Shown: piece by piece, positions 1 to 64,000 of the stretch
How the letters are laid out: each line of letters starts with the position of its first letter
Position numbering within the stretch: position 1 is the first letter of the stretch
The notes under the pieces: generated by a model
What the model was told of the DNA's origin: nothing
Seen by the model: the letters and a program-made list of their open reading frames with translations, nothing else
Database searches by the model: none
Source of the DNA: Streptomyces sp. NBC_01707
GTDB lineage: Bacteria > Actinomycetota > Actinomycetes > Streptomycetales > Streptomycetaceae
Assembly: GCF_041438805.1 (NCBI RefSeq)
Contig: NZ_CP109190.1
Span: forward strand, 6,324,001 to 6,388,000
DNA: 64,000 nt
Direction of reading: 5' to 3'
Translations under genes and position numbers: made by a program

Positions 1-268
1 CCCGCAGGCGCTCGCGCTGAAGCTGTGGGTCAACGGAGAGCTGAAGCAGGACGGCACGACCGCCGACCAGATCTTCCCGGTGGGCGAGGTCGTCCGTTAC
101 CTCAGCCAGTTCATGACGCTGTACCCGGGCGATGTCATCAACACCGGCACGCCGGCCGGGGTGGCCATGGGGCAGCCGGAGCCCAAGCCGTATCTGAGGG
201 CGGGCGATGTGGTCGAGCTGGAGATCGAGGGGCTGGGACGGCAGCGGCAGGAGCTCAAGGACGCGTAG
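1..268 (+). CDS. Fumarylacetoacetate hydrolase family protein, C-terminal part (gene cut by window start)
   Basis: The last 88 codons of a gene read in from the left edge. The motif GDVINTGTPAGVAMG, followed by a Leu-rich stretch with GDVVELEIEGLG, is the hallmark C-terminal core of the FAH superfamily, which hydrolyses or decarboxylates beta-diketo and oxo-acid substrates at a Mg2+ site. The catalytic acidic residues lie in the missing N-terminal part, so the substrate cannot be read. It ends 80 bases before the convergent gene at 348-827, with a hairpin between them. Confidence 0.85.
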   Translation, partial: PQALALKLWVNGELKQDGTTADQIFPVGEVVRYLSQFMTLYPGDVINTGTPAGVAMGQPEPKPYLRAGDVVELEIEGLGRQRQELKDA

Positions 269-300
269 TCGCTTAAGGGCCGTCGCAGACGGTCAGAGAT

Positions 301-342
301 CGGAGGGGTGGGGCGCTGATGGTGCAGCGACCCACCCCTCCG
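301..342. terminator. Bidirectional terminator hairpin
   Basis: A perfect 12-bp stem (CGGAGGGGTGGG at 301-312 pairing with 331-342) with an 18-base loop lies between two convergent genes. There is no clear T-run, as is common for Streptomyces terminators. Confidence 0.65.
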
Positions 343-347
343 GTGTG

Positions 348-827
348 TCATCCGGCGATCGTGGTGGCGAACTGTTCCAGCGCCTCGACGACCAGCGCGT
401 GGTCGTCCGCCTGCGGGAGACCCGAGACCGTGACCGAGCCGATCACGCCCGCTCCCTCGACCGCGATCGGGAACGAACCGCCGTGCGCGGCGTACAGGTC
501 CGGGTCCAGCCGCGAGGAGTCCTCGAAGGTCGTCCCCTTCGCCCGGAACCGGGTCCCGACCAGGTACGAGCTCTCGCCGTAGCGCTCGACCACTCTGCGC
601 TTGCGGTCGATCCAGGCGTCGTTGTCCGCGCTCGAACCGGGCAGCGCGGCATGGAACAGCTGCTGGGCGCCGCGCCGGATGTCGATCGCGACCGGCGCGT
701 GCCGCCTCCGGGCCATGGAGACGAGCAGGCCGCCGAGTGCGTACGCGTCGTCGTAGCCGAAATGCGGCAGAGTCAGTCGGCGCTCCTGCGCGATGAGCTC
801 GGAGATGGTCGGAGCGGTGGGGTTCAT
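348..827 (-). CDS. Heme-degrading domain (UPF0303/GlcG-HbpS-like) protein
   Basis: A 159-residue cytoplasmic protein with no signal peptide. The central VAIDIRRGAQQLFHAALPG segment and the C-terminal GSVTVSGLPQADDHALVVEAL segment match the small single-domain family annotated as heme-degrading domain or UPF0303, related to HbpS and GlcG. The biochemical role of this branch is poorly defined. The ATG at 827 lies inside the stop of the upstream oxidoreductase (ATGA overlap at 824-827), so the two are probably translationally coupled and share the promoter at about 2.0 kb. The conserved (A/V)SGLPQ(A)DDH signature makes the family call firm, the function much less so. Confidence 0.75.
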   Translation of the reverse strand: MNPTAPTISELIAQERRLTLPHFGYDDAYALGGLLVSMARRRHAPVAIDIRRGAQQLFHAALPGSSADNDAWIDRKRRVVERYGESSYLVGTRFRAKGTTFEDSSRLDPDLYAAHGGSFPIAVEGAGVIGSVTVSGLPQADDHALVVEALEQFATTIAG

Positions 828-1978
828 GCGGTCTGCTCCTCGGAAGCAGTGGGCAGGGTCACGGTGACGCCTTCGCGGGCCGAGCGGCGGGCGGCCTCGA
901 GGACGTCCAGAGCCGCGGCGGCCTGCAGGGCCGTCACCGGATTGTCGCCCTTGCCGCGCACCGCGTCGGCGACCGCCGCGTAGTACGCCGGGTAGTCGCC
1001 CGGCAGGGTACGGACCGGGACGCCACCACCGGTCAGCGGCGACTCGCCCGCACCGATCCGGCCCCACAGCGCCTCGGGCTCCTCGCCCCAGCCGGGAGCC
1101 GCGGCGGACGGACGGTGGCCCTCGCGCAGGTCGGCCTCCTGCGGGTCCAGCCCGTACTTCACGTAACCGGCCTTCGAACCGAGGACCCGGAAGCGCGGGC
1201 CGAGCTGCGCGGTCGTGGCGCTGACGTACAGATGCGAGCGGACCCCGTTCGCATGGGTGATCGCCAGGAACGTGTCGTCGTCGGTGGCGGCGCCGGGGCG
1301 GCGCGCGTCGGACTCCGCGTACACCTGGACGGCCGGGCCGAACAGCACGAGCGCCTGGTCGACGACATGGCTGCCCAGGTCGTACAGCAGCCCGCCGATC
1401 TCCTGAGGGTCGCCGGACTCGCGCCAGCCGCCCTTCAGCTGCGGACGCCACCGCTCGAAACGGGACTCGAAGCGCTGTACGTCGCCGAGCTCGCCGTCCT
1501 CGATCAGCCGGGCGAGCGTCAGGAAGTCGTTGTCCCAGCGGCGGTTCTGGAAGACCGAGAGCAACAGGCCGCGCGACTCGGCCAGCGCGGCGAGCGCGCG
1601 CGCCTCGGCGGCCGTACCGGCGATCGGCTTGTCCACGACGACCGGCAGACCGGCGTCGAGCGCGGCGGTCGCGATCGGGACATGGGTCCTGTTGGGGGAG
1701 GCGATCACGATCAGGTCGAGCGCGTCCGGGCCGCCCGCGCGGGCCCACAGCTCGTCGGGCGAAGCGGCGAACGAGACGTCGGGGAACTCGGCACGGGCCT
1801 GCGCCCGCCGCTCCTCGTTCGACGTGACGACCGTGTCGAGGACGAGGCCCTCGGTCGCGGCGATCAGCGGGGCGTGGAAGACGGAGCCCGCCAGGCCGTA
1901 GCCGACGAGTCCGACGCGAAGGGGGGCCTCGTGCGCGTGCGTCTGCCGCTGCGGCTCGGGAGTCGTGATGCCAGTCAT
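824..1978 (-). CDS. Gfo/Idh/MocA family NAD(P)-dependent oxidoreductase
   Basis: A 384-residue protein. The N-terminal Rossmann fold reads VGLVGYGLAGSVFHAP (residues about 23-38). IASPNRTHVPIA and the catalytic-site motif VVDKPIAGT (the EKP-type lysine) follow, then the C-terminal Gfo/Idh beta-sheet domain with GGLLYDLGSHVVDQAL. Members oxidise or reduce sugars, inositols and related polyols; the substrate is not readable. ATG 1978 is preferred over the in-frame GTG at 1987 because the latter sits almost against the operator palindrome. It is divergent from the ROK regulator at 2035, a usual arrangement for a sugar-responsive repressor and its target. Confidence 0.88.
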   Translation of the reverse strand: MTGITTPEPQRQTHAHEAPLRVGLVGYGLAGSVFHAPLIAATEGLVLDTVVTSNEERRAQARAEFPDVSFAASPDELWARAGGPDALDLIVIASPNRTHVPIATAALDAGLPVVVDKPIAGTAAEARALAALAESRGLLLSVFQNRRWDNDFLTLARLIEDGELGDVQRFESRFERWRPQLKGGWRESGDPQEIGGLLYDLGSHVVDQALVLFGPAVQVYAESDARRPGAATDDDTFLAITHANGVRSHLYVSATTAQLGPRFRVLGSKAGYVKYGLDPQEADLREGHRPSAAAPGWGEEPEALWGRIGAGESPLTGGGVPVRTLPGDYPAYYAAVADAVRGKGDNPVTALQAAAALDVLEAARRSAREGVTVTLPTASEEQTA

Positions 1979-1991
1979 GCAATCCACTTAA

Positions 1992-2004
1992 GCAACGCTG
2001 TTGC
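1992..2004. promoter_or_regulatory. Inverted repeat operator between oxidoreductase and ROK regulator
   Basis: GCAAC-GCT-GTTGC is a perfect 5-3-5 inverted repeat in the 56-bp divergent intergenic region. It lies 14 bases from one start codon and 31 from the other. The adjacent ROK protein is the natural candidate to bind it and so to control both genes. This is inference from position. Confidence 0.5.
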
Positions 2005-2034
2005 CAAAGTGCAAGCGAGAGAGACAATGGGGCT

Positions 2035-3267
2035 GTGAACAGGAGTAATGCGGGGGCGAACCTGCCGACACTGCGCAGCCACAACGCGGCGCTCGTGCTG
2101 GACCTGCTGCGTGTCGCGGGCGAGCGCGGGATCAGCCGCCTGGAGCTGGCGGAGCGGACGGGGCTCACGCCGCAGGCCGTCAGCAAGATCACCGCCCGGC
2201 TGCGGGCGGAGGGCCTGGCGACGGAGGCCGGCCACCGCGCGTCCACGGGCGGCAAGCCGCGGACGGTGCTGAGGCTGGTCCCCGACGCGGGTCACGCGGT
2301 GGGGCTGCACCTGGACCGCGACGAGCTGACGGTGGTCCTGGTCGACCTGGCCGGGGCGGTCGTCGCGAGCCGCAGGATACCGCTGGACTTCGGAGCGCCG
2401 GCGGGGGAAGTCGTCGCGGTGGCCGCGGGCGAGGTGGGGGCGGTGCTGGGCGGACCGGTGGGGGAGGACGCCGAGGCGGAATCTCCCCGGTCGCACCCCT
2501 TCCCGGAACCGGGGGCAGGCTCCGGGATCTCCACGGCGTCCGGCCGCGGCGGCGGGGGCGCGGGCGGGACCACCGCTCCCGCGGGTGGCGCGCGGACCGT
2601 CCTCGGGATCGGTGTGGCCGTGCCCGGGCCCTTGGACCATCGAGGGGGCGTGCTCCATCGCGTCACCGGATTTCCGCAGTGGGACGGCTATCCGCTCCAG
2701 GACGCCCTCGCCGCTCGTACCGGGTTGCCCGTCGTCGTCGACAAGGACACCAATGCCGCCGCCCTGGGGCTGGCCCTGCGGGCCGACGGTCCGGGCGACT
2801 TCGCGTATCTGCATCTCGGGACCGGGCTCGGCGCCGGACTGTTCCTCGGCGGGGCGTTGCACCGCGGGGCCCGTACCGGTGCCGGGGAGTTCGGGCATCA
2901 GACCGTGGCGCTGGACGGGCCGCCGTGCAGTTGCGGCGGGCGTGGCTGCATCGAGGCGCTCTGTCTCGCCGCCGTCGCCGACGGCGATGTCCCCGAGGCC
3001 GCGCGCGTGCTCGGGACCGGTGCCGCCAACCTCGTCGGGCTGCTCGACATCGACCGGGTGGTGCTGGGCGGCCGTACCGTCGGCGCGGATCCGGATGCGT
3101 ACGTACGGGGGGTCCGCGCCGTCATCGAGGAGCGGGCGCGGCGTGACGGCACCGGTGCGGCGGTACCGCTCGTCACCACCGCCGGTACCGGCCGGCCGGT
3201 CGCCGAGGGGGCCGCGCAGCTGGTCCTCGCCCCGTTGTTCGGCCGTGTCGGCGGCGGTGGCGCATAG
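2035..3267 (+). CDS. ROK family transcriptional regulator
   Basis: 410 residues. A winged-helix domain (about 10-70, LRSHNAALVLDLLRVAGERG then ISRLELAERTGLTPQAVSKI) is followed by an actin-like ROK sugar-kinase fold. GIGVAVPGPLD, the DKDTNAAALG active-site-like motif and the zinc motif PCSCGGRGCIEA (CxCGxxGCxE) are all present. The aspartate of DKDTNAA is the position used for catalysis in ROK kinases. The protein carries an unusual Gly/Pro/Ser-rich insertion at roughly residues 140-185 between the ATP-site strands. The GTG start at 2035 has only a weak GGGG ahead of it. It probably represses the divergent oxidoreductase pair in response to a sugar. Confidence 0.88.
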   Translation: MNRSNAGANLPTLRSHNAALVLDLLRVAGERGISRLELAERTGLTPQAVSKITARLRAEGLATEAGHRASTGGKPRTVLRLVPDAGHAVGLHLDRDELTVVLVDLAGAVVASRRIPLDFGAPAGEVVAVAAGEVGAVLGGPVGEDAEAESPRSHPFPEPGAGSGISTASGRGGGGAGGTTAPAGGARTVLGIGVAVPGPLDHRGGVLHRVTGFPQWDGYPLQDALAARTGLPVVVDKDTNAAALGLALRADGPGDFAYLHLGTGLGAGLFLGGALHRGARTGAGEFGHQTVALDGPPCSCGGRGCIEALCLAAVADGDVPEAARVLGTGAANLVGLLDIDRVVLGGRTVGADPDAYVRGVRAVIEERARRDGTGAAVPLVTTAGTGRPVAEGAAQLVLAPLFGRVGGGGA

Positions 3268-3446
3268 CGCCGTCGGAGCGGAAGGGGTGTGGGCCGGTCG
3301 AGGGGTCGAGGGCGGCCGACCGGGTGGCCCTTCGGCATGTCGACGCCCGGCGGCTCGCGCGCGCGTGACAGCGTCGCCGCCTACCGCCGGTGAACTCCGG
3401 GCACGGGGCGATCCGGCCGTTCGCAAGCAGCGAAGGGTGTCCCCCC

Positions 3447-4676
3447 ATGTCCCCCCAACCGCCCCCGGAACCCACCCCTGAACAGTCTCCGGAGCCGTCC
3501 CCGCTCCGGCCGTCCTCACCGCTTCCTCCCGCGACGCGGCCACGTCGTGGACTCGCCCTCGGACTGGCCGCGGCGAGCGTGGTCCCCGCCGTCGTCCTCG
3601 GCGGCCCGTCCGCCGCCGCCACCCCGGTCCCGGCGCTCTCCGTCACCGCCGACCAGCAGCCCACCTGCGGCACACCGACGGCGGGCGACTTCCCGATCGC
3701 GACCCGGATCCACGGCGGCCCGCAGAGGTATGCCTCCGGCGGCGGCTACGGCACCTGGTTCCTGGATCTGACCAATACGACTTCCGAGTCCTGCCGGTCC
3801 ATCCACCCGGTCCTGGTCCTCACCGACGAGGACCGGAAGCTGACCTCCGACCAGATCCAGCTGGAGTTCGCCGATCAGGCCCAACCCGACGTCGAGCACC
3901 GGGTCGCCTGGGAGACGACCGACCGCGATGAGCACATCGGTGTCTTCGGCGGTGACGGCGCCGACGACTTCGACGGCTTCACGGTCCCCGCGGGCCGCAC
4001 CGTCACCGTCGAGGTCCGGATGGCGTTCACCTCCGACACCGGCTCCGGGCGGATCACCGTCAACGCGGCGATCGTCCAGCGGCAGCGCGGGGCGAGTCCC
4101 GGCAGCAGCAAGGCACAACCGAAGGACGACGGGGACTGGGTCGGTGAGTCCGGCGACTATGTCTTCAGCGTCGTCGAGGACAGTGGCGGCAGCGACAGGG
4201 ACACCGGCGGGGTCGGTGAGACCGACGAGTACGGCGACACGGACGGGTACGGAGACGCCGACGGGTACGGAGAGACCGACGGGTACGGCGACACCGGTGA
4301 TTTCGGCGAGACCGGTGATTTCGGCGAGACCGGTGACGTGGGAGGCGCCGGCGATGTGACGGGGAGCGGGGACCCCGGCCGGGACACCGCTCGCGACGGA
4401 ACCGGAACCGGCCCGCGGGACGACACCACCGGAGCGGTCGGCGGCACCGGTGACATCGGCGGCGTCGACGGCGGAGGTGCCGGTGATACGCCGACCCCGC
4501 CGGACTCTGGACGCGTCCCGGACTCCGGGCAGGCCCCGCAGGACAGTCCGGAGCTCGCCATGACGGGCCAGGCGTCGACCGTCCCCTGGCTGTCGCTCCT
4601 CACCGCCGGATCCCTGCTGCTCGGCGGCGCCGCCGTCCTCGCATGGTCCCGGCGGCTGCGCCACTCCCGTCGTTGA
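3447..4676 (+). CDS. Secreted, sortase-anchored (LAxTG) surface protein with Gly/Asp-rich repeats
   Basis: 409 residues. A Pro-rich start and hydrophobic signal region (LALGLAAASVVPAVVLGG) lead into a beta-rich domain of about 150 residues (GTWFLDLTNTTSESC then VTVEVRMAFTSDTG). A low-complexity zone follows with repeating ETDGYGDT and ETGDFG units (about residues 255-300). The C-terminus has a sorting signal: LAMTG, a hydrophobic helix and a basic tail (RRLRHSRR). That is the substrate layout of Streptomyces class E/F sortases. ATG 3447 was chosen over GTG 3390 because GAAGGG sits 9 bases upstream and it gives a clean signal peptide. A class F sortase gene lies at 14173. No enzymatic domain is recognised. 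Confidence 0.75.
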   Translation: MSPQPPPEPTPEQSPEPSPLRPSSPLPPATRPRRGLALGLAAASVVPAVVLGGPSAAATPVPALSVTADQQPTCGTPTAGDFPIATRIHGGPQRYASGGGYGTWFLDLTNTTSESCRSIHPVLVLTDEDRKLTSDQIQLEFADQAQPDVEHRVAWETTDRDEHIGVFGGDGADDFDGFTVPAGRTVTVEVRMAFTSDTGSGRITVNAAIVQRQRGASPGSSKAQPKDDGDWVGESGDYVFSVVEDSGGSDRDTGGVGETDEYGDTDGYGDADGYGETDGYGDTGDFGETGDFGETGDVGGAGDVTGSGDPGRDTARDGTGTGPRDDTTGAVGGTGDIGGVDGGGAGDTPTPPDSGRVPDSGQAPQDSPELAMTGQASTVPWLSLLTAGSLLLGGAAVLAWSRRLRHSRR

Positions 4677-4730
4677 CCTGCGGCGCCGCACCGTTCACCG
4701 GTGTTCATGTCCGTCTGCCACCATCGGGGC

Positions 4731-5495
4731 GTGGACTACCTGCTCGACCAGGCACCTGGCGCACCGATCCGCTCCGGCATTCCGGAGCACGGCCGTATCC
4801 CCAAGTACTACGCCGTGAAGGCCCATGTCTCGCTCCTCATCGAGGAGTTGGGCGAGGGCGGCATGCTGCCCACCGAGCGCGACCTCGCCGTCCGCTACGA
4901 AGTCTCGCGCGAGACCGTGCGTCAGGCGCTGCGTGAACTCCTGCTGGAGGGCCGGCTCGCGCGTCGGGGCCGCGGCACCGTCGTCGCGGGTCCCAAGCTG
5001 GAGCAGCCGCTCTCCCTCGCCAGCTATACGGAGGGTGTGCGCCGCCAGGGGCGGACCCCGGGCCGCCATCTCATCGGTCTGGAAAAGTTCCCCTGCCCCG
5101 CCGCGCTCGCCTCCGAGACCGGCGTCGGGCAGGGCGAACCGGTCTGGCACCTGGAGCGCGTCCTGCTCGCCGACGACGACCGGGTCGGTCTGGAGAGCAC
5201 CTATGTCTCCGTCGCCCGCGTACCGGATCTGGACACCGAGTTCGACCCCGACTCCTCCTTCTACGCCTACCTCCACGACCGGCTCGGCATCTCGTTCGGT
5301 GATGCGGACGAGCGGATCGAGACGGTGCTCGCCACCCCGCGCGAGGCCCTGCTGATCGGTACGCCGCCCGCGCTGCCCATGCTGCTGCTCCACCGGATCT
5401 CGCGGGACGCGAGCGGGCAGCCGCTGGAGCGCGTACGCACCCTCTTCCGCGGCGACCGGTTCTCCTTCACCGCGCACCTGGGCGCGCGGGGCTGA
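4731..5495 (+). CDS. GntR/HutC-family regulator (UTRA domain) of the phosphonate operon
   Basis: 254 residues from the GTG at 4731. An N-terminal GntR winged helix (GMLPTERDLAVRYEVSRETV, then RQALRELLLEGRLARRGRGT) precedes a UTRA ligand-binding domain (GEPVWHLERVLLADD; HRISRDASGQPLERVRTLFRGDRFSF). In this family UTRA senses a small metabolite. The PhnF branch senses phosphonates and the DasR branch sugar phosphates. It stands directly ahead of the oxidoreductase-hydrolase-transporter operon with a DasR/HutC-type palindrome in between, so it most likely controls that operon. An upstream in-frame ATG (4701) is possible but gives a non-conserved leader. Confidence 0.88.
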   Translation: MDYLLDQAPGAPIRSGIPEHGRIPKYYAVKAHVSLLIEELGEGGMLPTERDLAVRYEVSRETVRQALRELLLEGRLARRGRGTVVAGPKLEQPLSLASYTEGVRRQGRTPGRHLIGLEKFPCPAALASETGVGQGEPVWHLERVLLADDDRVGLESTYVSVARVPDLDTEFDPDSSFYAYLHDRLGISFGDADERIETVLATPREALLIGTPPALPMLLLHRISRDASGQPLERVRTLFRGDRFSFTAHLGARG

Positions 5496-5538
5496 CACCG
5501 CGGATCGGCAACCGACTTGCCTGGATAACGACAAGGTA

Positions 5539-5554
5539 ACGGGTCTAGGCCAAC
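5539..5554. promoter_or_regulatory. HutC/DasR-type operator in front of the phosphonate operon
   Basis: ACGGGTCTAGGCCAAC has the GGTCTAG(A/G)CC core of GntR/HutC-family operators. It matches 12 of 16 positions of the DasR consensus ACTGGTCTAGACCACT as I recall it. It lies 43 bases after the regulator gene and 74 before the next start codon, so either the local GntR protein or DasR could bind it. Confidence 0.55.
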
Positions 5555-5627
5555 TTTGAGGCCCAGTTCACCCTCCCGTTGCCGCATCGATCCGAACGGG
5601 CCACCCACCCCGAGGAGCGTTGCCGCC

Positions 5628-6752
5628 GTGAGAGTCATCGTCGTAGGAGCCGGCGTGGTGGGAACCATGCACGCCTGGCACGCAGTGAACCGCGGCCACG
5701 AGGTCGTACAGATCGAGCGCGAGAGCGAGGCGCGCGGAGCATCGCTCCGCAATTTCGGACAGATCTGGGTCAGCGGCAGGGCCGGTGGCGAAGAGCTGGA
5801 GACCGCGCTCCGTGCCCGCGAGTTGTGGGAGGGCATCGGGGAGCAGGTCCCCGGCCTGGGCTTCCGGCCCTGCGGTTCGCTGACCCCGCTCCGCACCGAG
5901 CTGGAGATCGCCGTCGCCGAGGCCGCCGTGGCCCGCCCCGACGCCGCGGCCCGCGGCTACAAGCTGCTCACGGCCGACGAGGCCCGCGCCGTCAACCCCG
6001 CGCTCCGAGGCGACTTCGTCGCCGCGCTGTGGTGTGAACGGGACGCCGCCGTCGAGCCGCGAACCGCCCAACTGGCTTTGAAAAAGGAACTGTTGTCGTC
6101 GGGCCGGTACACCTTCCTCGGCGGCCGTGAGGTCCGCGAGGTGGTGGGTGGGGCCTCCGTGCGCGACGACCACGGTGACGTGCACACCGGCGACGCCGTC
6201 GTGCTGTGCACCGGCGCCTGGCTCGGCGGCCTCGTCCGCGAGCTGGCCGGCCCCGATCTTCCGGTGCGCCGCGTCCGCCTCCAGATGATGCAGACCGACC
6301 CGCTCGGCGAAACGCTCACCACATCCGTCGCCGACGCCGACAGTTTCCGCTACTACCCGGCGTACCGGAGCGAGGCGCTCGACGCCCTCGACGCCGGACA
6401 GCCACAGGCGCCGACCGCGGCCGAGCACAGGATGCAGCTGCTCATGGTGCAGCGCCGAGGCGGCGGACTGACCATCGGCGACACCCACGAGTACGAGCAC
6501 CCGTTCTCCTTCGACGTCGTCGAGGAGCCGTACGAGCACCTCACCCGCGTCGTCGAGTCCTTCCTCGGCCGCCCGTTGCCGAGAATCCGGCACCGCTGGG
6601 CAGGGGTCTATGCCCAGTGCACCGACACCGGCCGCGTCGTCCACCGCCAGCAGGTGCGGGACGGCGTCTGGCTCGTCACCGGGCCGGGCGGCCGCGGTAT
6701 GACCTGCTCGCCCGCCATCGCCGAGACGACCGCAGACGAACTGGGCTGGTGA
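5628..6752 (+). CDS. FAD-dependent oxidoreductase of phosphonate clusters (TIGR03364-type)
   Basis: 374 residues. The dinucleotide-binding motif VIVVGAGVVGTMHAWHAVNRG starts at residue 3, and the DAO-type C-terminus GVWLVTGPGGRGMTCSPAIAE closes the FAD site. The fold is that of amino-acid oxidases (glycine oxidase, MSOX). The branch found beside phosphonatase-like HAD enzymes is proposed to deaminate 2-aminoethylphosphonate or N-substituted and hydroxylated relatives, producing an aldehyde for the next enzyme. GTG 5628 is preceded by GAGGAG ten bases upstream. Its stop overlaps the next start (GTGA at 6749-6752). Substrate identity is inferred from neighbours. Confidence 0.82.
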   Translation: MRVIVVGAGVVGTMHAWHAVNRGHEVVQIERESEARGASLRNFGQIWVSGRAGGEELETALRARELWEGIGEQVPGLGFRPCGSLTPLRTELEIAVAEAAVARPDAAARGYKLLTADEARAVNPALRGDFVAALWCERDAAVEPRTAQLALKKELLSSGRYTFLGGREVREVVGGASVRDDHGDVHTGDAVVLCTGAWLGGLVRELAGPDLPVRRVRLQMMQTDPLGETLTTSVADADSFRYYPAYRSEALDALDAGQPQAPTAAEHRMQLLMVQRRGGGLTIGDTHEYEHPFSFDVVEEPYEHLTRVVESFLGRPLPRIRHRWAGVYAQCTDTGRVVHRQQVRDGVWLVTGPGGRGMTCSPAIAETTADELGW

Positions 6753-7510
6753 AGAAGTTGAGCAACTCGCAGAAGAACGACGAGAAGAACGACCAGAAGA
6801 ACGACCGGACGAACGAGCGGAGGAGCAGGCTGAAGCTGATCGTCCTCGACATGGCCGGGACCACCGTCGCCGACGGCGGCCTCGTCGAGCAGGCATTCGG
6901 CGCCGCCGCGCAGCGCCTCGGCGTGGAGCCCGGCTCCGCCGACCACGCGGAGAAGCTCGACTACGTGCGCGCCACCATGGGCGAGTCCAAGATCTCCGTC
7001 TTCCGCCACCTCTTCGGCGACGAGGACCGGGCCCAGCAGGCCAACCTCGCGTTCGAGGAGGCATACGGGGAACTGGTCGCCGGCGGCCGCATCGCGCCGG
7101 TGCCCGGCGCCCGCGAGGCCATCGAGCGGCTCACGGGAGAAGGCCGGACCGTGGTCCTCTCCACCGGCTTCGCCCGCACCACCCAGGACGCGATCCTCGC
7201 CGCGCTCGGCTGGCAGGACCTGGTCGCGCTGACCCTCTGCCCCGCCGACGCGGGCGGCCGCGGCCGCCCTTACCCGGACATGGTCCTCGCCGCCTTCCTG
7301 CGCACCGGGGCGGTGGACGGCGTCCAGCAGATCGTGGTCGCGGGGGACACCTCGTACGACATGCTCAGCGGCGTACGCTCCGGGGCCGGGATCGTCGCCG
7401 GGGTGCTGACCGGCGCACACGACAAGGACCAGCTGGCACGCAACGGGGCCACGCACGTGCTCGGTTCGGTGGCCGAGCTGCCTGACCTGATCGCCCGGGC
7501 GGAAGCATGA
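6749..7510 (+). CDS. Phosphonatase-like HAD hydrolase (TIGR03351-type)
   Basis: 253 residues. HAD motif I is LDMAGTT (nucleophile D34), close to the DWAGTT of phosphonoacetaldehyde hydrolase PhnX. The cap motif MGESKISVFR keeps a lysine (K81) where PhnX has its Schiff-base lysine in MGxxK. STGFARTT (motif II) and GDTSYDMLSG (motif IV) follow. It likely cleaves the C-P bond of the aldehyde made by the upstream oxidase. Odd: the first 28 residues are a charged Asn/Lys/Asp repeat encoded by tandem AAGAACGAC units, not part of the HAD fold. The GTG at 6749 is the only start with good coupling to the upstream gene, but a start nearer 6830 (CTG after GGAGG) cannot be excluded. Confidence 0.82.
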   Translation: MKKLSNSQKNDEKNDQKNDRTNERRSRLKLIVLDMAGTTVADGGLVEQAFGAAAQRLGVEPGSADHAEKLDYVRATMGESKISVFRHLFGDEDRAQQANLAFEEAYGELVAGGRIAPVPGAREAIERLTGEGRTVVLSTGFARTTQDAILAALGWQDLVALTLCPADAGGRGRPYPDMVLAAFLRTGAVDGVQQIVVAGDTSYDMLSGVRSGAGIVAGVLTGAHDKDQLARNGATHVLGSVAELPDLIARAEA

Positions 7511-8616
7511 CCGGCACATCCGCACCCGCGGCCGTCGGTCGGACCACGCAAGCCGGCGGGATCCGTTTCGACGCAGTCAGCGTCGTGTACGGCAAAAACA
7601 CCGTCCTCGACCGGTTCGACCTGACCGTCGAACCCGGCGAGGTCATGGCGCTGCTCGGTCCCTCCGGATCCGGCAAGACCACCGCCCTGCGCGCCGTCGC
7701 CGGCTTCGTCCGGCCCGCCTCCGGGCGGGTCTGGCTGGGCGACCGCGATGTCACCGGGCTGCCGCCGCACAAGCGCGGCATCGGCATGGTCGTCCAGCAG
7801 TACGCGCTGTTCCCGCACATGCGGGTCCAGGACAACGTCGCCTTCGGCCTCAAGGCCCGCAAGGTCGCGAAGGCCGAGATCCCCGCACGGGTCGCCGAAG
7901 CCCTCGAACTCGTCGGCATGGCCGCGTACGCCAAGCGCTACCCGCGCGAACTGTCCGGCGGTCAGCAGCAGCGCGTCGCCATCGCCCGCGCGCTCGCCGT
8001 CCGCCCCGGCGTACTGCTGCTCGACGAGCCGCTCTCCGCGCTCGACGCCCGGCTGCGCTCCGGGATGCTCGCCGAACTGGCACGCCTGCACCGGGAGTTG
8101 CCGGACGTCTCCATCCTGTACGTCACCCATGACCAGGTCGAGGCGCTGACCCTCGCCGACCGGATCGCGGTCATGGACAAGGCGCGCCTGCAGGACTGCG
8201 GCACCCCGCAGGAGCTGTACCGCCGCCCGCGTACGGAGTTCACCGCGTCGTTCGTCGGCAACGCCAACCTGCTGCCGGTCACCGTCGCCGGGACCGCGGG
8301 CACCGTGGAGTTCGCCGGGCGCAGGCTCGACGTACCGACCGGCGAGGCGGCCGGCGGCGTCACGGCCACCCTCTGCGTCCGTCCCCACCTGGTCGGACTC
8401 GGCGACGGGCCCAACGCGCTGACCGGTGCCCTCGCCGAGGTCCAGTGGCGCGGCTCCACGCATCGGCTCTACGTCGACGTCGACGGCCACCGGATCAAGG
8501 CCGACCTTCGCGAACTGCGCGACACTCCGGCGCTCGGCGACCGGGTCACCCTGCACTTCGCCGCCGAGGACGCGGTGCTGCTGCCCGCGGGGGCGACAGG
8601 GGTGAACGATGGATAG
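7507..8616 (+). CDS. Phosphonate ABC transporter ATP-binding protein
   Basis: 369 residues. Walker A GPSGSGKTT (51-59), Q-loop VQQYALFPHM, signature LSGGQQQRVAIARAL, Walker B LLLDEPLSALD and the H-loop YVTHD are all intact. A TOBE domain after about residue 250 places it in the spermidine/iron/2-aminoethylphosphonate (PotA/PhnT) class. It overlaps the hydrolase by 4 bases and the first permease by 8. It energises uptake through the two permeases that follow. Confidence 0.9.
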   Translation: MTGTSAPAAVGRTTQAGGIRFDAVSVVYGKNTVLDRFDLTVEPGEVMALLGPSGSGKTTALRAVAGFVRPASGRVWLGDRDVTGLPPHKRGIGMVVQQYALFPHMRVQDNVAFGLKARKVAKAEIPARVAEALELVGMAAYAKRYPRELSGGQQQRVAIARALAVRPGVLLLDEPLSALDARLRSGMLAELARLHRELPDVSILYVTHDQVEALTLADRIAVMDKARLQDCGTPQELYRRPRTEFTASFVGNANLLPVTVAGTAGTVEFAGRRLDVPTGEAAGGVTATLCVRPHLVGLGDGPNALTGALAEVQWRGSTHRLYVDVDGHRIKADLRELRDTPALGDRVTLHFAAEDAVLLPAGATGVNDG

Positions 8617-9562
8617 CACCGGGGTCCGCCTCAAGCCCGTTGATCCCGCACCGGGGTCGGTGCCCACCCATCCCCAAGGTCTCGACTCCGCTCGACCAGG
8701 GGAGGCGCCGTCCGCCCCTGCGGAACGTACGCCCATCAAGGTGCGCACCGCCCGGTTCGGGTGGGTGGTACCGCCCGTCGCCGTTCTCGCCCTGGTCTTC
8801 CTCTATCCGCTGGTCCTCGTCGTCCAGCAGTCCGTCAGCCCGGACGAGGGCGGCACCTCGCTCGCCCCGTACGGCGACGTCTTCGCCTCCGCGTCGTTCC
8901 GCTCGGCGCTGACCACCACCGTCTGGCTCGCCGTAGGCTCGACCGCCGGCTGTCTGGTGCTGGGCCTCGTCCTCGCCCTGGTGATCGCCTTCGTGCCGTT
9001 CCCCGGCGGCAGGGCGGTCGCCAGGTTCATCGACGTCTTCCTCTCCTTCCCGTCCTTCCTGATCACCCTCGCCCTGCTGTTCATCTACGGCACCGTGGGC
9101 ATGGCCAACGGCGTCTGGACGGATGTCACCGGCGCGGCGGACGGGCCCTTCCACTTCCTCACCACGCCGTGGGGCGTCCTCCTCGCGGAGATCACGTACT
9201 TCACCCCGTTCGTGATGCGGCCGCTGCTCGCCGCGTTCTCGCAACTCGACACCGGGCAGCTGGAGGTCGCCTCCTCGCTGGGCGCGAAGCCGGCCCGGAT
9301 CGTGCGGCAGGTGATCCTCCCCGAAGCGCTGCCGGCGCTCGCCGCGGGCGGCTCCCTCGTCCTCGTGATGTGCCTCAACGAGTTCGGGATCGTGCTGTTC
9401 ACCGGGGCGAAAGGGGTCACGACCCTGCCGATGCTCGTCTACAGCAAGGCGATCCTGGAGTCCGACTACCCCGCCGCCTGTGCCGTCGCCGTCGTCAACA
9501 TCGCGATCTCGGTGGGTCTCTACAGCCTGTATCGGATGGTGAGCCGCCGTGTTGGTGCATAG
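8609..9562 (+). CDS. Phosphonate ABC transporter permease 1
   Basis: 317 residues with six predicted membrane helices after a 45-residue cytoplasmic N-terminus. The EAA-type loop (LEVASSLGAKPARIVRQVILPEALP) near residue 220 is the contact for the ATPase. It is homologous to the PotB/PhnU class of inner-membrane permeases. The Pro/Ser-rich N-terminal extension is longer than usual, and an internal start is possible. Confidence 0.88.
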   Translation: MDSTGVRLKPVDPAPGSVPTHPQGLDSARPGEAPSAPAERTPIKVRTARFGWVVPPVAVLALVFLYPLVLVVQQSVSPDEGGTSLAPYGDVFASASFRSALTTTVWLAVGSTAGCLVLGLVLALVIAFVPFPGGRAVARFIDVFLSFPSFLITLALLFIYGTVGMANGVWTDVTGAADGPFHFLTTPWGVLLAEITYFTPFVMRPLLAAFSQLDTGQLEVASSLGAKPARIVRQVILPEALPALAAGGSLVLVMCLNEFGIVLFTGAKGVTTLPMLVYSKAILESDYPAACAVAVVNIAISVGLYSLYRMVSRRVGA

Positions 9563-10346
9563 CCGTGCCGGGAAGTGGGCCACCTGGGCCGTCTTCCTCC
9601 TGCTCTTCGTCCCCCTGTTCGCGCTCCCCCTGCTGGTGATCGTCGCCGCGTCGTTCACGACCAACTGGTCCGGCGCCTTCCCCTCGGGCCCGACCACCGA
9701 GCACTATCGGGCAGCCACCAGCGGCGATTCCCTCCAGGCCCTCACCACCAGCCTGATCACCGCCGTCGGCGCCAGCCTGCTCGCCCTCACCATCGGCTCC
9801 TGGGCCGCGCTCGCAGCAGCCACGCTGCGACGGCGGGGCAAGAGGTTCCTGGACGGGCTGTTCATGCTGCCGGTCGCCGTACCGTCCGTCGTCGTCGGCC
9901 TCGCCGTGCTCGTCGCGTTCAGCAAGCCGCCGATGCTGCTCAACGGCACGCGCTGGATCGTGATTCTGGCGCACACCGTTCTTGTCACGGCGTTCGCCTA
10001 CCAGTCGGTCTCGGCCGCGACACTGCGTCTGGATCCGATGTACGAGCAGGCGGCGGCCAGTCTCGGCGCCCGCCCCTCGTACGTCCTGTGGCGGATCAAG
10101 CTGCCACTCCTGCTGCCCTCCCTCACGGCGGCCGCAGGGCTCTGCTTCGCCCTGTCCATGGGTGAGTTGAGCGCCACGATGATGCTCTACCCGCCCGACT
10201 GGACACCGCTCCCGGTGCAGATCTTCGCGGCCACCGACCGTGGCTCGCTCTTCACCGGCGCCGCCGTGGCCGTGGTCCTCATGGGCACGACGCTGCTGGT
10301 CCTGCTCGCGGTCTCCCGCATCCGCACCAGAGCCTCGTACCGCTGA
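9549..10346 (+). CDS. Phosphonate ABC transporter permease 2
   Basis: 265 residues and about six membrane helices. The EAA loop reads YEQAAASLGARPSYVLWRIKLPLLLPS, typical of PotC/PhnV permeases. The GTG at 9549 lies inside the end of permease 1 (14-base overlap). It should form the heterodimeric channel with its neighbour. Confidence 0.88.
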   Translation: MLVHSRAGKWATWAVFLLLFVPLFALPLLVIVAASFTTNWSGAFPSGPTTEHYRAATSGDSLQALTTSLITAVGASLLALTIGSWAALAAATLRRRGKRFLDGLFMLPVAVPSVVVGLAVLVAFSKPPMLLNGTRWIVILAHTVLVTAFAYQSVSAATLRLDPMYEQAAASLGARPSYVLWRIKLPLLLPSLTAAAGLCFALSMGELSATMMLYPPDWTPLPVQIFAATDRGSLFTGAAVAVVLMGTTLLVLLAVSRIRTRASYR

Positions 10347-10385
10347 CACCCCGTACCGAACCCACTTCCAGGAGATACGACTCCC

Positions 10386-11447
10386 ATGCGCAAGAGCCAC
10401 CTCAAGCCGCTGGCCGCCGTCACCGGCGCGCTCGCCCTCGCCGCCACCCTCTCCGCCTGCGGCGGTTCCTCGGCCGCCTCCGACGAGAAGATCGTCACCG
10501 TCTACAGCGCGGACGGGCTCAAGGGCGAGAACGGCGACGGCTGGTACGACAAGGTCTTCAAGGACTTCGAGAAGAAGACCGGCATCAAGGTCGAGTACGT
10601 GGAGGGCGGCTCCGGCGAGATGGTGCAGCGCGCCGCCCGCGAGAAGTCCAACACCCAGGCCGATGTGCTGGTCACGCTCCCGCCGTTCATCCAGCAGGCC
10701 GACTCCAAGGGCCTCCTGACGGCGTACGAACCGGCCGGCTCCGACCAGGTCGACGGCGCCGACAAGGCGTCCGACTCCAAGTGGACCTCGGTCGTCAACA
10801 ACTACTTCGGCTTCGTCTACAACAAGAAGGAACTGAAGACCGCGCCCACCACCTGGGACGAGCTCACCGACGGGAAGTACAAGGAGAAGATCCAGTACTC
10901 CACCCCCGGAGTCGCCGGTGACGGAACGGCCGTACTCATCAAGGCCATGCACGACTTCGGCGGCAAGGAGCCGGCGATGGAGTACCTGAAGAAGCTCCAG
11001 GCCAACAACGTCGGGCCGTCCGCCTCCACCGGCAAGCTCGCCCCCAAGGTCGACAAGGGCGAACTGTCCGTCGCCAACGGTGACGTCCAGATGAACTTCG
11101 CGCAGTCCAAGGACATGCCGAACCTCGGCATCTGGTTCCCGGCGAAGGCCGGCTCCGAGCCCACCACGTTCGCCCTGCCCTACGCGGCCGGACTGGTCAG
11201 CAAGGCCCCGCACAGCGCCAACGGCAAGAAGCTGCTCGACTTCATGCTCTCCGAGCAGGCCCAGAAGGACGTCAGCGAGGTCGGCGGCGGCTTCTCCGCC
11301 CGCAAGGACATCGAGGCCACCGACGCCAACGCCATCGCGCTCAGCAAGCTGATGAACGGGGTGGAGGTCTTCGAGCCGGACTGGTCGGACATAGGCGCCA
11401 ACCTGGACGGTTACGTGGACGCCTGGAAGACGGCCACCGGCAGCTGA
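10386..11447 (+). CDS. 2-aminoethylphosphonate-type ABC transporter substrate-binding lipoprotein
   Basis: 353 residues. The signal peptide ends in lipobox LSAC (C25). The mature start VTVYSADGLKGENGDGWYDKVFKDFEKKTGI, read with the later ADVLVTLPPFIQ and YNKKELKTAPTTWDEL segments, is typical of the PhnS/iron-binding (type II) solute-binding family. AGGAG lies 9 bases upstream. As the last gene of the operon it defines what is imported; with a phosphonatase-like enzyme present an aminophosphonate is the best guess, with no direct proof from sequence. Confidence 0.85.
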   Translation: MRKSHLKPLAAVTGALALAATLSACGGSSAASDEKIVTVYSADGLKGENGDGWYDKVFKDFEKKTGIKVEYVEGGSGEMVQRAAREKSNTQADVLVTLPPFIQQADSKGLLTAYEPAGSDQVDGADKASDSKWTSVVNNYFGFVYNKKELKTAPTTWDELTDGKYKEKIQYSTPGVAGDGTAVLIKAMHDFGGKEPAMEYLKKLQANNVGPSASTGKLAPKVDKGELSVANGDVQMNFAQSKDMPNLGIWFPAKAGSEPTTFALPYAAGLVSKAPHSANGKKLLDFMLSEQAQKDVSEVGGGFSARKDIEATDANAIALSKLMNGVEVFEPDWSDIGANLDGYVDAWKTATGS

Positions 11448-11623
11448 CTGCGGGGACCGGCACGGGCCCACCGGCCGGGCACCCTAAAATCGGGGATGTC
11501 GGCGCTGCACAACGCGGTGCCGCCGGCGTCCCCGCACACGGGCCAGGAACGCGCAAAGAACGTTCTTGACGTCTCACTCCGGCTGTCTGACACTCCGCTG
11601 CGGGGGGAGTGCCAGACCACCAC

Positions 11624-12403
11624 TCAGACGAGGTCGACGAGGTCCGCGATCGAGTCCACAACCTTGGTCGGCCGGTACGGGTAGCGCTCGATCTCGTCCC
11701 TGTTCGTCAGCCCGGTGAGAACCAGGAACGTTTCCATCCCGGCCTCCAGCCCGGCCAGCACATCCGTGTCCATCCGGTCGCCGATCATCGCGGAGGTCTC
11801 GGAGTGGGCACCCAAAGTGTTCAGCGCACTGCGCATCATGAGCGGGTTGGGCTTGCCGACGAAGTACGGCTCCTTGCCGGTCGCCTTCGTGATCAACGCA
11901 GCGACGGAACCGGTGGCGGGTAGTGCCCCCTCGGGTGAAGGCCCGGTGTTGTCGGGGTTGGTGGCGATGAAGCGGGCACCGTTGTTTATCAACCGGATGG
12001 CCTTAGTCAGCGCCTCGAACGAATAAGTCCGCGTCTCACCCAAGATCACGAAATCGGGCTCGGTGTCGGTGAGCACGTACCCGGCTTCATGCAAGGCGGT
12101 GGTCAGCCCCGCCTCACCGATGACGTAGGCAGTGCCGCCAGGGTGCTGGTTGTCCAAGAACTTGGCGGTAGCCAGGGCCGAGGTCCAGATGTTCTCGACC
12201 GGCACTTCGAGGCCGATGCGGTTGAGCCGCATATGTAGGTCTCGGGCTGTGTAGATCGAGTTGTTCGTCAGAACGAGGAACGGCTTGCCCGAATCACGGA
12301 GCTTCTTGATGAAGGCGTCCGCGCCGGGGATCGGCACGCCTTCGTGCATCAGCACCCCGTCCATGTCGGTGAGCCACGATTCGATGGGCTTGTGATCTGT
12401 CAT
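11624..12403 (-). CDS. HAD-IIA (NagD-like) phosphatase
   Basis: 259 residues. TDMDGVL (D13, D15), LVLTNNS (motif II), GKPNPLMM (motif III lysine) and [10 protein letters not shown] (motif IV) give a complete HAD-IIA enzyme with a C2 cap, of the NagD/AraL type that dephosphorylates nucleotides or sugar phosphates. CTCCT (AGGAG on the coding strand) lies 8 bases before the ATG. By eye its G+C and third-position bias are lower than its neighbours, which fits acquisition. A broken piece of a second copy lies at 13336-13440 in the opposite orientation, with a recombinase remnant between. Confidence 0.88.
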
Positions 12404-12829
12404 GGGTGCGGCTCCTGCCATACGACGACTCACGGGATGACCATGCTATTCACTCCTTGCATTCAGAGCCTGAACGTCTCGTAGCCCGGACCGGTCGCAG
12501 GGTGAAACGTCGCCTTTGTTCGTAGGGTTCCCTATACATCAGTAAGTAGCGATTCATTCAGAGATCACCTACAGTGCGGGTTTGGTCATACGGAGTCACC
12601 CGCTCCGACTCGCAGGGGAACTTCTTCCCGGACGCCGGCTCGGCCAAGAGGGCCGCCGAGCCGAACGCGGGCGAGTGCTCGAACACCGAGCCGTGGATGG
12701 TCCCGTTCCGGCCGGAGTGCAGTACACAGTGACGGCCGATACGAGATCTACGACGGCGGCAGTGAGGGGACGCACTCCTGACTGCCGAACTGCAGCCTCA
12801 GATCTGGTGGTTGCCCGCTGGCACACGGG
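12404..12829. other. AT-richer gene-poor stretch with an orphan short ORF
   Basis: 426 bases with no convincing gene. It holds the promoter side of the HAD gene and an inverted repeat TAGGG-TT-CCCTA at 12523-12534 next to CTATAC. A 52-codon open frame on the + strand (GTG 12574 to TGA 12732) has a GNFFPDAGSAKRAAEPNAGE stretch and no recognised family. With the adjacent recombinase remnant it reads as debris of an inserted element. Confidence 0.4.
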
Positions 12830-13325
12830 CTACTTCCACACGATCTCAAGGAGCTCCGGGCGGAACACTCCGCGCTGTGCGCCGCCCTTACCTGCTCCGC
12901 TGATCATCACGGATTCGATAGTCCTCATGATCTCCTGCCGCTTCATGTCCACGGTGCCGCCCTCCCATTCGCGGACGATGCGACCGGCCGCGGAGCCTGC
13001 TGGGGCGGGTGTCTCCGGAAACGTCGAGACCTTCTCTTTCGTCTCCCGCTCCTTGTCCTCCAGGCGGCGGATCTCGCGGGCGAACTCGCCGAGAGAGAGC
13101 AGGTCGTCAGCCCGAAGCTGTCGAGCCTCGGCCTTGTCCGCCTCGACCTGCTCCAGCGCCTTCTTGGCCTTGGTCAGCTCGGGGTCTTCCTCTTCAGCGG
13201 GCTGCACAGTGCGAGCCCGCTTCTTGAGGCTGCCGAGAAGGACCTTCTCGACGTAGTCGTCGACCGGGGGCCGCTGCGGGACAGCTTTCCGCACCCGCCG
13301 CCCGCCTTCCTGCACAGGTAGAGGC
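12830..13325 (-). pseudogene. C-terminal remnant of a large serine recombinase
   Basis: Reading from about 13325 down to the TAG at 12830, the frame gives DDYVEKVLLGSL, then a charged coiled-coil (LTKAKKALEQVEADKAEARQ, SLGEFAREIRRLEDKERETK), then a WEGGTVDMKRQEIMRTI segment, and it ends FRPELLEIVWK. That is the linker/coiled-coil and C-terminal cap of phage- and ICE-type serine integrases. The catalytic serine domain is absent, and the frame runs straight into unrelated sequence at about 13330. It cannot be functional. The family is inferred from these C-terminal patterns only. Confidence 0.65.
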
Positions 13326-13335
13326 CCGAACGTAC

Positions 13336-13440
13336 AGTTTCGAGCGCTCACCAAGGCGATCCGCGTGATCAACGGCGGGGCCCGCTTCATCTGGACCAAC
13401 CCGGGACGGGACCAGCCCCTCCGCCGAGGGCCGGCCGCTG
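13336..13440 (+). pseudogene. Fragment of a second NagD-like HAD gene, frameshifted
   Basis: The + strand here reads RALTKAIRVINGGARFIWTN, then after a frame change DGTSPSAEG. The intact gene at 11624-12403 has [20 protein letters not shown] then DNTGPSPEG. Bases also align, with a 1-base deletion at the left end (TTCGA-GCGCT) and another shift near 13405. The fragment is about 100 bases, opposite in strand to the intact gene, and abuts the recombinase remnant. Confidence 0.7.
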
Positions 13441-13476
13441 CGCGTGGGCTGAGACCCGCCCGGCACCGGCACGGGC

Positions 13477-13516
13477 GAGTGCGGGGAGAGGTTCCTGCGA
13501 GCCGTTCCCCGCACTC
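13477..13516. terminator. Hairpin upstream of the sortase pair
   Basis: An 11-bp perfect stem (GAGTGCGGGGA at 13477-13487 with 13506-13516) around an 18-base loop. It lies 75 bases before the next gene and may insulate it from the debris upstream. Confidence 0.45.
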
Positions 13517-13591
13517 CCACGGACCAAGCCCGTCGCCCCAGCGGATGCGAAAACCCGCCGGACGCGTGAACCTGCCTTTAGGAGGTTCACG

Positions 13592-14167
13592 ATGCGTTCC
13601 ATATCCCTCACGTTCTGTGGAGCCGCAGTGGTTGCGGTGACACTGATGCCCGCTTCCGTCGCACTGGCCGACTCCGGCACCAGCCAGGAAAAGGAAACAC
13701 AGACCCGCGCCGCCCTCTCGGTGGACCCGGCCTCCATCGCCCCCGGGGGTGAGGTGGACCTGCGGGTCGACGGCTGCAAGGGGGGGAAGGCCAAAGGGAT
13801 CTCCGACGCCTTCGACTCCGACGCCGGCTTCTCGGCCGCCGACGACAGCAGACTCTCCGCCAGAGCCAAGATCCGCTCGGACGCAGCGGCCGGCGACTAC
13901 GACATCTGGGTGACCTGTGACGACGACAAGGACACCCGGGTGTCCGGCACCGTCACCGTCGTCGATCGCGAAGGCGCCGCACCCGTCGCCCCGATCGCCC
14001 CGGTCCGCGCCGGAGGCGGCGGCACCGCGACACTCCTTGCCGGCGAGGCGGCCCAGCAGGACGGCCCCGGCATCGCACACACCGTGACCGGGCTGGTCCT
14101 GGCCGCCGTCGCGTCCGTCGCCGTCGCCTTCCGCAGCTCCCGCCGTCGTCACCCGTCCGCGGACTGA
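13592..14167 (+). CDS. Secreted membrane-anchored protein partnered with class F sortase
   Basis: 191 residues. Signal peptide (FCGAAVVAVTLMPASVALA), a beta-sandwich-like domain with LSVDPASIAPGGEVDLRVDGC, a Gly-rich linker, and a C-terminal helix with RRRH tail. There is no LPxTG-like box before the helix, so it is probably held by the helix itself. AGGAGG at 13579-13584 is a strong ribosome site. Only 5 bases separate it from the sortase gene, and this small secreted protein plus class F sortase pair recurs in Streptomyces. It could be the sortase's helper or substrate. Confidence 0.7.
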   Translation: MRSISLTFCGAAVVAVTLMPASVALADSGTSQEKETQTRAALSVDPASIAPGGEVDLRVDGCKGGKAKGISDAFDSDAGFSAADDSRLSARAKIRSDAAAGDYDIWVTCDDDKDTRVSGTVTVVDREGAAPVAPIAPVRAGGGGTATLLAGEAAQQDGPGIAHTVTGLVLAAVASVAVAFRSSRRRHPSAD

Positions 14168-14172
14168 ACGAG

Positions 14173-14904
14173 ATGTCCGCCTCGGACCGCCCCACAGGCA
14201 CCGGCCGGCTGCTCACCGGCGTGGCCTGGGCCGTCGTGTTGCTGGGCCTGTGGCTCTGGGGTCGCGGAATCACCGACGGATCCGGCGCCAGCTCCGCCCC
14301 GACCACCGGCGATGTCGCCGCGGTCGGCCGCCCGCTCGGCGTACCGCTGCCCGCGGCGCACGCCCCGATCAAGGGCGCGGCCCCCGAGCGCGTCGAGATC
14401 CCCTCGATCGGCATCAAGGCCCCCGTCGTCTCCCGCGGCCTGGACGCGGCGGGAGGGATCGACCCGCCGTCCTTCGCGACACCGCACACGGTCGGCTGGT
14501 ACGGCAGCGGCACCCGGCCCGGCGCGGCGGGCGCCGCGCTCTTCGTCGGCCATGTCGACACCGAGACCAAACCGGCCGTCTTCTACGGGCTCAGCGCGGC
14601 CCGCCCCGGCGCCAAGATCCGGGTGGTCCGCACGGACGGCACGGTCGCCGAATTCACCATCGACGACGTCCAGGTCTTCACCCGGGACCGCTTCAACGCC
14701 CGCAAGGCGTACGGTCCCCGCAAGGACGGCCGGGCGGAGCTGAGGCTGATCACCTGCGGCGGTACGTTCGACCGCGCGTCGCACGAGTACAACGCCAATG
14801 TGGTCGTCTCCGCCTATCTGACCGGCGAGAAGAAGAGTCCGGCCAGGACGGCCGGGGCCATGGGCAAGTCCGGCAGGTCGGCCAGGTCCGCCGACTCGGC
14901 GTAG
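14173..14904 (+). CDS. Class F sortase
   Basis: 243 residues. N-terminal membrane helix (LLTGVAWAVVLLGLWLWG), then the sortase barrel. Catalytic His in LFVGHVDT (H127), catalytic Cys in RLITCGG (C195), and Arg in FDRASHEYN shortly after. The IPSIGIKAPVVSRGLD start and GWYGSGTRPG loop are class F features. It acts outside the membrane as a transpeptidase, attaching surface proteins to peptidoglycan. The Ser/Arg/Lys-rich C-terminal tail is an addition of uncertain role. Confidence 0.9.
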   Translation: MSASDRPTGTGRLLTGVAWAVVLLGLWLWGRGITDGSGASSAPTTGDVAAVGRPLGVPLPAAHAPIKGAAPERVEIPSIGIKAPVVSRGLDAAGGIDPPSFATPHTVGWYGSGTRPGAAGAALFVGHVDTETKPAVFYGLSAARPGAKIRVVRTDGTVAEFTIDDVQVFTRDRFNARKAYGPRKDGRAELRLITCGGTFDRASHEYNANVVVSAYLTGEKKSPARTAGAMGKSGRSARSADSA

Positions 14905-14931
14905 GACGTCCTGGGCAGAGGAGGGATACCT

Positions 14932-14976
14932 GGCCCGGCCGGCCGCCCGTTCTCCCCCCGGGGCGCCGGCCGGGCC
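14932..14976 (+). terminator. Terminator hairpin after the sortase gene
   Basis: A 12-bp perfect stem (GGCCCGGCCGGC at 14932-14943 with 14965-14976) and a 21-base loop, 27 bases after the sortase stop. The remaining 249 bases to the next start hold no gene I can support. Confidence 0.6.
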
Positions 14977-15225
14977 GGTCCTCGACCGCGGTGCGCGGGC
15001 TGCGGGAGAAGCCCGGCGCCGACACGGGAGGGCAAGGGGGCGCGTGGGCCACTGCTGAACACTGTAGGCCGGTGAACGGTCATGGCCCAGTCGTTTTTTG
15101 ACGGTGCGTTCAGAATCGGTCACTGTCCGTCGTTCATGGGCGTCCTTGTATGTACGGGCAAGCCGGACACCGGGGTGTGCCAGGATGGATTCGCCCGGTC
15201 TTGTCCGGCACTCAAGGGGGAGTGG

Positions 15226-16239
15226 ATGTACGGCAGTTGCACCGGCTGGTTCCGCACGGGGGCGGTGGCCGCGGTCGGCGCGATGGTGCTGCTCGCGGGA
15301 TGTTCATCGGCCGACGACGACGGGGACGAGAGACCCTCCGCGATCGGCCGTCAGCCCTCGGGCGGCGGCCCGTACTGGGTCAATCCCGAAGGGAACGCGG
15401 CGCGGCAGGTCGCCGCCTACACCAGGGACGGCAACGACAGGAACGCCGACCTGATCAGGAAGATCGCCCGGCAGCCGGTCGGCGAGTGGATCGGCCCGGA
15501 CAACCCCGAGGTCGAGGCCAAGGGCTTCACCGAGGCGGCCGCGAAGGCCGACCGGGAGGCGCTGCTGGTCCTGTACAACATCCCGCACCGCGACTGCGGC
15601 CAGTTCTCGAAGGGCGGTGCCGCCGACGGCAACGCGTACCGCGCCTGGCTGGAGAAGGTCGCCCAGGGCATCGGCGACCGCCGCGCCACGGTGATCCTGG
15701 AGCCGGACGCGGTACTGCACCTGGTCGACGGCTGCACTCCGCAGGAGTTCCACGAGGAGCGGTACGACCTCCTCAAGGGCGCAGTCCAGCGGCTGAAGCA
15801 ACTGCCACACACCCGCGTCTACATGGACGCGGGCAACGCCGGCTGGCACACGCCCGACGCGCTCTTCCAGCCGATCCGGCGGGCAGGCATCGCCGACGCG
15901 GACGGCTTCGCGGTCAATGTCTCCAACTTCCAGACCACGGCGGTCAGTACGGACTTCGGCAGGCAGCTGTCGGAGAGGGTCGGCGGCAAGCCGTTCGTGA
16001 TCGACACCAGCCGCAACGGCAACGGCCCCTACGACGGCGGTGACCCGAAGGAGAACTGGTGCAACCCTCCGGACCGCGCACTCGGCGAACCGCCGACGAC
16101 GGACACGGGTGAGGACCTGGTCGACGCGTATCTCTGGGTCAAGCGGCCGGGAGAGTCGGACGGTACCTGCAAGGGGGGTCCGAAGGCAGGGGCGTGGTGG
16201 CCGGAGTACGCACTGGGTCTGGCCCGCGACACGAAGTAG
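15226..16239 (+). CDS. cslZ: GH6-family endoglucanase-like lipoprotein of the cslA locus
   Basis: 337 residues. Lipobox LLAGC (C26) anchors it outside the membrane. GH6 signatures are present: YNIPHRDCGQFSKGG (D123), VILEPDAV (proton donor D161), DTSRNGNGPY and WWPEYAL. The ATG at 15226 follows AAGGGGGA. GH6 enzymes cut beta-1,4-glucan. Beside glxA and cslA this is the CslZ position of S. coelicolor, where the enzyme is thought to trim or release the tip glycan. It is convergent with glxA, 51 bases apart. Confidence 0.85.
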   Translation: MYGSCTGWFRTGAVAAVGAMVLLAGCSSADDDGDERPSAIGRQPSGGGPYWVNPEGNAARQVAAYTRDGNDRNADLIRKIARQPVGEWIGPDNPEVEAKGFTEAAAKADREALLVLYNIPHRDCGQFSKGGAADGNAYRAWLEKVAQGIGDRRATVILEPDAVLHLVDGCTPQEFHEERYDLLKGAVQRLKQLPHTRVYMDAGNAGWHTPDALFQPIRRAGIADADGFAVNVSNFQTTAVSTDFGRQLSERVGGKPFVIDTSRNGNGPYDGGDPKENWCNPPDRALGEPPTTDTGEDLVDAYLWVKRPGESDGTCKGGPKAGAWWPEYALGLARDTK

Positions 16240-16290
16240 TCCCGGGGGTCGTCCTGCGGCCGGCTTTTCGTCCTCGAACTCCCCCTCGGT

Positions 16291-18225
16291 CTACGGGATC
16301 TCCACCCATGTCCCCTCCGACGGAGTCCCCTTGGAGTCCGTCACGAACAGCATGTACCACCCCGACGGCACCAGCGCCCGGTTCTTCGGCACGGTCACCG
16401 AGATGCCCCCCGCCGTTCTCGCCAGCCCCAGCTCCACCGACCGTTGGTCCGTGTCCGTCACATGCGTCACCGCGCTCGGCCGCATCAGCTTCGCCGACGT
16501 GATCGTCGACCCCCGTGAGGTCGTGAACATCCCCGTACCGCCCCGCCGTAGCCTCTTCGGTCCCGCGGTCAGCTCCGGGCGTGAGCCGCGGTACAGGTAG
16601 GGCGGGGTGTAGATCTCGATGCGTTGCTCGAAGACGCCGGGGCGGGAGTTCGCCCTGTCGGCGTAGAGCGAGTCCGAGCCGAAGATCATGATGCGGCCGT
16701 CGGGGAGCAGTACGGACCCCGAGTGGTAGTTGCGGCCCACCGCCGGGTCCGCGACCCGCTTGTACCTGTCCGTCTTCGCGTCGTACAGCCGCGCCTGCAG
16801 GACGTTCGAGCCGCCGCGCCCCCGGTAGTCGTCGGAGCCGCCGGTGACCAGCACCGAGTCGTCCGGCAGCAGCGTCGCGCTCGGGTAGCGGGTGCCCTCG
16901 TCGAGCGACGCGCCGTCCCGGAACTCGGGGTCTGGGTCCTTGAGGTCGACCAGCCGGGACTTCTCGCTGGACCTCTCCGACTCACCGACCCCGCCGCCGC
17001 CGATGACCATGAACTTCTCGTCCTGGGCGGGAGGCAGCCGTATCGTCGCCGATGTCTCCATCTCGTCGGCGTCGCTCAGTCCCGGGATCTTCTGGAACCT
17101 GTTGGTCGCGAGGTCCCAGATACCGGGGTCGCGGCCGATGTCGGCGGGTCCGTACCCGGCGTTCGAGCCGGAGTAGAAGAGCTTGCCGTCGTTCAGGAGG
17201 AAGACCGCGGGGTACGTGGGGAACTTCCGGACGATGCCGGTGTACTTCCACTTCCTGGTCTTCGGGTCGTAGATCTCGTCCTTGCCGGGCACGATCTGCC
17301 CGATCTCGTCCAGCCCGGACAGGGCGAGGACCTTCCCGTCGTCCAGTGTGGTCAGTGTCGGATACCAGCGTGCCTCGTGCATCGGGTCGACGGTGATGTA
17401 CTTCTCCGCCACCGGGTCGAATTCGTACGCCTCCCGGATGCCCTGGAAATCCTTCTTGTCGAGGGCGAGCTTCTGGGCGATTCCGTACACGTTCCGGGTG
17501 TCGGAGCCGGAGAGGCCGGAGACCCGGTAGTTGTCCTGGGTGCCCGTCCCGTACTCCGTGCCGGCCTGCCGGGACTCGACGTAGATCCGGCCGAGCCCGG
17601 GATCGTTGCGCAGGAATGCGCCGGTCCGCCTGTCGAAGACCTTGGTGGCCCTCTCCACCAGTACCGGGTCCTTGGAGACGAACGTCTTCCCGTTCCCCTT
17701 GCCGGTGAACCGGGTGCCCGCGGGCAGGGTGACCGGCTTGTCCGGGTCCTCGTTGTGGACGATCATCAGGCCGCCGGCCTTGGTGACATCGCCCTCGAGC
17801 TTCTCGTACCGCTTCGTGCCGCCGGCTATCAGCAGCTTGCCGTCCGGCAGCTGGGTGTGACCGGAGCAGAACATGTCCTTGGGCGTGGGTATGTTCTTGA
17901 ACGTGCCGGCCGCCGGGTCCCACAGCACGGACCGGAAGCTCTTCGCGTCGAAGTTCTTCTGGTTGTTGCCGGAGCCCGCGACGAGCAGCACCTTGCCGGT
18001 GTGCAGCAGGGCGGCGTGGATCGTGTTGATCCGGAACTCGGACGGCACGTCCAGGAAGCTCCAGTGTCCGTTGGCGGCCTTGTACTCCGGTTTGTTGATC
18101 GCGTACGCGTGGTAGCGCTCGCTGCCGAAGCGGTACAGCCACGGCCCGTTCGCTCCCGAGAGCGCCAGAACCACCGCCGTACTGATCGCCATGCGGCGGG
18201 TACGGCGGCTCGGGTGGTACTTCAT
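16291..18225 (-). CDS. glxA: Mononuclear copper-radical oxidase (galactose-oxidase-like) GlxA
   Basis: 644 residues. A short N-terminal membrane anchor (about 12-25), a Kelch-type seven-bladed propeller, and a C-terminal Ig-like domain. The cofactor residues can be placed: thioether Cys in DMFCSGH (C120), Tyr in EARWYPT, the NYHS motif of copper ligands, and a late His in AVTHVTDTD. GlxA of S. coelicolor/lividans is needed with CslA for glycan deposition at hyphal tips. It overlaps cslA by 4 bases (ATGA at 18222-18225), so the two are translationally coupled. Confidence 0.93.
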   Translation of the reverse strand: MKYHPSRRTRRMAISTAVVLALSGANGPWLYRFGSERYHAYAINKPEYKAANGHWSFLDVPSEFRINTIHAALLHTGKVLLVAGSGNNQKNFDAKSFRSVLWDPAAGTFKNIPTPKDMFCSGHTQLPDGKLLIAGGTKRYEKLEGDVTKAGGLMIVHNEDPDKPVTLPAGTRFTGKGNGKTFVSKDPVLVERATKVFDRRTGAFLRNDPGLGRIYVESRQAGTEYGTGTQDNYRVSGLSGSDTRNVYGIAQKLALDKKDFQGIREAYEFDPVAEKYITVDPMHEARWYPTLTTLDDGKVLALSGLDEIGQIVPGKDEIYDPKTRKWKYTGIVRKFPTYPAVFLLNDGKLFYSGSNAGYGPADIGRDPGIWDLATNRFQKIPGLSDADEMETSATIRLPPAQDEKFMVIGGGGVGESERSSEKSRLVDLKDPDPEFRDGASLDEGTRYPSATLLPDDSVLVTGGSDDYRGRGGSNVLQARLYDAKTDRYKRVADPAVGRNYHSGSVLLPDGRIMIFGSDSLYADRANSRPGVFEQRIEIYTPPYLYRGSRPELTAGPKRLRRGGTGMFTTSRGSTITSAKLMRPSAVTHVTDTDQRSVELGLARTAGGISVTVPKNRALVPSGWYMLFVTDSKGTPSEGTWVEIP

Positions 18226-20153
18226 CGTTCACGTCCCCCAAGGGCGATCTGCACGGTCTGGTCGTCGGCGAGCCGGCCGGGCCGCTCCTGCGGGGAGTGC
18301 ACCGGACGAGGGGCCGGTGCGCCGCCCTGCGGCGGTGGCGGTCCGCCGCGCCGCTTCTTCTTCTCCGTGCGGACGGTGTGCCGCCAGCAGACGATCGGCG
18401 CCGCCGTGATGAGCAGGGCCAGGGCGGCCCAGGCGAGCATCGCCGGATGGCTGTGGCCGAGAACGAAGGACGCGGTGAGGGAACCGCCGAAGACCAGGAT
18501 GAAGAAGAGATGGATGCGGAAGGTGCCGAACAGGGTGTCAGGGCTGGACGAGTCGCCCTTGGGTGTCACCACGAACGAGCTCTTGCGGCGCAGTACGGCA
18601 TCCATCAGGGAACGTGCGTAGATCGGGGCGGAGAGCGCGGACATCATCATGCCCGCCAGACCGCCGGAGCCCTCGGGCTCGTGCGGAGACACGTTGTGCC
18701 GCCGGTTCCAGATGTACAGACCGATCTGGAGCGCCGAGGCGTTGCCGTACAGCATCATCCAGACGACCGGGTCGATCTGCACTCCCGAGGCGCCCATGCC
18801 CAGGAACAGTGCGCAACTGAGTGCCGCCAGGATCCAGTTCAGGGCCGACATCGGGTAGAAAATGATCATCATCGTGTAGTTGAAGAGCCTGCCGAAGGGG
18901 AGCGTCCCGATCCCTCTCCAGTACTGCTTGAGGATCGTTTCGTACGTCCCCCGTGACCAGCGCAGCTGCTGGGTGAAGAAGTCTGTCCATGCGGTCGGGC
19001 CCTCGCCGACGGCCAGCACGTCCGGGGTGTACACCGAGCGCCAGTTCCGGCCGGTGCGCGGGTTGCGGGCCCGGTGCATCTCGAAGCCGGTCGCCATGTC
19101 CTCGGTGATCGAGTCGTACAGGCCGCCGATCTGCTGCAGGGCCGATATCCGCACGGCATTGCTGGTGCCGACGAACATCGGGGCGCCGTAGCGGTTGCCC
19201 GCGCGCTGGATCAGTGCGTGGAAGAGGAACTGCTGGGACTCGGCGGCCTTCGTGACGAGTGTGTCGTAGTTGCCGTAGACCTGCGGGCCGATGACGAAGC
19301 CGACGTCCGGGTCGCGGAAGTAGCCGAGCATCCGCTCCAGGTAGTTGGGCAGCGGTACGTGATCGGTGTCGACCGAGGCGAAGAAGTCGTACGCACCGCC
19401 GTGGGCGTCGAGCCAGGCGTTGTAGTTGCCGTGCTTGGTCCTCGCGCGGTGCGCGCCCTCGGTCCGGTTCCAGTGCGGGACTCCCTTGCGGGAGAAGTGG
19501 TGCACCCCGAGGCGGGCACAGACCTCCTTCACCGCGGGGTCGTCGCCCTCGTCGAGCAGCCAGACGTGCAGCGGTCCTCGGTGCCGGACGCGGACCGCAG
19601 CTTCGAGGGTCTTCGTCACCATCTCCAGGGGCTCCTTGCCCGGGACGAAGGAGGTGAGGAAGGCGACCCTGGTGCCGGACTCGGGCACGACGGGGACCGG
19701 GTCACGCGCGACCAGCGTCGCGTGCGCGTTCGACAGGACATTCATCGTGCGGAAGAGCTCGATCAGACCGATCGAGACGAGCATGACGATGTCGAGGATC
19801 AGCAGCGTGTCGTTCTTGACGTTCGGGTCGCGTCGGGTCCAGTGCTCGGGCTGCATCAGCCAGGCGAACAGGCCGAGCGAGACGAGCGGTGCGGCGCCGA
19901 GCAGGAGCGCGGCGCGGATCCTGTGCGGCTCCTGCGAGAGCAGCGAGCGGAACCGCACGGTGTAGGGCTTGTCCGGATCGGGCTGGGTCAGTGGCCCGGC
20001 CAGCCGGCTGTAGTGCTCGTAGTCGTAACGCGGCAGCGCCTTCTTCGGGTGGCGCCGTTGTACCCCGGTCCGCAGCTGCGGGGGTAACCGCAGCTGTGTG
20101 GTCCGGGAGGAGTGGTCGTCGTCCTGTCCGGCGCCGGTCGGCGTCGACGTCAT
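18222..20153 (-). CDS. cslA: Cellulose-synthase-like glycosyltransferase CslA (GT2)
   Basis: 643 residues. Two N-terminal membrane helices, a cytosolic GT2 domain and several C-terminal helices. The GT2 catalytic series is complete: SVDTDHV (D,xD), TEDMATG (TED) and QQLRWSRG (QxxRW). It lacks a PilZ domain, unlike BcsA. It polymerises a beta-1,4-linked glycan at the hyphal tip with GlxA as partner. The C-terminal tail (KKKRRGGPPPPQGG) is basic and disordered. It is the first gene of a cslA-glxA operon. Confidence 0.93.
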   Translation of the reverse strand: MTSTPTGAGQDDDHSSRTTQLRLPPQLRTGVQRRHPKKALPRYDYEHYSRLAGPLTQPDPDKPYTVRFRSLLSQEPHRIRAALLLGAAPLVSLGLFAWLMQPEHWTRRDPNVKNDTLLILDIVMLVSIGLIELFRTMNVLSNAHATLVARDPVPVVPESGTRVAFLTSFVPGKEPLEMVTKTLEAAVRVRHRGPLHVWLLDEGDDPAVKEVCARLGVHHFSRKGVPHWNRTEGAHRARTKHGNYNAWLDAHGGAYDFFASVDTDHVPLPNYLERMLGYFRDPDVGFVIGPQVYGNYDTLVTKAAESQQFLFHALIQRAGNRYGAPMFVGTSNAVRISALQQIGGLYDSITEDMATGFEMHRARNPRTGRNWRSVYTPDVLAVGEGPTAWTDFFTQQLRWSRGTYETILKQYWRGIGTLPFGRLFNYTMMIIFYPMSALNWILAALSCALFLGMGASGVQIDPVVWMMLYGNASALQIGLYIWNRRHNVSPHEPEGSGGLAGMMMSALSAPIYARSLMDAVLRRKSSFVVTPKGDSSSPDTLFGTFRIHLFFILVFGGSLTASFVLGHSHPAMLAWAALALLITAAPIVCWRHTVRTEKKKRRGGPPPPQGGAPAPRPVHSPQERPGRLADDQTVQIALGGRER

Positions 20154-20536
20154 GGGTCATCCCCCTGCACGCACTGGTCACTGCGTGATCGGTCGGTCGT
20201 CTCGTCCGCCGCAATCCCCCTCGATCGCCGCGGGCGACATCGCTGGCGGGCCGCTTCCCCCGAGACACGGGACTGCGCCCTTCCGGCTGCAGGATGCCCC
20301 TCGGCATCCGTCCATGAGCGGGACCCCCACCCCGCGGTACCGCAACCGGAACTTCCCCCGCATTGTCCCAACTGCGGGTGTCATCGGCCTGGTTGAAGCC
20401 GATGACCCCATGACAGGTTGTATGACCCAGGTCGTTATCGCAAGGGTGAATCAGGGCCGGTAATCAACCATATGTGCGATTTGAGTGACTCTTGTGGAGG
20501 GGCGTGCGGAGGTGTACGGGCCGCGCGCGCACGAAC
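20154..20536. other. Upstream region of cslA, no gene
   Basis: About 380 bases without a supported gene. The left part is G+C-rich leader of cslA; the stretch near 20415-20500 is AT-richer and is the likely promoter area. No operator that I can name was seen. Confidence 0.5.
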
Positions 20537-20567
20537 AAGGCCCCCTCACGCTGAGTGAGGGGGCCTT
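20537..20567 (-). terminator. Terminator of tRNA-Lys copy 1
   Basis: A 13-bp perfect stem (AAGGCCCCCTCAC at 20537-20549 with 20555-20567) and a 5-base loop, 10 bases beyond the 3' end of the minus-strand tRNA. Confidence 0.8.
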
Positions 20568-20576
20568 GATTCTGCG

Positions 20577-20650
20577 TGCGCCGCCAGGGACTCGAACCCC
20601 GGACCCGCTGATTAAGAGTCAGCTGCTCTAACCAACTGAGCTAGCGGCGC
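20577..20650 (-). tRNA. tRNA-Lys (CTT), copy 1
   Basis: On the minus strand the acceptor stem GCGCCGC/GCGGCGC, a D arm AGCTCAGTTGGTTAGAGC-type loop, anticodon loop CTCTTAA (anticodon CTT) and T arm GGGGTTCGAGTCCC fold as a tRNA. CCA is not encoded. The body is identical to the copies at 28566 and 43980. Confidence 0.96.
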
Positions 20651-20833
20651 CTGCTGACCTGGAGAACTCTACCCGACCTCCAGGGGGTGCTTCTGACCAT
20701 TTCCTGTCGATCACGGCCTGTCGGATGGTCGTTTTTTCACTTCTATCCGTCAAAATGCAATATGTCAGGTGAGTTGAAACGCTGACGCCTGTGCAGATGC
20801 GCCCAAAGATCTTGAGAGTGCGGAGGGACTCGC

Positions 20834-22297
20834 ATGACTGTGCCGGCCTTCGAGGAGTACGCGCCCGCCGCCGACTGCACCTGCGCGGGGTGTGCCGCGC
20901 AGCGCCGAGCCGCCGCCAGGGCCCTGCCGAGGCGGTACGGAGGACACCCTGCCGCGCATGGGGCACGGCGCGCGCTGGTCATGGTCACGGCGGCGGGCGT
21001 GGTGCTCGGCACCGGCGGGGCCGAGGCGGCGAGCGCGGTGACCGGGCACGCCGAAGGCACCGGAACCGCAGGGGCCGCAGGATCCGTCGGGTCCGCCCGG
21101 GCGGACCCGACGCCGATCCCGGCCGGCCCGAGTGACCCGGGCGATCCGGCCGACCTGGGCGATCCGGCCGATCTGGCCGACCAGGGCGACCCGGCCGATC
21201 TGGCCGACCCGGGCGATCCGGATCCGGACGACTCGGAATCCGGCAGTCCGCAGGGCACCCCCGGCCCTCTGCGGGGTGGCGGGACCCCGGGGCCGCCTTC
21301 GTCCACGGGCTCGGCACCGCAGACGCCGAGGACCACACGGACGGACATCATCAACCGGGCGAAGAAATGGGTCAGCGAGCAGGTCCCGTACGGCATGGCG
21401 AAGTACTGGTCCGACGGCTACCGGCAGGACTGCTCCGGCTATGTGTCGATGGCCTGGAAGCTGAAGGGCAACGAGTGGACCGGCAGCCTCGCCAAATTCG
21501 GGACCAAGATCGCCCGCAAGGATCTGAAGCCCGGCGACATCCTGCTCTTCCACAACAAGGCCAACCCGACGAAGGGCTCGCACGTCACGATCTTCGGCGG
21601 CTGGACCGACTACACGCACAGCCATTACTCGGCGTACGAGCAGACGCCCTCGCACACGCGTAAGCAGACGACGCCCATGGCGTACTGGACCCACTCCGGC
21701 AGCTACGTCCCGTACCGCTACAAGGGGCTTTCCACCGGTACCGGTAGCAGTAGTCCGAAGGCGATTTCGGCGTTCCCGGGTGCCGCGAAGTTCGATCCCG
21801 GCGTCAGCAGCGCGTACGTCACCCGGCTCGGCCGCATGCTCGTGGACCGAGGCGGCAAGCGCTTCTACAAGGGCGGCCCGGGACCGGACTGGGGCGACGC
21901 GGACCGGCGCGCGACCCAGGCGTTCCAGAAGGCCCAGGGCTGGTCGGGCAAGGAAGCGGACGGCATCCCCGGCCCGGACACCTGGCGCCTGCTGGTGAGC
22001 GGAACGGGCCGGGACATCCCCGCGAGCGGCAGCGAGGACAGGGGCGGTTCGACCGCGGCTCCGGCGTTCCCGGGCCGGGACCATTTCCGGCCGGGTCGGT
22101 CCAACAGCCATGTCGACGAGCTCGGCAGACAGTTGGTGAGGAAGGGATACGGCAAGCACTACGCAAAGGGCCCCGGCCCCCGATGGACCGAGGAGGACCG
22201 CCGCAATGTCGGTGCCTTCCAGCGGGCCCAGGGCTGGCGGGGCGCAGAGGCCGACGGCTACCCCGGCCCAGAGACCTGGCAACGACTTTTCGCGTGA
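20834..22297 (+). CDS. Secreted NlpC/P60-like hydrolase with two peptidoglycan-binding repeats
   Basis: 487 residues. An N-terminal part with three Cys (DCTCAGC, 15-20), a hydrophobic segment (ALVMVTAAGVVLGTGG), and a low-complexity DP-GDPADL repeat linker (about 98-135). The NlpC/P60-type domain (about 168-300) has Cys in RQDCSGYVSMAW (C200) and His in GSHVTIFGGW (H250). Two peptidoglycan-binding repeats of about 70 residues follow, each with a GxxxxDADRRATQAFQ(K/R)AQGW-type core. It probably cuts peptide cross-links in the wall. Its place between cslA and the AA10 gene suggests a link to glycan passage through the wall. Confidence 0.8.
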   Translation: MTVPAFEEYAPAADCTCAGCAAQRRAAARALPRRYGGHPAAHGARRALVMVTAAGVVLGTGGAEAASAVTGHAEGTGTAGAAGSVGSARADPTPIPAGPSDPGDPADLGDPADLADQGDPADLADPGDPDPDDSESGSPQGTPGPLRGGGTPGPPSSTGSAPQTPRTTRTDIINRAKKWVSEQVPYGMAKYWSDGYRQDCSGYVSMAWKLKGNEWTGSLAKFGTKIARKDLKPGDILLFHNKANPTKGSHVTIFGGWTDYTHSHYSAYEQTPSHTRKQTTPMAYWTHSGSYVPYRYKGLSTGTGSSSPKAISAFPGAAKFDPGVSSAYVTRLGRMLVDRGGKRFYKGGPGPDWGDADRRATQAFQKAQGWSGKEADGIPGPDTWRLLVSGTGRDIPASGSEDRGGSTAAPAFPGRDHFRPGRSNSHVDELGRQLVRKGYGKHYAKGPGPRWTEEDRRNVGAFQRAQGWRGAEADGYPGPETWQRLFA

Positions 22298-22322
22298 CGG
22301 AACGGACATGACGGAGGCGGGA

Positions 22323-24380
22323 ATGAAATCCACGGTGTCGGACAGCTCCGGAGGTCCGGAGAAGGAGAACAGGATGGAAGGTGAGTCGGTGAACGGCGGC
22401 GAGGAAACGAGGGCCGGATGGGGCCCGGGCGTGGGTGCCGACGCAGGGTCCCGTACGGGTGCCGAGCCGGGCGAAGGGACGGACTCCGTCCTCGACGTGG
22501 TGCTCGACCTGGTCCCGGGCGAAGCCAAGGACTCCACCCTCGGGGCGGCCTCGGCATCGGTGTCCGTCCCGGTTGCGGACCCCGTGCCGGCTTCGGTGGC
22601 TGCCCCGGTCCCGGACCCCGTGCCGTCTGTCGCGGCCGGGGCCGTACGGCCGCCCGGATCCGTCGGAGCCGGGCCGGTGCCCGGCACCGCGCCCGACGCC
22701 GCACTCGGCCCCGTGGTCGCCGGCCTGGTGACGGTCGGGGACGAAGGGGAAGCCGCCCCGGCTCCGGACCCAGCCCCGGCTCCGGACCCCGCACGGGCCG
22801 TCGGGGCCGGGGCCGCATGGCCGCCGCCCGGACCCGTCGGTACCGAGCCGGTGCCCGACACCGTGCTCGACGCCTTGCTCGATGGCGCACCCGGCTCCGT
22901 GCCGGCTTCGGTGGCTGCCCCGGTCCCGGACCCGGTGCCGGTTCCGGACCCCGTGCCGGTCTCGGTGTCTGCCACGGTCTCGGACCCCGTGCCGGCTGTC
23001 GAGGTCAGGGCCGTATGGCCGCCCGAGCCCATCGGAGTCGAGCCGGGGCCAGGCATCGTGCGCGACACCACGCCCGACGCCGCATCCGCTGCCCTGCTCG
23101 ATACCGCGCCGTACACCGTGCCCGAGTGCGCGCCCGACGTCATGCTCGGCGCCGTGCCCGACACCGTGCCCGAGACGGTGTCCGACGCCTTGCACGATGC
23201 CGCGCAGTACGCCGTGCCCGAGACGGTGTCCGGAGCCGCGGGCGACGGGGCGGACGGCGCCGGTGCCCGGTGGGAGACCGGGCGGCGGCGGTCGGTCAGC
23301 ACCAAGGAGCACGACGCCGTCGTCCCCGTGCACATCTCCTCCCGCGACGACTCCGCCACGTCCCATGTCGATCGAACGCGGCAGGGTGGCAGCGGGGAGA
23401 AGGCGACGGGCGTGCGGCGGGCGCCCGTCGCACGCAGGGGGCAGGTGCAGGCACCCATCAGGCCCGCTCCGAGCACGGATCCGTACCTGACCGAGAAGCC
23501 GGGGAGCGCACTGCCCGGGTGGATCGCGGTGCTCACCGGGCTGGCCGGGATCGTCGCCGGTGGCGCCGTGCTGTGGTGGGCCGGTGCGGTGCCGCGTGGC
23601 CTGCTCGCGCGGGCCGGGATCGATGCGCGCCCGTACGAGGGGATCGGCGTCGGGTCCTTGGCGGAGCTCTTCCTGTCGGTGATCCTGGTGCTCGTCGCGG
23701 TCGGCGGTCTGGGCCGTGGGCGCGTCGGGAGCGCGTGGGTGCTGACGCTCTTCGGCGAGTACCGGGGTACCGTGCGCCGGACCGGACTCGTCTGGACCAA
23801 CCCGCTGCTGGCGCGCCGCCGCGTCGACGTGCGGCTTCGGCACTGGCGGAGCGAACCGCTGCCCGCCGTGGACGCGAACGGTACGGCGCTGCGCGTCGTC
23901 GTCCTCGTCGTGTGGCGGATCAAGGACACGGTGCGGGCGACGTTCGGGGTGACGGACCACGAGGACTATCTGCGCGAGCAGGTCGAGTCGGCGATTGCGC
24001 GGGTCCTCTCGCAGCTGCCCGCCGACTCCTTCCACGAGGACGCGCACACCCTGCGCAACGCGGAGGCGGTCGGGGACGCGCTGACCCTGACGCTGCAGGG
24101 GGAATGCGAGCCGGTGGGTATCGAGGTGTACTCCGCGCAGCCGACCGGTATCGAGTACGCGCCGGAGGTCGCCGCTTCCATGCAGCGCCGACGGATCGCC
24201 GCCATCGACGCCCAACACCGCGACAGCGTGCTGACTTCCGTGGTCGACGCGGTGGACGACACGGTCAGCCGGCTGACCGCGCGAGGCCTCGTGACGCTCG
24301 ACGACTACGAACGGAAGGCGCTGGTCAAGGACCTCACGGTGGCCTTCTACACCGGACGCACCAGTAGGGAGGGCTCCTGA
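22323..24380 (+). CDS. SPFH/band-7 membrane protein with a long Val/Pro/Asp-rich N-terminal region
   Basis: 685 residues. The ATG at 22323 has GGAGG five bases upstream. Residues of about 40-310 are low complexity, built from repeating VPDPVP, PASVAAPVPDP and DTVPETVSDAL units. Two membrane helices (WIAVLTGLAGIVAGG and ELFLSVILVLVAVGG) follow, then an SPFH domain with RTGLVWTNPLLARRRVDVRL and VTDHEDYLREQVESAIARVL. SPFH proteins scaffold membrane microdomains. The tail length is likely variable because the DNA repeats. It lies between the NlpC/P60 protein and the AA10 gene, a conserved arrangement in this locus. Confidence 0.78.
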   Translation: MKSTVSDSSGGPEKENRMEGESVNGGEETRAGWGPGVGADAGSRTGAEPGEGTDSVLDVVLDLVPGEAKDSTLGAASASVSVPVADPVPASVAAPVPDPVPSVAAGAVRPPGSVGAGPVPGTAPDAALGPVVAGLVTVGDEGEAAPAPDPAPAPDPARAVGAGAAWPPPGPVGTEPVPDTVLDALLDGAPGSVPASVAAPVPDPVPVPDPVPVSVSATVSDPVPAVEVRAVWPPEPIGVEPGPGIVRDTTPDAASAALLDTAPYTVPECAPDVMLGAVPDTVPETVSDALHDAAQYAVPETVSGAAGDGADGAGARWETGRRRSVSTKEHDAVVPVHISSRDDSATSHVDRTRQGGSGEKATGVRRAPVARRGQVQAPIRPAPSTDPYLTEKPGSALPGWIAVLTGLAGIVAGGAVLWWAGAVPRGLLARAGIDARPYEGIGVGSLAELFLSVILVLVAVGGLGRGRVGSAWVLTLFGEYRGTVRRTGLVWTNPLLARRRVDVRLRHWRSEPLPAVDANGTALRVVVLVVWRIKDTVRATFGVTDHEDYLREQVESAIARVLSQLPADSFHEDAHTLRNAEAVGDALTLTLQGECEPVGIEVYSAQPTGIEYAPEVAASMQRRRIAAIDAQHRDSVLTSVVDAVDDTVSRLTARGLVTLDDYERKALVKDLTVAFYTGRTSREGS

Positions 24381-24426
24381 TCGCGCCGGCGCGCCGTCTC
24401 CGTGGGGAACCGGAATCCCACTCCCA

Positions 24427-24479
24427 TTGGTCTGGACATGTTCATGCCCTGTCAATAATCTAAGGCTTGGTCTAGACCG
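24427..24479. promoter_or_regulatory. Two DasR-like (dre) boxes ahead of the AA10 gene
   Basis: TTGGTCTAGACCG at 24467-24479 contains the perfect palindrome GGTCTAGACC of the DasR consensus. TTGGTCTGGACA at 24427-24438 is a weaker second copy 40 bases upstream. DasR is the GntR repressor of chitin/GlcNAc genes in Streptomyces, so the AA10 gene is probably induced by chitin breakdown products. Confidence 0.75.
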
Positions 24480-24540
24480 CACCATCACGCGCGCAGCAGT
24501 GCTCATGGAACCTCCCCCACGTTCTTGAGGAGCGACAGCA

Positions 24541-25131
24541 ATGCGTAAACGGGCAAGCGCGGCCGTCATAGGCCTCGCCATCGCGGGCGTCTCGATGTTC
24601 GCGACGAGCAGCGCCGGCAGTCACGGCTACACCGACAACCCCATCAGTCGCCAGAAGCTCTGCGCCAACGGCACCGTCACCGGCTGCGGTGCCATCCAGT
24701 ACGAGCCGCAGAGCGTCGAGGCTCCCAAGGGCTTCCCGGCAGCGGGTCCGGCCGACGGCAAGATCTGCTCCGGCGCCCACGACAACTTCGCCGCACTGGA
24801 CGACCCGCGCGGCGGCAGCTGGCCCGCCACCAAGGTCACCGCGGGTCAGGGCTTCAGCTTCCGCTGGCAGTTCACCGCCCGCCACGCCACAACGGACTTC
24901 CGGTACTACATCACCAAGAACGGCTGGGACCCCACCAAACCGCTCACCAGGGCGGCGCTCGAGTCCCAGCCGTTCATGACCGTGCCGTACGGCGGTCAGC
25001 AGCCCCCGGCCACCCTGACCCAGCAGGGCACCATCCCCACCCAGAAGACCGGGCGGCACATCATCCTGAGCGTCTGGAACATAGCGGACACCGGGAACGC
25101 GTTCTACGCGTGCTCCGATGTTCAGTTCTGA
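24541..25131 (+). CDS. lpmP: AA10 lytic polysaccharide monooxygenase (chitin-binding domain 3)
   Basis: 196 residues, a single AA10 domain. Signal peptidase cleavage after SSAGS exposes His28 (HGYTDNP), which forms the copper histidine brace with His115 (FTARHATTDF). The C-terminal FYACSDVQF carries the axial aromatic. Four Cys in the mature part can form two disulfides. AA10 enzymes cut crystalline chitin or cellulose oxidatively. The gene position (SPFH, NlpC/P60, then cslA/glxA) is that of LpmP in S. coelicolor, implicated in wall remodelling; the symbol rests on that context. Confidence 0.9.
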   Translation: MRKRASAAVIGLAIAGVSMFATSSAGSHGYTDNPISRQKLCANGTVTGCGAIQYEPQSVEAPKGFPAAGPADGKICSGAHDNFAALDDPRGGSWPATKVTAGQGFSFRWQFTARHATTDFRYYITKNGWDPTKPLTRAALESQPFMTVPYGGQQPPATLTQQGTIPTQKTGRHIILSVWNIADTGNAFYACSDVQF

Positions 25132-25157
25132 CGCTTAGTCAGTTACCGTGCGGCGCC

Positions 25158-26837
25158 ATGGGGAGCGCAGGCACCGTCGCGGAGCTCGTACAGCACCAAT
25201 GGGGCGACCACCGGCCCGGGTTGAGGCATGAGGACACCGTCCTCAGTCACCACCAGGTCGCCGTCGGCGCTGCCGCACGGGCTGCGCTCCTGGTGGATCT
25301 GCTGCCGGCGGGCAGCGAACCGCACCTGGGGGTGCTGCTCGACAACACTCCCGAATTCCCCCTGTGGTTGAGCGCGGCGGCCCTGGCCGGGGCCGCCGTT
25401 GCGGGCATCAACCCGACCCGGCGCGGCGCCGAACTGGCCCGCGACATCAGGCACACCGAGTGCCGGGTCCTGGTCACCGAACGCGCGCATCTGCCGTTGC
25501 TCGACGGGCTCGATCTGCCGGGCGTACGGCTGCTCGTCACCGACACCGACGCGTACGCCGAGCTGCTCGCCGGCTACGCGGGGGCCGAGCCGGGCGACGC
25601 GGTGCTCGGGGAGGTCCGGTCCGCCACCCGCATGCTGCTCTACTTCACCTCCGGGTCGACCGGTGCGCCCAAGGCCGCGGTCTGCACCCAGGGGCGGCTG
25701 GCCGCGGCCGGGCAGTCGCTGGTCGACCACTTCGGGGTCCGGCGCGACGACGTCCACTACGTCTGCATGCCGATGTTCCACGGCAACGCAGTGATCGCCG
25801 ACTGGGCACCCGCACTGGCGGGCGGCGCCGCGGTCGCCCTGCGCCGCCGCTTCTCGGCCTCAGGCTTTCTCGACGACGTACGGGCGTACGGCGCCACGTA
25901 CTTCACCTACGTCGGCCGCGCCGTGCAGTACCTGCTGGCCACCCCCGAGCGCCCCGATGACCGGGACCATCCGCTGCGGCTCGGCTTCGGCACCGAGGCG
26001 GGCGCCGTGGACGCGGCCAGGTTCCGGGAGCGGTTCGGGGTGCGGCTGGTGGAGGGGTACGGATCCTCCGAGGGCGGCGCGGCGATCCAGCGGACCCCGG
26101 ACACCCCGGCCGGCGCCATCGGGCGGGCCTCCGTGCGGGACGATCTCGCCGTGGTCGACCCGGAGACCGGTGAGGAGCGCGCCGCCGCGGTCTTCGACGA
26201 GGGCGGACGACTGGTCAACGGGGACGAAGCCATAGGTGAGTTGGTCAACCGGGGCCGTACGCCCTTCGAGGGCTACTGGCGCAACGCGGAGGCGGACGCG
26301 GCGCGGGTGCGCGGCGGCTGGTACTGGACCGGGGACCTGTTCTTCCGCGACCTCGACGGCTTCCTCTACTTCGCGGGCCGCACGGACGACCGGCTGCGCG
26401 TCGACAGCGAGAACCTGGCGGCCGCGATGATCGAGAACATCCTGGCCCGCTGGGGGGACGCGGCGGCCGTCGCGGTGTACGCGGTGCCGGACCCGGTGGC
26501 CGGAGACCAGGTGATGGCGGCGTTGGCGCTGCGTGAGGGGGCGGTGTTCGACCCGGACGCCTTCGCCGCGTTCCTGGCGGCCCAGCCGGATCTGGGGACG
26601 AAGATGGCGCCCCGCTTCGTGCGGATCGTCCCGGCGATGCCGGTCACGGCGACGAACAAGGTGCACCGGGTCGCGCTCCGCCGCGTGGGCTTCCGGAGCG
26701 CGGACCCGGTGTGGTGGAACGGGGTGGGCGGTGGTGCCTACGGCCCGTTGGGGGGCGAGGAACTGGCCGGCCTGCTCGCCGAGTACGAGGCGCACGGACG
26801 AACAGCTCTCCTGTCCCCGATCCCCCCCATGGTCTGA
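25158..26837 (+). CDS. Acyl-CoA synthetase / AMP-dependent ligase
   Basis: 559 residues. The P-loop YFTSGSTGAPKAA, GYGSSEG, WYWTGDLFFRDLDGFLYFAGR and the catalytic lysine region (VTATNKVHRVALR) define the ANL superfamily. It activates a carboxylate to acyl-AMP and then acyl-CoA; the fatty-acid CoA ligase branch is most likely. There is no clear ribosome site ahead of the ATG at 25158, and it may be leaderless. It lies 26 bases after the AA10 stop but shares no obvious function with it. Confidence 0.88.
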   Translation: MGSAGTVAELVQHQWGDHRPGLRHEDTVLSHHQVAVGAAARAALLVDLLPAGSEPHLGVLLDNTPEFPLWLSAAALAGAAVAGINPTRRGAELARDIRHTECRVLVTERAHLPLLDGLDLPGVRLLVTDTDAYAELLAGYAGAEPGDAVLGEVRSATRMLLYFTSGSTGAPKAAVCTQGRLAAAGQSLVDHFGVRRDDVHYVCMPMFHGNAVIADWAPALAGGAAVALRRRFSASGFLDDVRAYGATYFTYVGRAVQYLLATPERPDDRDHPLRLGFGTEAGAVDAARFRERFGVRLVEGYGSSEGGAAIQRTPDTPAGAIGRASVRDDLAVVDPETGEERAAAVFDEGGRLVNGDEAIGELVNRGRTPFEGYWRNAEADAARVRGGWYWTGDLFFRDLDGFLYFAGRTDDRLRVDSENLAAAMIENILARWGDAAAVAVYAVPDPVAGDQVMAALALREGAVFDPDAFAAFLAAQPDLGTKMAPRFVRIVPAMPVTATNKVHRVALRRVGFRSADPVWWNGVGGGAYGPLGGEELAGLLAEYEAHGRTALLSPIPPMV

Positions 26838-26875
26838 AGGGCAGGCAGAGGACCCTCCACGGGCTCGGAACTCAG

Positions 26876-26887
26876 GCCCGTCCGGCG
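26876..26887. repeat. REP-like 12-mer GCCCGTCCGGCG
   Basis: This 12-mer, or its complement CGCCGGACGGGC, also occurs at 40140, 51500, 59165 and 59188, each time just after a gene end. See findings. Confidence 0.5.
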
Positions 26888-26920
26888 GACGAGGACGGAC
26901 GGGGCGACGTCGGCGGCCCG

Positions 26921-28432
26921 TCAGTGCGTCGGGGCCAGCTGCTTCACGGCCCCACTTCCGCGCCGCAGAAGTGCCACGGCGAGCACCGCTCCCGCCAGCA
27001 GAATCAACGATCCCGCCACCGACGCGTACTGCATGCTGTGCACGAATGCCTCCCGGCCGGCCGAGATCAGCGACGCGTCCCCCGTGGCCAGTGCCCCCGG
27101 CAGCGTCTTGCGCGCGGCCTCGGGTGCGGAGTCCGGCAGGTCCGCCGCGTACACCGCGGTGGCGACCGCGCCCAGCAGCGCCATGCCCATCGCGCCGCCG
27201 AACTCCTGACCGGTCTCCAGCAGTGACGCGGCCGAACCGGCCTTCTCCGGCGGGGCGGTCGCCAGCGCCAGGTCCGAGACGAGTGCCATGACGGTGACGA
27301 TGCCCGAGCTCATCACGGCCGAGCCGATGAGCAGCAGCCACAGCGAGTCCGTGTCGGACAGGGCCAGCAGGGCGAACCCGGCGGCGGCGATGACGAATCC
27401 GGCGGAGATGACGTATGAACGGTCGACCCGCTGGGCGATGGCCGTGGCCGTCGGCGCCGCGGCCCCCACCGCCAGTGATGGGGCCAGGCTCCACAGGGCG
27501 GCCTCCATCGTGGACATGCCGAGCACCGACTGGAGGTACTGGGTGGTGAAGAAGGCGGAACCCATCATCGCGAACGCGGCGAGGGAGTTCAGGCCGATTC
27601 CGGCGGCGAAGCCCTTCCCGCGGAACAGCTCCCGGCTGATCATCGCGTCGTCACGGACGCGCTGACGGCGGACGAAGAACCAGCTGACGAGGAGGCCGAT
27701 GGCGATGATCAGGGCGTTGCGCGCGTCGAGACCATGGGCCGCGCTCTCCTTGACGCCGTAGACGACGGGGAGCACGGCGCCCATCGAAAGCGGCACGCTC
27801 CACAGGTCGAACCGCCCCGGATTCGGGTCCTTGAACTCCGGGACCAGCATCGGCACCAGAACCAGCAGCAGCACCATCGCCGGCACATTGATCAGGAAGA
27901 CCGAGCCCCACCAGAAGTGCTGCAGCATGACCCCGCTGAGCACCGAGCCGAGTGCGATCCCGCCCGCCATGGCGCCGGACCAGATGCCGACCGCGGTGCT
28001 GCGCTGCCGCTCGTTGCGGAACATGTTCCGTACGAGTCCCATCGTCGACGGCATCAGCGTCGCTCCGCCGATCCCGAGCAGCGCACGTGCCGCGATCAGC
28101 ATCTCGGGGCTGGTGGCGTATGCCGCGCCGACGGACGCGGTGCCGAAGGCGGCCGCCCCGAGGAGCAGCAGCTTGCGGCGGCCGATCCGGTCGCCGAGCG
28201 AGCCCATCGTGATGAGCAGGCCGGACAGGGCGAAGCCGTACACATCGAAGATCCAGAGCTGCTGGGTGGCGCTGGGGGCGAGGTCCCGGTCGATGGACGG
28301 GATCGCGAAGAAGAGGACGGAGACGTCCATCGAGACAAGGAGGAGGGGGAGCAGGAGGACCACGAAGGCGGTCCATTCCTTGCGGCCGGCGAGGTCACTG
28401 CGATCAGTGGTGGTGCTCGTCGCGTTCGTCAT
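26921..28432 (-). CDS. MFS drug-efflux transporter, DHA2 (EmrB/QacA) type
   Basis: 503 residues with about 14 membrane helices. Motif A (GSLGDRIGRRKLLL), motif C-like GSVLSGVMLQHFWWGSVFLINVPAM and the long helix count place it in the DHA2 proton antiporters that export drugs and antibiotics. It starts at ATG 28432, only 8 bases from a good -10 box, so its mRNA is probably leaderless. No TetR or MarR gene is adjacent, although its promoter carries an operator-like inverted repeat. Confidence 0.92.
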   Translation of the reverse strand: MTNATSTTTDRSDLAGRKEWTAFVVLLLPLLLVSMDVSVLFFAIPSIDRDLAPSATQQLWIFDVYGFALSGLLITMGSLGDRIGRRKLLLLGAAAFGTASVGAAYATSPEMLIAARALLGIGGATLMPSTMGLVRNMFRNERQRSTAVGIWSGAMAGGIALGSVLSGVMLQHFWWGSVFLINVPAMVLLLVLVPMLVPEFKDPNPGRFDLWSVPLSMGAVLPVVYGVKESAAHGLDARNALIIAIGLLVSWFFVRRQRVRDDAMISRELFRGKGFAAGIGLNSLAAFAMMGSAFFTTQYLQSVLGMSTMEAALWSLAPSLAVGAAAPTATAIAQRVDRSYVISAGFVIAAAGFALLALSDTDSLWLLLIGSAVMSSGIVTVMALVSDLALATAPPEKAGSAASLLETGQEFGGAMGMALLGAVATAVYAADLPDSAPEAARKTLPGALATGDASLISAGREAFVHSMQYASVAGSLILLAGAVLAVALLRRGSGAVKQLAPTH

Positions 28433-28439
28433 GCCAGGA

Positions 28440-28491
28440 AATATACGAGCGTTTAAAACAAGTGTCTAGTACGTCTGTGTAACACACTTGT
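28440..28491 (-). promoter_or_regulatory. Promoter and overlapping inverted repeat of the DHA2 pump
   Basis: On the minus strand TAGACA (28463-28468) and TATATT (28440-28445) are a -35/-10 pair with 17-bp spacing. An inverted repeat ACAAGTGT (28458-28465) and ACACTTGT (28484-28491), spaced 18 bp, covers the -35 box, as expected for a repressor site. Confidence 0.6.
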
Positions 28492-28512
28492 ATGGAACGA
28501 TGGGCAGCAAAA

Positions 28513-28560
28513 AACGCAGTGGGCGGTCTACGTACATCTACGTAGACCGCCCACTGCGTT
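28513..28560 (-). terminator. Strong terminator of tRNA-Lys copy 2
   Basis: A perfect 22-bp inverted repeat (28513-28534 with 28539-28560) with a 4-base loop, followed on the minus strand by a run of six T. It also contains the start AACGCAGTGGGCGG and is the strongest intrinsic terminator in the window. Confidence 0.92.
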
Positions 28561-28565
28561 GTCTG

Positions 28566-28639
28566 TGCGCCGCCAGGGACTCGAACCCCGGACCCGCTGA
28601 TTAAGAGTCAGCTGCTCTAACCAACTGAGCTAGCGGCGC
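28566..28639 (-). tRNA. tRNA-Lys (CTT), copy 2
   Basis: Identical in sequence to the copy at 20577-20650, with the same CTT anticodon loop and no encoded CCA. The nine bases upstream of the 5' end (GTCAGCAGG on the coding strand) are also shared by all three copies. Confidence 0.96.
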
Positions 28640-28733
28640 CTGCTGACTCGAAAATAATACCTGGTCCCGAGAGGTGCTGATGACACGCGCCCACGAGGGG
28701 CCCGCGGGGACATCCGGCCTGATCGGACGGCCC

Positions 28734-29903
28734 CTAACGGCCGGGGAGCGACACGCGGGCGGTGAGCCCGCCGCCGCGGTTCGGGGTCAGGGTCAGGTCG
28801 CCGTGGTGGGCGCGGACGACACCGGCGACGATGGCCAGGCCGAGGCCGTGCCCGCGGCGCGCGGGGTCCTTCTCGGCCAGACGTCCGCTGCCGCGCAGGA
28901 ACGGTTCGGTGAGGTGGTCGACCGTGTCGGGCAGGAGGGGCCCGGTGTTGGTGACGGTCAGGACGGCGCGGCCCGGGTGCGCCGGATCGGGCTCGGTGGT
29001 CAGCGAGAGCGATCCGCCGGTGGGCAGATTGTGCCGCAGGGCGTTGTGGAGCAGGTTCAGGGTGAGCTGGCGGAGCAACACACCGTCGCCGGTGGCCGGA
29101 GCCGGGCGGATGTCGGTGGAGAGGGTGATGCCCCGTGTCCCGGCTTCCTCACGGACGAGATCGAGGGCCTCTCGGGCGGTGTCGGCGAGATCGAGCGGCT
29201 GTGTGGCGGGCGAGGTGTGGTCGAGGGCGGAGAGTTGCAGCAGGGCGTCGGTGACCTCGATGCCGCGCTGGTTGGTCTCGCGCAGCCGGGCCACGAGCCG
29301 GGGGTAGTCCTGGCCGTCGGGGTCGGCGGTGGCGACGTCGAGCATGGTGCGGTTGATGGCGAGCGGGGTGCGAAGTTCGTGCGAGGCGTTGGCGGCGAAC
29401 CGCTGCTGGGCGTCGAAGGACCGCTGCAGGCGGGCGAGCATGGTGTCGAAGGTGTCGGAGAGATCGGTGAACTCGTCGCGCGGACCGGTGAGCCCGATGC
29501 GATGGTCCAGGGAGCCGTCGGCCGCCCGCTTGGCAGCTCGGGTGATGTCCTGCAGGGGCCGCAGGACACGGCCCGCGATGAACCAGCCGCCGCCGACCCC
29601 GACGAGCGCCAGCAGGAGCAGCGTCAGGCCGGAGGCTTTGAGCAGGGTCTGAAGGATCTCCTGCCGGGAAGGGGCGCCGCTCTCGTCCCGCGGGTTCGCG
29701 GCGGTCAAAGGGTAGTTGGGCACGAACCGCATGGCCAGGTAGATGACGGCCAGGGTGAACGCGCCCGCGACGACCACGAACAGGGCGTAGGTGAGGGTGA
29801 GCTTCATCCGGGCGGTCAGCCGGCGCGGCCGAAGGGGGCGCGCCGGATCGTCCGCCGCCGGTGCCGCGGCGGTGGCCCGGTGGGGTGCTGATCGCCGGTT
29901 CAC
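28734..29903 (-). CDS. Sensor histidine kinase, VanS-like
   Basis: 389 residues from the GTG at 29903, which overlaps the regulator's stop. Two membrane helices (about 35-58 and 90-115) flank a short extracytoplasmic loop of about 35 residues. HAMP (GRVLRPLQDITRAAKRAADG), HisKA (ASHELRTPLA) and HATPase with NLLHNALRH and GHGLGLAIV follow. The short sensor loop resembles VanS-type kinases that sense cell-wall antibiotics inside or at the membrane. It pairs with the regulator at 29900-30577, and the divergent genes are VanY-like and VanJ-like. Confidence 0.85.
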   Translation of the reverse strand: MNRRSAPHRATAAAPAADDPARPLRPRRLTARMKLTLTYALFVVVAGAFTLAVIYLAMRFVPNYPLTAANPRDESGAPSRQEILQTLLKASGLTLLLLALVGVGGGWFIAGRVLRPLQDITRAAKRAADGSLDHRIGLTGPRDEFTDLSDTFDTMLARLQRSFDAQQRFAANASHELRTPLAINRTMLDVATADPDGQDYPRLVARLRETNQRGIEVTDALLQLSALDHTSPATQPLDLADTAREALDLVREEAGTRGITLSTDIRPAPATGDGVLLRQLTLNLLHNALRHNLPTGGSLSLTTEPDPAHPGRAVLTVTNTGPLLPDTVDHLTEPFLRGSGRLAEKDPARRGHGLGLAIVAGVVRAHHGDLTLTPNRGGGLTARVSLPGR

Positions 29904-30577
29904 CGTCCGTGCTCCGCCGGTTCGGCGAGCCGGTATCCGACGCCGGGCACGGTGAGGATGGACCACGGTTCGCCCAGCCGTTTGCGGAGGGTGGACATGG
30001 TGATGCGGACCGCGTTGGTGAACGGGTCTGCGTTCTCGTCCCAGGCCCGCTCCAGCAGCGTCTCAGCGCTGACGACCCCGCCCCGCGCCGTCATGAGGAC
30101 TTCCAGGACGGCGAACTGCTTCCTGGTGAGCGCGACGTACTTCCCGTCCCGGAAGACTTCGCGCCGGAACGGGTCCAGCCGGATTCCGGCGTACTCGATG
30201 ACCGGGGGTGTGCTGTCCTTGGGCCGGCGGGCCAGTGAGCGGAGCCGTACGACCAGCTCTTTCAGGTCGAAAGGCTTGGTCAGGTAGTCGTCGGCGCCGA
30301 TCTCGAACCCGGTGACCTTCTCGTCGAGGAGGCCCGCCGCCGTCAGCATGAGCACGCGGCAGCCGAGGCGCCGCTGCACGATGGTCCGGCACACGTCGTC
30401 GCCGTGCGTGCCGGGGATGTCGCGGTCGAGCACGACGACGTCGTACTCGTTCACGTCGAGGCGCTCCAAGGCGGTGTCGCCGTCCCCGGCGATGTCGGAG
30501 GCGATCGCTTCGAGCCTCAGACCCGCCTGCACCGCCTCGGCGAGATACAGCTCGTCCTCGACAATCAGCACCCGCAT
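29900..30577 (-). CDS. OmpR-family response regulator, VanR-like
   Basis: 225 residues. Receiver domain with VEDE, phosphorylation site D51 in VVLDRDIPG, the switch lysine in LTKPFD, and a winged-helix DNA-binding domain (LTRKQFAVLEVLM, GVGYRLAEP). Asp-Arg-Asp at the phosphorylation loop is unusual but seen in VanR relatives. The ATG at 30577 was chosen because MRVLIVEDE is the family start. It probably controls the divergent peptidase gene through the 293-bp region between them. Confidence 0.9.
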   Translation of the reverse strand: MRVLIVEDELYLAEAVQAGLRLEAIASDIAGDGDTALERLDVNEYDVVVLDRDIPGTHGDDVCRTIVQRRLGCRVLMLTAAGLLDEKVTGFEIGADDYLTKPFDLKELVVRLRSLARRPKDSTPPVIEYAGIRLDPFRREVFRDGKYVALTRKQFAVLEVLMTARGGVVSAETLLERAWDENADPFTNAVRITMSTLRKRLGEPWSILTVPGVGYRLAEPAEHGR

Positions 30578-30870
30578 GCGGCCTCTCCCGCTCTGTGTCA
30601 AACCGGACGATATCCGGCTTCCGTTCAGCCTACGGCCCGCGCAGGGAACAGTGGCGAAGAGCGATTTCCGCACTGCGGAGCGCTCCTGCCGGTATTCCCG
30701 CCGCGAGCCGGACCGGCCGCCGGTCCTGTACCCGGCCATCTCCATTGGAGCGGTCCGCGCCTATCGAAAACGTATCGGGAAATCGAGACGGCCCGACAAC
30801 ACGTCCCGCCCTTGACTCAAGGCATCCCGAGCGGCACCTGCCGCTGCGTCCGAGAAGCCTGGAGGCCACG

Positions 30871-31512
30871 ATGAACGAGGACCACGTGGCGAACCGCCCG
30901 ACGGCGGCGCGCCGATTCCCCGGCCGGATGACGGCAGGAATCGGCGCATTCCTGGTTCTGACGCTGTCGGCGACATGGGTCGTGACGACCCGGAGCGAAC
31001 CGGCCGCACCGGCAACCGCACCGGCAGAGCATTCGCCGGACAGCGGTGGAGCGCCCGCGGAGGTCCCTCCCGAGGCCGCCGACGACGGTGAACTGCCGGA
31101 CGACCGTGAAATCACCCCCTTCGACACCCGGCACGCGGCCGTCACCCGTCTGGACAAGCGTCTGCTGAAGGCCGTGCAGGCAGCTGCCCGGGACGCCCGA
31201 GGAGACGGCATCGAATTCGTGGTCACGTCGGGCTGGCGCAGCAAGGAGCACCAGCAGCGCCTGCTGGAGGAGGGAATCGAGAAGTACGGGAGCCTGGAAA
31301 AGGCGCGGGAGTTCGTGAACACCCCGGAGAAGTCGACCCACGTGTCCGGGAAAGCGGTGGACATCGGCCCCACCGACGCCGACGACTGGCTCATCCGGCA
31401 CGGCTCCGGCTATGGCCTGTGCCAGGTCTACGCCAACGAGATGTGGCACTTCGAGTTGCTGGCCGGCCCCGGCGGCACCTGCCCCGCCCCGCTGAACAAT
31501 GCCGCCGGCTGA
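30871..31512 (+). CDS. M15 D-Ala-D-Ala carboxypeptidase, VanY-like
   Basis: 213 residues. A single membrane anchor (MTAGIGAFLVLTLSATWVV) puts the enzyme outside. M15B motifs: TSGWRSKEHQQRLL, STHVSGKAVDIG (zinc ligands H157 and D164) and EMWHFEL (catalytic base region and ligand H193). It removes terminal D-Ala from peptidoglycan precursors. GGAGG at 30861-30865 is a good ribosome site. It is divergent from the VanRS-like pair and followed by a VanJ-like gene. Confidence 0.88.
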   Translation: MNEDHVANRPTAARRFPGRMTAGIGAFLVLTLSATWVVTTRSEPAAPATAPAEHSPDSGGAPAEVPPEAADDGELPDDREITPFDTRHAAVTRLDKRLLKAVQAAARDARGDGIEFVVTSGWRSKEHQQRLLEEGIEKYGSLEKAREFVNTPEKSTHVSGKAVDIGPTDADDWLIRHGSGYGLCQVYANEMWHFELLAGPGGTCPAPLNNAAG

Positions 31513-31590
31513 CGGTTACCCGTCGCCTCGCCCCGAGCCGGCACCGCCGAGCCGGTCCGGACCCACCCCCCTTTGTCTGAAGGACACGAC

Positions 31591-32694
31591 GTGCCCGACC
31601 TGCACGAGGACCCCTACCCGGATGTGTACATCGGTGGCGGGTTCTTCGACCCCACCCAGATTCCGTCCACCGACGCCGAGCGCGCACAGTCGGCCGTTCC
31701 CGAGGCGGCACCCGTGCCGGACGAACAAGCCGGCGACCGGCCGGACCACATGTCCGATCGGCACACCCGCGGCCAGGGGTGGCGCAAGGGCCGGCTTCCG
31801 ACCGCCCTGGCGGTCATGACGGGGACCGTGCTGGTCGGCCACTCGCTGGTGCCCAACTCGGTCGGCAATCCGGGCAGTCTGCTCGAAACTCTGCTGCCCT
31901 GGACAGGTCTGGCCGTGCCTGTACTGCTGTCGGCCGCCTTGCTCCGCAGGTCGGTGCCGGCCGGCGTAGCCGCGCTCCTGGTCGCTGCCGTGTGGGCTGC
32001 GATGTTCGGGCAGTTGTTTCTCGGCGGGCAGCCGGATGTCGAGCCGGACCTGACGGTCGTCACGCACAACGTCGGTGCCGCCAACCCGGACCCTGCCGGG
32101 ACCGCCCGGACGCTGCTTGCCGCCGACCCCGACCTGGTGGCTCTGGAGGAGGTCACCGATGACGCGATGCCCGCCTACCAGAAGGTGCTGGGCCGCCGGC
32201 TCACGCACTCGGTCCACATCGGCACCGTCGCCCTGTGGAGCCGCTACCCGATCACGGATTCGGAGCGCGTCACCATCGACCCCGGCTGGAGCCGCTCCCT
32301 ACGCGCCCGGGTCCAGGGGCCGGGCGGACCGCTCGCCGTCTACGTGGTGCACCTGCCCTCCGTCCGGGTCGGCGTCTCCGGCTTCACCATCGCACGGCGC
32401 GACCAGGTCCTGACCGCGCTCGATCACGCGGTCGACCAGGAACGGCAGAAGAAGATCCTCCTGATGGGAGATCTCAACGGCGCCACCACCGACCGGGGCC
32501 TCGCCTCCCTGAACTCCCGGCTGGCATCTGTCCAGGACGAGGTGGGGGCCGGCTTCGGCTTCAGCTGGCCCGCAGCGTTCCCGGTCGCCCGTATCGACCA
32601 CATCCTCACCCGGGGCGTCACCCCCACCGACGCCTGGACCCTCCCCGCGACCAGCAGCGACCACCGGCCCGTCGGCGCCAGACTGAAGGCGTAG
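31591..32694 (+). CDS. Endonuclease/exonuclease/phosphatase-fold membrane protein, VanJ-like
   Basis: 367 residues. Three N-terminal membrane helices (about 70-145) carry an extracytoplasmic EEP domain with THNVGAANPD, LEEVTDD, LLMGDLNGA, RIDHIL and SSDHRPV, so the catalytic set is complete. This layout matches VanJ/StaP, which give teicoplanin resistance in Streptomyces, probably by acting on lipid-linked wall intermediates. GTG 31591 follows GAAGGA. It lies 78 bases after the VanY-like gene and probably in one transcript. Confidence 0.82.
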   Translation: MPDLHEDPYPDVYIGGGFFDPTQIPSTDAERAQSAVPEAAPVPDEQAGDRPDHMSDRHTRGQGWRKGRLPTALAVMTGTVLVGHSLVPNSVGNPGSLLETLLPWTGLAVPVLLSAALLRRSVPAGVAALLVAAVWAAMFGQLFLGGQPDVEPDLTVVTHNVGAANPDPAGTARTLLAADPDLVALEEVTDDAMPAYQKVLGRRLTHSVHIGTVALWSRYPITDSERVTIDPGWSRSLRARVQGPGGPLAVYVVHLPSVRVGVSGFTIARRDQVLTALDHAVDQERQKKILLMGDLNGATTDRGLASLNSRLASVQDEVGAGFGFSWPAAFPVARIDHILTRGVTPTDAWTLPATSSDHRPVGARLKA

Positions 32695-32725
32695 CAGACC
32701 GCCCAGGAACTGTCGGAACTCGTGC

Positions 32726-33484
32726 TCAGAGCGCCAGTGACAACAGGACCGGTGCGGCCCGCCGGTTCAGTGTGTCCGCCGCCGAGCGCAGCCGGTGTGC
32801 GTCCTCGACCGGAAGCGAGAGCGCCAGGCAGCCGGCCGAGGAGCCCGCCGTCAGCGGGACGGCCGCGCAGACCGTTCCCACCGCGTACTCCTGGAGGTCG
32901 AGCACCGGGACCGTCGCCGGCTGGCTGTCCAGCTTGGAGAACAGGACCTTCTCGTTGGTGATGGTCCGCGAGGTGAGCCGGGCGATCTTGTGGCGCGAGA
33001 TGTGGTCGCGCCGGCCGTTCTGGTCGAGCTGGGTCAGCAGGCACTTGCCGATCGCGCTGGCGTGCGCGGCGGACCGGAAGTCGACCCACTCGTTGACCGC
33101 GGGGGTGCGTGGACCGTCGGCGTACTGGGTGACCCGGATCTCGCCGTCGACGTACCGGCTGATGTACACGGCGGCGCCGACCGAGTCGCGCAGCTGGTCC
33201 AGGGTCTGCTGAAGCTTGGTCTCCAGGGCCTGCCTGCGGCTGGCGCCGGAGCCGAGCAGCAGGAGCGAGGCGCCGATGACATAGGCGCCGTCGGTGACCT
33301 GCTCGACATAGCCCTCGCGGCGCAGCATCAGCAGCAGCGGGGCGAGATGCCCGGCCGGCAGCCCCGTCTCGCGGGAGATCTGGGCGTCCAGAACGCCGTT
33401 GCCGTGCTTGGAGACCGTTTCGAGAACGCGAAGGGCGTACTGCACCGAGTGGAACGGTGCGGTCGGTTCGGGCTTCAACGCCAC
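32726..33484 (-). CDS. IclR-family transcriptional regulator
   Basis: 252 residues. An N-terminal winged helix (ALRVLETVSKHGNGVLDAQI, then SRETGLPAGHLAPLLLMLRREGYVEQ) and an IclR effector domain with AAHASAIGKCLLTQL. GTG 33484 is 11 bases from a tandem 19-bp repeat that may be its own operator. It stands between the VanJ-like gene and the ehu transporter, and the latter is the more likely target by position (the same orientation and unidentified regulator otherwise). Confidence 0.86.
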   Translation of the reverse strand: MALKPEPTAPFHSVQYALRVLETVSKHGNGVLDAQISRETGLPAGHLAPLLLMLRREGYVEQVTDGAYVIGASLLLLGSGASRRQALETKLQQTLDQLRDSVGAAVYISRYVDGEIRVTQYADGPRTPAVNEWVDFRSAAHASAIGKCLLTQLDQNGRRDHISRHKIARLTSRTITNEKVLFSKLDSQPATVPVLDLQEYAVGTVCAAVPLTAGSSAGCLALSLPVEDAHRLRSAADTLNRRAAPVLLSLAL

Positions 33485-33495
33485 GGTTTCCCCCT

Positions 33496-33533
33496 ACCAG
33501 GTTGTGACCGCAAGACCAGGTTGTAACCGCAAG
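33496..33533. repeat. Tandem 19-bp direct repeat upstream of the IclR gene
   Basis: ACCAGGTTGTGACCGCAAG and ACCAGGTTGTAACCGCAAG are adjacent copies with a single difference. They lie immediately before the IclR start codon and are a candidate binding site for it. Confidence 0.75.
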
Positions 33534-33669
33534 CTTCCGCACCACGATAGCCGCCAAATGGCGTTTGAGGGGGGTCCGTTGACGACTTGACGAGACGCCC
33601 TGGCGCTGTCAGCTGGGCTGCACCCGTCTGGCATATGCCAAAGTCATTAGCGGCCGAGGGAGGGCGAGG

Positions 33670-34521
33670 TCACAGCACCGCGTCGAGGAACTCGCGCGTA
33701 CGTTCGTGCTCGGGGTCGGAAAAGATTTTTTCCGGCGAACCGGCCTCCACCACCCGCCCTGCGTCGAACATCAGCACCTTCTCCGAGACGTCCCGGGCGA
33801 AATTCATCTCGTGGGTCACGCAGAGCATCGTGATGTCGGTGTTTCGCGCGATGTCGCCCAGCAGGTCGAGCACACCCGCCACGAGCTCCGGGTCGAGCGC
33901 GGACGTCACCTCGTCCAGGAGCAGGATCTCCGGCTGCATGGCCAACGCGCGTGCGATCGCGACCCGTTGCTGCTGGCCGCCGGAGAGCTGGGAAGGGTGT
34001 GCGTCGACCTTTCCCGAGAGCCCCACCAGATCGAGCAGTTCACGGGCGCGGGTCTCCGCCTCGTCCCGGTCCATGCCCAGCACGCTCACCGGTGCCTCGG
34101 TGATGTTCTGCAACACCTTCATGTGGGGAAAGAGGTTGAACTGCTGGAAGACCATGCCGATCTTCGTCCGGGCCTCGCGCAGATGCTTCTCGGTCGCCGG
34201 CCGCAGCGAGCCGTCGGGAGCCCTGACGTGGGACAGCGGGTCGCCGTCCACCCAGATCACTCCGTCACTGACCTTCTCGAGCGTCATCAGCAGCCGCAGG
34301 ATGGTGGTCTTGCCCGAGCCGCTTGGTCCGATGAGCGTGACGTGTTCGCCGCGCCGCACCGAGAAGTCCAGCCCGTCGAGGACGACATGGTCGCCGTACC
34401 GCTTCACGACGTTGTCGAAGCGGACCAGCGGATGGCCGGTCTGCGACGCGGCAGGGACCGGGGCGATGTCCACCGGGGCCTCGGCGGCCGCCTTCTGCAG
34501 GGGGAGGGGTTCAGTGGCCAA
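33670..34521 (-). CDS. ehuA: Ectoine/hydroxyectoine-type ABC transporter ATPase
   Basis: 283 residues. Walker A GPSGSGKTT (65-73), Q-loop FQQFNLFPHM, LSGGQQQRVAIARAL, LLLDEVTSALD and CVTHE are the polar amino-acid family set. The start is TTG 34521, overlapping the permease by 11 bases. A 30-residue Ala/Pro-rich N-terminal extension precedes the conserved fold. The neighbours (SBP, two permeases, IclR) match the ehuBCDA clusters of actinobacteria. Confidence 0.84.
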   Translation of the reverse strand: MATEPLPLQKAAAEAPVDIAPVPAASQTGHPLVRFDNVVKRYGDHVVLDGLDFSVRRGEHVTLIGPSGSGKTTILRLLMTLEKVSDGVIWVDGDPLSHVRAPDGSLRPATEKHLREARTKIGMVFQQFNLFPHMKVLQNITEAPVSVLGMDRDEAETRARELLDLVGLSGKVDAHPSQLSGGQQQRVAIARALAMQPEILLLDEVTSALDPELVAGVLDLLGDIARNTDITMLCVTHEMNFARDVSEKVLMFDAGRVVEAGSPEKIFSDPEHERTREFLDAVL

Positions 34522-35152
34522 GGCGCTTCTCCAGCTTTCTCATCAGCAGCGAGGTGGGGTAGCTCGCGACCAGGAAGACCAGTCCGGCGAGCGTGAACGC
34601 CTCGGTGTAGGCGAAGTGATCGGCGCCGTACTTACGGGCCTCGAAGACCATTTCCTGCACCGTGATCACGGCGAGGAACGGGGTCTCCTTGAACATCGAG
34701 ATCGCGTAGTTGCCGAGGGCGGGCAGCACATTGCGCACCGCCTGCGGCAGGATCACGGCCTGCCAGGTCCGCCGGGGGGTGAGTGAGAGCGCCCGGCAGG
34801 CCTCCCACTGGCCCTTCGGCACACCGTCGATCCCGGCGCGGTACACCTCGGAGGTGTACGCGGCGTAGTGGACGCCCAGCACCGCAATGCCGATCGTCAG
34901 CGGCTCCACCGCGGTGAACAGGGCTGCCGCGCCGACCAGTTGCACGAGCAGCGGGGTGGACCGGATGAATTCCATCACGACCCGCACCGGCACGGTCACC
35001 AACCTGCTCGGGGCCCGTCCGGCGACCGCGATGGCGAGCCCGAGGACCGCGGCGACGAGCGTGCCCAGCACGGTCGCGAGCAGCGTGACCCGGAAACCCT
35101 CGAGCACCAGGGGGAGTGCGTCCCGGGCGGCGTTCCAGTCGAAGCCGTTCAC
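34511..35152 (-). CDS. ehuD: Ectoine-type ABC transporter permease D
   Basis: 213 residues with about five membrane helices. RSTPLLVQL and the EAA loop (GQWEACRALSLTPRRTWQAVILPQAVR) are the HisM/GlnP family signatures. GTG 35152 overlaps the stop of ehuC (GTGA). Confidence 0.82.
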   Translation of the reverse strand: MNGFDWNAARDALPLVLEGFRVTLLATVLGTLVAAVLGLAIAVAGRAPSRLVTVPVRVVMEFIRSTPLLVQLVGAAALFTAVEPLTIGIAVLGVHYAAYTSEVYRAGIDGVPKGQWEACRALSLTPRRTWQAVILPQAVRNVLPALGNYAISMFKETPFLAVITVQEMVFEARKYGADHFAYTEAFTLAGLVFLVASYPTSLLMRKLEKRLGH

Positions 35153-35889
35153 CGGGCACCTCCGGTCGCGGAGGCGACGGCCTCCGTCGCGCTGCGGCTG
35201 CGCAGCAGCGAGCCCGCACCGGTGGCCAGGCCCAGCCGTCGCTTGGCGCTCCGCTCCAGCAGGTTCATCAGCAGAGTCAGCGCGTAGGCGAGGACGAAGT
35301 AGGCGACCAGCAGGGTCATGTAGGCGGTGAGCGTCTCACCGGTCCGGTCGCGCAGCTGCTGGATCACGGTCATCAGGTCGGCCGCGGAGATCAGCCACAG
35401 CAGCGGGGTGCACTTCAGCAGCTGGATCAGCAGATTGGTGAAGGACGGGATCATCTGCACCCAGGCCTGCGGAATGATCACCTTCCGCATCCGGTACAGC
35501 GGCGTCATGTTCAGCGCGACCGCCGCCTCGTACTGGGCACGGGGTACGGAGCTGATCGCGCCGCGCACCACCTCGGAGCCGTACGCGCCGTAATTGAGGC
35601 CGAAGGCGACGACGCCGCAGAGCAGCGGTGTCAGTTCGTACCCCGTCAGCGGCGGCATCGCGTAGTAGAGCCAGAACAGCTGGATGTAGAGCGAGGTACC
35701 GCGGAAGAACTCCACGACCACGCGTGACACGCCGCGCGCCACCAGCTGCCGGCTGACCGACATCAGACCGAGGACGAAGGACAGGAGCAGGGCGAGCAAC
35801 GCCCCCAGGACGGTCGCCTGGAGGGTCACCCACAGTCCCGAGCGCAGCTGCGGCAGATCGTCGACGAAGGCGGAGAAGAAATCACTCAT
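35149..35889 (-). CDS. ehuC: Ectoine-type ABC transporter permease C
   Basis: 246 residues. FFRGTSLYIQLFWLYYAMP and the EAA loop (AQYEAAVALNMTPLYRMRKVIIPQA) define a polar amino-acid permease. It pairs with the neighbouring permease. Its start lies 19 bases after the substrate-binding gene's stop. Confidence 0.82.
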   Translation of the reverse strand: MSDFFSAFVDDLPQLRSGLWVTLQATVLGALLALLLSFVLGLMSVSRQLVARGVSRVVVEFFRGTSLYIQLFWLYYAMPPLTGYELTPLLCGVVAFGLNYGAYGSEVVRGAISSVPRAQYEAAVALNMTPLYRMRKVIIPQAWVQMIPSFTNLLIQLLKCTPLLWLISAADLMTVIQQLRDRTGETLTAYMTLLVAYFVLAYALTLLMNLLERSAKRRLGLATGAGSLLRSRSATEAVASATGGAR

Positions 35890-35908
35890 GCGGTGGGGTC
35901 CGTCCCTG

Positions 35909-36811
35909 TCAGCCCTTGCACAGATCGGCCGTCTTCAGGGTCGTCGGTGGCAGCTCGGTGGCTCCGAAGCCGTACTCCTGGAGCAGGCCGACATAGCGCG
36001 ACCTGTCCGAGACGATCTTCTTCAGCTCGCGGTTGAAGGCGTCCCGCAGATCCTCGTTGCCCTTCCGGAAGACGGCTCCGCCGGGGCTGTACTGCCGCTT
36101 GCCGTCAAGCTCCGGCAGAAAGGCCTCGGTGACCTCGGTGCCGGGGTTGGTCCTCGCCAGCCAGCGCAGCGAGATTCCGGTGAGCAGGAACGCGTCGATC
36201 CGGCCGCCCTTGACCGCGTCGGCGCCGTCCTGGGGCTTCTGCAGCGACTTGATCCTGTCCTTGGGGATGCCGGCCCCCTCGGCGTACGAACCCTCGACGG
36301 CGCCCGACATCACGCCGACGACGATCCCGGCGGCCTTCGCCGATGCCAGATCGGTGACCTTCTTCGGGTTGCCCTTCTTCACCATCAGAGCGGTGGGCGA
36401 GATGAACTCGGGCTCGGAGAAGATGGCGTTGGCGCAACGTTCGGGCGTGATCGCCATGCCGGCGCTGACCACGTCGTACTTGCCCGCCTGCAGCCCGGGG
36501 ATCAGCCCGTCCCACTCGGAGAGGGTGGGCTTCAGTTCGTCGACGCCGAGCGCCTTGAATATCTCCCGGTGCAGGGTGGGCGCCTCGCCCTTGAGCTGCT
36601 TGCCCTCCATGTAGCCGTACGGGGCCTCGTTGGCGTACGCAACCCGGACGAACCCCTGCTTGCGGAGCGCCTCCAGCGCCCCCGCACCATCCGCGGAACC
36701 GGCGTCCGTCTTGCTGCACGCGGAGAGCAGACCGGGTACGACGAGCAGACCACCTACGGCCGCCGATCGGTTGAGAAAGCCCCGACGGGACAGGTTCGGG
36801 AAGTCAGCCAT
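35909..36811 (-). CDS. ehuB: Ectoine/hydroxyectoine-binding lipoprotein (Tat-type signal)
   Basis: 300 residues. The signal peptide has a twin-arginine motif (SRRGFLNRS, RR at 9-10) and lipobox LLSAC (C32), so it is exported folded and lipid-anchored. The body is a type II periplasmic-binding fold (GFVRVAYANEAPYGYM then KYDVVSAGMAITPERCA). With this gene order the ectoine-binding EhuB family is the best fit, but other amino-acid-like solutes are possible. AGGAG lies 12 bases upstream of ATG. Confidence 0.83.
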   Translation of the reverse strand: MADFPNLSRRGFLNRSAAVGGLLVVPGLLSACSKTDAGSADGAGALEALRKQGFVRVAYANEAPYGYMEGKQLKGEAPTLHREIFKALGVDELKPTLSEWDGLIPGLQAGKYDVVSAGMAITPERCANAIFSEPEFISPTALMVKKGNPKKVTDLASAKAAGIVVGVMSGAVEGSYAEGAGIPKDRIKSLQKPQDGADAVKGGRIDAFLLTGISLRWLARTNPGTEVTEAFLPELDGKRQYSPGGAVFRKGNEDLRDAFNRELKKIVSDRSRYVGLLQEYGFGATELPPTTLKTADLCKG

Positions 36812-37067
36812 GGTTCGCAGTCTCCTGGAGGGGTCGAACAGTCCGGACAGGTGCAGCGCCTGCCCGATCCCGTGCGCCTATGCAGGAAGAGGCTGCATGC
36901 AATCAAACGGTGACTGGGACGTGACCCTTCCGTGTCCCCATGTGGGCGGAGCGCGACGACCGGTGCGCAGCGCGTATTTCTTGGGGCGGAACGGGTCATG
37001 ACCGACCGTCATGTGGAGATGTCCGTCATGGGTGGCTGAAGTGGTCATCCTGCCCGCTCGGTTGGGG

Positions 37068-38027
37068 TCATTCGATCCGGTCCCCGGCGGGGACGTACCC
37101 GAGCCGCTTGTCGACCACGTTCGGCAAGGGCTTCCCGGCTGCCCAGAGTTCGTACATCTCCACGAACTGCTCGCCCAGCCGGTCCCGCCAGCCGACGGTG
37201 TCGCCGCTCATGTGCGGGGACACGATCAGTCCCGGCACGTCCCACAGCGTGCTGCCCGGATCCAGCGGTTCGTGTGCGAACACATCGAGTGCCGCGCCCG
37301 CGATCCACCGTCTGCGCAGCGCGTCGGCCAGATCGTCCTCGACGACCATCGGCCCGCGCCCGACATTGATGAAGCGGGCCGACGGCTGCATCAGCCCGAA
37401 GAAACGTGCGTCGAACATCCCGCGCGTGCGCTCCGTCAGCGGTGCCGCGCAGATCACCCAGTCGGCGAGCGCCGCCAGCCGGTCCAGATCCTCGGCGCCG
37501 TGGATGCTGCGGCGCGCGGTACGCCCGACGAGCGCCACCTGGACCCCCAGCGCCATCAGCAGCCGGGTGATCTCCCGGCCGATCGGCCCGGCTCCGACCA
37601 CCACCGCGCGGGCGCCCGCGACCTGCTGCGATTCACGGTGACGCCACCGCCGCTGCCGCTGCAGCTCCAGTGTGCCGGGGACGTCCTTGGCGAACGCCAG
37701 CACCAGACCCAGGACGTACTCGGCGATCGGCCGCTCGAAGACACCCCGCGCATTGGTCAGTACGGTGTCGGACGCGGCCAGCTCCGGGCAGAGCAGCCGG
37801 TCCACGCCCGCGCTCGCCGTATGCACCCAGCGGGGCCGCGGGCCGTCGCCCGGCCAGGCGGCGCGTACCGCGTCGGAGGCGAAGTCCCACACCAGCAGAG
37901 CATCGGCATGCGGCAGTTGCCCGGCGAGGCCGGCCTCGTCCGTGTACCGGATCCGGACCCGTCCGGTCAGCCGGCCGAGACGCGGCGAAGGGGCGGTGTC
38001 CAGGACGAGCAGGGTGGGCTCTGGCAT
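37068..38027 (-). CDS. D-2-hydroxyacid dehydrogenase
   Basis: 319 residues. The NAD-binding VVVGAGPIGREI motif, the Arg of INVGRGPMV, the Glu of FAHEPLD and the His of SPHMSG complete the D-isomer dehydrogenase active site. The nucleotide loop GRTAR, with no aspartate after it, hints at NADP preference. ATG 38027 was chosen; GTG 38069 is possible. It lies next to the ehu genes and divergent from the racemase-like gene, so it may act on a product of osmolyte breakdown. Confidence 0.85.
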   Translation of the reverse strand: MPEPTLLVLDTAPSPRLGRLTGRVRIRYTDEAGLAGQLPHADALLVWDFASDAVRAAWPGDGPRPRWVHTASAGVDRLLCPELAASDTVLTNARGVFERPIAEYVLGLVLAFAKDVPGTLELQRQRRWRHRESQQVAGARAVVVGAGPIGREITRLLMALGVQVALVGRTARRSIHGAEDLDRLAALADWVICAAPLTERTRGMFDARFFGLMQPSARFINVGRGPMVVEDDLADALRRRWIAGAALDVFAHEPLDPGSTLWDVPGLIVSPHMSGDTVGWRDRLGEQFVEMYELWAAGKPLPNVVDKRLGYVPAGDRIE

Positions 38028-38190
38028 GAGAGACGACGGCTCCGCTGTGTCTGAGATGTGAGGATTGACCACGCTCGCACCCCGGCCTTGCTCCGTCAAC
38101 GGGAATGTGGGCGGCGGGTGCCGAGGGGAATACTGGGCAGGGAGGGGCAGTAGCGCCAGTACACCGGTCCAGCAGTGCAGGAGGGTGGAC

Positions 38191-38931
38191 ATGACGACCG
38201 TCGGATTCCTCTACCCGGGCCACTTCGCGGAGGACGAGTTCCCACGGATGGAGGTCATCCTCGACACCACGATCAGACTGGTCGTGAACCGCACCGAACC
38301 CGGTGAGGACGACCGGCGCCCCGACACCCTGCGAAAGATGGGAGAGCCCGAACGCCTCGCCGCGGGTGTCGAGGAGCTGCGGCGTGCCGGTGTCGAGTCG
38401 GTGGTCTGGGCCAGCACCGGCGGGAGCTTCGTGTACGGCTGGGAGGGGGCCCATGGGCAGACCACCTCCCTGGCCCGGGCGGCGGGACTGCCCGCCTCCA
38501 GCGCGTCGCTCGGCTTCGTCCAGGCGGTACGGGCGCTGGGCGCCGCCCGCGTCGCGGTCGCCGCGACCTACCCCGAGGAGATCTCCCGGCTCTTCAGTGA
38601 GTTCCTGGCCGCCGCGGGCATCGACGTGGTCGCCACGCACAGCGGCGGCGTCACCTCCGCCGCCGAGGCCGCCGTGTGGGGCCCGGAGCGGCTGAAGGAG
38701 CTCGTCGTCGCCGCGGACCGACCGGCCGCGGACGTCGTACTGGTGCCGGACACCGCGCTACACACCGCCGCGCACATCTGTGACCTGGAAGAACTTCTTG
38801 CGAAGCCGGTTCTCACCGCCAATCAGGTGGCGGTGTTCGAGGCGCTGCGGCTGGCTCGCCGCCGTACCTGGGCGCCGCAGCTGGGCACGCTCTTCGCCAC
38901 CCGGGAAGCGCCGCCGGCCCCGGTGGCGTAG
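38191..38931 (+). CDS. Asp/Glu racemase superfamily protein (maleate isomerase/AMDase-like), catalytic Cys missing
   Basis: 246 residues. The fold motifs VGFLYPGHFAEDEFPRME, VVWASTGGSFVYGW and PVLTANQVAVFEAL match the maleate cis-trans isomerase/arylmalonate decarboxylase branch, also seen as EutA in ectoine-use clusters. Odd: the two positions that carry catalytic Cys in this superfamily appear as Thr/Ser (ASTGGS) and Leu/Thr (DTALHT). GGAGGG precedes ATG 38191. The gene is beside the ehu operon and shares its likely context. Whether it is an enzyme in this form is unclear. Confidence 0.72.
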   Translation: MTTVGFLYPGHFAEDEFPRMEVILDTTIRLVVNRTEPGEDDRRPDTLRKMGEPERLAAGVEELRRAGVESVVWASTGGSFVYGWEGAHGQTTSLARAAGLPASSASLGFVQAVRALGAARVAVAATYPEEISRLFSEFLAAAGIDVVATHSGGVTSAAEAAVWGPERLKELVVAADRPAADVVLVPDTALHTAAHICDLEELLAKPVLTANQVAVFEALRLARRRTWAPQLGTLFATREAPPAPVA

Positions 38932-39024
38932 TGACCGGCCGGGGAATAAACGGAGACAACCTCCTGTTAGTCACCCCCGGACGTACGCGTCCAGACGCCA
39001 GCGCATCACCGGAGAGGCCTTCAC

Positions 39025-40098
39025 GTGGACAAGAACCGAGGCGACGACATTCGCGGCCGGGCCGAGGGGACGGCCCCCGTGCCGCTCTCGGTGCTCGACC
39101 TGGTCAGCGTGGGTCAGGGCCGCACCGCGACCCAGGCGCTCCGCACCAGCGTGGACATCGCGCAACTGGCCGAACGCCGCGGCTTCCACCGCCTCTGGGT
39201 CGCCGAACACCACTCCATGCCCGGCGTCGCCTCGTCGTCCCCGGCCGTGATCCTCGCCCATCTCGCCGCCCACACGGAGCGGCTCCGGCTCGGCTCCGGC
39301 GGCGTGATGCTGCCCAACCACGCCCCGCTCGTCATCGCCGAACAGTTCGGCACCCTGGAGGCCATGGCTCCCGGCCGCATCGACCTGGGCCTCGGCCGCG
39401 CGCCCGGCACGGACGGCGCGACCGCCGCCGCCCTGCGCCGCACCGACCGGCTGAACGAGGGCGCCGACGACTTCCCGCAGCAGCTTGCCGAGCTGACCCG
39501 GTTCCTGGACGACGACTTCCCCGACGGTCACCCGTACGCCCGCATCCACGCGGTCCCGGGCCCGGTGCAGGGCCCCACCGGCCGCCCGCCGATCTGGCTG
39601 CTGGGCTCCTCCGGCTTCAGCGCGAGGCTGGCCGGTGTCCTCGGTCTGCCGTTCGCCTTCGCTCACCACTTCTCGGCGCAGAACACGATTCCGGCGCTCG
39701 ACCTGTACCGGGAGTCGTTCAAGCCCTCCGCGGTGCTCGACGCCCCGTACGCCCTGATCGGCGTCTCGGCGCTGGCCGCCGACGAGGAGCGCGAGGCCCG
39801 GCGCCAGGTGCTGACCGGTGCGCTGTCGATGGTCCGTCTGCGCACCGGCCGGCCCGGTCTCATCCCGAGCCCCGAGGAGGCGGAGGCGTACGCCTTCACT
39901 CCGATGGAGCGCGAGTTCGTCGACAGCTGGCTCGGCAATGTGATCCATGGAACGGCGGACGAGGTCCGCTCCGGGCTGGACGACCTGGCCAAGCGGACCG
40001 GTGCGGATGAGTTGATGATCACTGCCAATGCGCATGGGGGTGGGGCGCGGGTGCGGAGTTATGAGTTGATCGCGGATGCGTATGGGTTGCGTGGCTGA
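39025..40098 (+). CDS. LLM-class (luciferase-like) flavin-dependent oxidoreductase
   Basis: 357 residues. [20 protein letters not shown] and [13 protein letters not shown] are classic motifs of the single-component luciferase-like family (MsnO8 group), which uses F420 or FMN. The TIM barrel is complete to [23 protein letters not shown] 39025 follows a GGAG. No dedicated partner gene is near, so the substrate is unknown. Confidence 0.88.
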
Positions 40099-40158
40099 GG
40101 GTTGGGCGGGTTCGTCCGCCTGACCGCTTTGTCCTCAAGCGCCGGACGGGCTGACAAG

Positions 40159-40302
40159 TGCCCTCAAGCGCCGGGCGGGCTTGGTTTTGGTGGGCGGGCT
40201 CGCAGGTGCCCTCAAGCGCCGGGCGGGCTTGGTTTTGGTGGGCGGGCTCGCAGGTGCCCTCAAGCGCCGGGCGGGCTTGGTTTTGGTGGGCGGGCTCGAT
40301 GT
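40159..40302. repeat. Three tandem copies of a 48-bp repeat
   Basis: A 48-bp unit (starting TGCCCTCAAGCGCCGGGCGG) is repeated at 40159-40206, 40207-40254 and 40255-about 40302. A degenerate partial copy (CTCAAGCGCCGGACGGGC) precedes it at 40134. The units touch without spacers, so this is not a CRISPR array. It lies between two converging genes. Confidence 0.9.
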
Positions 40303-40333
40303 GCGTGGGTGGGCTTGGGGCTGTCGCGGGGGC

Positions 40334-42268
40334 TCAGCGCTGCAGGGATCCGGCGCCGATCAGTTCTGCGATGCGTTCCGGGGCCACCGCTCGTGAGTAG
40401 AGCCAGCCCTGGCCGGTGTCGCAGCCGATCCGGCGCAGTCGCTCCGCCTGGCCCGCGGTCTCCACGCACTCCGCGGTGACCGTCAGGCCCAGCCGGTGCG
40501 CCAGTTGCACCATCGCCTCGACGATCGTCTCGTCGGCGGGGCTGGGGTGCGTGCCGTCGTCGTAACGGAAGCCACGTACGAACGAGCCGTCCAGCTTCAG
40601 TACGGACACCGGCAGCCGGCTCAGATAGGCCAGGTTCGAGTAGCCGGTCCCGAAGTCGTCGATGGCGATCCGGACGCCCATGTCGCTGAGCGCCTGAAGC
40701 GCCTCCAGCGGGCGTCCCGCCGAGCCCATCACCGCGGACTCGGTCAGTTCGAGCTGCAGCAGGCCCGGTGCCAGGCCGGTCTCGGCGAGGATCTCCGCGA
40801 CATCGGTCACCAGGTCCGAGTCCCAGACCTGCCGTACGGCGACGTTGACGCTGATGAACAGCGGCGGCTCGGTCGGATGGTCCAGCTGCCACCGCCGTGC
40901 CTGGCGGCATGCCGACTGCAGCACCCACCGGCCGAGCTGGACGATCGAACCGTCCTCCTCGGCGATCGCGACGAACCGATTCGGCGAGAGCATGCCGAAC
41001 TGCGGGTGGTTCCAGCGGACCAGGGCCTCCACCCCGCGTACGACCCCGTCCGCCATCCCGACCAGCGGCTGGTACTCGATGGTGAACTCGCCGCGCTCGA
41101 CGGCGGGCCGCAGTGTGGACGAGAGCGCCTGCCGCGTCATCCGGTGGGCGTTGCGTTCGGGGTCGAAGAGGGTCCAGCGGGCCTTCCCGTCCGCCTTCGC
41201 CCAGTACAGCGTGGTGTCGGCGGCCTGCATCAGACCGGTCGCCGAGGTGCCGGCCGCGGCCCGCTCCACCACGCCGATCGACGCCGATACGGCCAGCCGC
41301 TGCCCGGCCAGGTCGAACGGCTTCTGCAGGGCGGTGAGCACCGCGCGGGCGAGATCGGTGAGCTGCTGCGTACCGGCGGACTCCTCGACGAGGATGGCGA
41401 ACTCGTCGCCGCCGAGGCGCGCCACGAGTGAGGCGCCGCTGCGGTGCTGGTTCTCCTGTTCGGCGCAGTCGGTGAGTCTGGCGGCGACGGCGGCGAGCAG
41501 CCGGTCGCCGACCCGGTGGCCCATCGTGTCGTTGACGGCCTTGAACCCGTCCAGGTCGAGGTAGCAGAGCCCGATCCGGCCGTGCCGCCGGGGAGCGTCC
41601 TGGTCCGGCGGGGTCTCCAGGGCTGCCGAGAGGCGTTCGAAGAACAGCGTCCGGTTGGGCAGCCGGGTCACCGGGTCGTGCATCTGGAGGTGGCGCAGCC
41701 GCTTCTGCAGCTCGCGTCGGTCGCTGATGTCGGCGACGGAGAGCAGCACGGGACAGGAACCGGCGGAGGAACCGGGTGGCGTCTGCGTCATCGGTGCCAC
41801 GGTGATCTCGGCCCACAGCGAGCGCCCGTCGGGGTGCTTGAGCCTGCGCGTGCAGCGGAACCGGGAGCGCCGGCCGCGCAGCACCTCACGGTACGCATGC
41901 CAGGTGCGCCCGTCCGAGGAGACGTCGAGCAGATCGGACGCGGACTGCGCGGTCAGCGCCGCGGGGGCGGCACCGAGCAGCGTGCCGAGGGCGTCGTTGG
42001 CGGTGAGGATCAGGCCTTCGTGGTCGACGACCGCCATCGGAAGGGTGGCGGCCCGGAAGGCGGCCCGGTAGTCGGCGCCCCGGCCCACCGGCTCGGACCC
42101 GTCGATGCCGTCAGCCGTTCCGTCTGCGAGCCCGGCTCCGGGCATGTGCGCGATCCCGTTTCCGGCCCGTGCCGGCACGGGATCCGTATGACGCTCCGTG
42201 ACCGGCGGTCGCGCGGTAGGGGGCGCTGCGCCTGCCGGGGGCCTCGGCCCTTCGGAGGTTTCGCTCAC
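40334..42268 (-). CDS. cdgA: Diguanylate cyclase/phosphodiesterase PAS-GGDEF-EAL
   Basis: 644 residues from GTG 42268 (GGGAG 9 bases before). An N-terminal disordered part, a PAS domain (about 70-180, MAVVDHEGLILTANDALG), a GGDEF domain with intact RLGGDEFAIL, and an EAL domain with EALVRW and IDDFGTGYSNL intact. Both catalytic sites look competent, so it may make or break c-di-GMP. In S. coelicolor CdgA (same domain order and neighbourhood) controls development downstream of BldD. No membrane helix was seen. An upstream ATG at 42379 is an alternative start. Confidence 0.85.
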   Translation of the reverse strand: MSETSEGPRPPAGAAPPTARPPVTERHTDPVPARAGNGIAHMPGAGLADGTADGIDGSEPVGRGADYRAAFRAATLPMAVVDHEGLILTANDALGTLLGAAPAALTAQSASDLLDVSSDGRTWHAYREVLRGRRSRFRCTRRLKHPDGRSLWAEITVAPMTQTPPGSSAGSCPVLLSVADISDRRELQKRLRHLQMHDPVTRLPNRTLFFERLSAALETPPDQDAPRRHGRIGLCYLDLDGFKAVNDTMGHRVGDRLLAAVAARLTDCAEQENQHRSGASLVARLGGDEFAILVEESAGTQQLTDLARAVLTALQKPFDLAGQRLAVSASIGVVERAAAGTSATGLMQAADTTLYWAKADGKARWTLFDPERNAHRMTRQALSSTLRPAVERGEFTIEYQPLVGMADGVVRGVEALVRWNHPQFGMLSPNRFVAIAEEDGSIVQLGRWVLQSACRQARRWQLDHPTEPPLFISVNVAVRQVWDSDLVTDVAEILAETGLAPGLLQLELTESAVMGSAGRPLEALQALSDMGVRIAIDDFGTGYSNLAYLSRLPVSVLKLDGSFVRGFRYDDGTHPSPADETIVEAMVQLAHRLGLTVTAECVETAGQAERLRRIGCDTGQGWLYSRAVAPERIAELIGAGSLQR

Positions 42269-42675
42269 CGCTCGCTCCCGCCGTGCAGTTCTGTCCTGAA
42301 CAGATGTGGTCGGACTGGGCCCGCCGCGTGGAGTGCCGCTGTCGGGGCGGAAATCACGCAGGAAAGCGTGGTGAAGCATAGAGGTTGTCGTCCGGCCCGT
42401 TCCAGCTCCGCTCCCGTTCCGGGCCCGCGGATCGCCCCGCATGGACCATTCGCGCGCCGATCCGGTTTGCCCATGACTGATTGTTTCTGCGCGGCTCTGT
42501 TCTCTCCAGTCGATCTTGAGTCCGTCTTGCGCAGTTGCGGTGATCGATTATGACTGTCCGTGAAAAGTCACCGGGTGGCGGTCTGTTTACCCGAGTGGGG
42601 CAGCACAACAGGGCGTACACCACCAAACCGGCACAGGCTGGGTTGCGAGTCCCGCATCCCGCACCGGAGGTCGAT
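42269..42675. other. Divergent regulatory region between cdgA and the M6 protease gene
   Basis: About 400 bases. It covers the possible cdgA leader and an AT-richer patch near 42470-42560. ATG 42550 opens an in-frame extension of the protease that lacks a ribosome site. I see no operator that I can name; BldD sites are worth a search here. Confidence 0.4.
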
Positions 42676-43917
42676 GTGCCGCATAAGCGCAGACTCGCGG
42701 GAGTGGAGAGGCCGAGTCCGCGTGGTGTACTGGCAGGGCTGATCGCGCTTCTGGCGCTCGCCGCCATCTCTCTTGTCGCCGGTCCGGCGGTGGCCGCCAC
42801 CGGAGCGGCCGGCCCGTGCGCCCTGCCCCGGACCGAGGTGCACCACTCGCTGGGCGTGGGGGACTGGAACGACGCCTACCCGCGCCCCGACCACCCGCTC
42901 GACGCGGTCATGATCTTCCTCTCCTTCACGGACGCCCGCCCCGTCACCACCCCCGCCGAGCTGGCCGCCGACTACTTCCCGGCGACCACCCAGTTCTTCC
43001 AGCGTGCCTCGTACGGGAAGTTCACCCTGCGCCCGCACCCGCAGCGGCACTGGATCCAGATGCCCCGGAGCTCCACCGCCTACGGGATAAAGCGTGACTG
43101 GGACGACAGCCGGCGCAGCGAGTATCTGCGTGACGCGATCGCCGCGGCCGACGACCAGGTCGACTTCTCTAAGTACGACATCGTCTATCTGGTCGCCGAC
43201 CCGGACGCCCCCGGCGTCGACTCCGATGCCACCAAGGTCGTCAACTTCGACCAGCCGCTGCACGCCGACGGTACGGACATCAGACGTGTCGTCACCGTTT
43301 TCGAACAGCACCCGCCGGACCGGAACGTGCTGGCCCACGAGACCGGGCACGTCTTCGACCTGCCGGACCTCTACCACCGGCCGACGGACGGCAAGGGCGA
43401 CTGGGACACGTACGTCGGCGACTGGGACGTGATGGGCAGCCAGTTCGGTCTCGCGCCGGACCTGTTCGGCTGGCAGAAGTGGAAGCTGGGCTGGCTGGAC
43501 CGCGGGCAGGTGGTGTGCATCCAGCGCAAGCAGGACATCACCCTGGAGTCGATGGCCGCCACCCCGGCACGTGGCGCGTCCCTCGGGACGCGGCTCGCGG
43601 TGATCAGGACCGGGGAAGGCGGCGTGGTGGCGATGGAGGCCCGCAGCGCCACCGGCAACGACCGGTCGACCTGCAGCGAAGGGGTGCTGATCTACCGGGT
43701 CCGCAACGGGACGTCGTCCGGCGGCGGGCCCATCCATGTCATCGACACCCACCCCCGCACCGACGCCTGCTGGGACCTGTCGGTCTACCCACCGCTCGCG
43801 GACGCCCCGCTGCGGGTCGGGGAGACGTACACCATTCCCGGTGAGCACACCAGGGTCGAGGTCGCGGACCGGACGCCGTCGGGTGCGTGGACGGTCAGGA
43901 TCACCACCGGCACGTGA
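42676..43917 (+). CDS. Secreted M6-family zinc metalloprotease
   Basis: 413 residues from GTG 42676, five bases after GGAGG. A clear signal peptide (GLIALLALAAISLVAGPAVAA) leads the mature protein. The zinc motif HETGH (221-225) in LAHETGHVFDLPDL, with WDVMGSQFG after it (Met-turn), is the M6/immune-inhibitor-A pattern. The C-terminus is beta-rich. It likely degrades external proteins. The bidirectional hairpin at 43940 ends its transcript. There is no propeptide that I can identify. Confidence 0.82.
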   Translation: MPHKRRLAGVERPSPRGVLAGLIALLALAAISLVAGPAVAATGAAGPCALPRTEVHHSLGVGDWNDAYPRPDHPLDAVMIFLSFTDARPVTTPAELAADYFPATTQFFQRASYGKFTLRPHPQRHWIQMPRSSTAYGIKRDWDDSRRSEYLRDAIAAADDQVDFSKYDIVYLVADPDAPGVDSDATKVVNFDQPLHADGTDIRRVVTVFEQHPPDRNVLAHETGHVFDLPDLYHRPTDGKGDWDTYVGDWDVMGSQFGLAPDLFGWQKWKLGWLDRGQVVCIQRKQDITLESMAATPARGASLGTRLAVIRTGEGGVVAMEARSATGNDRSTCSEGVLIYRVRNGTSSGGGPIHVIDTHPRTDACWDLSVYPPLADAPLRVGETYTIPGEHTRVEVADRTPSGAWTVRITTGT

Positions 43918-43939
43918 GCAACCGCTCCGGCGGCGGAAC

Positions 43940-43973
43940 GAAGAAGCCCCCCGCTTGCGCGAGGGGCTTCTTC
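43940..43973. terminator. Shared terminator of the M6 protease and tRNA-Lys copy 3
   Basis: GAAGAAGCCCC at 43940-43950 pairs with 43963-43973 around a loop with an inner CGC/GCG pair. It lies 23 bases after the protease stop and 7 beyond the minus-strand tRNA 3' end, and can serve both. Confidence 0.78.
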
Positions 43974-43979
43974 CGTCTG

Positions 43980-44053
43980 TGCGCCGCCAGGGACTCGAAC
44001 CCCGGACCCGCTGATTAAGAGTCAGCTGCTCTAACCAACTGAGCTAGCGGCGC
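43980..44053 (-). tRNA. tRNA-Lys (CTT), copy 3
   Basis: Identical to copies 1 and 2. Its 5' end overlaps the last ten bases of the upstream gene on the same strand: the TAG stop of that gene (44044-44046) is also bases 8-10 of the tRNA. Confidence 0.96.
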
Positions 44054-44787
44054 CTGCTGACGTCGTAGACCTTAGCATCCTGATCGGCGGGAGGAAAAAT
44101 CGAATTCCTGGCCGTCGACGCGGGCGCCGAGCGTGTCACGCGTACGCAGGCCCAGAGAAGTACGTCGGGGCCCGGCAGCCACGGGTGACGGGTGTCGGGG
44201 GCGACCACCCACCGGGGCCCGGGAGAGGTGGAACCGCAGGCCAGGGGCGGGACGGTCACCGCGTCGCCGGTGCCGTGACAGAGCAGCGGCGGGAACCTGT
44301 CCGCCTGGTCGTCGGGCGCCTGCGGGTCGTGTTCCGTCACCGGCTCGGGGCGGTTGCCCCACTCCTCCCAGTCGAGCAGCGACGGCAGCCGCTGGGCGGT
44401 CCCGGGAGCGGCGAACAGCAGCATCCGCCCGCGGTGAGAGGCGACCGGACCGGAACCGGGCCCGTCGGCCCACAGGTGCTCCAGCATCCGTCGCCCGAAG
44501 AGCGCGGGCACATTGACCACGTCGAACGCGGAGCCGCACGGCAGCACACCGGGGGAGCCGGGGTGGGCCTGCCACTGGGTGAGCGTGGAGTGCGGGTAGG
44601 CCGTGGCGCCGGCGAGCCAGGCGGCGCCCGCCGCGGTGACCTGCGCGGTCTGATGCCCGGCTTGATTCCCGGGCTGAGGCCCGGCCTGGGCGTCGGTCCG
44701 GTCCCGCAGGGCGGCGAAGATGTCGACGCTGCGGTGGGACCCGGTGCCGGGGTACAGGGTCGATTGGTCTGGCAGCCATGCACTCAT
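44044..44787 (-). CDS. Primase-polymerase-like conserved Streptomyces protein
   Basis: 247 residues. The patterns GSAFDVVNVPALFGRRMLEHLW, HRGRMLLFAAPGTAQRL, PPLLCHGTGDAVTVPPL and WLPGPDVLLWACVRV are those of the short proteins annotated as bifunctional DNA primase/polymerase N-terminal in Streptomyces. No catalytic Asp pair can be assigned with confidence, so activity is uncertain. It ends inside tRNA-Lys copy 3, so processing of the tRNA would trim its mRNA at the stop codon. ATG 44787 and the in-frame GTG 44793 are both possible. Confidence 0.65.
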   Translation of the reverse strand: MSAWLPDQSTLYPGTGSHRSVDIFAALRDRTDAQAGPQPGNQAGHQTAQVTAAGAAWLAGATAYPHSTLTQWQAHPGSPGVLPCGSAFDVVNVPALFGRRMLEHLWADGPGSGPVASHRGRMLLFAAPGTAQRLPSLLDWEEWGNRPEPVTEHDPQAPDDQADRFPPLLCHGTGDAVTVPPLACGSTSPGPRWVVAPDTRHPWLPGPDVLLWACVRVTRSAPASTARNSIFPPADQDAKVYDVSRRR

Positions 44788-44936
44788 GTGCACCGGTCTA
44801 CCGGGAGTGACGGTGCGGATTCCAAGAGTTGCCGGAAATCGGGACAGGGTGGTGGGGGGAGGAGTATCTTGCCCGCGGGCATATGCCAGCGGCTGTACCC
44901 GGAGTCAGCTCCGGGCAAGGGCCGGACGCTCCGGCA

Positions 44937-45278
44937 TCACGGTCTGGCGCCGCCCAGCAGGCTCCGGCCGAATTCGACCATCTTCTTCGCGTAGTCCTCG
45001 GTCCACTCCGCGCGCTCCGCGATGTCCGCGGTGGTCAGCCGGTCGAACCGGCGCGGGTCGGCCAGCTGGGCAGCGGCGATCGCCTGGAACTCGACCGCGC
45101 GGTCGGTCGCGGCGCGGAATGCCAGGGTGAGCTCGGTGGCGCGGTCCAGCATCTCCTGCGGGTCGTCCATCGACTCCAGGTCGAAGAAGTGCTCGGGATC
45201 GGCGACCGCCGCCGACGGCTCGAAGAGCAGGGGCGCGGGGCGCAGCCGCTGCCGCTCGTTCCGCTCGGGTTGTGCCAT
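44937..45278 (-). CDS. Small conserved actinobacterial protein of unknown function
   Basis: 113 residues, acidic, no signal or membrane segment. GGAGGAACACCAC precedes ATG 45278. A central helical part (MLDRATELTLAFRAATDRAV) and RFDRLTTADIAERAEWTEDYAK suggest an all-helical fold. I do not recognise the family. The octamer repeat array at 45478 lies upstream of it, between it and the helicase operon. Confidence 0.65.
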   Translation of the reverse strand: MAQPERNERQRLRPAPLLFEPSAAVADPEHFFDLESMDDPQEMLDRATELTLAFRAATDRAVEFQAIAAAQLADPRRFDRLTTADIAERAEWTEDYAKKMVEFGRSLLGGARP

Positions 45279-45477
45279 GTGGTGTTCCTCCTTCGGTGGG
45301 CCCGACGGCCACCCTCTATTGTCCAACCCGCCGCAAGTGCGCTTCGGGGCGGTGCGCGGGTCCGGTGCGCGGGGGTGTGCACCAACACACCCCCGGGCGC
45401 GACGTGCGCCCCACGGTGGCCCATCGCGCACGGCCCGACGACGTTACGGCCACCGTCGCACCGGTGCCGTGACGGAT

Positions 45478-45552
45478 GCCACGGCGCCACGGCGCCACGG
45501 CGCCACGGCGCCACGGCGCCACGGCGCCACGGCGCCACGGCGCCACGGCGCC
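45478..45552. repeat. Octamer microsatellite (GCCACGGC) x 9
   Basis: Nine perfect tandem copies of GCCACGGC run from 45478 to 45549 and end in a partial copy. Degenerate GCGCCCGG units continue to about 45575. The rest of the 314-base gap (45279-45592) holds no supported gene. Confidence 0.9.
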
Positions 45553-45592
45553 CGGGCGCCCGGGCGCCACAGCGCCCGCCGCACCGGCGACG

Positions 45593-46927
45593 TCACGGCG
45601 CCCAGCGCACCCGGTGTTCCGCGAGATGTGCCAGGACCGCGTGGTTCGCCTCCCAGCCGTCGGGAAACTTCACCGTGACACCCAGCTGGACCGGTTCCGT
45701 CGACGGATGTTCGTCCAGCAGGTCGGCGACGCCTTCGCGGCAGACCACGATGCAGGCATGGCGGTGCCGCGAGGCCAGGACGCACAGCCGGCCCGTCTCC
45801 AGGTGGAACGCCGTGGCGTCCGGGCGGCCGGACAGCGGGTGCAGGACCACCGTCACATCGAATTCGCGGCCCTGGAGCCGGTTCGCCGTGTCCACCGCCA
45901 CACCCGTCACACCGAGCTCCGCGAGCGCGGCTCGTACCGCCGCGGCCTGATCCCGGTGGGCGGTGCCGACCGCGACCCGGTCCGCCGTCACCGCGGCGGG
46001 CTCGGGGGAGCGCTCGCTCGTCGCCGCACCGCCCCGGTCCAGCAGACGGCGCACCACCAGGGCCACCGCCCGCACCGCCTCCGGATCCGTGCGCGGGGTG
46101 TGCCGGGCCGGAAGTTCGAGCAGGCCCCAGCCGGATTCCGCGGCCTCGTCCAGCACCCGGTCCGGGGCGGAGCCGTCCGACGCGACACCGAACGACAACC
46201 GCCGGTCGCCGTGGTCCGTGCCGCTGCGGAACGGGGTGTACGGGTAGAACGCGTCCGAGACCAGCGGCGCCGCCGACGCGGGCAGCCGCCAGGACACCGG
46301 CAGCCGGTGCTGCGGCAACTGCGGGTTGTGCGCCAGCAGGGTGGAGACCGCGCTCGCCGACGGGTCGTACGACAACCCCGCCCACTGGTCCGCGCCGACG
46401 ATCGAGAACGGGTCCAGCTGGCCGGGATCGCCGACGAACAGTGCCCGTTCGAAGAGCCCGGCGACGGCCAGCAGCGCGTCCGAGCGCATCTGGTACGCCT
46501 CGTCGACGATCGCGTGCCCCCACGGCTCGACGTTCTTCACATGCGCCCACTTGGCGGCCGTCGAGATGACGACGTCAAGTCCGGCGAGGTCCGCCGCCTT
46601 TGCCGATTTCCGTACGTTGGCCAGGCCGTCCAGCACCTTGTCGTACGGGTCCGAGTCATTGCTGTGCAGTCTTCCGACCGGCAGCCCCGGGTCCTTCTCG
46701 GCCAGCCGCACCACCAGGTCGTCGACCTGGGCGTTGGTCTGTGCGACCACCATCAACGGGCGCCCGGCGGCTGCCAGTTCGAGGGCGGCGCGCACCACGA
46801 GCGTCGACTTGCCCGCGCCCGGCGGGGAGTCCACCACGATGCCGCGTGCCGTGCCGTGCAGCGTGTCGTCCAGGATCGCGGTGGTTGCCCGCCCCGCCGC
46901 CGCGCCCGGGTCGAATACGGCTGTCAC
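45593..46927 (-). CDS. SF1 helicase / AAA ATPase, Dna2-UPF1-like
   Basis: 444 residues, one helicase core. Motif I SPPGAGKST (K40), motif Ia VVAQTNAQVDDL, motif II IVDEAYQM (D142-E143), motif III FVGDPGQLDPF, motif IV-like PVSWRLPAS, motif V TANRLQGREFDVTVV and motif VI LCVLASRHRHACIVV. The lack of long insertions and the VxTxNxLQGxE form point to the UPF1/Dna2 side of SF1. It overlaps the 535-residue gene by 4 bases and ends an operon headed by an Fe-S nuclease. With that nuclease it would make a two-subunit Dna2-type machine. Confidence 0.8.
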   Translation of the reverse strand: MTAVFDPGAAAGRATTAILDDTLHGTARGIVVDSPPGAGKSTLVVRAALELAAAGRPLMVVAQTNAQVDDLVVRLAEKDPGLPVGRLHSNDSDPYDKVLDGLANVRKSAKAADLAGLDVVISTAAKWAHVKNVEPWGHAIVDEAYQMRSDALLAVAGLFERALFVGDPGQLDPFSIVGADQWAGLSYDPSASAVSTLLAHNPQLPQHRLPVSWRLPASAAPLVSDAFYPYTPFRSGTDHGDRRLSFGVASDGSAPDRVLDEAAESGWGLLELPARHTPRTDPEAVRAVALVVRRLLDRGGAATSERSPEPAAVTADRVAVGTAHRDQAAAVRAALAELGVTGVAVDTANRLQGREFDVTVVLHPLSGRPDATAFHLETGRLCVLASRHRHACIVVCREGVADLLDEHPSTEPVQLGVTVKFPDGWEANHAVLAHLAEHRVRWAP

Positions 46928-48531
46928 AGAAGGTCCTCCGCGGTCACGGGGTCAGGGTTCTCGGCGGCGGCGCCCGGCGGACCGCCGTGCGTCCAAGGGG
47001 TGTCCTCCGGGTCCGGCAGCTTCGGACCGCCGCGCTGGTCGTGCTCGAACAGCGTCCACGCGATCCGGTCGCCGGGCTCCGGCAGCGAACCCGGGGCCGG
47101 CTCCTTGCTCCGGCCCATCCGGTCGGTGATCCGCAGCACGAGCAGGGCCTCGTCCGGTCCTGCGGAGTCCTCGGAGGCGTACGCCACGAACTCGGCGGTC
47201 TGCGGCCTGCCGTCCAGCGAGCGGTACACCTTCGTCCGCTCACCGAGATGCGGGCGCTCATCGGTCCGGACCGTGACCAGCGGGCGCGGCGACGGCCGCT
47301 TCGACTCGCTGTACGCCATCACCACCTCCGTCACCTCCCCGACGAACGCCTCGCCGGCCAGCCGCCGCCCGGCCAGCACCAGCGGATCGTCCAGCGCCTC
47401 CTGGGCCTCCAGCTGCGCCTGCGCCGTCTCGCGGGACGCCAGCTTCTGGGCTGCCGTCACCGCGTCGTCCCGGCGTGGCTGCGGCGGCTCCCCGGACCGC
47501 ACCCGGTCCCGGTGGCCGGTGAACGACCAGCGGTCCCGGGTCCAGCGGTCCTCGGCCCTGGATCCGGGCGGCAGCTGCGCCATCAGGTCCAGGCCCCGCC
47601 ACACCGCATCCCAGGTCGGCCGCAGCACGCCGGCGAGCAGCGATCCGATCTCCCGTTCGGCCGCTGTCAGTTCGGCGAGCCGGGCGTCGGCCGCGAGCCC
47701 GTCCTCGGCCGCCGCGAGTGCCGTGCGCGCCCGGTCGTACTTCTCGATCGCCGGTGCGAGCAGCCGGTTGTCGAACGCCGGGTCCGTGGCCGGACCGGCC
47801 GGCGGGCACACCAGCCGGCCGCTGTCGTCCCGCTCCAGCTCGGCCCGGAGCGCGGCCTCGGCGCCGGACTCGCCCGCCGGAGGGTCGATCCAGGCGAGCA
47901 GAGCCCCCAGATGCTGGTCCTCCAGCGTGGACTGTCCGCTCGCCCAGTGCCGGTTCAGCAGATCGGTCGCGGCGAGGAGCAGCGAGGAGCCCGGCACCCG
48001 CGCCCGCTCCCCGTAGTGCGTCAGCCAGCGGCCGAGCAGTGGGACACGGGCCGGGGCGGGGTACGGGGTGTCCGGATCGTCCTCGGCGGTGCGCCGGAAC
48101 CGCATGGAACGGCCCAGCAGCCGTACGAAGTCGATACCCGCCCGGCTCGGCACGATCAACTGCGGCGCATCCGTGCACAGTTCGACCTCGACCTTGACCT
48201 TCTTGCCGGTCTCGGGATCGGTCTCGTTGCGCTCGGCCGGCTCGACCACGTCCGCGTACGACTCGATGTGCGGCAGGACAGCCTCGGCCAGGTCGGCGAG
48301 GAACGCGAACCGCAGGTCACGGTCGCGCGGCTGGGCCACGGTCAGCAGCCGCGGCGCGTCCCGGTCGGTTCCCACGAGCGCGCCGAGCGGGGCGCCCGCC
48401 TCACCGGCGGTGGTCAGCGGTACGAGGACGAGCGGCCGGCCGGTGAGATGGCGATGCCGAACGGTGGCCATCGGCTGCGCCCGGCCGCTCTCCACGGCCT
48501 CGAGCCGGGCCAGGGTGCTGATCAGCGACAT
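46924..48531 (-). CDS. Unknown 535-residue protein between Fe-S nuclease and SF1 helicase
   Basis: 535 residues, cytoplasmic, rich in Arg/Asp/Glu. It starts MSLISTLARLEAVESGRAQP. A coiled-coil-like stretch of about 270-310 (TALAAAEDGLAADARLAELT) sits mid-protein, and the C-terminal third has beta-type segments (EVTEVVMAYSESKRP, RPHLGERTKVYRSLDG). I do not recognise a family or any nuclease or ATPase motif. Overlaps of 4 bases with the helicase and 10 with the nuclease argue for co-translation and a shared complex. A loader or scaffold role is a guess. Confidence 0.6.
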   Translation of the reverse strand: MSLISTLARLEAVESGRAQPMATVRHRHLTGRPLVLVPLTTAGEAGAPLGALVGTDRDAPRLLTVAQPRDRDLRFAFLADLAEAVLPHIESYADVVEPAERNETDPETGKKVKVEVELCTDAPQLIVPSRAGIDFVRLLGRSMRFRRTAEDDPDTPYPAPARVPLLGRWLTHYGERARVPGSSLLLAATDLLNRHWASGQSTLEDQHLGALLAWIDPPAGESGAEAALRAELERDDSGRLVCPPAGPATDPAFDNRLLAPAIEKYDRARTALAAAEDGLAADARLAELTAAEREIGSLLAGVLRPTWDAVWRGLDLMAQLPPGSRAEDRWTRDRWSFTGHRDRVRSGEPPQPRRDDAVTAAQKLASRETAQAQLEAQEALDDPLVLAGRRLAGEAFVGEVTEVVMAYSESKRPSPRPLVTVRTDERPHLGERTKVYRSLDGRPQTAEFVAYASEDSAGPDEALLVLRITDRMGRSKEPAPGSLPEPGDRIAWTLFEHDQRGGPKLPDPEDTPWTHGGPPGAAAENPDPVTAEDLL

Positions 48532-49721
48532 ACCGTTCCGCCCTCCGGAGCCGCCGGGCCGGGCACTCTTTCCAGCGCCTCCGCGCGCAGGGCCGCCGCG
48601 CGGCGCAGGGCCGCGACCGTCGGATCCGCCGGGTCGCCCTCCTTGCCCGCAGCCGCGGCCAGTACCTCGGTGACCGTCGTCAGACCTCCGAGCTCGCCCC
48701 GGACGCTCCGGCCCAGCGCCTGCACCGCACCGGCCGAGCGCGCCTTCGCCCGGCAGTGGAAGGCCAGTTCGCAGGCGGCCAGGCACTCGGGTGCGTACAT
48801 CGCCGCGACCGATTCGACCGCGGCCGTCAGCTCCTGCGGCGAACACTCAGGGTCGAAGGTGGTGCCCTCGGGCAGGGCGGCCGCGATCTCCTCGATCCGG
48901 GTCAGCCGGGTCAGCTGACGGCGGGTGACCGCACGCTGCTTGCGCACATCCACCACCGACGCCGTCGGGAGATTGGAGAAGTCCTTCGGGCAGACCAGCA
49001 GCACCCGGTGGCCGACCTCCGCACCCTGTGTGACCGCCGCGATCCGCTCCAGCGCCAGGACGTACACCGCGGACTGCCGGGCCGCCGCGCCGACCTTCGC
49101 GGCGTCCGCGGAACTGTCGATCATGGGGAACGACTTGATCTCCACAACCGTCCACCGGCCGTCGGGGTGCACGACCACCGCGTCCGGCTCCAGATAGGCG
49201 GGCGAGCCCGCCACCTCCAGGGCCAGCATCGGATGGTCGAGCAGCGCCCAGCCGCCCGCCCCCGTCGCCTCCCGCAGCGCCAGCGCCGTACGGGCCGCGC
49301 GCCCCTCGGGACCGGCCGCCGTCAGATCCGGTACCAGGACCTCGCGCGGTGCCTCACTGCCGCCGCCGAGCCGCTCGTGCAGCAGCCGCATCAGCTCCGT
49401 ACCGCCGTCGGCCTTGACCTTCGCCTCGAATGCGTTGCCCCGCATGAACGCGAACTGCGACTGGCCGAACGCGGCGGGGGAGCCGAGCGCCGTCGCCAGC
49501 GCGGCCTTGTCCACCCCGGCACCGTCCAGCAGGGCGCGTCGCTTGCAGCCGGGGTTCGCGGCAAGGGCGGCCAGCGCGCGGGCATCGAGCGGATGCGGGG
49601 CGACGGCCGGACCGCGCAGCTCAGCGAGCCGCTGCCGGAGCGCCGTCGTCTGCGGCGTCGCCCGATGCTGCGTCGTCGGTGGAGTCTGCGGAGGAGGTCC
49701 GCTGGCCGGGGATTCGCTCAC
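48522..49721 (-). CDS. PD-(D/E)XK nuclease with a probable 4Fe-4S cluster (Cas4/Dna2/AddB type)
   Basis: 399 residues from GTG 49721. The nuclease core is complete: RGNAFEAKV (E99), LEPDAVVV (D180), VVEIKSF (E194, K196) and the QxxxY motif RQSAVYVL. The cluster Cys are one upstream (NPGCKRR, C59) and three downstream spaced C-x3-C-x5-C (C313, C317, C323, in PECLAACELAFHC). AddB, Dna2 and Exo V show one plus C-x2-C-x5-C. The start is uncertain: the only candidate codons upstream of C59 lie inside the previous gene, which forces an overlap of about 100 bases with it. Function: DNA end or flap processing, or defence. Confidence 0.78.
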   Translation of the reverse strand: MSESPASGPPPQTPPTTQHRATPQTTALRQRLAELRGPAVAPHPLDARALAALAANPGCKRRALLDGAGVDKAALATALGSPAAFGQSQFAFMRGNAFEAKVKADGGTELMRLLHERLGGGSEAPREVLVPDLTAAGPEGRAARTALALREATGAGGWALLDHPMLALEVAGSPAYLEPDAVVVHPDGRWTVVEIKSFPMIDSSADAAKVGAAARQSAVYVLALERIAAVTQGAEVGHRVLLVCPKDFSNLPTASVVDVRKQRAVTRRQLTRLTRIEEIAAALPEGTTFDPECSPQELTAAVESVAAMYAPECLAACELAFHCRAKARSAGAVQALGRSVRGELGGLTTVTEVLAAAAGKEGDPADPTVAALRRAAALRAEALERVPGPAAPEGGTVCR

Positions 49722-50550
49722 CCGCGGAAGTCTTGCATCCGGCACTGACAATCGGGGACTTCGTGGCCGGATCGGCCGGTGCGAACCGGGCCTGTACCGC
49801 GGCCCGCACCCGGTCCGCGAGCTGCACGACCGGCCCGGTCAGCAGCGCTCCGACGGTCATGACGGCGGCGCCCGCGACCGCGTCGAGGAAGTAGTGGTTG
49901 GCCGTGCCCATCACGACGATCGTGGTGACCAGTGGGTACACGACGCCCGCGACGCGTACCAGCGGGTGCCGCGCGTGACGCCAGAGCAGGACCCCGCACC
50001 ACAGCGCCCAGCCGACGTGCAGACTCGGCATCGCGGCGTACTGGTTGGTCATCCAGCCCATCCCGCGCGGCGCGCTCGCCTCGGTGCCCCACCAGCCGTA
50101 CGAGCTGTACTGGGCCATCGTGTCGACGAAGCCGTGCGTGGCGTGCAGCAGCCGCGGCGGGCAGGTCGGCAGCAGCGCGAAGCCGATCAGGCCGAGCAGT
50201 GTGGAGGTCATCAACCAGGTGCGGGCGGTGCGGTACACGGCGGCGCGGCGCCGGTAGATCCAGATCAGGACGGCCGGGGTGACGAGGTAGTGCAGCGAGG
50301 CGTAGGCGAAGTCGGCGGGTATGCCGATGGACGGGTGGGCGGTCATCAGCCGGTTGAGCGGGTGCTCGGCGTTGAGGAAGAGGGTCTTCTCCAGATGTAG
50401 TATCCGCAGCCCGTGGTCCACAGCGGTCGACACGTCGCTGCGAACCAGCAGCCGGCCCGCCGAGTAGACCGCGTATATGACCGCGATCAGCGGCAGCTCG
50501 GCCCACCAGCGAGGCCGGTGGCTCGGCGCGGGCGCGGTGGCAAGCGGCAT
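49621..50550 (-). CDS. PAP2-family phosphatase (inositol-phosphorylceramide-synthase-like)
   Basis: 309 residues from ATG 50550 (GGAGAG 8 bases upstream). Six membrane helices. The PAP2 signature is partly visible: MPSLHVGWALWCGVLLWR and ANHYFLDAVAGAAV (catalytic His and Asp). The C-terminal 50 residues are disordered (TSSADSTDDAASGDAADDG), and they overlap the start of the nuclease gene by 101 bases on the same strand in another frame. It likely acts on a lipid phosphate at the membrane. ATG 50565 or 50568 is also possible. Confidence 0.8.
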   Translation of the reverse strand: MPLATAPAPSHRPRWWAELPLIAVIYAVYSAGRLLVRSDVSTAVDHGLRILHLEKTLFLNAEHPLNRLMTAHPSIGIPADFAYASLHYLVTPAVLIWIYRRRAAVYRTARTWLMTSTLLGLIGFALLPTCPPRLLHATHGFVDTMAQYSSYGWWGTEASAPRGMGWMTNQYAAMPSLHVGWALWCGVLLWRHARHPLVRVAGVVYPLVTTIVVMGTANHYFLDAVAGAAVMTVGALLTGPVVQLADRVRAAVQARFAPADPATKSPIVSAGCKTSAGERIPGQRTSSADSTDDAASGDAADDGAPAAAR

Positions 50551-50797
50551 TCGGAAGCTCTCCATCATGTGTTCATGCGACCGAGGGCGGCCGTTCAACC
50601 GTACGGCGCAGATCGGCCGTGTTTTCCCCGGGGGTACCCCTGCGGATGCCCCGGTTCGTACGGAGATTTCTCCGCGGGGAAGGGGACGCCTGTTCGGCCC
50701 CGGAGGTTGCCTGCCGGACACGTGAGCGATGATGGAAAAGGCGGAGCACCCGTCCCTGTTGTCGTTTTCTCCGAACCAAGATTCAGGGAGAGCCGTC

Positions 50798-51394
50798 ATG
50801 GCACCGCGTATCCTGCTCGCCCGGCACGGCCAGACGGAATGGTCCGTCAAGGGCAATCACACCGGCAGGACCGACATTCCTCTGCTCGACACCGGCCGCG
50901 CGGGCGCCAAGCTGCTGGGCGAGCGGCTGCACCGCGGACCGTGGGCGGACCTGCCGGGCCTGGAGGTCCGCACCAGTCCGCTCGTCCGCGCCAGGGAGAC
51001 CTGCGACATCGCGGGCTTCGCCGACCGGGCGCAGCCGTGGGACGTGCTCATGGAGTGGGACTACGGGGCGTACGAGGGCATGACACCGGCCGAGATCCAG
51101 GCGGTCCGGCCGGGCTGGTTCATCTGGCGCGACGGGGTTCCGGACGGCGAGACCCTGTCCGAGTTGTCCGCCCGTGCGGACGAGATCGTCGACTGGGCGC
51201 GCTCGGCCGAACGTGACGTGCTGGTCTTCGCGCACGGTCACATCCTGCGGGCGCTGGGGGCGCGCTGGCTGGGCGAGGACGTGTCGTTCGCGTCGCGCAT
51301 CCGCCTGGACCCGACGTCGCTATCGGTGCTCGGATGGGCATATGGGGCACCGGCCCTCGAACGCTGGAACGACACGGGCCATTTGGACCGGTGA
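50798..51394 (+). CDS. Histidine phosphatase (phosphoglycerate-mutase-like)
   Basis: 198 residues. RHG motif [10 protein letters not shown] at the start and FAHGHILR near the end give the two catalytic His; [10 protein letters not shown] is the usual helix. GGGAGAG precedes ATG 50798. It probably removes phosphate from a small metabolite or protein; the substrate is unknown. Divergent from the PAP2 gene. Confidence 0.88.
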
Positions 51395-51429
51395 GATCCT
51401 GCCCCGATCGGCCGCGTGGTGCCCTCGAT

Positions 51430-51454
51430 CGCGGGCCCCGAACCGTGGCCCGCG
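51430..51454. terminator. Hairpin between convergent genes; REP-like element next to it
   Basis: CGCGGGCC (51430-51437) pairs with GGCCCGCG (51447-51454). Further on, GGCCCGTCCGGCGACCG at 51499-51515 is an exact copy of the arm of the large hairpin at 59161-59203. Confidence 0.5.
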
Positions 51455-51568
51455 GGTGACGCAACCGTCGCCCGGTCCCGTCCCGCGCGGCCGGAACCGG
51501 CCCGTCCGGCGACCGAGGGCGGAACCGGTGCACCGGACCGGGACGCGCGTCGCGTGGGGGCACCCCGC

Positions 51569-52939
51569 CTACACCTCCGCCCCTGAATCTCCGTACCGCT
51601 CCAGGAACTCCGTCACCTCCGGTGACCCCCGCTGAGCCCGCAGCACCTGCACCGCCGCCGCCAGCATCGCCCGGATGCGGGAGGACTGGACCTGGGTCAG
51701 CAGGTCCAGCACCTGCTGACCCGCCGTGGCCGCCTCCGCCGCGGCCCCGGCCCGGGCCAGGTCCGTCGTCAGCTCGGCGCGGTAAAGCGCCAGGTTCCGG
51801 GTGAAGTGCGGATCCTGGAGCCGGGTGGCCCGCCGCGCATGGCGGGCCGCCCGCGGCCAGTCGCCCAGGGCCGACCAGCACTGCGCCTCCAGCATCTCCA
51901 GTTCCGCCTCCCGGAAAAAGGTCATCCACTCCGGGTCGGCATCGGACTCCCCCTGGCCGAATGCCGTGTGCGCCCGCCCCAGCGCCCGTTCGCAACCGCT
52001 CCGGTCGCCGAGCCCGGCCCGGCCCCCCGCCTCCCGCAGCGCGAGCAGCGCCAGCAGTCGTGGGGAACCCAGTGGTCCCGCCGCCCGCTGCCCGGCCTCC
52101 GCCGCGCGTACCGCCTCACGGGGCCGCCCCGTGTCCCTCGCCAGGAACGACGCATTGCAGAACGCGTGCGCCTCCAGTGCCGGGTCCCCGGCCAGCCGAG
52201 CCGTGGCCAGCGCCTCCGCGTAGTGCGAGCGGGCGTCGTCGAAGCGTCCCGAGTCATGCGCCAGCCACCCCACCGAGATGGCCAGTTCGCCGGCCCCTGC
52301 GTGCAGCCGGTCGGAGGTGGACCGGCGGGTGACGGTTCCCTCGTCCAGCAGCGCGTAAGCGGCCCGCAGCGGTTGCGCGGCCCGCCGGTAGAGGCCGCCG
52401 CCGCCGTGCCGGTCGTCCAGCAGCCGGATCTGCCGTACCGCCTTCTCGACGGCCGTCACCTCGGCCTCGCCGACTCGCCGTTGAGCGGGCAGGGCAGCGG
52501 CGACGATGGTCGTGGTGCCGAGGCCGAGGCCCAGGGATGCGGCCGCCATCGCGGTGGTGCCGCTCGTCATGAATACGCGACGCAGCACGTCGCTCTCCTC
52601 GTCGGTGTCGCTCTGGAGCGTGGGGGGTGGTGGGGTATCAGGGCGGTCGGGCGCGTGGCCGGTGGTTCTCGCCGCCCGGCCGCGTACGGACTCGCGTGCC
52701 GAGAAGCCCAGGTCCGCCAGGGTCGCCCCGGGGAACATGTGCAGGAAGACTCGTTCGTACGCGTAGTTGGGACAGCGGATCTCGCCGGACTCCACGCGTC
52801 CGATGTACCGGGCGTCGCACGCGACCTGCTCGCCGATCTCGCGGGCGGACCTGCGTACCGCGGCAGCGAACTCCCCGGCGGAGCGCGGTCCGCGCAGCCG
52901 CCGGAAGGCGAGGTTGGGAACTGCCCCTGTCGACACCAT
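51569..52939 (-). CDS. Helix-turn-helix regulator with TPR-like C-terminus (NsdA-like)
   Basis: 456 residues. An XRE-type HTH (GEFAAAVRRSAREIGEQVACDARYIGRVESG) at 20-60, then a membrane-like segment (RRVFMTSGTTAMAAASLGLGLG) and about five TPR-like helical pairs with GDPALEAHAFCNASFLARD and SALGDWPRAARHARRATRL. This layout is common in Streptomyces developmental regulators. The hydrophobic RVFMTSGTTAMAAASLGLGLG stretch could be a membrane anchor or a buried helix. Targets are unknown. ATG 52939 follows GGAGAGGG. Confidence 0.7.
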   Translation of the reverse strand: MVSTGAVPNLAFRRLRGPRSAGEFAAAVRRSAREIGEQVACDARYIGRVESGEIRCPNYAYERVFLHMFPGATLADLGFSARESVRGRAARTTGHAPDRPDTPPPPTLQSDTDEESDVLRRVFMTSGTTAMAAASLGLGLGTTTIVAAALPAQRRVGEAEVTAVEKAVRQIRLLDDRHGGGGLYRRAAQPLRAAYALLDEGTVTRRSTSDRLHAGAGELAISVGWLAHDSGRFDDARSHYAEALATARLAGDPALEAHAFCNASFLARDTGRPREAVRAAEAGQRAAGPLGSPRLLALLALREAGGRAGLGDRSGCERALGRAHTAFGQGESDADPEWMTFFREAELEMLEAQCWSALGDWPRAARHARRATRLQDPHFTRNLALYRAELTTDLARAGAAAEAATAGQQVLDLLTQVQSSRIRAMLAAAVQVLRAQRGSPEVTEFLERYGDSGAEV

Positions 52940-53179
52940 GGCTGGGCCCTCTCTGGTGCAAGCCGGGCGCCTGATTCCGGTGTCCGGCGGGGCAAGAACG
53001 TACCTGCTGTGACGACGCACACACGCAGCGTTTGCCTACAAAACGGATATCTCACCCACGATCCGCCATGAACTGCCACCCTTTGCGGCGGTGCGGCACC
53101 GTAGCCCTTGACGTAGTCGACGCGTTGGTCCATGCGGAGACGGAGTCTGGCTCCGCCCGGCGATGAGAGGAGAGGTCCC

Positions 53180-53665
53180 TTGTTGCATCTCGGCACGGAG
53201 GCCGGCTCGCGGACGACTTCGGCGTCCCGGACGGCGACGACCAGTACTGCCACCACCCGTACGGCGAAAGCCGATCCCGGGACCCCGGAGTGCGATCCCC
53301 CTGACGCCCCCGTCGGCGGCCCCTGTGACCTGGTGACCGTTCCGGCCCGCCAGGGGCTGGAGGCCGTGGACATCCTGCGCCGCGGCGCCGATCAGGAGGC
53401 CGTCGGCCCGGTCCTGCACGACGGCACCTGCGACACCCTGGGCTTCCTGGTGCCGCCCGGCACCGCGGAGGCCTGGGACGTACCGGGCAGTGCCTGTACG
53501 AAGACGAACGGCCGTGGGCTGCGCGTCCCCGCCGAGCCGCCGGTCTCCGGGAGCGGCTGGCTGCTGCCGCCCGCCGCCGACGCCCGGGTCACCGACCCGG
53601 CCGCGCTGCGCGCCGCACTCGACCAGGCAGCCCGGCTGATCGAGGCGGCCGACAACTGCTGCTGA
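53180..53665 (+). CDS. Conserved Streptomyces protein of unknown function
   Basis: 161 residues from TTG 53180 behind GAGAGGAGAGG. A Thr/Ala-rich N-terminus is followed by CDLVTVPARQGLEAVDILRR, DTLGFLVPPGTAEAWDVPGS and SGSGWLLPPAADARVTD. The VPPG-containing core resembles the primase-polymerase-like small proteins (as at 44044) but is too diverged to assign. Conserved Cys pairs (C54/C65, C99 and a C-terminal NCC) are visible. No function can be named. Confidence 0.55.
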   Translation: MLHLGTEAGSRTTSASRTATTSTATTRTAKADPGTPECDPPDAPVGGPCDLVTVPARQGLEAVDILRRGADQEAVGPVLHDGTCDTLGFLVPPGTAEAWDVPGSACTKTNGRGLRVPAEPPVSGSGWLLPPAADARVTDPAALRAALDQAARLIEAADNCC

Positions 53666-53753
53666 GCCCATAATGGCCAGGTGGGCGGGTTTCCCCGCCG
53701 CTGCCGGTCCTGCACCGGCCCGGGCGATGAGCAGTGAGTAGGGACGAGCGTCA

Positions 53754-54656
53754 GTGGCACGTCGAGGTGCGTCGAGCGGAGGCGCGGGCGGCCGGAAACG
53801 AGCGGACCGCAAGTCCGACCGCAAGCCGGAGACCCTCTCCGAGACCGTCGACGGCGGCCTCGCCGAGCTGATCCCCGACCGGGAGCGGCCGCACGCCTGG
53901 ACGCTGACCCTGGACGGCGCCCCGCAGTCCCACGTCGACCTCGACGACCCCTCTCATCTCTCCTTCGCCTACCAGCGCCGGATCGGCCACATCGCCGATC
54001 TGACAGCCCCCGCGGGGCAGCCCCTGCACGTCGTGCACCTGGGCGGCGGCGCCTTCACCCTCGCCCGGTACGTCGCGGCGACCCGGCCGCGCTCCACCCA
54101 GCAGATCGTCGAGTTGGACGCAGCGCTCGTCCAACTGGTGCGTCGGGAGCTGCCGTTGGACCCGCAGGCCCGGATCAGGGTCCGCTCCACCGACGCCCGC
54201 GCCGGGCTCGGGAAGATCCCGGACGACTGGGCGGATCTCGTCATCGCCGATGTCTTCAGCGGAGCCCGTACGCCCGCCCACCTCACCAGCGCCGAGTTCC
54301 TCACCGACGTACGCCGGGTCCTGAAGCCCGCCGGACAGTACGTGGCCAACCTCGCCGACGGCCCGCCGCTGGCCCATCTGCGCGGCCAGATCGCCACCGC
54401 CGCCACCGTCTTCCCCGAGCTGGCACTCGCGGCCGATCCGGCCGTGCTGCGCGGCCGCCGCTTCGGCAACGCCGTGCTGCTCGCCTCGGCGCTCCCGCTC
54501 AAGGTGGCCGAACTGACCCGCCGGGTCGCCACCGACCCGCACCCCGGACGCGTCGAACACGGCAAGGAGCTCGCCGACTTCACCGGTGGCGCGGCGGCGG
54601 TGAGTGATGCGGACGCCCGTCCGTCACCCGCGCCTCCGCCCTCCGCCTTCGAGTGA
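53754..54656 (+). CDS. Spermidine-synthase-like SAM-dependent protein
   Basis: 300 residues from GTG 53754. VVHLGGGAFTLARYV (motif I), IVELDAALVQLVRREL (motif II) and DLVIADVFSGARTP (motif III) are those of the polyamine-synthase-like methyltransferase fold. A basic N-terminal leader (RKRADRKSDRKPET) precedes it. It is missing the second half of classic SpeE, so polyamine synthesis is doubtful. It may be an aminopropyltransferase-like or methyltransferase enzyme. Confidence 0.78.
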   Translation: MARRGASSGGAGGRKRADRKSDRKPETLSETVDGGLAELIPDRERPHAWTLTLDGAPQSHVDLDDPSHLSFAYQRRIGHIADLTAPAGQPLHVVHLGGGAFTLARYVAATRPRSTQQIVELDAALVQLVRRELPLDPQARIRVRSTDARAGLGKIPDDWADLVIADVFSGARTPAHLTSAEFLTDVRRVLKPAGQYVANLADGPPLAHLRGQIATAATVFPELALAADPAVLRGRRFGNAVLLASALPLKVAELTRRVATDPHPGRVEHGKELADFTGGAAAVSDADARPSPAPPPSAFE

Positions 54657-54667
54657 GCGGCGGCTGA

Positions 54668-55207
54668 TCAGACGATCTCGACCATCGGCGGATGGCCGTT
54701 CCAGGTACAGAAGACCGACACCGTCGTCCCTTCGTCGGTGGTGAAGTTCACCCGGATCCAGTCCGTGTTCGTCCAGACCCGCATCGACCAGCCCGGATCC
54801 GGTGTGGCCGAGACGAGCTTCGCCCAGTCGGTGCCGAGTTCGAATACGACCCGTCCGCCGTCCGTCGGGTAGCTCCTGACCGTGCCGGAGGGCTCGGGCG
54901 GGCGCGTGGACGCGGGGCTGCTCGAAGGGGTGCGGGACGGCTGCCGGGGAGGGGTCGGGGACGGCTTCGGGGTGGTACGAGGGGTACTGCTCGGCGTCGG
55001 TGCCGGCGACGACGGCGGGCGCCTCGTCGAGGACGACAACGCGTCCGCCCCGCTGTGGCTGTCACGGGCGCTCGCGGAGATGGGCACCGCGCGCGGCGGG
55101 TCGTACGCCGTCCCCGCCATCACCGTGTGCACGCCCCACCACGACAGCGTGACCGCAGCGCCGGTGGCGAGCGACCACGCGAGCGCGTGTACGAGTCCTC
55201 GTTGCAT
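54668..55207 (-). CDS. Small secreted or anchored protein with Ser/Thr/Pro linker
   Basis: 179 residues. A membrane-signal (ALAWSLATGAAVTLSWWGV), a long SPTPP-rich linker (about 60-110), and a C-terminal domain with RVVFELGTDWAKLVSATPD and RVNFTTDEGTTVSVFC. No family recognised. It faces the response regulator head-to-head across 89 bases. Confidence 0.65.
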   Translation of the reverse strand: MQRGLVHALAWSLATGAAVTLSWWGVHTVMAGTAYDPPRAVPISASARDSHSGADALSSSTRRPPSSPAPTPSSTPRTTPKPSPTPPRQPSRTPSSSPASTRPPEPSGTVRSYPTDGGRVVFELGTDWAKLVSATPDPGWSMRVWTNTDWIRVNFTTDEGTTVSVFCTWNGHPPMVEIV

Positions 55208-55296
55208 CCGGCACATCCTGCACCACAGGGCCCCGTACTGTCCCCGTACCCCCACGGACAGGACCGCGGGCCGGTCGATGGCGTACGGTGCCGCCC

Positions 55297-56016
55297 ATGC
55301 CAAGTGTGCTCGTGGTCGAGGACGACCAGTTCGTACGTTCCGCCCTCATCCGGCACCTGACCGAGGCCTCCCATACGGTACGGAGTGTCGGTACCGCGCT
55401 GGAAGCGCTGCGCGAAGTCGCCCACTTCCGATTCGATGTGGTCATCCTCGATCTCGGGCTGCCCGACCTCGACGGATCCGAGGCGCTGAAGATGCTCCGC
55501 GGCATCACCGACGTACCCGTGATCATCGCGACCGCGCGGGACGACGAGAGCGAGATCGTCCGGCTGCTGAACGACGGCGCCGACGACTACCTGATCAAGC
55601 CGTTCTCGGTGGAACACCTGTCGGCGCGGATGGCCGCCGTGCTGCGCCGTTCGCGCGCCGCCGGGGGTGAGGCGCCGCCGCCGAGCGTCATCCAGGTCGG
55701 CGGACTCTCCATCGATCCGCTGCGCCGCCAGGCCGAACTGGACGGCACCGCACTCGACCTCACCCGCCGCGAGTTCGATCTGCTCACCTTCCTCGCCGGG
55801 CGTCCCGGGGTCGTCGTCCCGCGCAAGGAACTCCTGGCCGAGGTCTGGCAGCAGTCGTACGGCGACGACCAGACCATCGACGTCCATCTCTCCTGGCTGC
55901 GACGCAAGCTGGGGGAGACGGCGGCCAGGCCGCGCTATCTGCACACCCTGCGCGGTGTCGGAGTGAAACTCCAGCCGCCCGCGGTGCAACGGCCCGACCC
56001 GGAGCAGTCCGTATGA
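55297..56016 (+). CDS. OmpR-family response regulator
   Basis: 239 residues. Receiver with VVEDDQF, VVILDLGLPD (phospho-Asp) and LIKPFS; then a winged helix with DLTRREFDLLTFL and TLRGVGVKLQ. ATG 55297 fits the receiver start better than GTG 55288. Its kinase follows with a 4-base overlap, and the chitinase gene comes directly after the kinase. Confidence 0.92.
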   Translation: MPSVLVVEDDQFVRSALIRHLTEASHTVRSVGTALEALREVAHFRFDVVILDLGLPDLDGSEALKMLRGITDVPVIIATARDDESEIVRLLNDGADDYLIKPFSVEHLSARMAAVLRRSRAAGGEAPPPSVIQVGGLSIDPLRRQAELDGTALDLTRREFDLLTFLAGRPGVVVPRKELLAEVWQQSYGDDQTIDVHLSWLRRKLGETAARPRYLHTLRGVGVKLQPPAVQRPDPEQSV

Positions 56017-57431
56017 GATGGGCCCTGGTCAAGGTCTGTCTGGCCGTCACCGCGATGGTCGTCATCGCCTTCGCCGTACCGCTCGGCCTGGTCATCAAGG
56101 AGATGGCCCGCGACCGGGCCTTCTCCGACGCCGAGCGGCAGGCCGCCACGATCGGTCCGACCCTGTCCATCACCACCGACCGTGCCGAACTGGAGACGGC
56201 CGTCCTCACCACCGAGCCGGGCGGCGAGGGCCGCATGGCCGTCCACGTCCCCGCATCCGAGGAGTCGGACGGCCGGCCGGTGGAGATCGGCACCCGGCGC
56301 GCCACCCGCAAGGACGTGGAGACCGTACGCACCTCGGGGCGCGCCTCGATCAGCGAGGTCACCGGCGGTTCCGCACTGCTCCAGCCGACCGCGCTGGGGT
56401 CGGGGGGCATCGCCGTCGTCGAGGTGTTCGTACCCGAGGGCGAGGAGTCCAACGGGGTCGCCACCGCCTGGCTGATGCTGGCGGGCGTGGGCATCGCGCT
56501 GATCGTCGGCTCGGTCGCGGTCGCCGACCGGCTCGGCGTACGGATGGTGAAGCCCGCCCAGCGGCTCGCGGGCGCCGCCCACGACCTGGGGGAGGGCAGG
56601 CTGGGGACCAGGGTCCGCGAGGAGGGGCCGACCGAACTGCGTTCCGCCGCCGTCGCGTTCAACTCCATGGCCGACCAGGTCGTCCAGCTCCTCGCCAACG
56701 AACGGGAACTGGCCGCCGACCTCTCGCACCGGCTGCGCACCCCGCTCACCGTCCTGCGCCTCAACGCCGCCTCGCTCGGTGAGGGCCCGGCCGCCGAGCA
56801 GACCCGGGCAGCCGTCGAGCAGCTGGAGCACGAGGTCGACACGATCATCCGCACCGCCCGCGAACAGCGCCCCCAGACCCAGGGGCTGAACAGCGGACCC
56901 GGGGCCGGCTGCGATGCCTCAGAGGTGATCCGCGAGCGGATGGACTTCTGGTCGGCGCTCGCCGAGGACGAGGGGCGCGAGGTGCGCCTCGCGGGAGTGG
57001 ACCGTACGGTACGCATCCCCGTCGCCCGGCCCGAACTCGTCGCCGCACTCGATGCGTTGCTCGGCAACGTCTTCCGGCACACCCAGGAGGGCACCGCCTT
57101 CGCCGTCGACGTGCACCACAGCGGCGACGCCGTGATCGTGCTGGTCTCGGATGCGGGCGGTGGCATAGCGGACCCCAAGGCGGCGCTGACGCGCGGCGGA
57201 AGCGGTGGGGGAGGGGAGCGGGCCTCGGTGGGCTCGACCGGGCTCGGGCTCGACATCGTCCGCCGCGTCGCGGAGTCCACCGGTGGCGATGTGCGGATCG
57301 GGCGGTCGGTGCTCGGCGGCACGGAGGTCCGCATCTGGATCTGGCTCGACGGGCGTGGGCCCGGGCAGGGCGGGCGCCGCCGCCGGGTGGTCCGGCAGCG
57401 CCGCCGCCTCCGGACCGCGGGCCGGTCTTAA
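56013..57431 (+). CDS. Sensor histidine kinase
   Basis: 472 residues. Two membrane helices (about 5-28 and 150-172) around a 120-residue extracytoplasmic sensor, HAMP (RMVKPAQRLAGAAHDLGEG), HisKA with LSHRLRTPLT, and HATPase with SDAGGGI and GLGLDIVRRV. The C-terminal tail is strongly basic (GGRRRRVVRQRRRLRT). Overlaps the regulator's stop (ATGA). Signal unknown. Confidence 0.9.
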   Translation: MRWALVKVCLAVTAMVVIAFAVPLGLVIKEMARDRAFSDAERQAATIGPTLSITTDRAELETAVLTTEPGGEGRMAVHVPASEESDGRPVEIGTRRATRKDVETVRTSGRASISEVTGGSALLQPTALGSGGIAVVEVFVPEGEESNGVATAWLMLAGVGIALIVGSVAVADRLGVRMVKPAQRLAGAAHDLGEGRLGTRVREEGPTELRSAAVAFNSMADQVVQLLANERELAADLSHRLRTPLTVLRLNAASLGEGPAAEQTRAAVEQLEHEVDTIIRTAREQRPQTQGLNSGPGAGCDASEVIRERMDFWSALAEDEGREVRLAGVDRTVRIPVARPELVAALDALLGNVFRHTQEGTAFAVDVHHSGDAVIVLVSDAGGGIADPKAALTRGGSGGGGERASVGSTGLGLDIVRRVAESTGGDVRIGRSVLGGTEVRIWIWLDGRGPGQGGRRRRVVRQRRRLRTAGRS

Positions 57432-57465
57432 CCAGCACCGATGCGTCCCTTAAGCGAACCCTAAG
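57427..57465. promoter_or_regulatory. Phased half-sites between the two-component genes and the chitinase
   Basis: CTTAA at 57427-57431 and 57449-57453 and CCTAA at 57460-57464 recur at 22 and 11 bp. CCCTTAAG / CCCTAAG is part of a 12-bp near-direct repeat. OmpR-family regulators bind 11-bp-spaced direct repeats, so the upstream regulator may act here. Inference only. Confidence 0.4.
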
Positions 57466-57561
57466 AACATCAACTCGTGACCGATACAGCCTATTTGCCG
57501 GTTTCGGGGCCGCTAGCGTGCTCCCGCACCCACACCCCCGTACGACAGAGGCAGGCACGCA

Positions 57562-59049
57562 ATGGGCACCAGTACGCACCGGCGCACGGCGAGCACCAGG
57601 ACCAAGGCGATCGGCGCTGTCGTCGCCGCGGCAGTGATCGGCTCCGCGGTCTTCGCCCTCACGGGCACGGCACAGGCCGCTTCGGTAGGCGCGGCGTACA
57701 CCAGGACCAGCGGCTGGACGGGCGGCTACACCGGGCAGTACGTCGTCACCAACGACACCGACAAGGTCCAGACGGGCTGGACACTCGAATTCGACCTGCC
57801 CGCGGGCACGAGGATCAGCTCCCTCTGGAACGGCGAACACACCGTCAGCGGCAACCACGTCACCGTGAAGCCCGCCGACTGGAACAAGGAGCTGGCGCCC
57901 GGCAGGTCGGCCACCGTCGGCTTCGTCACCACCTCGGACGGCACGGCGGCGGACCCGACCGGCTGCCTGATCAACAACGCCAAGTGCTCCGTCGACACCG
58001 GAGCGACCCCGGAGCCCAGCGGACGCCCGACCGGGACCGCGACCCCGACTCCCTCGGCCACCCCCACGGCCAAGCCCACACAGACCGCCACGGCGACCCC
58101 CACACCCACACCCACCCCCACACCCACCGCGACCGAGGGCGGCGGCGGTACGGCGGGCGGCGCCGGCTTCGCCCCGTACGTCGACACCTCCCTCTACCCG
58201 GCGTACGACCTGGTCGACACGGCCACCAAGACCGGGGTGCAGGAGTTCAACCTCGCCTTCATCACCTCCGGCGGCAGCTGCGCCCCGCTCTGGGGCGGCG
58301 TCACCGCCCTCGGCGACGACCACGTCGCTTCCCAGATCGGCGCGCTGCGCGCCAAGGGCGGCGACGTCCGGGTCTCCTTCGGCGGCGCGGCAGGCTCCGA
58401 ACTGGCGCTCAGCTGCACCTCCGCCGCCGACCTGGCCGGCGCGTACGGCAAGGTCATAGACACGTACAAGCTCACCAAGGTCGACTTCGACATCGAAGGC
58501 GGCGCGCTGCCCGACACGGCGGCCAACTCCCGCCGCGCCCAGGCGATCGCGCAGCTGCAGAAGTCCCACCCGGGCCTCGATGTGTCCTTCACCCTGCCGG
58601 TCATGCCCGAGGGCCTCACCCAGCCGGGTGTGGACCTGATCGCCGACGCGAAGAAGAGCGGCGTCAAGGTCGGGGCGGTCAACATCATGGCGATGGACTA
58701 CGGCGCCTCGTACAGCGGTGACATGGGCTCCTACGCGATCCAGGCGGCGACCGCGACGCAGGCCCAGGTCAAGGGCGTGCTCGGGCTGTCGGACGCGGCG
58801 GCGTGGAAGGCCGTGGCCGTCACCCCGATGATCGGCGTGAACGACGTCAGCACCGAGATCTTCAAGGTCGAGGGCGCCACGCAGCTGGTGAAGTTCGCCC
58901 AGGAGAAGGGGCTGGGCCGGCTGGCGATGTGGTCGGGCACGCGGGACAAGGCGTGCGCGGGCGGGGCGAAGCCGTCGGCGGATGCGTCGTGCAGCTCGAT
59001 CGTGCAGGAGCCGCTCGCCTTCACGAAGGCGTTCGGCGCGTACAAGTAG
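57562..59049 (+). CDS. Chitinase with CBM2 and GH18 domains
   Basis: 495 residues. Signal peptide (cleavage near AQA), a family 2 carbohydrate-binding module (about 41-142, with TSGWTGGYTGQYVVTNDTD), a Thr/Pro linker (146-198) and a GH18 barrel (203-495). The catalytic DxDxE motif is in KVDFDIEGG (Glu312). CBM2 gives binding to cellulose or chitin. No DasR box was seen in its promoter, unlike the AA10 gene, so regulation may be by the two-component system upstream. Confidence 0.9.
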   Translation: MGTSTHRRTASTRTKAIGAVVAAAVIGSAVFALTGTAQAASVGAAYTRTSGWTGGYTGQYVVTNDTDKVQTGWTLEFDLPAGTRISSLWNGEHTVSGNHVTVKPADWNKELAPGRSATVGFVTTSDGTAADPTGCLINNAKCSVDTGATPEPSGRPTGTATPTPSATPTAKPTQTATATPTPTPTPTPTATEGGGGTAGGAGFAPYVDTSLYPAYDLVDTATKTGVQEFNLAFITSGGSCAPLWGGVTALGDDHVASQIGALRAKGGDVRVSFGGAAGSELALSCTSAADLAGAYGKVIDTYKLTKVDFDIEGGALPDTAANSRRAQAIAQLQKSHPGLDVSFTLPVMPEGLTQPGVDLIADAKKSGVKVGAVNIMAMDYGASYSGDMGSYAIQAATATQAQVKGVLGLSDAAAWKAVAVTPMIGVNDVSTEIFKVEGATQLVKFAQEKGLGRLAMWSGTRDKACAGGAKPSADASCSSIVQEPLAFTKAFGAYK

Positions 59050-59083
59050 TTTTCTCCGCCCCGCAGACCGCCCCCCCCCCCGC

Positions 59084-59140
59084 GCGCACCCCGGCCGGCC
59101 CCACACCCCCACATCCGGCCGGGGTGCGCCCCCATTTTTC
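59084..59140 (+). terminator. Terminator of the chitinase gene
   Basis: A perfect 15-bp stem (GCGCACCCCGGCCGG at 59084-59098 with 59115-59129) with a 16-base loop, then a T-run at about 59136-59140. It lies 35 bases after the stop. Confidence 0.9.
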
Positions 59141-59160
59141 TTGGCGAACGGTTCCGTCCC

Positions 59161-59203
59161 CGGTCGCCGGACGGGCCTGGTCTTCCGGCCCGTCCGGCGA
59201 CCG
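59161..59203. repeat. Large REP-like hairpin
   Basis: A perfect 17-bp stem (59161-59177 with 59187-59203) and a 9-base loop. Each arm contains the CGCCGGACGGGC element found elsewhere in the window. It directly follows the chitinase terminator. Confidence 0.8.
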
Positions 59204-59981
59204 CGGTCCGCGCGACCGCCTGGTCACACCTTCCGGTTCACCGCAGAGAGCGCCGCCGGAATCGCTGCCGTCAGCACGGACGTGTCCAGCCGCGCCCCCA
59301 CGGCATCGCCCCGTCCGCCCGGCACTCCACGTACGCCATCGCCGGACCGCAAGGCGGCCTCACGGCCCGCCGGGCCGCTGGCGCGGTCCCCACGCGGAGC
59401 GCGTGGATGCGGACATCGACCTGCTAGGCCTGCGCTCCGGCGAGCCGAACCACGGCGACGACACCCATGACGCACCGGTGCGCGCCGTGGCGGCGGGCGA
59501 CGCGGAGGCGGCCGGCCGGGCGGCCCGGACCGAACCGGAGACCACGCCGACCCGGCTGCGCACGGCCTGAACCCACCCACCTCGGCGACAGCCGGGCCAC
59601 AGGTAGGCCCTTTCACCTCGGCGCCACGGTTCGGAGGGAGAACGCGGATGCGGCCCAACGCACCCCCTGGCTCCGCACCCTGTTCACCTTCCGGTGGGCG
59701 GACGAGCAAAGTCCAGCCGTGGCCGAACCGGCCCGATGGTGCACACGAAAACAGCGCGATCGGTCTGCTTCCGCCGGGACCCTGCACTCTTCCCGGCTCC
59801 AGACCCTCGCCGGCCTGGGAGTATTCACGAGCACGCGCTGTCCGCGGACGGTGCCGGAACGCTTAGGCAAGGCTTCGACCGGACACGGTCGCGTGACTTG
59901 CAGGACACACTCGGGCAACAGAACCGTCTTCAACTCTTGACACCCACCCCCTTGAGGCAGCAACCTTCCGGCATCGGCGCA
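59204..59981. other. Long gene-poor region between chitinase and cebE
   Basis: About 780 bases. An open frame ending at 59570 (ADIDLLGLRSGEPNHGDDTH...) has codon bias like coding sequence but no recognised family and no good start, and may be a remnant. TTGACA at 59937-59942 is a possible -35 box for cebE; I found no convincing -10 box. The remainder holds nothing I can support. Confidence 0.4.
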
Positions 59982-59995
59982 TGGGAGCGCTCCCA
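59982..59995. promoter_or_regulatory. CebR box upstream of cebE
   Basis: TGGGAGCGCTCCCA is the perfect 14-bp palindrome bound by CebR, the LacI-family cellobiose/cellotriose-responsive repressor. It lies 134 bases before the cebE start. Confidence 0.92.
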
Positions 59996-60128
59996 CATCG
60001 CACGGGAAATTCTCGCGCGGACAGCACTGCCCGTGTCTTCCCCCCTGCACCACCTGGCACTTGCACCCACCTGCGCGTACGGCGCGCAGTCAGAACGCCA
60101 GTCCCGCCCTGGAACAAGGAGTAGTGGA

Positions 60129-61457
60129 ATGCGTATCACCCGCACCGACGCCGGCCGGCGTCGCAAAGCCGCGCTGGTGGCCACCACGGGCCTGACGGCC
60201 ACCGCCCTGTTGCTGACCGGATGCAGCGACTCGGGCTCATCGGACTCCAGCGGGAGCTCCGACGCAAACGGGAAGATCACGTTGACCGTCGCCGACTTCG
60301 GGCAGTTCGGTTACAAGGAAGCGGGTCTCTTCGCCAAGTACCACGAGCTCAACCCGAACATCACGGTCAAGGAGGACGCCACCGCCGACGAGAAGGTCTA
60401 CTACCCCAAGCTGCTCCAGCAGCTGAACTCGGGCAGTGGCCTGGCGGACGTCCAGGGCCTCGAGGTCGGCCGGATCAAGGAGATCGTCGACACCAAGGCG
60501 GACCAGTTCGCCGACCTCAGCAAGGTGATCAACGTCGACGACTGGGTGTCCTGGAAGGAGAAGCAGGCCACCACGCCCGACGGAAAGGTGATCGGCGCCG
60601 GTACCGACATCGGACCGATGTCGCTCTGCTACAACACCGACCTCTTCAAGAAGGCCGGTCTGCCGACCGACCCCAAGGAGGTCGCCGCCAAGGTTGCCGG
60701 CGGCTGGGAGGACTACCTCAAGCTCGGTGAGGAGTACAAGAAGTCCGCCCCCAAGGGCACCTTCTTCATGGACTCCGCGAGCGCGATGTACAACGCCGTG
60801 GTGAGCTCCAACCCGAAGCAGTACTACGACGAGAGCGGCAAGCCGATCTACAAGGACAGCCCCAGCGTCAAGCAGGGCTGGGACCTGGCGGCCGAGGCTG
60901 CGGACAAGAAGCTGACGCAGGGCCTCGCCCAGTTCAGCCCCCCGTGGAACGCCGCACTGCGCAAGAGCACCATGGCCACCGTGGTCTGCCCCGCGTGGAT
61001 GGCCGGTCAGATCTCGGTCAACGCCGGTGAGGGCAACAAGGGCAAGTGGAACATCACCACCGCCCCCGGGACGACCGCCGCCAACTGGGGTGGCTCGTTC
61101 CTCGCCGTGCCCAAGTCGGGCAAGCACGTCGACGAGGCCACCAAGCTCGTCAAGTGGCTGACCGCTCCTGAGCAGCAGGCCGCCGTCTTCAAGGCGATCG
61201 GCAGCTTCCCGTCCAACAAGCTGGCGTACGACCTGCCGGACGTGAAGACCGCGAAGCTCCCGTACTTCAACGACGCCCCGATCGGTGAGATCTACGCCGG
61301 TGAGGCCAAGTCGATCCCTGAGACCGTTCTCGGCCCGAAGGACGGCGTGATCAAGGACAGCATCTCCACCCAGATCAACAACATGGAGCAGCGCGGCACC
61401 AAGCCGGACGACGCCTGGAAGGCCGCGACCACCGCGATCGACAAGGCGATCGGCTGA
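60129..61457 (+). CDS. cebE: Cellobiose/cellotriose ABC transporter substrate-binding lipoprotein
   Basis: 442 residues. Lipobox LLLTGC (C32). A family 1 extracellular-binding fold (ITLTVADFGQFGYKEAGLFAKYHE, then TKLVKWLTAPEQQAAVFKAI). AAGGAG precedes ATG 60129. With CebF/CebG it imports cello-oligosaccharides, which in pathogenic species also signal toxin production. A perfect CebR box lies upstream. The upstream frame extension (from 59694) is not coding. Confidence 0.93.
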   Translation: MRITRTDAGRRRKAALVATTGLTATALLLTGCSDSGSSDSSGSSDANGKITLTVADFGQFGYKEAGLFAKYHELNPNITVKEDATADEKVYYPKLLQQLNSGSGLADVQGLEVGRIKEIVDTKADQFADLSKVINVDDWVSWKEKQATTPDGKVIGAGTDIGPMSLCYNTDLFKKAGLPTDPKEVAAKVAGGWEDYLKLGEEYKKSAPKGTFFMDSASAMYNAVVSSNPKQYYDESGKPIYKDSPSVKQGWDLAAEAADKKLTQGLAQFSPPWNAALRKSTMATVVCPAWMAGQISVNAGEGNKGKWNITTAPGTTAANWGGSFLAVPKSGKHVDEATKLVKWLTAPEQQAAVFKAIGSFPSNKLAYDLPDVKTAKLPYFNDAPIGEIYAGEAKSIPETVLGPKDGVIKDSISTQINNMEQRGTKPDDAWKAATTAIDKAIG

Positions 61458-61468
61458 CCGTCGCAGCA

Positions 61469-61592
61469 GCGGGCGGCCCCCGGGCCGCCCGCACCTGCGT
61501 GTCCCCACCCCGCGGGGCACCGGGGCCGCGCACAGCCCGTCTCCCGATGGGCGTGCACGGGGCGGCCGGGTATCTCCCCGGCCGCCCCGTGC
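61469..61592 (+). terminator. Two hairpins between cebE and cebF
   Basis: An 11-bp stem (61469-61479 with 61482-61492) and a 16-bp stem (GCACGGGGCGGCCGGG at 61555-61570 with 61577-61592). They may lower transcription into cebFG or stabilise the cebE message so that the binding protein is in excess. Confidence 0.6.
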
Positions 61593-61668
61593 GAGCCCAC
61601 CGCACGCGCCTTCGGCCCATCCAGCCCCGTACCCGGGTAACCAGCAATCCAGGGAAGGACTCCCGCCC

Positions 61669-62667
61669 GTGGCCACCTCGACTCCCACCCGGGATGCATA
61701 CGCCCCGCCACCCCGCGGTTCCCAGCAGACACCACTGAACGCCCGCCGACAGACGTGGCGGAGCCGGCTCTGGCGGTTCGACGACAAGGCGTCGCCGTAC
61801 GCCTACATAGCCCCGTTCTTCCTCGTCTTCGGTGCTTTCGGGCTCTATCCGCTGGTCTACACCGGCTGGATCGCCCTGCACCGGGTGGAGATGACCGGAC
61901 TGAACCAGATGGAATGGGTCGGCTGGGACAACTTCGACAAGATCCTGCACGACGCGGAGTTCTGGACGGCCGTCAGCAACACCTTCCTGATCGGCGTCAT
62001 GTCGACGGTCCCGCAGTTGCTCGTCGCGCTGGGCCTGGCCCATCTGCTGAACTACAAGCTCCGCGCCAGCACCTTCTGGCGGACGGTCATCCTCACCCCG
62101 TACGCCACCTCCGTGGCCTCGGCGGCCCTGGTCTTCGCCCTGGTCTTCCGGGCCGACGGGGGCCTGCTGAACTGGGCGCTGGAGTTCGTCGGCCTCGGTC
62201 ACACCAACTGGGCCAACGGGCACTGGACGTCCAAGATCGCGATCTCCATCATCGTGATCTGGCGCTGGACCGGCTACAACACGCTGATCTACCTCGCCGC
62301 CATGCAGGCCGTGCCGACCGATCTGTACGAGGCGGCGTCGCTCGACGGAGCGTCCCGCTGGCAGCAGTTCCGCAAGGTGACCATCCCCTCGCTGCGGCCC
62401 ACGATCCTGTTCACGATCGTCATCTCGACCATCGGTTCCATGCAGCTGTTCGGCGAGCCCCTGCTGCTGGAGGGCGGCACCCTCGGCGCGACCGGAGGCA
62501 ACGAGAATCAGTACGAGACCCTCAGCGTCTACCTCTACAACTACGGCTGGAACCTGGGGCATCTCGGTCCGGCCGCCGCAGTGGCCTGGGCGATGCTCGC
62601 CCTCCTGCTGATCATCGCCGCGGTCAACTGGCTCATCGGCCGCTTCGTACGCAAGTCCGCGGTCTGA
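61669..62667 (+). CDS. cebF: Cellobiose ABC transporter permease CebF
   Basis: 332 residues with about six membrane helices. The EAA loop is YEAASLDGASRWQQFRKVTIPSL. GTG 61669 follows AGGGAAGGAC. Member of the MalF-like sugar permeases; pairs with CebG. Confidence 0.92.
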   Translation: MATSTPTRDAYAPPPRGSQQTPLNARRQTWRSRLWRFDDKASPYAYIAPFFLVFGAFGLYPLVYTGWIALHRVEMTGLNQMEWVGWDNFDKILHDAEFWTAVSNTFLIGVMSTVPQLLVALGLAHLLNYKLRASTFWRTVILTPYATSVASAALVFALVFRADGGLLNWALEFVGLGHTNWANGHWTSKIAISIIVIWRWTGYNTLIYLAAMQAVPTDLYEAASLDGASRWQQFRKVTIPSLRPTILFTIVISTIGSMQLFGEPLLLEGGTLGATGGNENQYETLSVYLYNYGWNLGHLGPAAAVAWAMLALLLIIAAVNWLIGRFVRKSAV

Positions 62668-62682
62668 CCGGGAGCGATATCC

Positions 62683-63603
62683 ATGACCATCACCAGCCCC
62701 ACCAAAGTCCCGGAGCTCGGCCTCCCGGCACGTTCCGCAGACCGCCTCCAGAAAGGCCCGAGCCGCTTCAAGCCCGGCGCCGGCAAGCAACTGCAGGGCG
62801 GTCCGTTCGCCTACATCGCCCTGGCCGTCGTCGGTATCGGCTCGCTGCTGCCGCTGTACTGGACCCTGGTGGCCGCCTCCCACACGCAGGACGAGGTGCT
62901 GGCCTCCACACCGCCCTTCCTGCCGGGCGGACGGTTGTTCCACAACCTCGACGCGGCCTGGAACCAGGCACATCTGGGCAAGGCGATCGTCAACAGCGTC
63001 ATCGTCTCCAGCTGCATCACGGCGGCGACGCTCTTCTTCTGCACGCTGGCCGGTTACGCCTTCGCCAAGATGCGGTTCACCGGACGCAACGGACTGATGG
63101 CCGGGGTCATCGCCACGCTGACGATCCCGCCGCAGCTCAGTGTCGTCCCGCTGTTCATGATGATGTCCGACCTCGGCTGGGGCGGGAATCTGGAGTCGGT
63201 GATCTTCCCGACCCTGGTGAGCGCGTTCGGCGTGTTCTTCATGCGTCAGTACCTGTCGGAGGCGCTGCCGTACGAGCTCATCGAGGCCGCCAAGATCGAC
63301 GGTGCGAACAACTTCCGTATCGTGCGGAGCGTGGTGCTCCCGGTGGCCCGCCCCGCGATGATGGTGCTCGGGATGCTCACTTTCGTGCAGGCGTGGAACG
63401 ACTTCTTCTGGCCCTATCTCGCCCTGAACCAGGAGAACCCGACGCTCCAGGTGGCCCTCGGCCAGCTGAGCGCGTCCTACACCCCCGACCAGAGCATCGT
63501 CATGGCCGGTGCGCTGATCAGCACGCTGCCGCTGCTCGTGGTGTTCGTGATCTTCGGCAAGAAGATCGTCGGAGGGATCATGTCCGGCGCCGTCAAGGGC
63601 TGA
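62683..63603 (+). CDS. cebG: Cellobiose ABC transporter permease CebG
   Basis: 306 residues. EAA loop IEAAKIDGANNFRIVRSVVLP. MalG-like, with a cytoplasmic N-terminus of about 40 residues. Begins 15 bases after cebF; no ATPase gene follows, as usual for this system, which uses a shared MsiK ATPase elsewhere on the chromosome. Confidence 0.92.
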   Translation: MTITSPTKVPELGLPARSADRLQKGPSRFKPGAGKQLQGGPFAYIALAVVGIGSLLPLYWTLVAASHTQDEVLASTPPFLPGGRLFHNLDAAWNQAHLGKAIVNSVIVSSCITAATLFFCTLAGYAFAKMRFTGRNGLMAGVIATLTIPPQLSVVPLFMMMSDLGWGGNLESVIFPTLVSAFGVFFMRQYLSEALPYELIEAAKIDGANNFRIVRSVVLPVARPAMMVLGMLTFVQAWNDFFWPYLALNQENPTLQVALGQLSASYTPDQSIVMAGALISTLPLLVVFVIFGKKIVGGIMSGAVKG

Positions 63604-63620
63604 CCCGACGGCACCCGGCG

Positions 63621-64000
<380 letters not shown>

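Follow-up and report, generated by a model that had tools for sequence, protein, structure and literature searches.

Introduction

What do three overlapping genes of Streptomyces sp. NBC_01707, which encode a nuclease-like protein, a protein of no known family and a helicase, accomplish together? The question is raised by the window, as the whole stretch of 64,000 nucleotides analyzed here (contig NZ_CP109190.1, positions 6,324,001 to 6,388,000 of the forward strand) is called below. A sequence-only reading of the window had proposed that the products form a Dna2-like machine divided over separate chains, which could serve genome maintenance or defense. The genes, with their coordinates in the window, are as follows.

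48522..49721, minus strand: gene 1, PD-(D/E)XK-type nuclease, 399 aa (GTG start at 49721, stop at 48522)
46924..48531, minus strand: gene 2, companion ("middle") protein of no known family, 535 aa (ATG start at 48531, stop at 46924)
45593..46927, minus strand: gene 3, UPF1/Dna2-type SF1 helicase, 444 aa (GTG start at 46927, stop at 45593)

The reading favored here, to which we assign a probability of roughly 0.55, is that the trio is a split helicase-nuclease that would work on DNA in the manner of Dna2 or AddAB, with a core copy fixed in the genus and mobile copies lodged in defense islands. The presence of the trio in most Streptomyces sampled, together with spare copies beside anti-virus and anti-plasmid genes, points to an undescribed DNA-processing machine that may also act in defense. 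The trio is real and conserved, and no description of it was found in the libraries searched or in the available portions of the literature searched, which included few subscription journals.

Organization and Distribution of the Trio

Just as first described, the three open reading frames follow one another on the minus strand with overlaps of 10 and 4 bases. The same order on one strand (nuclease–companion–helicase) is kept in 85 of 92 loci, those in which all three genes are called; in the remaining seven at least one gene call is absent, mostly at the end of a locus or contig. This locus set, which includes the window itself, consists mostly of the best 80 of 454 confirmed matches and is therefore enriched in close Streptomyces. 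Among the 85 complete trios, the 10-base overlap recurs in 68 and the 4-base overlap in 58. Six pairwise comparisons with the window gave 3.2–6.4 times more differences at third than at second codon positions for the nuclease and companion, and for the helicase third positions differed 4.4–29 times as often as second positions. Judged from these sequences, all three genes are under purifying selection; trio conservation and the codon-position pattern together rule out a gene artifact.

Profiles of the three proteins were searched separately against 246 genomes of the class and matched the companion in 38 genomes, the helicase in 38 (threshold E ≤ 1e-15) and the nuclease in 39. All three have the same 38 genomes in common, and the single extra nuclease match (in G357) is weak (E = 7e-7). 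Of the 22 genomes of the same genus, 21 are among these 38; the other 17 are spread over four families. Judged by their coordinates, the genes are found together in 35 genomes and are split over two contigs in G333; in G278 and G377 the helicase is some 36 and 49 kb away from the nuclease and companion, yet the genome has retained it. Conservation of the middle gene with the other two had been set beforehand as a refuting test of a joint machine, and a neighborhood survey had been proposed for it: companion and helicase share their 38 genomes, and gene order persists in 85 of the 92 loci. The three genes are co-inherited and often overlap.

Among the matches listed, the set occurs solely in Actinomycetota; in a sample of the phylum, the single window companion sequence matched 9 of 198 genomes, all of the same class. 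Phage records held no match to any of the three proteins, and viral contigs held no relative of the companion or nuclease and one 35-residue match to helicase motifs.

The Three Proteins

The nuclease residues singled out by the sequence-only reading are present in the window protein (E99, D180, E194, K196, and Q216-x3-Y220), as is the cysteine layout (C59 and C313-x3-C317-x5-C323). Conservation of the cysteines had been the second refuting test: all four occur in 131 of 131 aligned rows, in which E178, D180, Q216, and Y220 are also invariant. Neither test went against the proposal. The alignment, mostly of Streptomyces core copies, combines 130 distinct sequences (178 loci) with the full window protein. 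The GTG start is backed by an MSE N-terminus common to some orthologues. Because Pfam PDDEXK_1 falls below its cut-off on the window nuclease (E = 0.016), the nuclease assignment rests on motifs and weak profile matches; PDDEXK_1 matches 10 of 26 aligned members, weakly. In the PDB, the nuclease profile hit only two engineered proteins, through repeat matches that were dismissed as spurious. What can be stated plainly is that gene 1 encodes a nuclease-like protein carrying an invariant cysteine set.

The companion, which bears the motifs HWASGQS (residue 195) and PWTHGGPP (residue 512), has Pfam matches no better than chance and lacks any in NCBIfam, PADLOC or PHROGs, and its profile matched nothing among PDB sequences. 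At E ≤ 10, neither it nor the nuclease has a match in PADLOC-DB 2.0. By eye, its C-terminal segment reads as a helix followed by beta strands. The companion is a dedicated partner of the motor.

In the helicase, Walker A lies at residues 34–42 and DEAYQ at 142, which leaves only about 33 residues ahead of motif I. Two Pfam families exceed their cut-offs (AAA_11, 8.9e-11; AAA_12, 3.1e-7), which, with sequence matches to SMUBP-2 and DNA2 structures, agrees with the SF1 motor of UPF1/Dna2 type first proposed. The helicase profile matched DNA2 chains best among solved structures (E = 6.6e-12), and the single sequence matched the SMUBP-2 structure slightly better than DNA2. Matches in PADLOC-DB 2.0 are partial and to long proteins (e.g., MkoC, 3.5e-8). 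The suggested search of a defense database for the set came back empty, since this database has no system-specific model covering the trio proteins.

A motor of this type could also work on another substrate. UPF1-like helicases work on RNA as well as single-stranded DNA, and the set might be directed at RNA or RNA–DNA hybrids, as proposed for the CoCoNuT systems, which combine a UPF1-like helicase with nuclease systems (PMC11090510). The preference of the helicase profile for DNA2 chains tells against this, tempered by the single-sequence result. To our knowledge, RecB-like Fe-S nucleases all act on DNA, as do SbcCD, Wadjet and restriction-modification (R-M) systems, and an RNA-directed role is the least probable of the readings weighed here.

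For the favored split helicase-nuclease, the following mechanism is proposed. The three proteins would form one complex in which the helicase, driven by ATP, translocates on a DNA strand and feeds it to the nuclease, which, steadied by a putative Fe-S cluster, would cut the unwound strand. A stalk-like helical extension, accompanied by an OB-fold domain, is characteristic of the whole UPF1/DNA2-like family (PMC11090510). The roughly 33 residues before motif I leave no room for a stalk/OB part in the 444-residue motor, so the companion is proposed to supply in trans what normally lies ahead of motif I in UPF1/Dna2 helicases. The domains of Dna2 run nuclease–middle–helicase, and with the companion in this role the gene order of the trio would mirror them.

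Comparison with Known Helicase-Nucleases

Known from sequence, the set resembles Dna2 in having the same type of SF1 motor and a cysteine layout like that of Fe-S PD-(D/E)XK nucleases. It differs in that Dna2 is one chain, whereas the window set consists of three, including a 535-aa companion of no known family; that motor and nuclease occupy separate chains, as first claimed, is borne out by distinct reading frames in the window and in the 85 complete trios. One-chain RecB-family proteins of Actinomycetota (e.g., at L187, 1169 aa) likewise join a UPF1-type helicase to a RecB-like nuclease, but on a single chain whose nuclease and pre-helicase regions have no detectable profile similarity to the set. 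The comparison of the companion profile with that pre-helicase region is a weak test, because the same procedure was equally unable to connect the nuclease domains of the two groups.

AddAB, AdnAB and RecBCD also combine a helicase with a RecB-like nuclease. In these enzymes a UvrD-like motor is fused with the nuclease, unlike the separate AAA_11/AAA_12 motor of the window, and motor type and separate chains rule out identity with AdnAB or AddAB. Elsewhere in this genome PDDEXK_1 matches two long open frames, of 1173 and 1518 aa, at an interval of about 4 kb; these are presumably AdnA and AdnB, so that the asserted distinctness from AdnAB stands with a putative AdnAB pair encoded elsewhere. 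The trio may thus work like a Dna2- or AddAB-type machine, yet its sequences depart from the one-chain build of Dna2 and from the motor type of AddAB and AdnAB.

The Core Copy in Streptomyces

The core Streptomyces copies make up one clade in the trees of all three proteins, and their surroundings were compared in the 61 core loci in which the trio is flanked by 8 kb or more on each side. Genes of histidine-phosphatase type, XRE-regulator type and spermidine-synthase type each occur in 60 of 61, as does a small ORF below the helicase; a PAP2-type gene is present in 59, a GGDEF-EAL gene in 58, a response regulator in 51 and an LLM-type gene in 50. These names are readings of the sequences, Pfam having been used only for the GGDEF-EAL relative in L171. 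Relatives of SbcC, SbcD, JetA/C/D, HmaA/B, Ppr, type III R-M, the HA helicase and orf0 (see below) are found in 0 of 61, a control that sought relatives of accessory-island genes and not every defense gene; part of these genes were also sought in 80 loci, with none found. The same ordinary neighbors in 58–60 of 61 loci, for most of these genes, lend no support to defense at the core locus. Streptomyces carry a fixed core copy of the trio.

Fixation of this kind gives weight to the rival explanation that the set serves genome maintenance alone, the core trio being a second end-resection or repair machine beside AdnAB, and islands merely collecting mobile genes. Near-universality (the companion is found in 142 of 150 Streptomyces genomes of a genus sample), one syntenic place across the 61 loci and purifying selection are the behavior of maintenance genes. 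The remaining 8 of 150 genomes have no match, which counts the other way, as do two features of the accessory copies described below: all abut one of two kinds of partner, and the active site is lost solely beside one of these. On balance, maintenance alone is unlikely, although it is the strongest competitor of the favored split helicase-nuclease, under which the core copy would most likely do the same job as the mobile ones, either as a fixed innate defense or in DNA-end processing for genome maintenance.

Accessory Copies in Defense Islands

A second form of the set has a fourth gene, orf0 (255–291 aa; alignment A7), just before the nuclease on the same strand. It was detected in 11 of 246 class genomes, adjoining the trio in 10; the one remaining genome lacks the trio, and its match is weak. 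Thirteen accessory Streptomyces loci were examined: two plasmid records and eleven second copies, four of which came from the class sample and seven more from the genus sample. The plasmid collection gave three matches to the set, the third of which, from Nonomuraea, is a chromosome-sized record. In the genus sample 18 genomes have at least two companion matches; nine are among the loci examined, and some of the nine others may be split matches. Recent paralogy within Streptomyces was rejected as the origin of these copies, as the six of them included in the three protein trees group apart from the core clade in each.

All 13 accessory loci adjoin either SbcCD (8) or pPIWI-RE genes (5). SbcD lies on the opposite strand in eight (L148, L149, L155, L158, L224, L226, L227, and L228), seven of which also have SbcC. 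SbcC and SbcD are in broken pieces in L148, and only the first 171 residues of SbcD persist in L224, so SbcCD, a mere remnant in two of eight loci, is not indispensable. In the other five (L156, L157, L223, L225, and L229), PprPDDEXK and PprDinG lie on the opposite strand; the PIWI protein was confirmed in two of the five, the two in which it was looked for (L230 and L232). Downstream of the helicase, the following were recognized.

L148, L149, L228: Wadjet I
L224: Wadjet II JetA2/JetB2
L156: HmaA/HmaB
L157: type III R-M (methyltransferase match strong, Res match weak)
L225, L229: SNF2-type C3a139 match and type III methyltransferase
L155, L158: DEAD/ResIII helicase with HA domains

A recognized defense or R-M system is found downstream in 8 of 13 accessory loci, in a scan that covered part of the neighbors, and nothing was recognized in the stretch examined in L223, L226 and L227. 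Wadjet, Hma and type III R-M are neighbors of these copies and not homologues of the set. No such partner gene accompanies the trios of other families (L147 and L159–L170) in the stretches compared. The mobile copies with the fourth gene sit in defense islands. The earlier suggestion that the set might be a defense system therefore finds positive context at the accessory copies, every one of them beside SbcCD or pPIWI-RE genes, and none at the core copy, where relatives of those genes were sought.

Between G304 and G380, accessory genes are 95–97% identical in DNA sequence, compared with 80–83% for core genes. The islands of L156 and L157 are 98.8% identical over 6.8 kb upstream; beyond the helicase, where Hma follows in one and type III R-M in the other, their best match is 17 bases. 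Near-identical upstream and unrelated downstream regions, together with the identity gap between accessory and core genes, indicate that the set travels and has been recombined with different restriction cassettes. In its mobile form, the engine would degrade DNA that its partner—SbcCD, pPIWI-RE or Wadjet—has recognized or broken.

Some accessory copies lie near replicon ends, which would suit a set that works at the termini of linear chromosomes and plasmids, to process or protect them. Three SbcCD-type copies (L148, L149, and L227) are those known from a complete plasmid record or a single-contig chromosome, and their companion genes lie about 4, 13, and 7 kb from the record end. Action of SbcCD on hairpin telomeres is the subject of one paper (PMC12624138). 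L148 is, however, recorded as circular, the core copy lies at 6.32–6.39 Mb on a contig that reaches at least 7.77 Mb, and the set occurs outside Streptomyces too. Replicon ends are, moreover, general hot spots for acquired genes. A role tied to linear replicons is quite improbable.

Loss of the Nuclease Active Site beside pPIWI-RE

E99 has become H, E194 L, K196 R and H163 R in exactly five nucleases, those linked to pPIWI-RE; the same five keep all four cysteines, E178, D180, Q216, and Y220. The degenerate copies are close relatives, so the loss was probably one event. The adjacent PprPDDEXK, as read from its sequence, keeps GxxxH-E, PD, ExK and a C-x2-C-x5-C tail. Beside pPIWI-RE, the nuclease of the set would thus be a non-cutting, probably structural or DNA-binding subunit, and the neighboring PprPDDEXK may cut in its place. 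Like the set, the three-gene pPIWI-RE system combines a nuclease of REase fold with a helicase, but that helicase is of DinG type and a PIWI protein is added; in the available part of its description, pPIWI-RE appears as a three-gene neighborhood without this set (PMC3702460). Natural loss of the active site beside pPIWI-RE and nowhere else is a testable prediction on the division of labor.

A Plasmid Companion–Helicase Pair without This Nuclease

Plasmids of Rhodococcus, Mycobacterium and other genera carry relatives of the helicase, 24–37% identical over 60–91% of the query; identities are from the 40 records listed, three of them the set itself, out of 58 found. Fifteen plasmid loci were examined, of which L187 encodes a one-chain nuclease-helicase, L221 is without annotation and 13 have a stand-alone helicase. 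Directly upstream of the helicase, 10 of these 13 have a gene of one family (A10; 388–448 aa). Aligned with hhalign, A10 matches the window companion with 95.9% probability (E = 5e-9 over 245 columns) and the cousin helicase matches the window helicase with 100% (E = 1.8e-54), compared with under 1% for two unrelated control pairs; plain tblastn with the window companion detects only the Euzebya cousin companion. Neither the nuclease nor orf0 was found by tblastn (E ≤ 0.01) in the 15 loci. This distant pair shows that the motor and companion can do without this nuclease, which looks like one partner of a constant companion–helicase pair. In 197 class genomes the cousin companion profile, run without a positive control, had no match.

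Further upstream, an AAA/MoxR or ATP-binding gene is present in 9 of 10 A10 loci and a VWA-like gene as well in 8. Most cousin companions and helicases are thus accompanied by MoxR/AAA and VWA genes, as in the MoxR-vWA ternary systems, which are described, in the part of the account available, with other third components (PMC7159879); the window set differs in lacking an adjacent MoxR or VWA gene.

These observations suggest a wider reading, offered tentatively at somewhat less than even odds, in which the set is an undescribed DNA-destroying engine of three chains with interchangeable partners for sensing and cutting (SbcCD, pPIWI-RE, Wadjet I and II, Hma and type III R-M). Motor and companion would be its constant part, the nuclease slot would be active, degenerate (if a partner contributes a nuclease) or replaced (by MoxR-VWA, on plasmids), and the core copy would provide innate immunity. 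If the accessory form is such a shared module, one engine would link SbcCD, pPIWI-RE and Wadjet, and it would suggest what finishes off the DNA that these systems attack. The mobile quartet with orf0, the defense-island copies and the cousin pair without this nuclease are new here. None of the four family libraries searched has a dedicated model for the nuclease or the companion of this likely helicase-nuclease, which nearly all sampled Streptomyces carry. The set is also relevant to the resistance of some Streptomyces to foreign DNA.

Two details of the plasmid loci complete the description. The Euzebya A10 locus carries a methyltransferase. In three Arthrobacter-type loci another gene (A12) is divergent; A12 scores 40% against the cousin companion and 0.1% against the window companion family.

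Neighboring Features in the Window

A PAP2-type open reading frame (49621–50856) lies upstream of the nuclease gene and overlaps it by ~100 bases in another frame; the true start or stop of one of the two may differ from that of the longest open reading frame. Directly after the helicase gene, a GC-rich tandem repeat with periods of 8 and 24 overlaps the last codons of that gene, and a second repeat, with a 48-base unit (3.2 copies, 97% match), sits between an LLM-type gene and a GGDEF-EAL-type gene. The same 64 kb carries three tRNA-Lys (CTT) genes, the last of which is 1.5 kb beyond the three-gene set.

20576–20650, minus strand, tRNA-Lys (CTT)
28565–28639, minus strand, tRNA-Lys (CTT)
40147–40298, 48-base tandem repeat
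43979–44053, minus strand, tRNA-Lys (CTT)
45478–45614, GC-rich tandem repeat

Related Loci in Other Genomes

The helicase gene is unlinked from the nuclease and companion genes in two genomes that belong to one family (loci L172 and L174), one of which (G377) has an extra partial helicase copy (contig C4, 1351887–1352258) that covers profile positions 4–130 and contains an internal stop.

Homologues of the companion also occur in an Actinomycetota plasmid module that carries no name in annotations (loci L182, L183, L184, L186, L213, L215–L217, L219, and L220), usually consisting of genes for a MoxR/AAA ATPase, a VWA protein, a small protein, the companion homologue, and a UPF1-type helicase; no VWA gene was seen in the L219 copy, and the upstream part differs in the Euzebya copy (L184).

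Three SbcCD-type accessory copies (L148, L149, and L227, the last with its companion gene at 6766–8271) lie ≤15 kb from a record end, two of them on plasmid records and the third on a chromosome represented by a single contig; the L148 record is listed as circular, so the end of that record may not be a physical one.
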